IMG/VR virus record: IMGVR_UViG_3300005618_000044 | Span: 1 to 31,805 of that record | Source: a virus | Length of the DNA stretch: 31,805 bases | Strand: one strand, 5' to 3' | Shown here: piece by piece, positions 1-31,805 of the stretch | How the letters are laid out: the number at the start of each line of letters is the position of its first letter | Position numbering within the stretch: the stretch's first letter is position 1 | The notes under the pieces: generated by a model | What the model was told of the DNA's origin: nothing | The model's input: only the letters and a program-made list of their open reading frames with translations | Database searches by the model: none | Position numbers and translations under genes: made by a program

Positions 1-1
1 A

Positions 2-319
2 GTGCATGCGATGAAAGCGACTTGGAAGGTCTCCCTGCTGTTCGAGCGACGGATCGAGAGTGACGGCCGGCTGGTCAACATGCCGTTCGTGAAGCTGCAA
101 CCCGTGAAGGGCGACGGTGACATGTTTTTCTCCGTCCCCGGGGGCACCGTCGAGTTCGTGCCCGAGAAGATCGACGTGCGCGAGGCGGCGAACGGCACCA
201 TCGTCCAGCACAAGGTCATTTCGGCAAACACGCTCATCTCGAAGGTGACCAGCCCGGACGGCGAGGAGTGGCTACAGGGCGCCGAGGTCTCGCTCTCCTT
301 GGCCCCCAGCAGGGGCTAA
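2..319 (+). CDS. Phage structural-region protein of unknown function
   Basis: This 105-residue protein sits directly upstream of the tail fibre gene and is probably a small tail or fibre-associated protein, by position only. The GTG at 2 is the first start in the window and an ATG follows at 11; the true start could lie upstream of the window. The sequence is soluble, rich in beta-forming residues and has no motif I recognise. It ends in TAA 3 nt before the next start, so the two genes are very likely co-transcribed. Confidence 0.6.
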   Translation: MHAMKATWKVSLLFERRIESDGRLVNMPFVKLQPVKGDGDMFFSVPGGTVEFVPEKIDVREAANGTIVQHKVISANTLISKVTSPDGEEWLQGAEVSLSLAPSRG

Positions 320-322
320 TCA

Positions 323-2398
323 GTGGCGATCGCCGTCGCGCAGGAGACTTGCGATCCAGCGACCGGCGGGATGTCCGGGTCGGGGACGACGTTCACGTCC
401 TCGTCCATAACCGTGGCGGCGGGTTCCATTCTCGTCGCCGTTGCCTGTGGCGTGAACGCGGCGGCTGCGACGGTGACGTTTTCTGACTCGGTGAACGGGT
501 CGACGGGATGGACGACACTTAAGAACGTCGCCAACAACCCGCTCGTGCTCTCCATGGGCTACCGCGAGAACATGGCGTCAGGTACGGTCACAGTGACCGC
601 GACCTACAACACGACTGTCTCCCAGCGCGGTATCAAGCTCCTGGAGATCACCGGCGCCAAGACGTCGAGCTCTCTCGATGGAACCCCGGCCGGACAGTTT
701 CAGACTGGAATCGGGACGACCGCAGACGCCGTCACGTCAGGTAATCTGACCACGGCCAATTCTCCGGCGTTGCTGGTTGGCGCGTGTATGAACTACGGAA
801 ACAACCGGAACCCCAGTACTGGCACGGGGTTCACGAGCACTCGCGTCGACTGGAGCACAGACGTCGCCGGGTGCCGCATCGAGTACAAGGCAGTAAACGC
901 CGGCACGCAGGCGGCCACGTATACGAACCCTGGCGTCGGCAATGACAACTGGCTTACCATCGCGTCGGCGTTCGACGAGGCGCCTGCTGGCACGTCACCG
1001 CCGCCGCCTTCGAGTCCATATCCGACGCGACAGATTCCGGTGGCGAAACAGCGCCTCACGGAATTCGCGATCGCGACCGCATCAGGCGTCTTCACCGGTA
1101 CCGGATTCGCACCGCCTGAACGCGCGGTGGTGGCGGCCAGGCGCGTGCGGGCGCCGCTCACTGACATCGCTCCGCCGCTGATCGTAGTCGCGCCGTCTCC
1201 GCCGGCCCCAGAGGTCCTACGCGCGCTGCCGCCGAGGTTGCGGCCGCCAGCGGCTCAGGCGGTGCAGATGGCGCCGTTCCCCGGGCCCGTGCCGGTCGTC
1301 GGACTGCGCCTGTGGCTGCGGAGCGATCTTGGGGTGACGCTGTCTGGGCCGAACGTCATTGCCTGGGCAGATCAGAGTGGCAACGGCAACCACACGGTGA
1401 ACAGCGGGACGGTTCCGTTCGTCCCCGTGTCCGTCAACGGCCACCCGGGAGTTACAACGAGTGGCGCGGCCGGCATGGCCGGGACCACCGATCCTCTGAT
1501 TGCCGGCTCGCCGCGATCCATATTCGTTGTTTCTAAGTCTGCGACGTCTGCTGGAGGCATGGCGCTGGCGTTGCGGACGACCACGATCGGGAACCTCTAT
1601 GCGCTCACCGGCACGGGGAGCGGCTACGGCGCCGGTGTGGTCTATTACAACACCGACGCCACTGGGCCAATGACCGTCTCGAGTCCTGGCGACCTGACGG
1701 GGCGCACCTGCATCAGCGAATGGACCGTCACGGGCGGTGGTGGCGCGGCCCCGACGTACAGGCTCAACAACGTCACCCCTGGCGTACTCGGAGCTGGAAG
1801 CGAAAAGACGGAGACCGGCGCCAGTGGTTTCGGCGTCGGTGTCACCGGGATCGGCCCGTTCAACACCCTCGGCTCTGTCGGTGACATCTGCGAAGTGCTC
1901 GTCTATGACTCGGTGCTTTCGCTCGGAGACGAGACCGCCGTCTATGCGTACCTGGCGGCCCGGTATTTTCCAGCGGCACAGCCGCAACTCGACGCGCCGG
2001 TGCGACAGATGCGTCCGCTCCGTTTCGTTACCACGCTCGATCCACTACCTCCGGTGGCAGCCGCCGCACCTGCCCCTCCCGCCCCCGAGATGCCTCGCGC
2101 GTTGCCGCGGCATGGAGCGTCCGCGCTGGCGCAGCAGTCAACGCAATCACTCCCTCCCGCTACACGTTCGGCTCCTGTCGACAATCAGCCGGTGCGTCGA
2201 CTCATTAGGTCATTGGTGAATGTCGTCCGTGAGGCAATCGGCCTCGCTCCGTTGCTCCCGCCGCCGCCGGCTGAATTGAAGTTAAAACCGCCCCTCTGGG
2301 CAGTGTTCGACGAAGTATCATTGACCGTGGAACCAGACGCGGTCGCCCTCTCGGCAACGGCAGACGAGGTCACTTTGAGCGTCGAGGCAGACACATGA
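323..2398 (+). CDS. Large tail fibre / adhesin-like protein with LamG-type domain
   Basis: A 691-residue protein likely to form part of the tail tip or a receptor-binding fibre. Residues 1-220 form a beta-rich Thr/Ser/Gly domain typical of phage and secreted bacterial proteins. Residues about 230-320 are a proline-rich linker. Residues about 325-550 look like a concanavalin/LamG sandwich, with the signature region LWLRSDLG then WADQSGNGNH and a late YAYLAARYF strand. A second proline-rich linker (about 555-660) repeats the first: PPAPEVLRALP versus PPAPEMPRALP. The last 35 residues contain two short similar strands (DEVSLTVE, DEVTLSVE). It starts at GTG 323 after an AGGGG box and overlaps the next gene by 4 nt. 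The role is inferred from domain type and position; no receptor can be named. Confidence 0.8.
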   Translation: MAIAVAQETCDPATGGMSGSGTTFTSSSITVAAGSILVAVACGVNAAAATVTFSDSVNGSTGWTTLKNVANNPLVLSMGYRENMASGTVTVTATYNTTVSQRGIKLLEITGAKTSSSLDGTPAGQFQTGIGTTADAVTSGNLTTANSPALLVGACMNYGNNRNPSTGTGFTSTRVDWSTDVAGCRIEYKAVNAGTQAATYTNPGVGNDNWLTIASAFDEAPAGTSPPPPSSPYPTRQIPVAKQRLTEFAIATASGVFTGTGFAPPERAVVAARRVRAPLTDIAPPLIVVAPSPPAPEVLRALPPRLRPPAAQAVQMAPFPGPVPVVGLRLWLRSDLGVTLSGPNVIAWADQSGNGNHTVNSGTVPFVPVSVNGHPGVTTSGAAGMAGTTDPLIAGSPRSIFVVSKSATSAGGMALALRTTTIGNLYALTGTGSGYGAGVVYYNTDATGPMTVSSPGDLTGRTCISEWTVTGGGGAAPTYRLNNVTPGVLGAGSEKTETGASGFGVGVTGIGPFNTLGSVGDICEVLVYDSVLSLGDETAVYAYLAARYFPAAQPQLDAPVRQMRPLRFVTTLDPLPPVAAAAPAPPAPEMPRALPRHGASALAQQSTQSLPPATRSAPVDNQPVRRLIRSLVNVVREAIGLAPLLPPPPAELKLKPPLWAVFDEVSLTVEPDAVALSATADEVTLSVEADT

Positions 2399-2712
2399 AA
2401 AGTCGCAAGCGAACCGACACCTACCCCATCACGGCAACGCTGAAATCGAACGGAGCCGCAGTCAATCTCACCGGCTACACCGTGACAATCACCATCACCA
2501 ATGTGGCGACAGGAATTGCGAAGGTGTCGAACGCAGCAGTTACGATCACCGACGCCGTGAACGGCCGCGTGTCGTACACGCCGATCGCGGGCGACGTCGA
2601 CACGGTTGCAAGTTACGACGTCGAATGGAAAGCGGTCAGCGGCGGCGGTACGCCGTACCACTTTCCGTCAAAGGACTATGACACGCTGGACATCCAGCAA
2701 AACCTGGGATGA
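2395..2712 (+). CDS. BppU-like baseplate upper protein, Ig-like domain
   Basis: A 105-residue protein resembling the N-terminal domain of BppU-type baseplate proteins. It shows an opening strand with polar residues, NLTGYTVTITIT, an accessory strand pair VTITDAVNGRVSYT, and a closing YDVEWKAV followed by an aromatic/proline turn. Members of this family attach receptor-binding proteins to the baseplate in siphophages. Its ATG overlaps the stop of the fibre gene (ATGA), which supports translational coupling and a shared tail-tip role. The match is from memory of the family pattern. Confidence 0.7.
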   Translation: MKSRKRTDTYPITATLKSNGAAVNLTGYTVTITITNVATGIAKVSNAAVTITDAVNGRVSYTPIAGDVDTVASYDVEWKAVSGGGTPYHFPSKDYDTLDIQQNLG

Positions 2713-2716
2713 ACCA

Positions 2717-2911
2717 ATGAACGAGCGCAAGCGAATCTTAGGCGTGATCGGTGCCGGGCTATCGTCGGCTGGTCTAACGTTGCAGGGCATCGGCATTGCC
2801 GCAGCTCACTACCAGATGACGATCCAAATCGTAGCGGTGTTCCTCGGGTTCGCAGGCATGGTGACCCAGGGAATTTCCAAGCCGCTCACGATGGACACGA
2901 AGGAGAAATGA
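2717..2911 (+). CDS. Small two-helix membrane protein, holin candidate
   Basis: A 64-residue protein with two likely membrane helices: about residues 8-28 (GVIGAGLSSAGLTLQG) and 33-54 (IQIVAVFLGFAGMVTQG). The N-terminus is basic (MNERKR) and the C-terminus charged (DTKEK). Size, topology and position just ahead of the endolysin gene fit a class II holin, but small membrane proteins of other kinds look alike. I chose ATG 2717, four bases after the previous stop and behind a GGGA box, rather than the longer frame from 2606, which would overlap the upstream gene. Confidence 0.6.
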   Translation: MNERKRILGVIGAGLSSAGLTLQGIGIAAAHYQMTIQIVAVFLGFAGMVTQGISKPLTMDTKEK

Positions 2912-2912
2912 C

Positions 2913-3251
2913 GTGGCAAGGCGGGTCTATCACGTCGTCGACGGTGCCGGTGACATCCCGGACCTGAGGCGCGGCTTCGGACGGCCCCTCTCGACACGGG
3001 TCAAGCTGCTCGCCACCACCGTAGGGGCGCTCACGTCCATCGGCGGGTACGCGATCGGCATGGGCAGGTGGACCGTCGCCAAAATCGACGAGCAGGTAAC
3101 AACCATCGTGCGCCGCGAGAACGCGCCCATCGTTTCCAGCATCCAGGCATCAGACCGCCAGCGCAACGAGCAGTTCGCGAAGATGACGGCTGACATGTCC
3201 GATCTCAAGGCGGCGATGGCGAAGCTGTCGACCGAGAAACGCAGGCGATGA
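2913..3251 (+). CDS. Single-helix membrane protein with C-terminal coiled coil
   Basis: A 112-residue protein with a basic N-terminal part, one membrane helix at about residues 32-52 (LLATTVGALTSIGGYAIGMG), and a C-terminal heptad-like region rich in Lys, Gln and Ala. Together with the preceding two-helix protein it may form a holin/accessory-holin pair; this is positional inference. GTG 2913 lies two bases after the previous stop and behind a clear AAGGAG box at 2900-2905, which decides the start. Confidence 0.65.
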   Translation: MARRVYHVVDGAGDIPDLRRGFGRPLSTRVKLLATTVGALTSIGGYAIGMGRWTVAKIDEQVTTIVRRENAPIVSSIQASDRQRNEQFAKMTADMSDLKAAMAKLSTEKRRR

Positions 3252-3275
3252 ACTATCACGTCGAAAGGCAGGCCC

Positions 3276-3626
3276 GTGGATCATGAGAACTACCCCATCG
3301 ATCGGACTCCAAGCCTGTGGGACAGAGTTTGGCGTGGCCGCAGCAGTTCCCTCCGAAGAAATCTCGACAACTGCGCCCTCGAAGCGTCACGCTGTGCGAC
3401 TCTTATCCGAGAGGCTGCGAGAGAGGCGGATACGGTTTCAGGCCCTCGTCGATCAGCTGCATTGCATGCAATCCGAGACGAAATCCTCAACCTAGCCGAC
3501 GACATGCGCGGCCCCGTTTGCGACTTCATCCTGGCTGAGGCTGGCGGCAGGCCAGAGCGGGTGAACGTCGCGGTGCGAGGTTGGCGGACTCTGCGGCGCG
3601 ACTTCCTGCGGTGGCTGCATGGTTAA
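3276..3626 (+). CDS. Hypothetical helical protein
   Basis: A 116-residue soluble protein, strongly Arg/Ala/Leu-rich and predicted by eye to be mostly helical. I do not recognise a family. The only in-frame start is GTG 3276, preceded by AAAGGCAGG. It overlaps the next gene by 8 nt and lies within the lysis cassette, but no lysis motif is visible. Confidence 0.6.
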   Translation: MDHENYPIDRTPSLWDRVWRGRSSSLRRNLDNCALEASRCATLIREAAREADTVSGPRRSAALHAIRDEILNLADDMRGPVCDFILAEAGGRPERVNVAVRGWRTLRRDFLRWLHG

Positions 3627-3975
3627 CGACACCGACAAGGAGTACGTGCTTGAGTACGACGACGTGCACGAGCTGCCTCTCGGCGATGAAGAGACGCCGA
3701 CGAAGCTGGATGAGCCTGGCGCGTGCTGGCGGTGCTTGGCCATCATGCCGGTGCAAATCGTGGCGCCGTACCCTGGCAGCTCACACGAGGCGCTGCGGTT
3801 TCACACGTGCATCGCCAGCGCGGGCGGCGGGTGGGCCTGGTGTGCGGTGCACATGGCCCTGCGCCTCGGCCAGTTCGAGATCTACCTGGGACCAAACAGG
3901 CGCGCGGCAATTCTGCCGCCGCCACACGGCGAGCGGAGGCGGTTTCCTCCGAGGAAAGACGGAGACGACAGATGA
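3619..3975 (+). CDS. Hypothetical Cys-containing protein
   Basis: A 118-residue acidic protein with an N-terminal Asp/Glu-rich stretch, a CWRC pair at about residues 36-39, an HTC about 25 residues later and a further Cys before a His (CAVH), consistent with a bound zinc ion. The tail is basic and proline-rich. Function is unknown. It starts inside the previous gene and its stop overlaps the endolysin start as ATGA. Confidence 0.55.
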   Translation: MVNDTDKEYVLEYDDVHELPLGDEETPTKLDEPGACWRCLAIMPVQIVAPYPGSSHEALRFHTCIASAGGGWAWCAVHMALRLGQFEIYLGPNRRAAILPPPHGERRRFPPRKDGDDR

Positions 3976-4424
3976 GATCCAGGTTCTTCACGGTCGACGA
4001 GTTCCGCTGCCATAGCGGCGATCCTTACCCCGCCGCCTGGGTCGATGACCGATTGCAGGCTCTCTGCACCGCCCTCGATGCCATCCGCGACGCCTGGGAC
4101 GGGCCAATCGCCGTCGTTTGCGGCTACCGTACCGCCGCCTACAACGAGGCCCTAGCGAAGGCCAGCGCGGCCCGAAATGGCGGCGTGAGCGGCGTGGCAC
4201 AGAACAGCCAGCACATCCAGGGGCGCGCGGCGGACGTTCGCCCTGCTGCCTCGCCGACTGTCGAGCGGGTGGCCTCCTTGCACCGGCTTACGAAAGAGCT
4301 GCACGACCGCGGCATCATTCGCATCGGCGGCCTTGGGCTGTATCCAGGCTGGATCCATGTCGATGTTCGAGCCGGTGACCGTCTCGCCATGTGGGGCGGC
4401 AACGGCATGGGTGACGCGCAGTGA
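3972..4424 (+). CDS. Endolysin, peptidase M15 family (D,D-carboxypeptidase type)
   Basis: A 150-residue protein that should cleave peptidoglycan peptide cross-bridges at the end of infection. The zinc-binding pattern of M15 (VanY / M15A-like) peptidases is complete: CGYRT at 50-54, SQH with His81, the Asp of GRAAD (Asp88), and the final ligand in WIHVD (His129). The length is that of a single catalytic domain with no cell-wall binding module and no signal peptide, so export would depend on the holin-like genes upstream. ATG 3972 overlaps the previous stop; the longer frame from 3723 overlaps a real gene and was rejected. Confidence 0.88.
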   Translation: MRSRFFTVDEFRCHSGDPYPAAWVDDRLQALCTALDAIRDAWDGPIAVVCGYRTAAYNEALAKASAARNGGVSGVAQNSQHIQGRAADVRPAASPTVERVASLHRLTKELHDRGIIRIGGLGLYPGWIHVDVRAGDRLAMWGGNGMGDAQ

Positions 4425-4942
4425 AGGCGCTGATCGTCCTCCTGGCCATGGTCGGCTGCCGCCAGCAAGTCAACTGGCTGCCCGATCCGGCGTGGTCCTC
4501 GGTGCCGGTTACCGTGCGGTGGGACGGCATTGACCCGGTGTTCGACGGCAGCCTGCATTACGCGGTCGACGCCTGGAATCACGCAGCCGGGTGCGACGTG
4601 TTGCGAGAGGCGGCCGATGCGCGGGTGACAGTGTCGACCTACGACGGGACGGCATGCGGCGCACCAGCTCAGCTCGAACGAGCCCTTGGGGCGACGGCTG
4701 GCACGTGGCGGTGCTCGGTGAACTCGGCCGAGGTTCGCTTTCAAGTGATGAGCGACATCCGCAGCGTCTACGTCATCGCGGCGCACGAGTTCGGCCACGT
4801 CCTGGGGCTGGCTCACGACCGCAGCGCAATCATGCAGGATGCGCCGACGCTGTACGACCCGGCGGCGGGACACAACCTGGCCACGCTCCCGTGGCCTTCC
4901 GACGCGGACGGTGCGGCCGTTGGCAAGAGGTACTGCCGATGA
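4421..4942 (+). CDS. Metzincin-like (matrixin-type) metalloprotease, probable lipoprotein
   Basis: A 173-residue protein with a short hydrophobic leader (MKALIVLLAMVGC) that resembles a lipoprotein signal with Cys13 as the lipidated residue; Met at -3 is slightly off consensus. The zinc site is a full metzincin motif, HEFGHVLGLAHD at 122-133, with Met138 (SAIM) as the Met-turn. About 60 residues before it lies an AVDAWNHAAGC segment, as in the first helix of matrixins. It is therefore probably a small envelope-anchored or secreted protease. It sits between the endolysin and a nucleotidyltransferase-like gene, coupled to both by 4-nt overlaps. Its substrate is unknown; it might aid lysis, attack host surface proteins or act in the lysogen. 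Confidence 0.82.
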   Translation: MKALIVLLAMVGCRQQVNWLPDPAWSSVPVTVRWDGIDPVFDGSLHYAVDAWNHAAGCDVLREAADARVTVSTYDGTACGAPAQLERALGATAGTWRCSVNSAEVRFQVMSDIRSVYVIAAHEFGHVLGLAHDRSAIMQDAPTLYDPAAGHNLATLPWPSDADGAAVGKRYCR

Positions 4943-5403
4943 GCGATGCCATCGTCCAGGAGAAGCACGCGCCAGGCATTGGAATGCCGGCGTCCCTCTA
5001 CCTGCATGACTTTGGGCAGGCGATTCTCGAGGCATTCGGCGAGATTCCGTACCACGTCGGGTCGTCAATGCCTGGCAGCGGACGTCCGTCCTGGCGCGAC
5101 GTCGATGTGCGTCTGATCCTGCCTGACGCGCGGTACGAGTCCGACGGATACGGCGATCCGGAGCGCCCACACGACAGCGCTAAGTGGGTCGCAATGGTGA
5201 AGGCATTCTCGCTACTCGGACGGCACATGACCGGGCTGCCGATCGATTTCCAAATCCAGCAGATGACCCAGGCGAACAAGGAATACGGCAGCGACCAGCC
5301 AGGACATGCGCGCTCTGCGCTCTTCAGCCTCGCCAGGTCTCGCGCGAACCACCAGATGTTAGAGCGTGGCGTGGCGGTCGGAAAAGAGGAGGTGACCGCA
5401 TGA
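4939..5403 (+). CDS. Nucleotidyltransferase-like protein (Pol beta superfamily fold)
   Basis: A 154-residue protein with the spacing of the nucleotidyltransferase superfamily: Gly41-Ser42 (VGSSMPGSG), the metal-binding pair Asp54-x-Asp56 in WRDVDVRLI, and a third acidic residue Asp103 in PIDFQIQ. All three catalytic acids appear present. Related minimal nucleotidyltransferases modify nucleotides, tRNA or proteins; which applies here cannot be told. No partner antitoxin (HEPN) is adjacent. It is coupled by ATGA to both neighbours. The longer frame from 4591 was rejected because it lies inside the protease gene. Confidence 0.62.
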   Translation: MSDAIVQEKHAPGIGMPASLYLHDFGQAILEAFGEIPYHVGSSMPGSGRPSWRDVDVRLILPDARYESDGYGDPERPHDSAKWVAMVKAFSLLGRHMTGLPIDFQIQQMTQANKEYGSDQPGHARSALFSLARSRANHQMLERGVAVGKEEVTA

Positions 5404-5945
5404 GCCCACGCTGGCTAGCCCTCGTCCCCGTCGCGGCGCTACTTGGACTGCTGTGGGGGCGGCATCACGGTCCCGAACGTACCAGGGACGTCGTCAAGAC
5501 CGATGTGGTCTACAAGGATCGCATCGTCGAGAAGGTCGTCCACGACGTGGCCGTACAGCGAGATACCGACGAGAAAGTCCATACCGTAGTAGTGACTAAG
5601 TGGCTGAAAGAGCCTACCGGGGCGGTGTCCGTGGTGCAGGAGTCGCGCCAGGAACGCGACACGGCAACCGAGACGAAGCGCCAGGATCACGCGCAGGGCA
5701 CGCAGGAGCGACAGAGCGAGGCGCACCAGGCGACCGTCGAGACGCACACGACTGAGTCGCGGCCGAACTGGTCCGTGTCGCTCCTGGCCGGCGTGCAGGA
5801 CGGCGGAAAGCGGCTGGTCGACGCGCTACCTGCGCCGGCTGTCGTAGGCGTATCCGCCGAGCACCGCCTCATTGGCCCGCTCTCCGCCGGCATCTGGGGA
5901 ACTACCAGTCGCACGGCTGGCATCTCGGTGCGCCTGGATTTCTGA
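5400..5945 (+). CDS. Spanin-like membrane-anchored coiled-coil protein
   Basis: A 181-residue protein with an N-terminal membrane helix (residues 5-20, WLALVPVAALLGLLWG), then a long charged, Gln/Glu-rich helical stretch (about 30-120), and a C-terminal beta-rich end (about 125-181) finishing with an aromatic Phe. An inner-membrane anchor plus periplasmic coiled coil at the end of a lysis cassette fits an i-spanin (Rz-type) role, although the beta-rich tail is unusual and I see no embedded o-spanin. It is the last rightward gene; its final 120 bases overlap the end of a leftward gene. Confidence 0.6.
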   Translation: MSPRWLALVPVAALLGLLWGRHHGPERTRDVVKTDVVYKDRIVEKVVHDVAVQRDTDEKVHTVVVTKWLKEPTGAVSVVQESRQERDTATETKRQDHAQGTQERQSEAHQATVETHTTESRPNWSVSLLAGVQDGGKRLVDALPAPAVVGVSAEHRLIGPLSAGIWGTTSRTAGISVRLDF

Positions 5946-6254
5946 CAGCGGTAACCTGAGCGGGTCCGGACGAGGCGGCGGTTCCAGTGCTGGCGCATCG
6001 ACTCGCTTGTACCGCGGCCCGCAGAGCGTCTCGGCGGCGCGCGCAAACATGCGTCCGACGCGCGTAACCTGGCCGTTTCCACCCTGCGCGTGGAAGTGGA
6101 AGTTGCCGGTGCCACCGCCACCAGCGCCTAGGACCATCTCTCGATGGTCGGACGGGAACGCCAGCCCGCACTTGAGGCAGACCCATACGTCCGTAGTCGG
6201 GCCAACGTCTCCTGGTCCTCGGCGCTTGCCCTTCCCCTTGCCGTGAAGTCCCAT
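5826..6254 (-). CDS. Leftward operon: zinc-ribbon hypothetical protein
   Basis: A 142-residue protein with a basic Gly/Lys N-terminus (GKGKGKRR), a CLKCGLAF half zinc knuckle near residue 27, and two His in FHFH. The start at 6254 is well supported by an AGGAGG box read on the minus strand. The C-terminal 40 residues overlap the end of the spanin-like gene tail to tail, so one of the two ends may be only incidentally open. It is the most distal leftward gene. Function is unknown. Confidence 0.55.
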   Translation of the reverse strand: MGLHGKGKGKRRGPGDVGPTTDVWVCLKCGLAFPSDHREMVLGAGGGGTGNFHFHAQGGNGQVTRVGRMFARAAETLCGPRYKRVDAPALEPPPRPDPLRLPLSEIQAHRDASRATGSSPDAGGERANEAVLGGYAYDSRRR

Positions 6255-6263
6255 TCGATCCTC

Positions 6264-6563
6264 CTATCCTAGCGCCCCGACCGCCCTGAGCGCATCTTCC
6301 TCTGTCTCGCATCGCACCCAGTGGTCCGGGTAGAAGTCGCGCATTTTCGCCTCGTTGTCGGTGATTTTCGTCTCGCTGCGGTGGCTGATCTTCTTGTGCG
6401 ACTTCGCTTCGATGAAGATTGGCGCCCCGGTGCGGATGTGCCGAGCGATGAAGTCGCAGCCTAGCTTGCCCATCTCGTGCACGTCGTCGACGCGCGTGAC
6501 CGACCTCAGCGCCGCGCCGATGGCCTTGTGTGTCGTGTCGGTCTTCCGCGCGAGGTACCTCAT
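6264..6563 (-). CDS. PD-(D/E)XK nuclease of phage VRR-NUC-like type
   Basis: A 99-residue small nuclease-like protein. The core is LGCDFIAR followed 14 residues later by FIEAKSHKK, giving the Asp ... Glu-x-Lys signature. After it comes ITDNEAKMRDFYPDHWVRC and EEDAL, which matches the pattern of small phage resolvase or VRR-NUC-like nucleases (acid pair, Glu/Lys helix, then a strand and an EDAL-type end). Such proteins cut DNA junctions or nick DNA. Start ATG 6563 overlaps the previous stop; an upstream extension to 6653 would run into the neighbouring gene. Confidence 0.62.
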   Translation of the reverse strand: MRYLARKTDTTHKAIGAALRSVTRVDDVHEMGKLGCDFIARHIRTGAPIFIEAKSHKKISHRSETKITDNEAKMRDFYPDHWVRCETEEDALRAVGALG

Positions 6564-7432
6564 TTCGGGGCTGGTCTTCCGTCGCGGATGGCGTCTACGA
6601 GTTCCCCCTGCTTTCCATTTCCCAGCAGCCACCACTCGGCAATCCCAGCGCACCGTTCACGCTCGGAAGAAAGTTGCGCTTCGAGCGTCATCACCTCGCC
6701 GATGAAGCAGTTCAGCAGGCGTCGCATTTCGGCATTCGCGCGCTCGAACACAGCGGAATCTCTCGCCGCCTGCATCCTTGCGCTCAGCGGCTCGGCGGGT
6801 GCGCCCTTGGCCGGCGCGGGCGGCTCGTCCGGGTCCGGCAAGTCCGGCATCGCGCCAATAATCTTCGACCACGGCGCAGGTTGCTCGGCGGGCGGCTCGA
6901 CCTTGACGATCGCGCCCATCTCGACGGCGTGGGCGGTGCAGGCTCCGGCTATCGGCAAGCCGTCAGTAGATTCCTCAACGAAGTCAGCCACCTCCCCAGA
7001 TGGAGCGTCGCAGTAAACGGGGCAGTCACTGTCGTACTTGCGGCGACCCGCGACCCACCCCGGCGCCAACTTGTACCCCGGCGGGATAGGTCCTGCGGGC
7101 TTGCAGTCACAGTTGCGGCTCGTCCCGACTCGCGTGGCGCATGCCTCGTCGTGCTTCTCGACCTGCCACGGCGACGGCATCAGCTCGTCCAGTGACTTGT
7201 CTTGCGCCAGGTAGTCGCGCAGGGCCGCGTGCGGCTCCGTCGCTCGGGCCTGAATAGGCACGGCAGCGGGAGTCCCTGTCGCTTGACGGAACGCCATTGC
7301 CGGATGAGCCGGCTGGATCGCCGCCTCCAGCTTCGCGATTCGGTCGGCCAGGCGTCTCTCCAGCGCGGCGAGGCAACTGTGATATGCGGGCCAGTGTGGG
7401 TCGTTCGGCTCACGGCAAGTCGTGCAGCTCAT
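6560..7432 (-). CDS. Leftward operon: hypothetical protein with Cys pairs
   Basis: A 290-residue protein of unknown function, the largest of the leftward operon. The N-terminus has a CTTC pair followed about 13 residues later by another Cys (HSC); the middle has CDC and CPVYC clusters, a proline-rich linker (about 195-215), and a helical C-terminal third rich in Ala, Arg and Glu. A metal-binding head with a helical tail is the most I can say. It is coupled by 4-nt overlaps at both ends. Confidence 0.6.
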   Translation of the reverse strand: MSCTTCREPNDPHWPAYHSCLAALERRLADRIAKLEAAIQPAHPAMAFRQATGTPAAVPIQARATEPHAALRDYLAQDKSLDELMPSPWQVEKHDEACATRVGTSRNCDCKPAGPIPPGYKLAPGWVAGRRKYDSDCPVYCDAPSGEVADFVEESTDGLPIAGACTAHAVEMGAIVKVEPPAEQPAPWSKIIGAMPDLPDPDEPPAPAKGAPAEPLSARMQAARDSAVFERANAEMRRLLNCFIGEVMTLEAQLSSERERCAGIAEWWLLGNGKQGELVDAIRDGRPAPK

Positions 7433-7674
7433 GGTTTTCTCCCCGAACGGATGGAAACGAGCGCGTCGAATGCCTTCCCGAGCGCGTCGAGGACCGGACC
7501 CGCTCGATCCTCTGACCTGTCGTTCAGGTAAGCGGATTTCGCTGTTCCCACGAGGTCCTGAATACGACCGAGGCAGTCAACAAGACGCGAGCCGGCGTGC
7601 TCTCCACCGCACCGCTCGCACGGCCTTCGCGACCGCTCTAGCGCACGAAGGAACGACTTGCTTGCCGCCCTCAT
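7429..7674 (-). CDS. Leftward operon: small helical protein
   Basis: An 81-residue protein with a basic N-terminus, a CERCGGEH motif at about 19-26 and a helical remainder. One CxxC plus His could bind zinc. No family is recognised. Its start overlaps the preceding stop and its own stop overlaps the next start (ATGA at both ends). Confidence 0.55.
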   Translation of the reverse strand: MRAASKSFLRALERSRRPCERCGGEHAGSRLVDCLGRIQDLVGTAKSAYLNDRSEDRAGPVLDALGKAFDALVSIRSGRKP

Positions 7675-8078
7675 GTCTCCGCCTCCCCTCCGAGCGCCAA
7701 GGCGCGCCGGGCGATTGCCGCGATGTCGATCAGTTCATGCGCCGACTTCAGCTCGCCGGCATTCACACTTCCGCTGGCAGCGCGCCCGCAAATCTCCTCC
7801 AGCGCCGCCTTGTACCTCGTCGCCTCCTCGCACGAGCAGCGCTCGACGGGGCGGGGCTGCGATGTCGTCATGCCGTGGCCCATGCCTCCGCACATAGACT
7901 CACCGAACGTGTCGAACGCCGGCTCGACGGGGCGCGGGGCCGGGTTCAGCGGAGCGCACGCCTTGGCGCATTCCCGCGTGCACCACGTCTCTTCGCACCA
8001 GCTTCGGAAGTCCGGCCCCGTGCCAGTCCCGCACCACGGCTTGCACGTCCGCCCCGCCTCGGGCTTGTCGGCGGTCAT
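7671..8078 (-). CDS. Leftward operon: Cys-rich hypothetical protein
   Basis: A 135-residue protein with many Cys in the first half (CKPWC, CEETWC, CAKAC, SMC, CSC), then a helical C-terminal half (about 85-135). The cysteines suggest one or two metal sites. Function is unknown. ATGA overlaps on both sides place it firmly in the operon. Confidence 0.55.
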   Translation of the reverse strand: MTADKPEAGRTCKPWCGTGTGPDFRSWCEETWCTRECAKACAPLNPAPRPVEPAFDTFGESMCGGMGHGMTTSQPRPVERCSCEEATRYKAALEEICGRAASGSVNAGELKSAHELIDIAAIARRALALGGEAET

Positions 8079-8398
8079 TCGTCCCTCCCGTCTCGCAGTC
8101 GTTCGCGTCGGTCCAACTCGTCACCCCTGTGTAGACTGTCCGCGCACTCCTCGCAGACGTCGACGTAGAACCCAGGCGAGTCCATTTTCCTTGTCTTGCG
8201 CCGCTCGACGGACGGGCCCTCGCAGTACCAGCAAGGACAAGGCTCGGGCTTATCGGTGGTCAGCCTGTCGTATTCCTTCAGCGCCACGTCGATCCTCCTC
8301 GTCTCGTCGGCCAACTTGCGGTCACCGCGGCACTCGTCGAAGCAGTAGCCGCGACCAGACGTGTTCCCGCACCAGGAGAATCCGTTGACGCAGTTCAC
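8075..8398 (-). CDS. Leftward operon: Cys-rich protein with CxxC knuckles
   Basis: A 107-residue protein with CPCWYC at about 53-58 and CEEC at about 84-87, a likely pair of zinc knuckles, and a charged C-terminus. I chose GTG 8398, which overlaps the previous stop as GTGA, over the longer frame to 8533, which would sit inside the neighbouring gene. Function is unknown. Confidence 0.55.
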   Translation of the reverse strand: MNCVNGFSWCGNTSGRGYCFDECRGDRKLADETRRIDVALKEYDRLTTDKPEPCPCWYCEGPSVERRKTRKMDSPGFYVDVCEECADSLHRGDELDRRERLRDGRDE

Positions 8399-8811
8399 AG
8401 CTGGCCTCGTAGCTTCTCCTGCATTTCCTCGCACAGTTCGTCCACGCGCCTGGCGTCGATGACGGAGCCAGAGTCGCACGACTTCATTGGGCTGGCCGCC
8501 ATCCTGCGCAGCGTCCCAAGCAATTCCAGGCACTCGGCGCGCTCCGCTCGCAGCAGCTCGATTTCGGCCCGCATTCTTTCCAGTTCGCCGAAGTCGCAGT
8601 CACACTCATGATCGACGGCGAGGCGGCATCGTCGCGACGGGTCCTCGCCGTCCAGCTTCTCACACCGCTTGATGTGCCAAGTCTTCCGCAGCCGCTCGTT
8701 TTCATCGGCGAGCGCGACGATGACGCGGTCATCAAGCACACTGCATCCTTCGACGAAACGGCGAGCAGCAGATACTGCCGCCGCAATCTCCTCCTTGCTC
8801 GGCGCGCTCAT
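8395..8811 (-). CDS. Leftward operon: hypothetical coiled-coil protein
   Basis: A 138-residue protein, mostly helical, with a leucine- and glutamate-rich segment (about 80-105) that looks like a short coiled coil and a CDCDFGEL patch before it. Start ATG 8811 overlaps the previous stop. No family is recognised. Confidence 0.58.
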   Translation of the reverse strand: MSAPSKEEIAAAVSAARRFVEGCSVLDDRVIVALADENERLRKTWHIKRCEKLDGEDPSRRCRLAVDHECDCDFGELERMRAEIELLRAERAECLELLGTLRRMAASPMKSCDSGSVIDARRVDELCEEMQEKLRGQL

Positions 8812-9026
8812 GGCTGGCTTCCGCTTTCGATGCACGAGCAAGCGCCTGTCGCAGCCATCCGCCGAATGCACCCGATCGAGTGCTGACCGCCGGAATAGCA
8901 GCACTCCTCGCATTGCGGGCCGTACGGATCAAATTTCTCGATCCCGGGGTATACGCCGCCGCACTCTCCGCTTTCGTATTCCTGCTGTTCGAGAATCGCG
9001 GCCTCGAAATCGACGGGGCGGTACAT
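8808..9026 (-). CDS. Leftward operon: small Cys-rich protein
   Basis: A 72-residue protein with CEECCY near residue 40 and CIRR and CSC further on, so probably metal-binding. Its ATG at 9026 is preceded by GGAGGGAAG at the end of the upstream micro-gene. Function is unknown. Confidence 0.5.
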   Translation of the reverse strand: MYRPVDFEAAILEQQEYESGECGGVYPGIEKFDPYGPQCEECCYSGGQHSIGCIRRMAATGACSCIESGSQP

Positions 9027-9027
9027 C

Positions 9028-9138
9028 TCACTTCCCTCCCATCAGCCAGACGACCAGGCCAAGCGGCCCGGCCAGCAGTCCCCACGCGCCGCACACGATG
9101 ACGGCGAGCTCCAGCGGGCGGATTGGGGTGATCTTCAT
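9028..9138 (-). CDS. Leftward operon: 36-residue membrane micro-protein
   Basis: Read on the minus strand this encodes a 36-residue protein with one hydrophobic helix (LAVIVCGAWGLLAGPLGLVV) and Lys at both ends. It fits exactly between its neighbours: it starts one base after the previous stop, behind a GGAG box, and ends one base before the next start. Small lysogeny-module membrane proteins can alter superinfection or stress responses, but nothing here shows that. Confidence 0.5.
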   Translation of the reverse strand: MKITPIRPLELAVIVCGAWGLLAGPLGLVVWLMGGK

Positions 9139-9139
9139 G

Positions 9140-9895
9140 TCACGCTCCAGAGGGCTCGTTGTCGCACGTCGACGGGTACCGCCGCGCTGCCCGCTCGCAC
9201 AGTTCGTCCGTGAGCGTGCGCCGCTTCTCCAGACGCAGGCCGGTCGCGACGCCGGTGTTCGTTCTCTCGGCGGTCAGGTCGTTCATGCGCATCTTGGTAA
9301 AGCTGTACGTCCCCACCGCCCGCACCTTCTCCTTCGGCCGCTCCGTGCAGTAGCAGACCGGATCGCCCGACAGGTCGCGCAGGTTCATGCGAGCACAGGG
9401 ACACGAATAGGTGGCAGCGGCTGGCATCTCCGGCGGCCTGCGCCCGGGCGCAGTTCCTTCCGATGCTGCCGCTGCCGAATCTTGCTTCGCGATGAGTCGC
9501 TCGACGCCCTTCGTATACGAGTCTTCGACGGCGTAAACGCCCATCGACTCGGCGCAGGCGGGACATGCGGTGCGGGCTCCATTCGCGAATGCCCACGGCG
9601 CTGCGTCGCACCTTGTGCACCGCGAAATCGGCTCCCAGTCATGCGGCCACTTCCGCCACCCAGGCGCCAACCGCCGTTCCGGCTTCCGCTCCGGTAGCTT
9701 CGCGGCGTCAGACGGGGCGGCCTGGTCGACGAGGGTGCGGTTGCTACGAAACCATTCCTCCGTGTCCGCGTCGTCGCCGTCGCCGTCCCATACGATCGGA
9801 TACGGGTCGCCTGGCACCACCTTGGCGACCGTTCGGATCTGCGTGCCTGTCGAGAACCGCATCCCCGGCACAATCTTCACGCTCTTGTCGATCAT
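9140..9895 (-). CDS. First leftward-operon gene; zinc-ribbon hypothetical protein
   Basis: A 251-residue protein of unknown function that opens the leftward operon, head to head with the repressor gene. It has an N-terminal beta-rich part, a central zinc-ribbon pattern CTRCDAAPW ... CPACAE (about 103-128), and a second Cys group CPCAR ... CYC (about 178-196). I chose ATG 9895 because an AAAGGA box lies just upstream on this strand and because longer readings to 10363 would cover the repressor gene. Its promoter must lie within or beyond the 52-base divergent gap. Confidence 0.62.
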   Translation of the reverse strand: MIDKSVKIVPGMRFSTGTQIRTVAKVVPGDPYPIVWDGDGDDADTEEWFRSNRTLVDQAAPSDAAKLPERKPERRLAPGWRKWPHDWEPISRCTRCDAAPWAFANGARTACPACAESMGVYAVEDSYTKGVERLIAKQDSAAAASEGTAPGRRPPEMPAAATYSCPCARMNLRDLSGDPVCYCTERPKEKVRAVGTYSFTKMRMNDLTAERTNTGVATGLRLEKRRTLTDELCERAARRYPSTCDNEPSGA

Positions 9896-9910
9896 GGTCC
9901 GTCCTTTCCC

Positions 9911-9939
9911 TTGACGCGGCCTAGATGGCCGGCGATACC
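9911..9939 (+). promoter_or_regulatory. Candidate promoter of the repressor gene (near-leaderless)
   Basis: TTGACG (9911-9916) and GATACC (9934-9939) are separated by exactly 17 bases. The -35 matches 5 of 6 consensus positions, the -10 only 3 of 6. Transcription would start about 9946-9948, at the GTG of the repressor gene, and no ribosome-binding site precedes that GTG. GGCC-TAGAT-GGCC (9918-9930) lies in the spacer and could bind a protein. Confidence 0.5.
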
Positions 9940-9947
9940 GTTTCCTC

Positions 9948-10382
9948 GTGAGCGACCCGAAGCAGCCCGAGACGATGACCCCGAACCAGCTCCGCGCCCT
10001 TGCCGACAGGTTCGAGCGAGAAGCCGCCGCGCTGACTGCACGTGCGAGGCAGCTCCGAGGCGCGGCCGACACGATCGAGGCGATTCGGGCGATGCCGGTT
10101 GAGGCAGCAACGAATCCGTTGATTGCACGCAACGAATATGGCACGATAGATTCCATGTCGTCCACTGAAATCGTTGCGCCGGTGAAAAAGCGCCGTGGTC
10201 CGCCGTCCGAGGGGCCGATGACCGACCTCGCCCGCGAGCTTGGGTTCGCCTCGATGGCCGAACTCGCCACGGCTCTCAAGGAAAAGGACTCGAACGTGCG
10301 TGCCTGGAACCATCGCGGCGTCCCGGACGCGGCGAAGTCGAAGATCGAGCGGCTCAGGGCCAAGCGGGCGAAGCGAGCCTAG
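9948..10382 (+). CDS. CI-like repressor / small DNA-binding regulator
   Basis: A 144-residue protein. Residues 1-50 are a helical, probably coiled-coil oligomerisation segment. Residues about 90-140 read as a helix-turn-helix of the CI-repressor kind: LGFASMAELATALKEKDSNV then RAWNHRGVPDAAKSKIERL, where W-x-x-R-G-V-P after the recognition helix is typical of phage repressors. It is transcribed away from the leftward operon and is followed by operator-like repeats, as expected for a lysogeny regulator. GTG 9948 has no Shine-Dalgarno sequence and may be leaderless; ATG 9975 is the alternative start. There is no cleavage (S24 peptidase) domain, so induction would not follow the classical RecA route. 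Confidence 0.68.
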   Translation: MSDPKQPETMTPNQLRALADRFEREAAALTARARQLRGAADTIEAIRAMPVEAATNPLIARNEYGTIDSMSSTEIVAPVKKRRGPPSEGPMTDLARELGFASMAELATALKEKDSNVRAWNHRGVPDAAKSKIERLRAKRAKRA

Positions 10383-10456
10383 CGCGTCGCGTCTCCAAAT
10401 CGTTGCAGGTGACGATTTGCATGGACGGCACGCAACGATTAATTTAGATTCGTTGC
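10107..10456 (+). repeat. Six copies of operator-like motif TCGTTGC / GCAACGA
   Basis: GCAACGA occurs at 10107-10113, 10129-10135 and 10432-10438; its complement TCGTTGC at 10171-10177, 10400-10406 and 10450-10456. The last pair forms a perfect inverted repeat with 7-bp arms and 11-base spacing across an AT-rich stretch, directly in front of the first early gene. Another inverted repeat, AAATCG-N10-CGATTT (10397-10418), overlaps the fourth copy. This looks like the binding-site array of the adjacent repressor. Confidence 0.6.
10417..10445 (+). promoter_or_regulatory. Candidate early rightward promoter
   Basis: TTGCAT (10417-10422), 17 bases, then TAATTT (10440-10445); TAGATT at 10445-10450 is an alternative -10. 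It lies in the only AT-rich island of the region and inside the inverted TCGTTGC repeats, so a repressor bound there would cover it. The ATG at 10457 has no ribosome-binding site. Confidence 0.45.
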
Positions 10457-10654
10457 ATGACGATGAACCACGAAGCGGTCGAGTCGGTCTGCGGTTCCGC
10501 CACCTGCTGCCCCGGCGACCGCTGCGCGCCGTGCCGCTTGGCCATCGGCGATTCCTGTGAGGCGTGCGGCGCCCACGGCGAGGTCCTCGGCGGGATGTTC
10601 GAAGAGGTCGTCCTCTGTGCTGGCTGCAAGGCCGCGGAAGAAGGAGGCATCTGA
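10457..10654 (+). CDS. First early gene: small Cys-rich protein
   Basis: A 65-residue protein with several Cys pairs (CCPGDRC, CAPC, CEAC, CAGC), probably binding one or two zinc ions. As the first gene after the operator array it would be expressed at once on derepression, a place often held by Cro-like or host-takeover proteins, but no DNA-binding helix is visible. ATG 10457 follows the last operator copy directly, with no Shine-Dalgarno sequence. Confidence 0.55.
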   Translation: MTMNHEAVESVCGSATCCPGDRCAPCRLAIGDSCEACGAHGEVLGGMFEEVVLCAGCKAAEEGGI

Positions 10655-10956
10655 TGGCACGGTCGTCCTGGTCGGTGAACGCCTCGGTCGCCGCGACGAA
10701 GGCGAAGCACCCGGAGCGGTTCTGCCCCGTCGATCGGTGCCTTTGGCACACCGGCGGCGGCCGATGCCCGCGGCACCCGGACGCCTCGCTTCCCGACACG
10801 CGGCCGCGCGCCACGTATCTCTACCCGAACAGCGACGTGACCATCGAAATGGTCTTCCCGCACGGAACGGAGCCGCCACAGATCACCACGCACCGGTTGT
10901 TCAACAGGAAGGTCATCACGGTCACGCGGGTCGGCGGCGCCCAGGGGGTGTTCTGA
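10654..10956 (+). CDS. Early hypothetical protein
   Basis: A 100-residue protein. The first half carries FCPVDRCLWHTGGGRCPRH, a Cys/His set that could bind zinc. The second half is beta-rich (VTIEMVFPHG ... VITVTRVGG). No family is recognised. Its ATG shares one base with the previous stop (TGATG). Confidence 0.55.
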   Translation: MARSSWSVNASVAATKAKHPERFCPVDRCLWHTGGGRCPRHPDASLPDTRPRATYLYPNSDVTIEMVFPHGTEPPQITTHRLFNRKVITVTRVGGAQGVF

Positions 10957-11141
10957 TGACCGTCGAGCGCGAGTTCGTCGATGGGAACGGCAACCGTTTT
11001 CGCGCTGTGATGACCATCAGGGAGGCGGCGATCGAGAAGGCGATTCTCGTGCTCGCACGGAAAGCCCGTTCAGGCCCTCGACAGATGGCGACGGCTGCTT
11101 GCGGGCTCGTTGAGGTCATCGTGCATCCGGTGAAGCCATGA
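10956..11141 (+). CDS. Early small protein
   Basis: A 61-residue basic protein with an N-terminal beta hairpin (VEREFVDGNGNRFRAVMT) and a helical middle rich in Ala, Lys and Arg. Size and charge would suit a nucleic-acid or protein binder; nothing more specific is visible. It is linked to its neighbours by TGATG and ATGA junctions. Confidence 0.5.
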   Translation: MTVEREFVDGNGNRFRAVMTIREAAIEKAILVLARKARSGPRQMATAACGLVEVIVHPVKP

Positions 11142-11383
11142 CCCGCGCGGTGCCAGTGGTCGTCGAACGCAGCCCAGGCGGCGGTCGTGGCTGGTGGATG
11201 CAGTTCGGCGACGCACGTCACTTCGCGATGCCATGTACCGAGTTCCGCGCGCTCGAATGGGTACGTGCGCGGCTCGAGGCGAGCGGTGCGGAGCGGCCTG
11301 AGCGCGGCCGGGTGCTGCGGCTGCTGATCCGCGAGTTGGACAGGAAGGCGAAGGCCGAGGTCACCGCCGAGGTGCGCGCGTGA
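11138..11383 (+). CDS. Early small protein
   Basis: An 81-residue protein with a beta-rich start (AVPVVVERSPGGGRGWWMQF) and a basic helical end. No family is recognised. Both ends overlap neighbours by 4 nt. Confidence 0.5.
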   Translation: MTRAVPVVVERSPGGGRGWWMQFGDARHFAMPCTEFRALEWVRARLEASGAERPERGRVLRLLIRELDRKAKAEVTAEVRA

Positions 11384-11760
11384 CGACCTGGCAGCGGACG
11401 AGCGTTTGGTTCGGATCCCGACGTGTGAAGGCAATTCGGTGGAAGGAGAGGGCCATGGAGACCGAGGAGAAGTGTTCGACGTGCGACGGGACCAGGGCGG
11501 TTGCCGTCGAGGTGAACGGCGTGAAAGGGATCGACTCGTGCCCCGCGTGCAAGGGGACGGGGAAGCGCGTTCGGCCGGCGAACGACACCAAGCCGAAGCG
11601 CCCGGCCATGCCGCGCCTTGCGCCGCTGGTTGCCTCGCCATCGGAGAGCCTGTCGGCGTGCATCGCTGCATGCGTGGCGAGTTCGTACGGCGAAGTTCGG
11701 CCGCGACAGGTCGACCCGGACGAGGTGACGGTGGTGGCTCGGCTGGGAGGTGCGCGGTGA
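11380..11760 (+). CDS. DnaJ-type zinc-knuckle protein
   Basis: The protein carries CSTCDGT and CPACKGTG, two CxxCxG motifs of the DnaJ central zinc domain, about 20 residues apart. There is no J domain, so it is a free-standing zinc module rather than a chaperone. Two starts are possible. GTG 11380 overlaps the previous stop and gives 126 residues; ATG 11455 has a strong GGAAGGAGAGGGCC leader and gives 101 residues. I consider 11455 the likelier start of the conserved part. The C-terminal half is proline-rich, then helical and then acidic. Confidence 0.55.
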   Translation: MTTWQRTSVWFGSRRVKAIRWKERAMETEEKCSTCDGTRAVAVEVNGVKGIDSCPACKGTGKRVRPANDTKPKRPAMPRLAPLVASPSESLSACIAACVASSYGEVRPRQVDPDEVTVVARLGGAR

Positions 11761-11972
11761 CCGCCTTCGCCGACCTTCCCGCCTCGGCCTTCCGCGCCAG
11801 CCAGGACCCGCCGGACGTCACGCTGATCAAGTCGACACGGCCCGCGACGTGCGCCGTGTGCCGCCAGGACGTGACCGCCTCGATCGTGCTGCCGGACCAA
11901 CGGTCGGTATGCGAGTTCTGCTGCGGCATCGCGCTGCGGGCAATGATCGACGACGCGGCGGTGTGCCGATGA
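11757..11972 (+). CDS. Small zinc-ribbon protein
   Basis: A 71-residue protein with CAVCRQD and CEFCCG about 19 residues apart, a typical four-Cys zinc ribbon. GTG 11757 overlaps the previous stop (GTGA). Function is unknown. Confidence 0.52.
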   Translation: MTAFADLPASAFRASQDPPDVTLIKSTRPATCAVCRQDVTASIVLPDQRSVCEFCCGIALRAMIDDAAVCR

Positions 11973-12298
11973 CAATGACACCTACTGCGCTCCAAAAACT
12001 GCGCGTGTTCGTGCCTCAGCTGGTGATGTACTCGCTGACCGCGGCGGCCGTGACGATTGGGTCGCTGAACGGCGCGAGCAACGTGATTGTCGCAGCCTCC
12101 GTGGTTGCCGGCATCCCAGTTGGGATTCTTACCCTCGTCACGACGTTGGCAAAGGCCATCTCAATTGCCGAAGGCGACTGGTCAGAATTCATCCCAGAAC
12201 GAAGTCGTGCGTGCAAGGGATGCGCTCGGCTATCGCGCGAGAACCGCGAGCTAACCGAGGCCCTGGCAACGCTGCGGCTACCTGAGGAACGACCATGA
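11969..12298 (+). CDS. Two-helix membrane protein
   Basis: A 109-residue protein with two hydrophobic helices (about residues 13-35 and 38-62, the second containing VIVAASVVAGIPVGILTLVT), then a cytosolic or periplasmic tail with a CKGC pair and an acidic end. Its role is unknown; membrane proteins in early phage operons may act in exclusion of other phages. ATGA overlaps at both ends. Confidence 0.55.
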   Translation: MTMTPTALQKLRVFVPQLVMYSLTAAAVTIGSLNGASNVIVAASVVAGIPVGILTLVTTLAKAISIAEGDWSEFIPERSRACKGCARLSRENRELTEALATLRLPEERP

Positions 12299-12426
12299 AA
12301 GCTTACGTACGCCTCATCGGCTCGTGGCTCGGCGTCGACAACCGGACCGCGCTTCTACTGCTAACCGCCGAGGAGGTCGAGTGCCTGGCGGTTGAGGCGC
12401 TGTGCCTAAGGGCGGTGTGGTCGTGA
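12295..12426 (+). CDS. Micro-protein, 43 residues
   Basis: The frame starts at ATG 12295, overlapping the previous stop, and ends overlapping the GTG of the next gene. The product is 43 residues with a Leu-rich amphipathic middle (RTALLLLTAEEVECLAVEAL). It fills an otherwise empty 120-base gap exactly, which is the main evidence for it. Confidence 0.4.
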   Translation: MKAYVRLIGSWLGVDNRTALLLLTAEEVECLAVEALCLRAVWS

Positions 12427-12875
12427 AGTGGCTGACCGTTCTTGCGCTGCATGCCTGCGCGCTCGCCGGCTGCTACGAGAGCCTGCCAGGCGAGGTCTAC
12501 GAACTCCCGGGCCAGGCCGAGGCAACGCGGTCCATCTGGGTCGATTCGTACGGAATGGGCGAGACGCCGCCGCCGACCGTGCGTTGGGTGACAGGCGACG
12601 AGTTGGATCCGACCTGCCCGATGTTCCTCGACGACTGGATCGGCTTCAGGACGTCGCGTGGCTGTCTCGACGGCGACACCAACCCCGACGAGGGCATCGC
12701 TGTTGCCTGGCAACCAGGCCGCGCTCTGTCGTGGACGTCCCTAGCGCACGAGCTGTACCACTGGCGCCAACTCAAGCGCGGCGAGGACTGGCACGCCCAC
12801 CCACCGGAGGCCTACGGGCGCGGCGGGGTGATGGATCAGGCGAACGAAGCCGTGCGCGCGGGAGAACAGCAATGA
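12423..12875 (+). CDS. Lipoprotein with HExxH metalloprotease-like motif
   Basis: A 150-residue protein with a lipoprotein signal ending in a perfect lipobox, LAGC (Cys17). The mature part has a TVRW strand, three Cys that could form a disulfide, and HELYHW at 109-114 followed by GEDWHAHP, giving His109, Glu110 and His113 plus a possible third ligand His124 or His126. This is the gluzincin/minigluzincin-type pattern; it lacks the G-x-x-H extension of the metzincin at 4421-4942. It is probably exported and membrane-anchored, with proteolytic activity likely but unproven. Found in the early region rather than the lysis region, it is a candidate lysogenic-conversion or surface-modifying factor. 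Confidence 0.62.
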   Translation: MKWLTVLALHACALAGCYESLPGEVYELPGQAEATRSIWVDSYGMGETPPPTVRWVTGDELDPTCPMFLDDWIGFRTSRGCLDGDTNPDEGIAVAWQPGRALSWTSLAHELYHWRQLKRGEDWHAHPPEAYGRGGVMDQANEAVRAGEQQ

Positions 12876-13093
12876 CGGACGCGAGCACGGTGCGCTCTCA
12901 GTTGCTGGCGGTGCGCGAGATGCTTGAGATGGCCGCCCGTGGGACCCTCGCGATCCACATCGTCAAGGAATCCGGCTGCTGGACGGTTGAGCTTTGGCGC
13001 GACGGCGAGATCAGAGCCATCGACGGCGGCGTGCGGACCGTCGCCGAGGCGCTGGACCGCGCTGGCAGGTTCATCAGCATGGGGGCGGTGTAG
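12872..13093 (+). CDS. Early small protein
   Basis: A 73-residue protein with an N-terminal helix (STVRSQLLAVREMLEMAARG) followed by three short strands (IHIVKES, WTVELWRDG, EIRAIDGG) and a final helix. The compact alpha-beta-alpha order suggests a small stand-alone fold. No family is recognised. ATGA overlap with the upstream lipoprotein gene. Confidence 0.5.
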   Translation: MTDASTVRSQLLAVREMLEMAARGTLAIHIVKESGCWTVELWRDGEIRAIDGGVRTVAEALDRAGRFISMGAV

Positions 13094-13095
13094 CG

Positions 13096-13374
13096 GTGGC
13101 AATCACGATCATTCTGCCCGACGGGGCGACGTACGTACCGGAACGAAAGGACGAACCAATGACGAACGCTATGAACCTCGCGAATACTGTGGACCAACAG
13201 GCCAATCAGGCCGCCACGTCAGTCGCGCACACGGGCCAACAGGCGCGGACCGTCGCAGTGGTTGCCGCCGAGCTTCAGTACGCGATGGACTACGGGGCGC
13301 GCGTCCCTGCTCTTCGTGCGGAGCTCGATGCGCTGCTCGGTCGCAAGCCGCGCACGAAGAAGGTCGCGCCGTGA
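13096..13374 (+). CDS. Early hypothetical helical protein
   Basis: GTG 13096 gives 92 residues; ATG 13159, behind a better AAAGGA box, gives 71. The common part is helical and Gln/Ala-rich (TVDQQANQAATSVAHTGQQ) with a basic C-terminus. It directly precedes and overlaps the exonuclease gene and may be part of the recombination module, but no motif is recognised. Confidence 0.5.
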   Translation: MAITIILPDGATYVPERKDEPMTNAMNLANTVDQQANQAATSVAHTGQQARTVAVVAAELQYAMDYGARVPALRAELDALLGRKPRTKKVAP

Positions 13375-14210
13375 GCGATGACGCGAGCAAGAACGTGATG
13401 CGGCTGTCGCCCTCGACCGCCAAGATCCTCTTGCGCAAGTCGCCTCTCATTGCCTGGACACGCCATCGCATGGGCGGCGACGTCGAGACGGAGGACACCG
13501 ATTCCATGTTGCGCGGGAAGATCCTTGACCGGATGCTTCTCGGAGTTGGTCCGGAGATTGTGGTCGTCGATGCGAAGGACTGGCGCACGAACGCGGCCAA
13601 GGAGACGCGTGACGCTGCCGAGGCCGCCGGGAAGCTCCCCGTGCTTGTCGGCAAGCTGGACGCGTACAACGAAATCGTGGAGGCGTGGCGGTCGCAACTC
13701 GCAGAGCGCGGATGCCGCATCACGGAGGGGCGCGTACAAAAGCGACTTGAGTGGGAGTCCGAAGGGGTCCCATGTTGCGGGAAGCCCGACTCCGTGCTCG
13801 TCGACGGCCGGTCGGCCATCATCTACGACCTGAAGTCAGTCGAGGACGCGTCCGATGACGCCGTCGTGCGCGCCGTCGTCAACTACGGCTGGGACATCCA
13901 GGCCGCGGCGTACGTCGAGGGTGTCGAGGCGACGTGGCCCGATCTCGCCGGGCGCGTGACGTACGAGATCGTCCCCTGCGAGTCGACCCGAGAGAACGCG
14001 TTTTCGGTGAACGTCAAGCCCATGGGACACACCATGCTCGAACTTGGGGCACGGAAGTGGGCGCGCGCGAAAAGGCTGTGGGGGGAGTGCCTGCGCTCCG
14101 GGAAGTGGCGCGGGTACAGCGGAACGCCCATTGAGGCCACCGCCTGGCAACTCTCCGACGAGATGGAGCGCGAGATGGGCGCGAACGACAACGCAACTGC
14201 ACCGTTCTGA
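13371..14210 (+). CDS. RecE-type PD-(D/E)XK exonuclease
   Basis: A 279-residue protein expected to degrade one strand of double-stranded DNA ends for phage recombination. It opens with LSPSTAKILLRKSPL, the typical start of RecE/DUF3799-like nucleases. The active site is visible: Glu128 (EWESEGV), Asp140 in CGKPDSVLVDG, Asp153-x-Lys155 in IIYDLKS, and the Gln177 ... Tyr181 helix (DIQAAAYVEG). The next gene encodes a Sak4-like ATPase, completing a two-component recombination system. GTG 13371 overlaps the previous stop; the longer frame from 12924 is a shadow upstream of that. Confidence 0.85.
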   Translation: MSDDASKNVMRLSPSTAKILLRKSPLIAWTRHRMGGDVETEDTDSMLRGKILDRMLLGVGPEIVVVDAKDWRTNAAKETRDAAEAAGKLPVLVGKLDAYNEIVEAWRSQLAERGCRITEGRVQKRLEWESEGVPCCGKPDSVLVDGRSAIIYDLKSVEDASDDAVVRAVVNYGWDIQAAAYVEGVEATWPDLAGRVTYEIVPCESTRENAFSVNVKPMGHTMLELGARKWARAKRLWGECLRSGKWRGYSGTPIEATAWQLSDEMEREMGANDNATAPF

Positions 14211-14219
14211 GGAGAGACC

Positions 14220-15200
14220 ATGACACGTGCGTTCGAAGACAAGCCCGCGACCCGCGAACAGGTTCCGCTGCTGATCGGGCTCGTCGGGGCAAGCGGTAGC
14301 GGCAAGACCATGAGTGCCTTGCGGCTGGCGACGGGAATCCAACGCGTGAGCGGCGGTGACGTGTTCTTCATCGACACCGAAGCCCGCCGGGCGCTGTACT
14401 ACGCGGACACGTTCAAGTTCAGGCACTTGGAGTTCCAGGCGCCATTCGGCCCCCTCGACTACCTCGCGGCGATCCGCCACTGCGTAGACAAGGGCGCGAA
14501 GACGATCATCATCGACAGCATGAGCCACGAGCACGAGGGACCCGGTGGCGTGCTGGAGATGCACGAGACGGAGGCGCAGCGGCTGTCTGCTGCGTGGAGG
14601 ACGTCGCTCGACAAGGTGAAGATGTCGGCGTGGCAGAAGCCAAAGTCCGAACGACGGCAGCTGCTCAACTCGATCTTGCAGATGAGCTGCAACTTCATTC
14701 TGAACTTCCGCGCGAAGGAGAAGATGGATCTGTCCGGCGACAAGCCGAGGCCCATGGGGTGGATGCCGATCGCGGGCGAGGAATTCGTCTACGAGATGAG
14801 CCTCAACGTGATGCTGTACCCGGGTGGCGCTGGCGTCCCGATTTGGAAAACCGACGAGAAGGGCGAGAAGTCGATCATCAAGCTTCCGGGGCAGTTCTCT
14901 AGCATCTTCGCGAAGTCACAGCCGCTATCTGAGGACATCGGAGAGCAGCTCGCGAGGTGGGCATCTGGGGGCGTGTCTACGGCTGCACAGAAGCGCGAGG
15001 CGCCGCCAGTGCCGACACCGGCACCTGTCCCGGTGGCCGACGATGACGCCATCACGGAGGACGAGTGGGAGGACGTCGAAGGGCGCATGGCGACGGCGCC
15101 AGACCTTGAGACGGCCCGCTCGATCGCGAACACCTACCGCCCGCGCATGAACGACTCCCAGAAGAAGCGGGCGCGCGTGCTCATCGAGAACCGCGCATGA
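14220..15200 (+). CDS. Sak4-like RecA-fold ATPase, single-strand annealing/recombination
   Basis: A 326-residue protein with a RecA-type ATPase core: Walker A GASGSGKT (23-30), a FIDTE strand (about 50-54) and Walker B TIIID (95-99). The C-terminal quarter is a Pro/Ala/Val linker and acidic helices, suited to contact with SSB or the exonuclease. Sak4 proteins anneal single strands with SSB help in phage recombination, and location behind a RecE-type nuclease supports that role. ATG 14220 has a strong GAGGAGAG leader. The alternative is a generic phage nucleotide-binding AAA protein. Confidence 0.75.
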   Translation: MTRAFEDKPATREQVPLLIGLVGASGSGKTMSALRLATGIQRVSGGDVFFIDTEARRALYYADTFKFRHLEFQAPFGPLDYLAAIRHCVDKGAKTIIIDSMSHEHEGPGGVLEMHETEAQRLSAAWRTSLDKVKMSAWQKPKSERRQLLNSILQMSCNFILNFRAKEKMDLSGDKPRPMGWMPIAGEEFVYEMSLNVMLYPGGAGVPIWKTDEKGEKSIIKLPGQFSSIFAKSQPLSEDIGEQLARWASGGVSTAAQKREAPPVPTPAPVPVADDDAITEDEWEDVEGRMATAPDLETARSIANTYRPRMNDSQKKRARVLIENRA

Positions 15201-15727
15201 TCGACGCCGCCCATCACCTGCCGCTGGTCTACAAGCTGGCACGCGACACCCATCGCCGGTGCCCGTCGTTCGACTTCGACGATCTCGTGTCGGCCGGTGC
15301 GATCGGGCTGTGCGAGGCGGCCAAGAGATACCGCAGTCGCGACGGATCCACGTTCGCGACGTTCGCATGGTGGCGCATCAATGGCGCGATGGTCGACTGG
15401 ATGCGAAAGACAGGCCCGTATCGCAGGGCTGACGTCGAAGCGGTCCGACAAGGTGAGCAGTTCACGGGGGAGTTCGTGAGCGGCGATCTCGATGACTTCG
15501 CTTCCAAGACCATCCCGCCAGAGGAGACGATCGGCCTCGCACGGGATGTCGCCTCTGTGCAGGCTCGCGTAGCCGCCCTGCCAGAGAAGGAGCGTCGGCT
15601 ACTCTGTCTGATGTACGGCCCGGAGGAGATGAACCTCGAAGAGGCCGGCCGCGTTCTCGGGATGAACAAGTCATGGGCCTGTCGTCTGCGCGCGCGGGCG
15701 TTCGCCGAGATTCGCGCCGCCAGCTGA
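15197..15727 (+). CDS. Phage sigma factor, FliA/WhiG-like sigma-70 family
   Basis: A 176-residue RNA polymerase sigma factor. Region 2 covers about residues 5-75: DFDDLVSAGAIGLCEAAKRY (2.1-2.2) and STFATFAWWRINGAMVDWMR (2.3-2.4). Region 4 covers about 125-175: ALPEKERRLLCLMYG, then a helix-turn-helix NLEEAGRVLGMNKSWACRLR. The short middle and the order of residues are closest to the FliA/SigF/WhiG group, but it is shorter than FliA (about 240) because region 3 is reduced. It would direct host RNA polymerase to phage promoters, perhaps of late genes. It overlaps the recombination ATPase gene by ATGA. Confidence 0.82.
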   Translation: MIDAAHHLPLVYKLARDTHRRCPSFDFDDLVSAGAIGLCEAAKRYRSRDGSTFATFAWWRINGAMVDWMRKTGPYRRADVEAVRQGEQFTGEFVSGDLDDFASKTIPPEETIGLARDVASVQARVAALPEKERRLLCLMYGPEEMNLEEAGRVLGMNKSWACRLRARAFAEIRAAS

Positions 15728-15744
15728 CCAGGCTAGGTGACTCG

Positions 15745-15966
15745 ATGCCAAGGCGACCCAAATTGCCAGCCGTGTCGCCATCGGGGAACCCCATCCTCGG
15801 CCGAATTAAACGCCTTGAGGGCCGAGTCGACGACCATGACCGGCGCTTTTCGGACGTCGAACGCGAGCTACACGACATCAGCCGCGACCAGGCGCTCCTC
15901 GGCAACATGGTGATCCGCTGCCTCGAGCGCGCACGCCGCTGGGCGCCGCCTCGCCGCCGCCGATGA
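15745..15966 (+). CDS. Small basic coiled-coil protein
   Basis: A 73-residue protein. A heptad-like segment (RIKRLEGRVDDHDRRFSDVE) sits between a basic start and an Arg-rich tail. It could be a small DNA-associated or sigma-associated factor; nothing shows which. ATG 15745 lies behind an AGGTGA box, 17 bases after the sigma gene. Its stop codon overlaps the first of a set of stem-loops. Confidence 0.5.
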   Translation: MPRRPKLPAVSPSGNPILGRIKRLEGRVDDHDRRFSDVERELHDISRDQALLGNMVIRCLERARRWAPPRRRR

Positions 15967-16063
15967 CCGGCTGCCGGTCGGCATCGTCCAGGCCGGCCGC
16001 GGGCCGGACGCGATAGTCGGTGTTTCGGATTTTGAAACCGATGCGTGCCGGAAATCGGCCGGC
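15965..16063 (+). terminator. Cluster of stem-loops after the recombination/sigma operon
   Basis: GACCGG-CTG-CCGGTC (15965-15979) and CCGGCC-GCG-GGCCGG (15993-16007) are perfect 6-bp stems with 3-base loops. TCGGT(G)TTTC-N7-GAAACCGA (16017-16041) has one bulge. GCCGG-N7-CCGGC (16047-16063) is a fourth. None has a trailing T tract, so classical intrinsic termination is uncertain; they may also be part of the integrase control or attachment region. Confidence 0.35.
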
Positions 16064-16193
16064 TGCGCCGCGAAATCAAGGAAACCTGTAGGCACGCTCT
16101 GTGCTGACGCGGGGCGATTCCGCTTGTCTTAATGATAACGCGGTTTTCCAAACACTTGGCACCACAACGCACCACGTGCACTGACACGAGATC
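16064..16193. other. Non-coding stretch upstream of the integrase
   Basis: No gene is seen here. The part 16127-16165 is AT-rich (TTGTCTTAATGATAACG) in a GC-rich surrounding and may hold the integrase promoter or an integrase arm site. CACCACAACGCACCACG (16161-16177) contains two direct CACCAC copies. I cannot identify an attP core. Confidence 0.3.
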
Positions 16194-17222
16194 GTGACGC
16201 CAGACGCCCGCCGCCAGATCGTGCAGACGATCGCGACCCTACGTGCCCTCCTGGACACGGACGAAGAGGGCGCGGCGCTCGAGCGCGTGACCGTCGGCGA
16301 GCTCTGGACGAGGTACCTGGCGACGCTGCCCGCGAAGGAAGCTGAGCACTGGGTGCGGTCGATGATTTCGATGACGAAGCCGATCCTGGCGCGCATCGGT
16401 GAGCTCGCAGCGTCGTCCATAACGGTCCAGCACTGGGAGGACTACAGGGATGACCCGGCCATCCGCGCGCGGTTCTGCTCGACGAGCCGGAACCTGCACC
16501 TGAAGCGCATGAGCACGTTCTTCGGCTGGGCGGTCCGCACGGGGCGGATGGCTTCGAATCCGTGGAAGGACGTCAAGCGCGAGCGAGGCGCGCCGAAGCG
16601 TGAGACCGAGGTCAGCGCCGACGGTGAGGCAGCCGTGCTCGAGCGGTTCGATCCGACCATGCAGGCGTTCATCATCGTGGCGGTCGACACGGCCATGCGG
16701 CGCGACGAGATCCGCCTGCTCGAATGGACGGACCTGGACATGGCTTCGGGGACCGTGACCATCCCGGCGACTAGGACGAAGACCAAGCGAGCTCGCGCCG
16801 GCCGGCTCACGTCCAGGGCCATTGAGGCGCTCCAGGCCGTGCCGAGGGTGCCCGGCTCGCCGTGGGTCTTCTGCAACCCGGAGACGAAGCGCCCGTGGCA
16901 CCAGGCGACGATCACGTCACGCTGGCGGCGGGCGGCCGACGAGGCGAAGCTTCAGCCAGCGGCCGGGGACAAGTCGGTCCGCCTGCATGATTTGCGCGGG
17001 ACGGCCATCAGCCGCCTGCACCGGCTCGGGGCTCCAATTGGCGCCATCCAGAAGATCGCCGGCCATGCGTCGCTCACGACGACCGCCGGGTACATCCGCG
17101 TCAACTCGAAGGACATCGAGGCCGCGCACGAGCTCCTCGAGCAGGCGACGCGCAAGGGGCCGCACCGCTCGTTCGTTACCGTCGCGAACCCTGTCGTAGC
17201 CGAAGCAATCCAACGAGGCTGA
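16194..17222 (+). CDS. int: Tyrosine recombinase integrase
   Basis: A 342-residue site-specific recombinase that should integrate the phage into, and excise it from, the host chromosome. Residues about 30-135 form the SAM-like core-binding domain. The catalytic domain has all expected residues: Arg169 (TAMRRDEI), a basic beta-hairpin around Lys195-199 (RTKTKRAR), His265-x-x-Arg268 (LHDLRGT), His291 (GHASLTT) and the nucleophile Tyr300 (GYIRV). The N-terminal arm-binding domain is short or missing. GTG 16194 has only a weak ribosome-binding site. The gene is intact and flanked by non-coding DNA on both sides. Confidence 0.93.
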   Translation: MTPDARRQIVQTIATLRALLDTDEEGAALERVTVGELWTRYLATLPAKEAEHWVRSMISMTKPILARIGELAASSITVQHWEDYRDDPAIRARFCSTSRNLHLKRMSTFFGWAVRTGRMASNPWKDVKRERGAPKRETEVSADGEAAVLERFDPTMQAFIIVAVDTAMRRDEIRLLEWTDLDMASGTVTIPATRTKTKRARAGRLTSRAIEALQAVPRVPGSPWVFCNPETKRPWHQATITSRWRRAADEAKLQPAAGDKSVRLHDLRGTAISRLHRLGAPIGAIQKIAGHASLTTTAGYIRVNSKDIEAAHELLEQATRKGPHRSFVTVANPVVAEAIQRG

Positions 17223-17519
17223 CCGCGTCAGACGGCCGATCTTCGCGACTTTCCTGTCGTGTAGGTAACCGTGAGGGATCGTGTGCTTCGATTTCGTGAC
17301 GATTCTACTTGCTAGTGTCTGGATTTTGTGGCCTAGATGGAGAGTCGGATCGCCATGAACCACCCTCGTAGTCAACCCGTTCCGCGCATCAACACCGGCG
17401 GTCCGACAATCTCCGGCGCGTCGAAGCGGGTTGTCTAGGGGGGTGGTCTTTTTGTTGGGGGCTGGGATGAATACTTCCACCAGGTCTATCGCGCGTGATC
17501 GATTCCGAACGGTGCGCCT
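17223..17519. other. Non-coding region after the integrase; possible attP region
   Basis: I see no gene in these 297 bases. GC content falls around 17275-17340 (GATTTCGTGACGATTCTACT). GACAA (17405-17409) and TTGTC (17431-17435) form 5-bp arms followed by a G-run and CTTTTTG, a weak terminator candidate. Attachment sites usually lie beside the integrase, so this stretch or 15967-16193 is the likely attP, but no core was recognised. Confidence 0.3.
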
Positions 17520-18181
<662 letters not shown>

Positions 18182-18185
<4 letters not shown>

Positions 18186-18634
18186 CCCGCCGCCAGGCCT
18201 CGCTGTGCGCGGCCGCGGAGCTCTACGAGCGCCTAGTCGCATCCGGCGAGCCCCGCCATGCTGCCTTCCGCCTCGCGCTGGCCAGCATCGGCCGCGACGC
18301 CACGGCACGCCCCGTCGTAGCCGTCCCGGTCGAGCTACCGCTGATGGTCGAGACCATCGTGCGCTCCCAGGTGGCCGGCGACTGGCGCGGTGTGCTGCGC
18401 GAGGTGACGACCGGCCGCAGCAGGCACCGTGTCCACACCGGCCTGCGCGACCTGGTGGCGTACGTTCTCACCCAGCGCGGCTATCGGCCGCGCGACATCG
18501 CGGCGGTGCTTCGGCGCGACAGGTCGACAATCTCCGTCCAGGTCGCGGCGTTCGAGCGGCGGCTTGCGACCGATGATCTGCTGTCGGCGCGGGTCGGGAA
18601 GCTGCTGTCGGCGGGGAAGGCGAGGGCGGCGTGA
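18182..18634 (+). CDS. DnaA domain IV-like DNA-binding protein
   Basis: A 150-residue protein. The C-terminal half (about 84-140) resembles the DNA-binding domain IV of the replication initiator DnaA: GLRDLVAYVLTQRGYRPRDI, then VLRRDRSTISVQVAAFERRL, where RDRST-x stands in for the RDHTT-V signature that reads DnaA boxes. There is no ATPase domain. It may act as a phage initiator at its own origin or as a competitor of host DnaA. The N-terminal half is helical. It is coupled by ATGA to the repeat-protein gene. Confidence 0.65.
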
Positions 18635-18972
18635 AGGTTGTCTACATCGCCGGGAAGTTCACGGCGCCGAATGCTTGGGAATGCGAGAAGAACGTCAGGC
18701 GCGCCGAGGACGTCGGTATCGAGGTTGCGAACCTTGGCGCGGCGCCGCTGATTCCGCACGCAAATACGCGCTTCTTCGTCGGAACCTGCACGCCGGAGTT
18801 TTGGTACGAGGCAACCGCTGCGTTGCTGCTCAGGTGCGATGCGCTGATGACGGTACCCGGGTGGCCTGATTCGAAGGGAGCGCTTGCAGAAATCGAGACC
18901 GCCAGGGACCACCTGATCCCGGTCTTTCACGACCTGGAAGACCTTCGCGGCTGGCTCAGGAGCAACCCATGA
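18631..18972 (+). CDS. DUF4406 / nucleoside deoxyribosyltransferase-like protein
   Basis: A 113-residue protein with the fold signature of DUF4406: a first strand VYIAGKF (4-10), a long helix with NVRRAEDVG, PHANTRFF (43-49), and CDALMTVPGW followed by SKGALAEIETA (69-91). The family is related to nucleoside 2-deoxyribosyltransferases and is common beside phage nucleotide-metabolism genes. Next to a dUTPase it may act in the deoxynucleotide pool, but its enzymatic activity is unproven. GTG 18631 overlaps the previous stop. Confidence 0.75.
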   Translation: MKVVYIAGKFTAPNAWECEKNVRRAEDVGIEVANLGAAPLIPHANTRFFVGTCTPEFWYEATAALLLRCDALMTVPGWPDSKGALAEIETARDHLIPVFHDLEDLRGWLRSNP

Positions 18973-19064
18973 ACCGCCCGCCACTCCCGCCCGTCCGCTG
19001 GCTGAATCTACTGGACGTGATGCTCGGCATGCTGGCCGTGCTGGTCGCGAAGGGTTGGCCATGA
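18969..19064 (+). CDS. Micro-protein with one hydrophobic helix, 31 residues
   Basis: ATG 18969 and stop 19064 both overlap neighbours by 4 nt, so the frame fits exactly into the gap. The product begins MNRPPLPPVR and has a hydrophobic helix rich in Leu, Met and Val. It is probably membrane-associated. Function is unknown. Confidence 0.45.
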   Translation: MNRPPLPPVRWLNLLDVMLGMLAVLVAKGWP

Positions 19065-19219
19065 AGTGGGAGGACACGCCTGGCCGCCTGCGAGAGCTGG
19101 TCCTCGACATGATGCACGTGACGAGGCGAGACATCGCAAAGCGCGTCGGGTTCGAGTGGTCAGAGGAGTTTCTGGTCGCGTTCGAAGCGGCAATTTCGAG
19201 ATTGGAGGAAGTGTCATGA
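19061..19219 (+). CDS. Micro-protein with helix-turn-helix-like sequence, 52 residues
   Basis: A 52-residue charged protein. VTRRDIAKRVGFEWSEEFLV reads like a compact helix-turn-helix (DIAKRVGF), and the rest is helical. It may be a small regulator of the replication operon. ATGA overlaps on both sides. Confidence 0.48.
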   Translation: MKWEDTPGRLRELVLDMMHVTRRDIAKRVGFEWSEEFLVAFEAAISRLEEVS

Positions 19220-19647
19220 CGACCCTCCGTTACAAGCTGCTCGCCGACGTTCCGCCACCCGAGTACAAGACGGCCGGCGCGTCCGGAATCGACCTGTGCG
19301 CGGCTGAGGACTTCGAGATCGGGCCAGGAGAAACTATGCGCATCAGGACCGGGCTGGCAATTGAGATACCAGCCGGTTTCGAGGCACAGATACGGCCACG
19401 CTCGTCCTTGTCTGTGATGGGACTGATGTGCCACCTGGGAACCATCGACGCCGACTATCGCGGCGAACTCAAGGTGGTGCTGACGAACCTGCCGGAAGGA
19501 AAAGACGACTCGTTGTCCGTTGGTCGAGGCGAGCGCATCGCCCAGCTCGTAATCGCGTCGGTCGAGCGCGTCGAACTGGTACGCGTCGAGCAGCTTAGCG
19601 AGACGGCGCGGGGCGAGCGAGGTTTCGGCCACACGGGGAAGCGATGA
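19216..19647 (+). CDS. dut: dUTP diphosphatase (dUTPase)
   Basis: A 143-residue trimeric-type dUTPase that hydrolyses dUTP to dUMP and so keeps uracil out of phage DNA. All five motifs are present: AGASGIDL (20-27), PRSSL (61-65), GTIDADYRGEL (75-85, including the catalytic Asp), GERIAQL (105-111) and the C-terminal arm RGERGFGHTG (132-141). The length is normal for the family. ATG 19216 overlaps the preceding micro-gene; the frame from 19066 is an upstream extension that would cover it. Confidence 0.95.
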   Translation: MTTLRYKLLADVPPPEYKTAGASGIDLCAAEDFEIGPGETMRIRTGLAIEIPAGFEAQIRPRSSLSVMGLMCHLGTIDADYRGELKVVLTNLPEGKDDSLSVGRGERIAQLVIASVERVELVRVEQLSETARGERGFGHTGKR

Positions 19648-20432
19648 GCGCGTTCGATCTGCGGCTCGGCGACTGCCTCGATCCGCTCACGGGACTCGCT
19701 TCGCTCGCTGACAAGAGCGTCGACGTTACGATCACGGATCCGCCGTACTCTGAGCACGTTCACTCGAAGTCACGCCGTGGCCTAGCCGGTACTCACGTAG
19801 CCGGCGCCAGGGACGAGATCAGCGAGCGCCGAGAACTCGGGTTCGAGCACCTAACGACCGACGTTATGGAAGCCGTCGCCGACCACCTGGCGCGGGTAAC
19901 CAGACGGTGGGTTCTCGTCTTCTGCGACATCGAGTCGTCACACCTGTGGCGCGGCGCTCTGACCTCCACCGGAGGCCTCGAGTACCTCCGTACCTGCGCC
20001 TGGGAGAAGATCGGTGGCGCCCCGCAGTTCACGGGCGACAGGCCGGCGGTCTGGGGGGAGGCGATCGTCTGCTGCCACCCGAAGGGCCGCAAGCGGTGGA
20101 GCGGAGGCGGCAAGGCCGGCCTCTATTCGGTGCCTACCGCAATCGACCGAGACCGCTCTGGGCTCGACGCCAGGGTCCACACGACACAGAAGCCTGTGCG
20201 GCTAATGGAGGCCCTGGTCGCCGACTTCAGCGACGAGGGGGAAACGATCCTCGACCCATTCGCAGGAAGCGGGACAACGCTGCTTGCAGCTCGCAGGCTC
20301 GGGCGCAGCGCAATCGGGTGGGAGCGCGATGCGGAGATTTACGAGCACGCGCGACGGTGCCTCGCGGGCGAGGGGCGCGCCGAGTCTGACCCGCGCCAGG
20401 TGTCGATGTTCGATGCAAAGGAGGGCGCGTGA
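19644..20432 (+). CDS. Solitary DNA methyltransferase, N6-adenine/N4-cytosine type
   Basis: A 262-residue DNA methyltransferase. The catalytic motif IV DPPY is at 32-35 and the S-adenosylmethionine motif I FAGSGTT at 206-212, an order with DPPY first (beta class). TQKPVRLMEALV precedes motif I, as usual. Between them lies a variable region that probably includes target recognition. No restriction endonuclease gene is adjacent, so it is an orphan enzyme that may protect phage DNA from host restriction or mark the origin. It is coupled to dut and to the following gene. Confidence 0.9.
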   Translation: MSAFDLRLGDCLDPLTGLASLADKSVDVTITDPPYSEHVHSKSRRGLAGTHVAGARDEISERRELGFEHLTTDVMEAVADHLARVTRRWVLVFCDIESSHLWRGALTSTGGLEYLRTCAWEKIGGAPQFTGDRPAVWGEAIVCCHPKGRKRWSGGGKAGLYSVPTAIDRDRSGLDARVHTTQKPVRLMEALVADFSDEGETILDPFAGSGTTLLAARRLGRSAIGWERDAEIYEHARRCLAGEGRAESDPRQVSMFDAKEGA

Positions 20433-21049
20433 TCGTGATCTGCCCCCACTGCCACAACGACGTCGTGATCGTCATGACGACCAAGGAATGCGTCAGCGTT
20501 GAAACTGCGCCTGACAGCGTTCAAATCAACGTTCAAAACAGCACTAACGGTGAGAAAAACGCACGTTCAAATGCCGATAACGCACGTTTTATTATCTCCG
20601 AGGGGGGAAAGGGGGGTGTTCCGGATCTGGCTCTTTCTCCCTCCGATCCCTATCAGCAACCCGGATCCGGAGCGCGCGCGATCCGGAGGGGACGCAGGGA
20701 CGCCACCGACTATCCCCTGGGCTTCCTGGCGCTCTGGGCTCTGGCGAAGGCGCAGGGCAAGGCGGGAAACAAGTACCCTGCGTTTAAAGCGTATTTGAAA
20801 TTAAACGCTGACGCTGAATTAAACGCACTGATTTTAACGCGGTTCGAAGAGTGGACGCACGCCGACGCCTGGAAACGCGGCTTCAATCAGCACCTGTCGA
20901 CCTGGCTCAACCAGCGCGGCTGGGAGGAGCCTCCGACGCCGGCTGACCTGAGGGGCGCGGAATCTAGAAACGTCGCTTCTGGCGCAAACGGGAGCGCCAC
21001 GCGCATGCATCAGTACAAGATTCTCAACCCGAAGCCGAAGGCGTCATGA
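20429..21049 (+). CDS. Probable replication protein / helicase loader, with N-terminal zinc knuckle
   Basis: A 206-residue protein directly in front of the DnaB helicase. It has a CPHC pair (5-8) with a further Cys at 21, a polar linker (about 25-90), and a C-terminal helical domain with FLALWALAKAQG and HLSTWLNQRGWEEPP (155-169). The last motif is the common ending of phage replisome-organiser and DnaT-like loader proteins. Linker and C-terminal codons are unusually AT-rich because they contain iteron-like repeats. GTG 20429 overlaps the methyltransferase stop. The loader role is inferred from ending and position. Confidence 0.65.
   Translation: MIVICPHCHNDVVIVMTTKECVSVETAPDSVQINVQNSTNGEKNARSNADNARFIISEGGKGGVPDLALSPSDPYQQPGSGARAIRRGRRDATDYPLGFLALWALAKAQGKAGNKYPAFKAYLKLNADAELNALILTRFEEWTHADAWKRGFNQHLSTWLNQRGWEEPPTPADLRGAESRNVASGANGSATRMHQYKILNPKPKAS
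20496..20620 (+). repeat. Iteron-like repeats RCGTTCAAA with AT-rich and G-run flanks (candidate origin, part 1)
   Basis: RCGTTCAAA occurs at 20517-20525, 20529-20537 and 20563-20571, with a variant GCGTTGAAA at 20496-20504. They are followed by an AT-rich ACGTTTTATTATCT (20584-20597) and two runs of six G separated by AAA (20602-20616). This arrangement inside a replication gene recalls the lambda origin inside gene O. Confidence 0.55.
20554..20580 (+). promoter_or_regulatory. Possible FliA-type promoter
   Basis: GAAA (20554-20557), 15 bases, then an exact GCCGATAA (20573-20580). The FliA consensus is TAAA-N15-GCCGATAA. One exact 8-base match on either strand is about what chance gives in a window of this size, so this is only a candidate, noted because the window encodes a FliA-like sigma factor. 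Confidence 0.2.
20780..20840 (+). repeat. Iteron-like repeats TTAAACGC (candidate origin, part 2)
   Basis: GCGTTTAA (20780-20787, inverted), TTAAACGC (20801-20808), TTAAACGC (20819-20826) and a partial TTTTAACGC (20832-20840) lie within 61 bases. They force AT-rich Leu, Asn and Lys codons in a gene whose neighbours avoid them, which suggests selection on DNA rather than on protein. Confidence 0.55.
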
Positions 21050-23385
21050 CCAACGCACCCAACCCGCCGCACAGCATCGACGCCGAGAAGGCCGTCCTCG
21101 GCTCGGTGCTGATCAAGCCGACCGTCTTCGCCGAGCTCGCCGGCATGCTGGCCACCGACGACTTTTTCATCCCGGCTCACCGCGAAATTTGGGACGCGAT
21201 GCGCGAGTGCGACCGGCGCGGGACGCTCGACGTGCTGACGGTGATGGACGAGCTCAGGGTGCGCGGGATGATCCAGCGGCTCGAAGGCGGCGAGGGGTAC
21301 ATGCTCGAGCTGTCCGGGGCGGTCCCGACGGCCGAGAGCGCGCGGCACTACACCGAGCTGGTCCGCGAACGGGCGGTCCGTCGAAGGCTGATCGCGCTGG
21401 CGACCGAGACGGCGATGCGGGCGGCTGGTTCGGCCGAGTTGGGCGAGCTGCTGGCCGAGACGCGGGCGAGCATCGACGCGCTGGAGGTGCCTGCAGACGA
21501 CGGTCCGGTGCGAGTAGGGGACGCGCTTGACGAGGCGAAGGATGCCATCGAGGCGCGGGCCAAGAACACGCGCGCAGGCTCGGTGCCGACTGGCCTGATG
21601 TCGCTCGATGGGATGCTCGGCGGGCTCCGACCTGGCCAGCAAATCGTCGTGGCGGCGAACCCGGGTGGCGGGAAGTGTCTGAGTCCCGGAACCCTCGTCA
21701 TGCGCGCGGATGGTTCTGTCGTTCCGGTTGAGCACGTTGCCGTTGGAGACCTTCTCATGGGTGCAGACTCCAAGCCGAGGAAGGTGCTTGGAACCACCAG
21801 AGGCATCGGTCCGATGTTTCGGATTACGCCAATCAAGGGAGCGCCGTGGGTGTGCAACTCTGAACATGTCCTGACGACTGTCCACTCCAAGACCGGTAAG
21901 GTGACAGACATTCCGCTCACCGAGTTCATCGCCACTGACAAGACCTTCCAGGGCGACAGCAAGCTATTCCGGGTAGCGGTTGAGTTTCCACAGAGAGAAC
22001 TTCCTGTCGATCCGTACTTTCTCGGAGTCGTTCTAGGCGACGGCTGCATGGTGGACGGGTCGCTCAGTGTGTGCAAACCAGAGAAGGCCATCGCCGACGA
22101 GTGTTCATCGCAGGCCAAAAAATGGGGGCTGATCTATTGGGCTTCGCGCTCAGGAACAACAACAGAGACCCATCACATCGTGTCCAAGCGCGGATCTGGA
22201 GGGAAACATGGACGCAGTCGGCTCTACCTTACGCTCGCCGAGTTGGGTGCGGCCTCCCCGGCAGCAGCCAAGAGGATCCACGAGTCGTATCTGACGGCAG
22301 CCAAGTGGCAACGCCTGGAACTGTTAGCCGGGCTCATGGACACCGATGGTCACATGACACACTCGTCGTTCGATTGGATCTCGGCTTCTCCGCATCTTGC
22401 AGATGACGTAACCAGGCTTGCTCGTTCGGTTGGTTTGTCTGCTCACGTAAGTCCATGTCGCAAGGGATGCCAGACCGGCGCCGTCGGAGACTACTACCGC
22501 GTCTGCATTTCCGGGCATGCCGACATGATCCCGACGAGAATTCCTCGCAAGAAGGCTCCGCCGCGGAAACAGATCAAGGACGCGCTTAGGACCGGGTTCA
22601 CCGTCGAGCCAATCGGCGATGGAAATTATGCCGGGTTCGAGCTCGACGGAGATGGTCGATTCTTGCTCGCCGACTTCACGGTTGCGCACAATTCCTCGCT
22701 GGCATGGGTCACTGCCATCCGCGCAGCGATGTCGGGTGTCCCGGCGCTGTGCTTCTCGCTCGAGATGTCGCGCCAGGAGCTGATCGAGCGTGCGCTGACC
22801 TTCGTCGGTGAGGTGCCAGGCATCACGAACGGCGACGTGGACCTGGCGAAATGGGACAAGATCCACAAGGCCGACCGACAGATTCGCGGCATCCCGCTGT
22901 GGGTCGACGACCGTAAGCTGTCCGTCGGCCGCATCGCCGCCGAGGCTCGCCGGTGGCGGTCACGGTACGCACGTGGCGGTCTCGCGCTGCTGGTGGTCGA
23001 CTATCTCGGGCTCGTGCGGTCAGACGGCCGCGCCGAGAACCGACAGCTTGAGGTGGCCGCGATGTCCCGCGCCTTCAAGGTGCTGGCCGGTGACTTGAAG
23101 TGCCCGTTGATTCTGGTGGCGCAGCTCAACCGCCAGAACGTCACGGGCGGCGTGCCGCGGATGCCGGTGCTATCTGACCTTCGTGACTCGGGGGCTATCG
23201 AGCAGGACGCCGACATAGTGCTGTTCCCGTGGATTCAGGACAGCGACACGCAAATCATCATCGCCAAGCACCGCAACGGTGAGACCGGAATCGTCAAGCA
23301 AGTCAGGTGGCGCGGCGACTTGATGGCCTTCTACGACGACACGGGACCGGACTTCAGTGTCGCAGAGAACGAGAGGTACCCGTGA
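21046..23385 (+). CDS. dnaB: Replicative DNA helicase DnaB, interrupted by an intein
   Basis: A 779-residue precursor. Removing the intein (residues 211-549) leaves 440 residues, the normal DnaB length. The N-terminal domain begins with the typical SIDAEKAVLGSVL. The RecA-like motor domain has Walker A ANPGGGK (split at its end), LEMSRQE, Walker B LLVVDYLGLV, the QLNR motif and DLRDSGAIEQDAD. The hexamer unwinds DNA at the phage fork, probably loaded by the preceding gene product. The intein must splice out to restore the P-loop, so helicase activity depends on splicing. The ATG overlaps the loader gene. Confidence 0.95.
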   Translation: MTNAPNPPHSIDAEKAVLGSVLIKPTVFAELAGMLATDDFFIPAHREIWDAMRECDRRGTLDVLTVMDELRVRGMIQRLEGGEGYMLELSGAVPTAESARHYTELVRERAVRRRLIALATETAMRAAGSAELGELLAETRASIDALEVPADDGPVRVGDALDEAKDAIEARAKNTRAGSVPTGLMSLDGMLGGLRPGQQIVVAANPGGGKCLSPGTLVMRADGSVVPVEHVAVGDLLMGADSKPRKVLGTTRGIGPMFRITPIKGAPWVCNSEHVLTTVHSKTGKVTDIPLTEFIATDKTFQGDSKLFRVAVEFPQRELPVDPYFLGVVLGDGCMVDGSLSVCKPEKAIADECSSQAKKWGLIYWASRSGTTTETHHIVSKRGSGGKHGRSRLYLTLAELGAASPAAAKRIHESYLTAAKWQRLELLAGLMDTDGHMTHSSFDWISASPHLADDVTRLARSVGLSAHVSPCRKGCQTGAVGDYYRVCISGHADMIPTRIPRKKAPPRKQIKDALRTGFTVEPIGDGNYAGFELDGDGRFLLADFTVAHNSSLAWVTAIRAAMSGVPALCFSLEMSRQELIERALTFVGEVPGITNGDVDLAKWDKIHKADRQIRGIPLWVDDRKLSVGRIAAEARRWRSRYARGGLALLVVDYLGLVRSDGRAENRQLEVAAMSRAFKVLAGDLKCPLILVAQLNRQNVTGGVPRMPVLSDLRDSGAIEQDADIVLFPWIQDSDTQIIIAKHRNGETGIVKQVRWRGDLMAFYDDTGPDFSVAENERYP
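21676..22692 (+). mobile_element. Intein with LAGLIDADG homing endonuclease in the DnaB P-loop
   Basis: A 339-residue intein inserted between Lys210 and the Ser that completes the Walker A motif. It starts with the nucleophile Cys in CLSPGTLVMRADG (block A) and ends with the FTVAHN block, with Ser as the first residue after it. Block B is CNSEHVLTT. The homing endonuclease shows two LAGLIDADG helices, FLGVVLGDGC (intein residues 115-124) and LLAGLMDTDG (217-226), both with an acidic residue. Splicing and endonuclease residues look intact. A 60-base sample inside it is 55% GC against 73% in the flanking helicase, a sign of separate origin. Confidence 0.93.
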
Positions 23386-23891
23386 ACCAACGCGCGATTT
23401 GGGCAGATCCGAACGTGAGGCGAGAACGCCAGGCACGTGCCGAGGCGTTCATGGGCAGGCCAATGGAATTCGACGATGAGTGTGCGGAAATGAAATCGAG
23501 CAAGGACATCCCGCCGCGCGTCGGCATGCAGGTTCGGTTGGTGTACGCACCTTATCCAAATGGTCGATTCAAGATAAGCGCCGTCGGGAAAGGCGTCAGG
23601 TGCATCTTCGGGGAACTTGGAATTCATGTGATGTGCGGCAACCAATGGAGCGAGGCGTTTGTGGAGTGGATTCCACCGACCGACGACGAGCGGCGGCTGT
23701 TCATGGAACGCCGCACGCACCCAGACGGCTTCGGACACATCGGTCGCTTCGACTCAATGAAATGGGTGTTCGATGGCCATCCGGCCGACTGCCCATACTG
23801 CAATCGCAACTGGCGTGAAATCGCCGAAAGCCTCGCGCTCGACGGTGCCGACTACGACAACATGCCCGACTTCGAGGAGCTGAAGCGATGA
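23382..23891 (+). CDS. Hypothetical protein, replication operon
   Basis: A 169-residue protein. The middle is beta-rich (VGMQVRLVYAPYPNGRFKIS), suggesting a small barrel fold, and the C-terminal part has CPYCNRNW, a zinc knuckle, and an acidic tail. No family is recognised. GTG 23382 overlaps the dnaB stop. Confidence 0.55.
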   Translation: MNQRAIWADPNVRRERQARAEAFMGRPMEFDDECAEMKSSKDIPPRVGMQVRLVYAPYPNGRFKISAVGKGVRCIFGELGIHVMCGNQWSEAFVEWIPPTDDERRLFMERRTHPDGFGHIGRFDSMKWVFDGHPADCPYCNRNWREIAESLALDGADYDNMPDFEELKR

Positions 23892-24217
23892 AGGAAGGCG
23901 ATAAGGTGTTCGTTCCTCCGGAGCATATCGGCGCCACGGGCCGCACGTACGAGGTAGCCAGGGTAGGTCGCATCTGGGCAACAATGAAAGAGAGCTGGGC
24001 TCCGCGCGTGGACATTTCGACCATGCGCACGGATGGCAATCGGTCTTTGCGGGTATACCGGTCAGAAGAGGAATGGGTCGCAGAGAGAGAACTATCGAAG
24101 TCATGGGGAGAACTCGCGTCTGATCTTCGCTGCCTGCTGTACTCAAGGCCGAAGCATATCGGACACGAACAGATCGCTGAGATACGAAAGTTAATTTGGC
24201 CTGGAGATGAGCGATGA
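23888..24217 (+). CDS. Hypothetical protein, replication operon
   Basis: A 109-residue protein beginning with a short beta-barrel-like segment (KEGDKVFVPPEHIGATGRTY and later strands) that recalls SH3/KOW-like modules, followed by a helical tail. No family is recognised. ATGA overlaps on both sides. Confidence 0.5.
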   Translation: MKEGDKVFVPPEHIGATGRTYEVARVGRIWATMKESWAPRVDISTMRTDGNRSLRVYRSEEEWVAERELSKSWGELASDLRCLLYSRPKHIGHEQIAEIRKLIWPGDER

Positions 24218-24447
24218 CGCGCGTGACGGATGGCGAGCTTGAGCGAATGGTCATGATGTGCGCCAGTGACGTGACTGACGACAGACGAGCGCTGCTTGGC
24301 CATGCGGTGCGCGCCGAGCTGCTGGCGTTGCGCAAAGTGGCGGACGCGGCGGTGAAGCTGGAGGACGCGATGGTCGGTATCCCGTGTGAGTGCAGCGACA
24401 AGTCTTGCGAGCTGCTGTGCAAGGCGCTGCGTGAGGCCGGGAGATGA
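24214..24447 (+). CDS. Small helical protein
   Basis: A 77-residue helical protein with CECSDKSCELLC near its end, a possible metal site. The helix MVMMCASDV and the LLALRKVADAAVKLEDAM segment suggest a short coiled coil. Function is unknown; ATGA overlaps at both ends. Confidence 0.5.
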   Translation: MTRVTDGELERMVMMCASDVTDDRRALLGHAVRAELLALRKVADAAVKLEDAMVGIPCECSDKSCELLCKALREAGR

Positions 24448-24659
24448 GCGACGAAGCGAAGCGGTACTGCGCCAAGGACCTGGACAAGATGGCCGAGCTT
24501 GCGTACGCGGCCGGCGCAGCACGCGAGCGGCGGCGGATTCGCCGGCTGATCGCGCCGCACCTTATCGACATCTATCACCAGCTCGGAATGATCGAGACAA
24601 ACGCCCTGCGAGCCATCGACGCCGCAACTCGCGCGCCGAAGAAAGCGAGGACGAAGTGA
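24444..24659 (+). CDS. Small basic helical protein
   Basis: A 71-residue protein with an Arg-rich helix (ARERRRIRRLIAPH) and a basic tail, possibly nucleic-acid-binding. No family is recognised. ATGA and GTGA overlaps join it to its neighbours. Confidence 0.48.
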   Translation: MSDEAKRYCAKDLDKMAELAYAAGAARERRRIRRLIAPHLIDIYHQLGMIETNALRAIDAATRAPKKARTK

Positions 24660-24898
24660 AGCTCAAGACTGCGCTGGAGTTGCTGGGGCACGTCGGCGAT
24701 GACGACGTCGACTGCGACGACCCGGGGTGCAAGATGTGCCGCGAGTGCGAGCACCACGAGCCGTGTAATTGCATGATCGACGAGCTTGTCCGTCGCGCGC
24801 GGGAAGAGGCGTACGAGATGGCGGCGAAGGTGGCAGAGCATATCGCCGTGAATGGAGCTCCCGCCGCAATCCGCGCGCTGTCGACGGAGCCCAAATGA
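24656..24898 (+). CDS. Small Cys-rich helical protein
   Basis: An 80-residue protein with an N-terminal helix, then a Cys-rich centre (CDDPGCKMCRECEHH ... CNC) likely to bind zinc, then a long helix. Function is unknown. GTG 24656 overlaps the previous stop. Confidence 0.5.
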   Translation: MKLKTALELLGHVGDDDVDCDDPGCKMCRECEHHEPCNCMIDELVRRAREEAYEMAAKVAEHIAVNGAPAAIRALSTEPK

Positions 24899-25404
24899 CC
24901 GCCGCGGACGCACTTCGCCGGTTGCTCGCGGACGTCGAACACTACGAGTCGTGCGATGACATTGATTGCCCGCGCGACATTTGCGGCAGCTTTTCGCACT
25001 GCTGCGAGCACATACGGCGCCTGGCGCTCGACGGGCTGGCGGGGGAGGAGGAGCCGGCGAGCACCGGATGGACCAGCAAGCTATGGCACAAGTCGGCCGG
25101 TTGGTGGACGTGCGCAGCCTGCAAATATGGCAACGTCGACGAGGCACACGAATGCTGGAACTGTCGTCGTCCGCTGCGTGTACTGAGCTTCGAACCGAAG
25201 CCCGCGAATGGCGACGATGGTTGCTTCTTCTGTCCGAAGTGCGACGCGTTCACGGAGTGGGGAACGTCAGGTTGCACCGGCCCGAAGGAGACGTGGGTCG
25301 GTCACTGCTACGGGTCGCATGGATCCGGCTGCGGGTTTTCGTGGCCGCGCACGGATGACTCAAAGTATTTCAAAGCGAAGCCGACCGAGGAGGGCCAGCC
25401 ATGA
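24895..25404 (+). CDS. Protein with a RanBP2-type zinc finger and a second zinc ribbon
   Basis: A 169-residue protein with three parts. The N-terminal helical part has Cys at 20, 25, 30, 36 and 37. Residues 71-90 match the RanBP2 zinc-finger pattern exactly: W71-T-C73-x2-C76-x3-N80-x6-C87-x2-C90. The C-terminal part has CPKC (113-116), GCTGPKETWVGHC and GCGFSWPR, as in many phage Lar/zinc-ribbon proteins. RanBP2 fingers bind single-stranded RNA or ubiquitin in eukaryotes; the bacterial ligand is unknown. ATGA overlaps at both ends. Confidence 0.6.
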   Translation: MTAADALRRLLADVEHYESCDDIDCPRDICGSFSHCCEHIRRLALDGLAGEEEPASTGWTSKLWHKSAGWWTCAACKYGNVDEAHECWNCRRPLRVLSFEPKPANGDDGCFFCPKCDAFTEWGTSGCTGPKETWVGHCYGSHGSGCGFSWPRTDDSKYFKAKPTEEGQP

Positions 25405-25727
25405 CGCGCGACCCGTGGAAGCTGGTGACTGACCCTGGCCAGCTCAGGCCGGGGATGTGCGTCGAACTGCGGCCGTGCATCTCGTCGGGGAAATGCGAGC
25501 GCCTGGTCTTGCTCAAGAAGTACGACGAGCCAGGCATGTGCATCGCCTGCCTGCTGCCGACTGGCAATCAATTCGACTGGCACGCTGCCGGCTGGAGCAA
25601 CGGCGAGCTTCACCCGGTCTTGTGCGCCGAGTCGTCAATCCGCGAGCGCCGCCTCTACGCGCTGATCGACGACGACACCGCGGCCGACGAGACGACGGTG
25701 ACGCGGAGACGGGAGATGGCGAAGTAA
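25401..25727 (+). CDS. Hypothetical protein
   Basis: A 108-residue protein with a beta-rich first two thirds (GMCVELRPCISSGKCERLVL), possibly a small barrel, then a helical charged tail. Four Cys are spread through it. No family is recognised. It overlaps the previous gene by ATGA and shares one base with the next (TAATG). Confidence 0.52.
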   Translation: MTRDPWKLVTDPGQLRPGMCVELRPCISSGKCERLVLLKKYDEPGMCIACLLPTGNQFDWHAAGWSNGELHPVLCAESSIRERRLYALIDDDTAADETTVTRRREMAK

Positions 25728-25948
25728 TGGGCTATCGGGTCGGGATCGGTGAAGGCATGCGCAGCATTGGATTAGCTCCCCGCGACCCGGAGTTCTTCTG
25801 CGCCGGCTGCGGCTTGGTCGGCAACTTCCAGCACCGCAACGGCCTGCCGTACACCTGGTTCCTCGACAAGAAGCCGAAGCCTGGATGGGCGAAGGTCGAC
25901 GGCAAGGACTACTGCCCGACGTGCAGAACGAGCAAGGCCAAGCCGTGA
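25727..25948 (+). CDS. Small zinc-ribbon protein
   Basis: A 73-residue protein with CAGCGLV and CPTCRTS about 38 residues apart, a complete zinc ribbon with an aromatic insert. The basic tail could touch nucleic acid. Function is unknown. Confidence 0.52.
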   Translation: MGYRVGIGEGMRSIGLAPRDPEFFCAGCGLVGNFQHRNGLPYTWFLDKKPKPGWAKVDGKDYCPTCRTSKAKP

Positions 25949-26145
25949 AGGCCAGGCGCGCGAATCCGGCGCGGGTCTACCCGGCTGAGTCGGACCCGCG
26001 ACAGGCGGTGGATCCGCTGCTCGTCCACCCGAGCGTCATTCTCGGGCCGGCGCGCACCGGGACGACAGAAGAGTTGGCCCGCGAGTTCGGCCCGTGGGTT
26101 CGCGGCGCCGACGGCAGATGGCAACGCGACAGGAGGAAACGATGA
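25945..26145 (+). CDS. Small basic protein
   Basis: A 66-residue Arg/Pro-rich protein ending in RWQRDRRKR. TGTTEELAREFGPWV could form a helix-turn-helix-like pair, but this is weak. GTG 25945 overlaps the previous stop. Confidence 0.45.
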   Translation: MKARRANPARVYPAESDPRQAVDPLLVHPSVILGPARTGTTEELAREFGPWVRGADGRWQRDRRKR

Positions 26146-26495
26146 GCAAGGTGCCGGGGCCAATCAAAGAACTCGCCGAAGAACTGGGCGCAACCATCAA
26201 CGAATGCGAGAAGCTGCCAGACGGGTCGGGCTTTGCAACGATGTCCATGCCGCTTCCGGCTGGGCACTGGCTGACCGCTGATGGATATAACGAGCCGCCT
26301 ATGCCGTTCCGCATCGGGACCGATCAGCCGCAGCGGAAGACCTGGGAGGCTGGTATCCGGGCAGCGGCTCGCTACGCCATCCGAGCGTCAACGATGAACG
26401 GCAAGGAGGGCGACTTTGACCCAGACGCGATGGTCCAGAACATGGTCGTAGGGATGATCGGCTACTTCACGACCGACGGGACATCGAAGCTGTGA
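26142..26495 (+). CDS. Conserved-looking phage hypothetical protein
   Basis: A 117-residue protein with an N-terminal helix, then an ordered beta segment (GSGFATMSMPLPAGHWLT), then a WEAGIRAAARYAIRAST helix and a hydrophobic end. The regular globular pattern suggests a structured small protein often seen in phage early regions; I cannot name it. ATG 26142 has a perfect AGGAGG leader. Confidence 0.58.
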   Translation: MSKVPGPIKELAEELGATINECEKLPDGSGFATMSMPLPAGHWLTADGYNEPPMPFRIGTDQPQRKTWEAGIRAAARYAIRASTMNGKEGDFDPDAMVQNMVVGMIGYFTTDGTSKL

Positions 26496-26707
26496 CCGCC
26501 CCACTTCCCGGCCCGCGCCACTACCGCAACGGCCCGGACATCGACGTCGCCATGTGCGGAGCTCGCGGCGCACTGCTGCCGTACGTGCGGGCCATCGGTA
26601 ACGTGACGTGCCAGGACTGCAAGGACCGGCTCGAGCGGGTCATCGGTAGGCGGCGCAACAGGCGCGCGTTCCTGGCGATGGTACAGGCAACAAAGGAGCG
26701 GGTATGA
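26492..26707 (+). CDS. Small Cys-containing protein
   Basis: A 71-residue protein with HYRNGPDIDVAMCG and CQDCKDRL, which together could supply His and Cys ligands for one zinc ion, followed by a strongly basic helix. Similar short proteins are common in actinophage-like early regions. Function is unknown. GTG start with GTGA overlap. Confidence 0.5.
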   Translation: MTAPLPGPRHYRNGPDIDVAMCGARGALLPYVRAIGNVTCQDCKDRLERVIGRRRNRRAFLAMVQATKERV

Positions 26708-26910
26708 CGACAGGAGACGAGGAAGACGGCGGCATTGAGGTTACGCTCGTGCCTGAGCCGGGGAAGCAGCTGACCGTCACGGACAAGTCCAGGATGGACC
26801 TGCTCACGGCGATGCTTCGGACGGCCGGCATGGACGTCGTCGAGACGCGCCACAAGGACGGTCGCTACACCATGCGGCTGGAGTACGAGGCCGGCGAGGT
26901 AGATCCATGA
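26704..26910 (+). CDS. Small acidic protein
   Basis: A 68-residue protein, acidic at both ends, with alternating strands and one helix (MDLLTAMLRTAGMDV). An acidic compact protein could be a DNA mimic or inhibitor, but that is speculation. ATGA overlaps at both ends. Confidence 0.48.
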   Translation: MTTGDEEDGGIEVTLVPEPGKQLTVTDKSRMDLLTAMLRTAGMDVVETRHKDGRYTMRLEYEAGEVDP

Positions 26911-27038
26911 CACCTGAACCAACGTGCGGCGCGCCCATCAAGCTGCCTGACGGCACGGTCGTCGCCACCTGCAACCTGCGCCAAGGCCATCTCGGGAAGT
27001 GCCGCGAGGTGTGTTGGGAGATTGCGGGGCGGCCGTGA
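26907..27038 (+). CDS. Micro-protein with zinc-knuckle-like Cys/His, 43 residues
   Basis: A 43-residue product with TCGAPI, TCNLRQGHLGKC and VCW, giving Cys/Cys/His/Cys spacing as in small zinc proteins. The frame fits exactly between overlapping neighbours (ATGA and GTGA). Confidence 0.5.
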   Translation: MTPEPTCGAPIKLPDGTVVATCNLRQGHLGKCREVCWEIAGRP

Positions 27039-27394
27039 GCTGGGACTTTTCGATGAAGGCGCCCCCGTGCCCAACGTGCGGCCACCGCGAGAGCGATGAC
27101 CACGGCATTCTCGATCGCCTCGAAGCGAACTACACGTACAATGTGGCGCCGATGTTCCGCGAGGCATTCGGCCTATCGGTCGACATGGGTATCCGCGGCC
27201 TCAACGGAATGACCGGTGTGAAGGCAGGGCCGCTTCTCGACGCTGCACTAGGGGCGATGCGCGCCGACCCCGAGAAGTACGAGGCGATGAATCCGGAGAA
27301 CGGTTGGGGCGACTATCACGGCGCGATGGAGCTCCTGGGGAAGCTCGCCTACTGGTGTCGGCAGCATCCGGATTGGACGCTGCGGGTCTCGTGA
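27035..27394 (+). CDS. Hypothetical protein
   Basis: A 119-residue protein with CPTCGHRES near the N-terminus, a single zinc half-knuckle, and a helical remainder (about 25-115) rich in Gly and Met (MGIRGLNGMTG). No family is recognised. GTG 27035 overlaps the previous stop. Confidence 0.52.
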   Translation: MSWDFSMKAPPCPTCGHRESDDHGILDRLEANYTYNVAPMFREAFGLSVDMGIRGLNGMTGVKAGPLLDAALGAMRADPEKYEAMNPENGWGDYHGAMELLGKLAYWCRQHPDWTLRVS

Positions 27395-27453
27395 TGACGC
27401 CTGTCAATTTGACACGCGACCTGCCGTCGCCCCACGCTGGTGGTGACCGATGA
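27394..27453 (+). CDS. Very short open frame, 19 residues
   Basis: ATG 27394 shares a base with the previous stop and its stop overlaps the next start, so it could keep translation coupled. The product has no feature, and the DNA contains a palindrome that may be the real reason for this stretch. It may not be a gene. Confidence 0.2.
   Translation: MTPVNLTRDLPSPHAGGDR
27402..27414 (+). promoter_or_regulatory. Operator-like palindrome TGTCAATTTGACA
   Basis: A 13-base perfect inverted repeat with 6-bp arms and a single central T. GTCAA or TTGAC half-sites recur at 27904, 27984 and 27999 around the next promoter, so both sites could bind the same regulator. Confidence 0.4.
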
Positions 27454-27827
27454 CCTCGGACGGCACCGCTGACTCTACCGACGGCGCCGCCGAAACGCGT
27501 ACGACGACGAGCGGCGCCGACATCTCGGAACTATCGAAACGATGCACCGAGCGGATGCTCAAAATCATCGACGTCGACACGGGTCGGACGCTCGAAAAGC
27601 TCAACAAGACCACGAGCCTCGGTGACGGGAAGGCCCGGGCGATGGGGGTGGACATCGGCTTCAAGCTCGACACCGAGGCAGTAGAGAAGCTGGACCGGAT
27701 GGCCGACGTGGTGCTGAAGCTCGAGCAGGCCAGGGCCGCGGCGAGGAAGAGCGACGACGAGATCGAGCGACTGGTGGTGGAGCGGATGCGGAAGGCGATT
27801 GCGGAGGCGGGGGGTGGCTCGGAATGA
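27450..27827 (+). CDS. Hypothetical coiled-coil protein
   Basis: A 125-residue protein with a Ser/Thr/Asp-rich disordered start and a helical rest; VEKLDRMADVVLKLEQARAA looks like a coiled coil. It is the last gene of the long operon. Position before the late region would suit a regulator or a packaging accessory, but no motif supports either. Confidence 0.5.
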   Translation: MTSDGTADSTDGAAETRTTTSGADISELSKRCTERMLKIIDVDTGRTLEKLNKTTSLGDGKARAMGVDIGFKLDTEAVEKLDRMADVVLKLEQARAAARKSDDEIERLVVERMRKAIAEAGGGSE

Positions 27828-28033
27828 CTCATTGTCTCTAGGCCACCGGATCCCCCGTCTTCAACGCTGCTGCTCTCTTGGAACCGGTTACACCCGGGCA
27901 TAGCGTCAAATCAATAGCCGGACGCTGAAATCGTCGCCAATCTGTCATTTTGGGTCACAGCGACCCACGTATAGCGCCAGAAAGTCAATCGAGTCACCTT
28001 GACATGTGCCAAATCTGCGCGTAGCGTGACTGA
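27828..28033. promoter_or_regulatory. Intergenic control region of the late-type operon
   Basis: These 206 bases contain no gene. They hold inverted repeats AGCGTC-N13-GACGCT (27902-27926), TGGGTC-ACAGC-GACCCA (27951-27967) and GTCAA-N10-TTGAC (27984-28003), the last overlapping the promoter. No T-run terminator is seen after 27827. Confidence 0.5.
27999..28027 (+). promoter_or_regulatory. Candidate promoter with exact TTGACA, leaderless spacing
   Basis: TTGACA (27999-28004), 17 bases, TAGCGT (28022-28027), then six bases to ATG 28034. The start of transcription would fall on or next to the ATG and no ribosome-binding site is visible. The -10 is weak (3 of 6), as in the repressor promoter. 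Confidence 0.5.
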
Positions 28034-28261
28034 ATGGCAGACGACGACGGGTTCGTGACCGCCTACGCCACGCCGAGTGTCACGACCGCGGTTGGGGTCG
28101 AACTGACCCAGCAAGAGCAGGCCATTTGGAACGCGGCGTTTGGGGCGTGCTGGGCGCTCACCCTTCGGGCCGAGCGAGCCTTGCACGCCGCTGACACGGC
28201 GGTCCGCGCGTTCCGTGAGTTACAGGCCGGCCCGCGGGCGAACCTTGGGAAGGTGGTCTAG
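28034..28261 (+). CDS. Small helical protein, first gene of the late-type operon
   Basis: A 75-residue helical protein (EQAIWNAAFGACWALTLRAE) of unknown function. It appears to be translated from a leaderless message. It ends in TAG immediately before the next start. Confidence 0.52.
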   Translation: MADDDGFVTAYATPSVTTAVGVELTQQEQAIWNAAFGACWALTLRAERALHAADTAVRAFRELQAGPRANLGKVV

Positions 28262-28432
28262 GTGCCGCTCAAGCCCGGCAAGTCGCGCGGCGCCTTCGAA
28301 GCCAACGTCCGCGAGCTCACCGCCGCGAACAAGGGCAAGGCCAAGCCGCGGTCGCGGGCTCAAATACTTGCCATCGCACTCAGGGAAAGACACGAAGGAC
28401 GCGGACGGAACGGTAGCGGAGGTGGCCGATGA
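28262..28432 (+). CDS. Small basic phage protein with KPGKSR motif
   Basis: A 56-residue basic protein starting MPLKPGKSRGAFEANVREL and continuing KPRSRAQILAIALRER. The same order (KPGKS, N-x-R/K-E-L, then KPR and a QA-AIAL helix) is found in many short phage proteins of unknown function near packaging genes. GTG 28262 follows the previous stop without a gap. Confidence 0.6.
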   Translation: MPLKPGKSRGAFEANVRELTAANKGKAKPRSRAQILAIALRERHEGRGRNGSGGGR

Positions 28433-28899
28433 AGAATTGGCCCGAGGGAGTCACAGAGAAGCCTTGCATCGACTGCGGCGAGGTCAAGGCGAGGTCAGAG
28501 TTTCACAAGGGCGCATCGAAGTGCAAACCGTGTGCGTGCCGCGACTCCAGGGAGTGGGCAAGAAATAACCGCGATCGGGCGAAGTCAAACCAACTGATGA
28601 AGAAGTTCGGAATCACGCTCGACGACTACACGGGGATACTGAAATTTCAGGGCGGCAGATGCGCGATTTGCCGGTCGACCAGATCTGGCGTCAGGAAGTT
28701 CCACGTCGATCATGACCATCAGACGGGGAAAATACGCGGGCTGCTTTGCCATCTGTGCAACGCCGGTCTCGGGTGCTTGAGGGACAGCCCAAAGATTCTG
28801 TCTGCGGCCATCGGTTACTTGCGGCAGCCGCAGTTGGCCATCGCGTACGCGGAGAAGCGGATGAAGCCGAAGCGGACCGTCTTCGGGGAGGACCGCTGA
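28429..28899 (+). CDS. Recombination endonuclease VII (HNH-type)
   Basis: A 156-residue protein of the endonuclease VII family, which cuts branched DNA before packaging. An N-terminal zinc ribbon (CIDC at 13-16, CKPC at 32-35) precedes the catalytic domain: CAIC (78-81), the beta-beta-alpha metal core FHVDHDHQTGKIRG (91-104) and LLCHLCNAGLG (105-115), so the zinc-binding Cys and the catalytic Asp/His/Asn set are all present. Location just before the terminase fits a packaging role. ATG overlaps the preceding gene. Confidence 0.88.
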   Translation: MKNWPEGVTEKPCIDCGEVKARSEFHKGASKCKPCACRDSREWARNNRDRAKSNQLMKKFGITLDDYTGILKFQGGRCAICRSTRSGVRKFHVDHDHQTGKIRGLLCHLCNAGLGCLRDSPKILSAAIGYLRQPQLAIAYAEKRMKPKRTVFGEDR

Positions 28900-29048
28900 T
28901 GGGCGGCAGAGGTGACTTCGGGCTCGTCGTTCGGTTCTGGTGTGGTCAGCTGCGCAGCCACTTCGACAAGCACGGGTGGCCGGGCGAGGAGAAGCCGAAG
29001 CATCGGCCCCGTGACGGCAAGCGCGGGCAGCGCAAGGGACGGCGCTGA
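28899..29048 (+). CDS. Small basic protein, 49 residues
   Basis: A 49-residue protein with a helical start (DFGLVVRFWCGQLRSHFDKH) and a Lys/Arg-rich tail, possibly DNA-binding. Both ends share a base with neighbouring genes (TGATG). Confidence 0.48.
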   Translation: MGGRGDFGLVVRFWCGQLRSHFDKHGWPGEEKPKHRPRDGKRGQRKGRR

Positions 29049-29170
29049 TGTCGCTGGCCGAGTACGCCTCGTTCCTGCGGTTCGTCTGGAGCCGCGATGA
29101 GGTGTTGTCGCCCGCGACACTCGCCGCTCTCGTCGACGCATGGAGGGCCACCCGTGGCCAACTGCGCTGA
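29048..29170 (+). CDS. Micro-protein, 40 residues
   Basis: A 40-residue helical protein (AEYASFLRFVWSRDEVLSPA). The frame is placed by the TGATG junction with the previous gene; its end overlaps the next start by 17 bases. Function is unknown. Confidence 0.42.
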   Translation: MSLAEYASFLRFVWSRDEVLSPATLAALVDAWRATRGQLR

Positions 29171-29312
29171 CTGCGGCCAGAACCCGAAGCGCGGTTGCCT
29201 GCCGACGTGCCCGAGAGACAAGACGCGCAGCGTGTGGGCGCGGTACCGGGCGCGGAAGAAAGCGCGGGCCGCGCGCGAGGCGGCCGCTGGCGACAAGGAG
29301 GCGACGCCGTGA
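29154..29312 (+). CDS. Small basic zinc-knuckle protein
   Basis: A 52-residue protein with CADCGQNPKRGCLPTC, a compact four-Cys cluster, and an Arg/Ala/Lys-rich tail that could bind nucleic acid. I chose GTG 29154, behind GGAGGG, over the earlier ATG 29097, which lies inside the preceding gene. Confidence 0.48.
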   Translation: MANCADCGQNPKRGCLPTCPRDKTRSVWARYRARKKARAAREAAAGDKEATP

Positions 29313-29572
29313 AGCCACGCATTGTCAAGCTGCGCTCCGGCTTCTTGGCGACGACGGTGCCGGGCTCGGCGTTGTTGGACCGCGACGGCGTGCCGCTTGG
29401 CGCGGACGACGAGTTCTCGCGCATCCCAAGCGCCGAGGAGGCCGAGAAGCCGCTGGCCGAGTTGTTCGCGCACGTGCCGCAAGATCCGTGGCCGGCTATG
29501 GCGGACGACCCGGTTGACTGGGAAGAGCGTCGCCGGTGGATGGACGCCGTCTACGCAAGCGAGGAAGCGTGA
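29309..29572 (+). CDS. Hypothetical protein
   Basis: An 87-residue acidic protein: a beta-rich first part (IVKLRSGFLATTVPGSALLD) and an acidic helical second part ending in ERRRWMDAVYASEEA. No family is recognised. GTGA overlaps at both ends. Confidence 0.52.
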   Translation: MKPRIVKLRSGFLATTVPGSALLDRDGVPLGADDEFSRIPSAEEAEKPLAELFAHVPQDPWPAMADDPVDWEERRRWMDAVYASEEA

Positions 29573-29703
29573 TCCGCGCCATCAGCCGTGTCCTCGCTCA
29601 CTGGCGCCATCACCGCGAGATTCGCGACGAGATTGCCGTGTTCGGCCCGGGCGTTGTCATCAAGTGCGGCTACTGCCGCCGAGAGTTTGGGAGCCCAGCA
29701 TGA
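29569..29703 (+). CDS. Small protein with one zinc half-knuckle, 44 residues
   Basis: A 44-residue protein, His/Arg-rich at the start, with CGYCRREF near its end. A single CxxC could pair with a partner protein. The frame is fixed by overlaps with both neighbours (GTGA, ATGA). Confidence 0.45.
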   Translation: MIRAISRVLAHWRHHREIRDEIAVFGPGVVIKCGYCRREFGSPA

Positions 29704-29783
29704 CCGGCACCGGCGTGTGGGCGCTCGGGTTCTGCGCGAGCGTCGTTGCGCTGCTGCTCACCATCTTGAGGCCGAGGCGATGA
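29700..29783 (+). CDS. Membrane micro-protein, 27 residues
   Basis: A 27-residue product with one hydrophobic helix (VWALGFCASVVALLLTIL) and a basic end RPRR. It overlaps both neighbours by ATGA and resembles the next gene in layout, so the two may form a pair. Confidence 0.42.
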   Translation: MTGTGVWALGFCASVVALLLTILRPRR

Positions 29784-29878
29784 CGGATGTCATCCTGCAC
29801 CCGTTCATGGTCATCTCCGGGTGCCTGTTTGTTGTCGCGCTGCTCGTCTACTTCGCCAACGCGAGGCCGCGTCGATGA
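29780..29878 (+). CDS. Membrane micro-protein, 32 residues
   Basis: A 32-residue product with one hydrophobic helix (FMVISGCLFVVALLVYFA) ending in ARPRR, like the preceding micro-protein (RPRR). The Arg end suggests a cytosolic C-terminus. ATGA overlaps at both ends. Confidence 0.44.
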   Translation: MTDVILHPFMVISGCLFVVALLVYFANARPRR

Positions 29879-30540
29879 GCGTGACCGGCCTCGTTCCAAC
29901 GCTCGCCTCCTTCGCGAAGGTCCGCCGCCCCGGCGCCACCTCCGAGCGCGACGCCATCCTGGCCGGCCAGGTCGAGCACATGCGCACCGAGGGGGCACGG
30001 CGCCTGCTGGCCTCGGGGCTCACCGTCGACGTGCAGCCGCCCGAGCTACGCAGTGAGACGGCATTCGTATTTGAGGCCACCGCCAAGACCCGCTGGCCGC
30101 ACCGCGACTACACGCGCCCCGTGCGCTGGACCGAGTGGGTCCACATCTTCGGCCCGCGCGTGGCCGAGATGATCAGCGACGGCCGCACGCTGCTGGCGAC
30201 GGCCTCCCACGAGGGGACGCGCGTGATTCTCGGGTTCGCGCTGTGGGACCAGTTCGACGTACTGGGCATGCTGTACGTCAAGAAGCAGTTCCGCGGCGCC
30301 GGCATCGGCCTGCGGCTGCTCGAGGCGGCCGGCGTGGACCTGCCGCTCAAGGTGCTTGCCGAGACGGCTTGCTGGGGCCGCTGGGTGAAGTGCCACGGCA
30401 TCCCGACGGTCCGCATCGAGGAGGCCGATCTGTCGAAGTGGAAGCGGGACCGGGCGCAGGTTGAGCGGTTGTCGCTCGGGCGGCCGGCCGTGGATGACGA
30501 CTTGCTGTCGGGTGCCGGCAGCGTGGAGGTGGACGAGTGA
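29875..30540 (+). CDS. GNAT-like acetyltransferase-fold protein
   Basis: A 221-residue protein. Residues 115-150 give a GNAT core: a strand RVILGFALWD, a strand LGMLYVKKQ, then the acetyl-CoA loop and helix QFRGAGIGLRLLEAA (138-152), a fair Q/R-x-x-G-x-G/A. The N-terminal 100 residues are variable and the C-terminal 30 are acidic. Similar proteins occur next to terminases in many phages, where their target is unknown. ATG 29875 overlaps the micro-protein upstream. Confidence 0.65.
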   Translation: MSVTGLVPTLASFAKVRRPGATSERDAILAGQVEHMRTEGARRLLASGLTVDVQPPELRSETAFVFEATAKTRWPHRDYTRPVRWTEWVHIFGPRVAEMISDGRTLLATASHEGTRVILGFALWDQFDVLGMLYVKKQFRGAGIGLRLLEAAGVDLPLKVLAETACWGRWVKCHGIPTVRIEEADLSKWKRDRAQVERLSLGRPAVDDDLLSGAGSVEVDE

Positions 30541-30764
30541 GCAAGAAGGCTTCGATCGGTTCGCAAGAGATTGCCCGGCTGCTGATGGCCGCTTGGAAGC
30601 CGCACGGATTCGTTGTCCCGCGCGCATTCAACGGCGGCGGGCTGATCCTCCGCGGCTCCAACGTCCGCAACCGCGACGACCGCAAGAAGAACGGCGGTGT
30701 CATCGGCTGGCGATGGAACAACGCCACCCAGGAAGCCGACATCCCAGTGAGGCTCGAGCAATGA
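30537..30764 (+). CDS. Small basic protein near the terminase
   Basis: A 75-residue basic protein with a helical start and a strand-rich Gly/Arg/Asn segment (GGGLILRGSNVRNRDDRKKN). It could be a small DNA-binding or packaging accessory by position; it is too short for a typical small terminase. GTG start, GTGA overlap. Confidence 0.5.
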   Translation: MSKKASIGSQEIARLLMAAWKPHGFVVPRAFNGGGLILRGSNVRNRDDRKKNGGVIGWRWNNATQEADIPVRLEQ

Positions 30765-30970
30765 ACGACGAAGAGCGAGCATTCCAGCCGCGCGTGACGG
30801 TCGGCAGCCGCGTGCCGTGCGTGCGGTGCCACGGAAGCGGCGTCGTCATGCGGATTGCGAAGGCCGAGGGGACAGAGTTCGGCGTCGAGGAGTTCCCGGT
30901 ACTTTGCGGCGTCTGCAACGGCGAGCGTCGGCAGGAAGTACGTCCGACCCCGGAGGAGGCCGCCGGATAG
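30761..30970 (+). CDS. DnaJ-type zinc-knuckle protein before the terminase
   Basis: A 69-residue protein with CVRCHGSG and CGVCNGER, two CxxCxG units about 29 residues apart, as in the zinc domain of DnaJ and in the protein at 11380-11760. No J domain is present. Function is unknown. It ends one base before the terminase start. Confidence 0.52.
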   Translation: MNDEERAFQPRVTVGSRVPCVRCHGSGVVMRIAKAEGTEFGVEEFPVLCGVCNGERRQEVRPTPEEAAG

Positions 30971-30971
30971 T

Positions 30972-31805
30972 GTGCCGAGCGACGAATACAAGCGCCTCGC
31001 GTCCCAGCTCGCCGGCCTCCAGTCGCCGCGGAGCGCGTACGAGCGTTTCCGCCGCATCCTCGGCCACGAACAGCTGGCGCTGTGCGAGGACGACTCGCCG
31101 CAGATTGCCGCCCACCCTGGCAGGCGCGCCGGGAAGACGACGAGCATCCTGGGGAAATCGCTTCGAGCCTTCGCCAAGCGCCCGGGCGCGAATGTCTTCT
31201 ACTTCGCTCCCACCGACGATCAGGGCGTCGGCATCGTGTGGGACGACCTGCTCAAGTACAACCACAAGTTCGGACTCGGCCTCGAAGCCCACAAGTCAGA
31301 CGGTGCGTTCACGTGCGGCGCCTCACGCTTCGAGATCTTCGGCTTCTACCACCAGAAGGACGTGGAGCGCGCCCGAGGCCGCAAGTGCGATCTGGCCATT
31401 GTTGACGAGGCCCAGCTGGGGCCTGACTGGTTCGGGTACTTCCTCGAAGACGTGCTCGCGCCCGCCCTGCTCGACTACCTCGGGCAGATGGTTCTCATCG
31501 GGACGCCCGGGCCGGCGGCTGGCGGCATCTTCTTCGACAAATGCCACGCGCTCGAAGGCTGGTCGAACCGTCATCATTGGACCGCCGCCCAGAACCCGTT
31601 CTTCGTTGACCAAGGCCGCGACCCGCTCGCTGAGGCTCGCGCGCGTCACAACCTCACCGTTGACTCCATCACGTACAAGCGCGAATGGCTCGGCCAGTGG
31701 ATCGTCGACCCCGACGCGCTCGTCTACTACATCCCGCCGCCTGCGCTGCGCCCGTGGGACGGCAAAGCGTTCTCCCACGTTTACGGCCTGGACCTCGGCT
31801 GGAAC
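30972..31805 (+). CDS. terL: Terminase large subunit, N-terminal part (cut by window end)
   Basis: 278 residues are visible of a protein usually 450-550 long. It is the ATP-driven motor and nuclease that packages phage DNA. The ATPase domain is clear: Walker A GRRAGKT (50-56), Walker B LAIVDEAQ (141-148) with the catalytic Glu, and the coupling motif LIGTPGP (175-181). The nuclease domain has just begun at the edge, with the first metal-binding Asp in YGLDLGWN. GTG 30972 follows the previous stop by one base. No recognisable small terminase gene precedes it. Confidence 0.9.
   Translation, partial: MPSDEYKRLASQLAGLQSPRSAYERFRRILGHEQLALCEDDSPQIAAHPGRRAGKTTSILGKSLRAFAKRPGANVFYFAPTDDQGVGIVWDDLLKYNHKFGLGLEAHKSDGAFTCGASRFEIFGFYHQKDVERARGRKCDLAIVDEAQLGPDWFGYFLEDVLAPALLDYLGQMVLIGTPGPAAGGIFFDKCHALEGWSNRHHWTAAQNPFFVDQGRDPLAEARARHNLTVDSITYKREWLGQWIVDPDALVYYIPPPALRPWDGKAFSHVYGLDLGWN

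Follow-up and report, generated by a model that had tools for sequence, protein, structure and literature searches.

The 31,805 bases of IMG/VR virus record IMGVR_UViG_3300005618_000044, referred to here as the window, contain an open reading frame for a putative 144-residue repressor that is co-directional with the early genes and separated from the first of them by a 74-base gap (10383-10456). Features of this cassette are listed in Table 1. Within it we found six copies of the 7-mer GCAACGA/TCGTTGC, at 10107(+), 10129(+), 10171(-), 10400(-), 10432(+) and 10450(-), which together span exactly 350 bases (10107-10456). Three copies fall inside the reading frame and three inside the gap, confirming both the count and the division given in an earlier note on this DNA. 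The same note had described one pair as a perfect inverted repeat across an AT-rich candidate promoter, and this also holds, the dyad GCAACGA-N11-TCGTTGC at 10432-10456 having perfect 7-base arms that span TTAATTTAGAT.

Table 1. Genes, predicted promoters and candidate operator sites of the cassette (positions in the window).
Feature	Position	Strand	Remarks
Predicted upstream promoter P1	9909-9939	+	TTGACG-N17-GATACC; ends 8 bases before GTG 9948
Putative repressor ORF, long form, 144 aa	9948-10382	+	N-terminal helix, disordered linker, C-terminal HTH
Conserved 49-codon block (helix 12-47)	9948-10094	+	Common to four phages; DNA identity stops at 10094
Candidate operator site GCAACGAAT	10107-10115	+	Upstream of internal -35
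Predicted internal promoter	10119-10147	+	TTGATT-N17-CACGAT; 7 bases before ATG 10155
Candidate operator site GCAACGAAT	10129-10137	+	-35/-10 spacer, 26 bases before ATG 10155
Putative repressor, short form, 75 aa	10155-10382	+	Internal in-frame ATG
Candidate operator site GCAACGATT	10169-10177	-	14 bases into short gene
Predicted HTH DNA-binding domain, residues 90-143	10215-10379	+	Differs between phages
Candidate operator site GCAACGATT	10398-10406	-	Upstream of early -35
Predicted early promoter	10417-10450	+	6 bases before ATG 10457
Candidate operator site GCAACGATT	10432-10440	+	Spacer/-10, 25 bases before ATG 10457
Candidate operator site GCAACGAAT	10448-10456	-	Abuts early start codon; dyad partner of 10432
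First early gene, 65 aa	10457-10654	+	Cysteine-rich (zinc-binding-like)

The total number of 7-mers in the window is not unusual (9 observed versus 6.7 expected), and it is their clustering that stands out. The genome-wide count proposed in the earlier note gave six copies in the cluster versus three in the remaining ~31.4 kb (GCAACGA at 3163, 26235 and 29743), so that the motif is not equally common outside. Among 400 first-order random sequences of the same dinucleotide make-up as the window, none exceeded 3 copies in any 350-base stretch. Extended by two bases to GCAACGAWT, the motif occurs six times in the cluster and nowhere else in the window, with 0-3 copies per genome in 400 random genomes; a smaller earlier simulation (mean 0.45) contained one outlier of 6, which was absent from the 400-sequence run. 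The spacing of the sites is mixed (22 direct, 18 inverted), and they occupy all three phases of the reading frame in both orientations, which argues for selection on the DNA and against a repeated peptide as its target. When viral contigs were searched for the pattern of the GCAACGAWT dyad, 17 loci came up.

In the predicted structure of the 144-residue protein, obtained at moderate confidence (pLDDT 67), a long helix (residues 12-47) is followed by a linker predicted with low confidence (53-86) and then by four helices that form a compact domain (90-143). Structural alignment places this domain with Cro, CI, Xre and Aca folds at Z 5-6.7, values which are common for small HTH domains and thus indicate the fold class and no more. 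Profile matches are weak and point toward transcription regulators (phrog_409, E 0.004), and Foldseek with the predicted structure returned no match at E below 0.001. Annotated phages offered no confident relative (one match at E=6), and a sequence search of solved structures gave nothing. Taken together we predict, with moderate confidence, a Cro/CI-type helix-turn-helix in the product of this frame. A small Fis-like HTH gene followed by CTAGGAC copies was also seen in another related phage (L033, 16600-16900), and is possibly an unrelated repressor-operator set.

A strict sigma-70 promoter and terminator scan detected no promoter and no terminator. Promoters of the window and of three related phages (L001, L002 and L004) were scored against 2000 shuffles, the -10 being held at 5-8 bases ahead of the start codon, which puts that codon at the expected start point. 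Across the four phages jointly none of 2000 shuffles did as well for the internal set, nor for the early-gene set. The window internal promoter alone gave p 0.023 and that of L002, the exception, scored poorly (p 0.37); these probabilities are somewhat optimistic, since we picked the internal start guided by homology. Among the best predictions are the L004 internal promoter (TTGACA-N17-AACACT-N7-GTG) and the early promoters of L004 (TTGACC-N17-TAGAGT-N7-ATG), L002 (TTGACG-N17-TATGAA-N7-ATG) and L001 (TTGCAT-N18-TATAAC-N6-ATG). The window early promoter can be read either as TTGCAT(10417)-N17-TAATTT or as TGGACG(10422)-N17-TAGATT, and the -10 hexamers of the predicted promoters are far from consensus. 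The upstream P1 (p 0.006 by shuffling in the window, with weaker scores in the relatives) lies in a region with no GCAACGAWT sites. A phage sigma-70-like factor with regions 2 and 4 is encoded at 15197-15727, and might read some non-consensus promoters.

The GCAACGAWT motif is limited to the predicted promoters of the repressor and early genes. The internal predicted start point coincides with the in-frame ATG 10155, mirroring the early gene at ATG 10457, and homologues of this internal start follow the linker in frame in every phage (window M70, L001 M64, L002 M65, L004 V64). The intragenic sites reported in the earlier note do lie inside the reading frame, but they are not a remote gene-body set, since they flank this predicted promoter and its ATG. 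Relative to the start codon, the 7-base motif of the window stands at -26(+) for the internal start, and at -25(+) and -7(-) for the early start; the offsets of the L002 motif are -30(+) and -8(-), and -29(+) and -7(-), respectively. A plus-strand site is kept 25-30 bases before the start codon, with a minus-strand site abutting the start in several cases.

Only three independent relatives of the window were found: L001, L004 and L002, of which L003 is a near copy. Their DNA is 86-91% identical to the window over 9934-10094, where the match breaks off abruptly, and all three of these integrase-bearing phages retain the first 49 codons of the 144-residue gene. In L002 the match begins again at 10460, within the first early gene, which encodes a protein 92% identical to that of the window behind an unrelated operator. 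The stretch bounded in this way has a different binding domain and a different repeated motif in each phage. L002 possesses five copies of GTGTCTA in its cassette and one elsewhere in 52 kb, a strong motif that none of 60 shuffles equalled. The motif of L004, GTAGAGTG/ACTCTAC, has three copies in the cassette and is weak alone (9 of 60 shuffles equal that number), as is the motif of L001, which comprises two exact copies of GCATCGGTT and degenerate ones upstream. Counted over whole records, GCAACGAWT occurs 6 times in the window, once in L004 and not at all in L001 or L002; GTGTCTA 6 times in L002 and 1-2 times in L001 and L004; and GTAGAGTG twice in L004 and never in the other three, so that each phage's motif is essentially restricted to its own cassette.

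These comparisons indicate that the operator motif changes with the DNA-binding domain, strongly for the window and L002 and more weakly for L001 and L004. L001 has the sole binding domain clearly homologous to that of the window (the short forms are 51% identical), and between its motif GCATCGGTT and the window GCAACGATT 7 of 9 positions agree, a resemblance that is expected if motif divergence follows domain divergence. Judged from sequence, the joint replacement of domain and motif fits the picture expected if matching repressor-operator pairs are swapped between phages as one immunity module. Runs of ~28-33 bases within 9948-10094 are identical in the four phages, beyond what the protein needs, and may be recombination borders. 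Elsewhere, at 6555-9131, the related phages share short islands of 27-60 bases (90-100% identical) in minus-strand genes that otherwise do not align, which makes this region a mosaic containing conserved gene fragments. Searches with the early 65-residue gene, the L001 early gene or the binding domain alone brought up no further phages, and cellular genomes yielded no relative of either the N-terminal block or the AAA gene. Clusters of 7-mers in AAA-gene relatives (L034, L049, L053 and L032) were set aside, by reading only, as unrelated and lying in low-complexity or replication-type surroundings.

All four phages carry a tyrosine integrase gene (in L004 with a score under the curated cut-off), which in the window lies at 16194-17222, 6 kb from the cassette. 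No tRNA genes were found in the window. Other features of this genome include a DnaB-type helicase gene at 21046-23385 that is split by an intein carrying a LAGLIDADG homing endonuclease, and a coding repeat of ~12-base period (GCCGCCTACGCC) at 17937-18098 within ORF 17520-18185.

We consider it likely that this locus is the immunity cassette of a temperate soil phage, in which an HTH repressor, made in two forms, acts on GCAACGAWT operators at the early and internal promoters, its binding domain and these operators being exchanged as a unit. The asymmetric half-sites would be recognised by the DNA-binding domain, with three disposed around the early promoter and three around the promoter inside the repressor frame; given sites around both promoters, bound repressor would block early transcription as well as its own synthesis. 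Most likely RNA polymerase would be occluded at the early promoter, giving lysogeny, and at the internal promoter, giving negative feedback. The mRNAs predicted from both site-flanked promoters are leaderless and begin at the start codon. A point against this reading is that the genes are co-directional and no terminator was found between them, so that read-through in a lysogen must be blocked otherwise. We propose that the autoregulated 75-residue form is accompanied by a 144-residue form with the conserved N-terminal helix, which would be expressed from the site-free promoter upstream of GTG 9948. This helix probably oligomerises and tethers binding domains to variably spaced half-sites, and the mixed spacing would suit single binding domains on a flexible linker. 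In the relatives the unit of exchange runs from the end of the helix to the early start codon, taking binding domain and operators together. The sites, their clustering, this swap, the common offsets and the unbroken frame are seen directly in the sequence, while binding, leaderless starts, the two isoforms and a role in lysogeny are deduced from it.

A variant of this explanation, not exclusive of its core, is that only the short protein is made from ATG 10155 and the upstream 49 codons are a separate in-frame remnant or small gene. We regard this as possible but on balance unlikely. The internal start and promoter do resemble the early ones, and the identical runs in the N-terminal block exceed protein constraint, whereas in all four phages an uninterrupted frame joins the block to the binding domain despite differing linker lengths, and variation in the block favours third codon positions (14 of 26 variable columns). 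The latter two observations support the long form, although neither is proof.

The main rival, given that the gene shares its direction with the early genes and that all four records may be fragments, is a Cro-like or Aca-like autoregulator opening a rightward operon, the true lysogeny repressor being encoded in an unsequenced part or having another fold. The short form is Cro-sized, and the nearest folds include the Cro proteins of N15, P22 and Xfaso1 as well as Aca proteins. Nevertheless, we think such a role quite unlikely, as immunity determinants typically show such a co-swap of binding domain and operator among phages that are otherwise related. Furthermore, HTH_3 (Pfam PF01381) had no match at its curated cut-off in any of the four records, and no other canonical HTH_3/HTH_31 regulator was found in them, the 46.7- and 52-kb records included, with the limit that these profiles also miss ORF 9948-10382 itself. 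The lysogeny switch named in the earlier note is supported in part, namely as to the operator motif, the adjacent repressor-like gene and autoregulation, while we infer for the product the role of lysogeny repressor and not that of a Cro-like autoregulator.

From the intragenic sites the earlier note had also suggested autoregulation or looping, and of the two we favour autorepression, as these sites flank the internal promoter. Looping between the gene cluster and the early-promoter cluster appears distinctly improbable: the two are about 300 bases apart and the long helix could oligomerise, but the distances (about 303 bases in the window versus 363 in L002) share no helical phase, and a local promoter accounts for each cluster. 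That the repeats are due to chance, or are host-factor sites unrelated to the adjacent gene, is hardly credible, for although the 7-mer by itself is not in excess across the window, its clustering lies outside 400 random genomes and the motif changes with the binding domain.

The immunity cassette preferred here invites comparison with known systems. As in lambda OR/OL-CI/Cro and the exchange of lambdoid imm regions, an HTH repressor adjoins its operators and is exchanged with them as a unit, and the operators overlap the repressor and early promoters (predicted ones in the window). The lambda cI mRNA from PRM is leaderless, as the window mRNAs are predicted to be. Unlike lambda, the putative window repressor and early gene are co-directional, the sites are asymmetric 9-mers of mixed orientation and spacing, the operators lie partly inside the repressor frame, and it is the region on the N-terminal side of the HTH that is conserved in the repressor. 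In Streptomyces phage phiC31 the repressor isoforms are nested, in-frame N-terminal forms. The likeness is that one repressor gene gives several proteins, as proposed here, but the phiC31 repressor sites are dispersed over the genome. PMC4557955 cites phiC31 as reported to make three repressor isoforms.

The stoperators of cluster A mycobacteriophages L5 and TipsytheTRex are asymmetric, and motif and repressor diverge together into immunity types, as appears to be the case here; L5-type sites number more than 20 across the genome and are oriented with transcription, under a repressor with two DNA-binding domains (PMC9283540, PMC6550527). In contrast, the window sites point both ways and are all confined to a single cassette of 350 bases. 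Half-sites with variable spacers, operators at the repressor and early promoters and two repressor forms are features that mycobacteriophage BPs gp33 has in common with the cassette proposed here. The BPs forms, of 136 and 103 residues, differ through integration and bind 12-base palindromic half-sites at five loci (PMC4557955); in integration-dependent immunity of this type attP lies inside the repressor gene and the viral form is C-terminally longer. The two forms proposed for the window differ instead at the N-terminus. We therefore describe the cassette as working like a classical immunity region, without filing it under the L5, BPs or phiC31 types.

The repressor-operator cassette is real, well supported and ordinary in its class, and what is unusual are the shared N-terminal helix, the swapped binding domains and the operators at an internal start. 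It is tempting to go further and envisage a modular repressor, with a conserved oligomerisation helix and interchangeable binding domains, operators within the linker codons where the exchange takes place, constitutive long and autoregulated short leaderless forms, and possibly mixed oligomers. We hold this to be doubtful at present, but if true, long forms of different immunity types could mix in one cell. If both start codons are used, the locus would clearly exemplify nested, leaderless isoforms of a repressor whose operators lie inside a coding linker. The four phages represent four natural versions of one switch, differing in binding domain and operator with the rest in common, and exchange of the two together would be the way in which such phages change immunity type. 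The set allows direct tests of the exchange of immunity specificity, and predicts which of the soil phages would mutually exclude each other.
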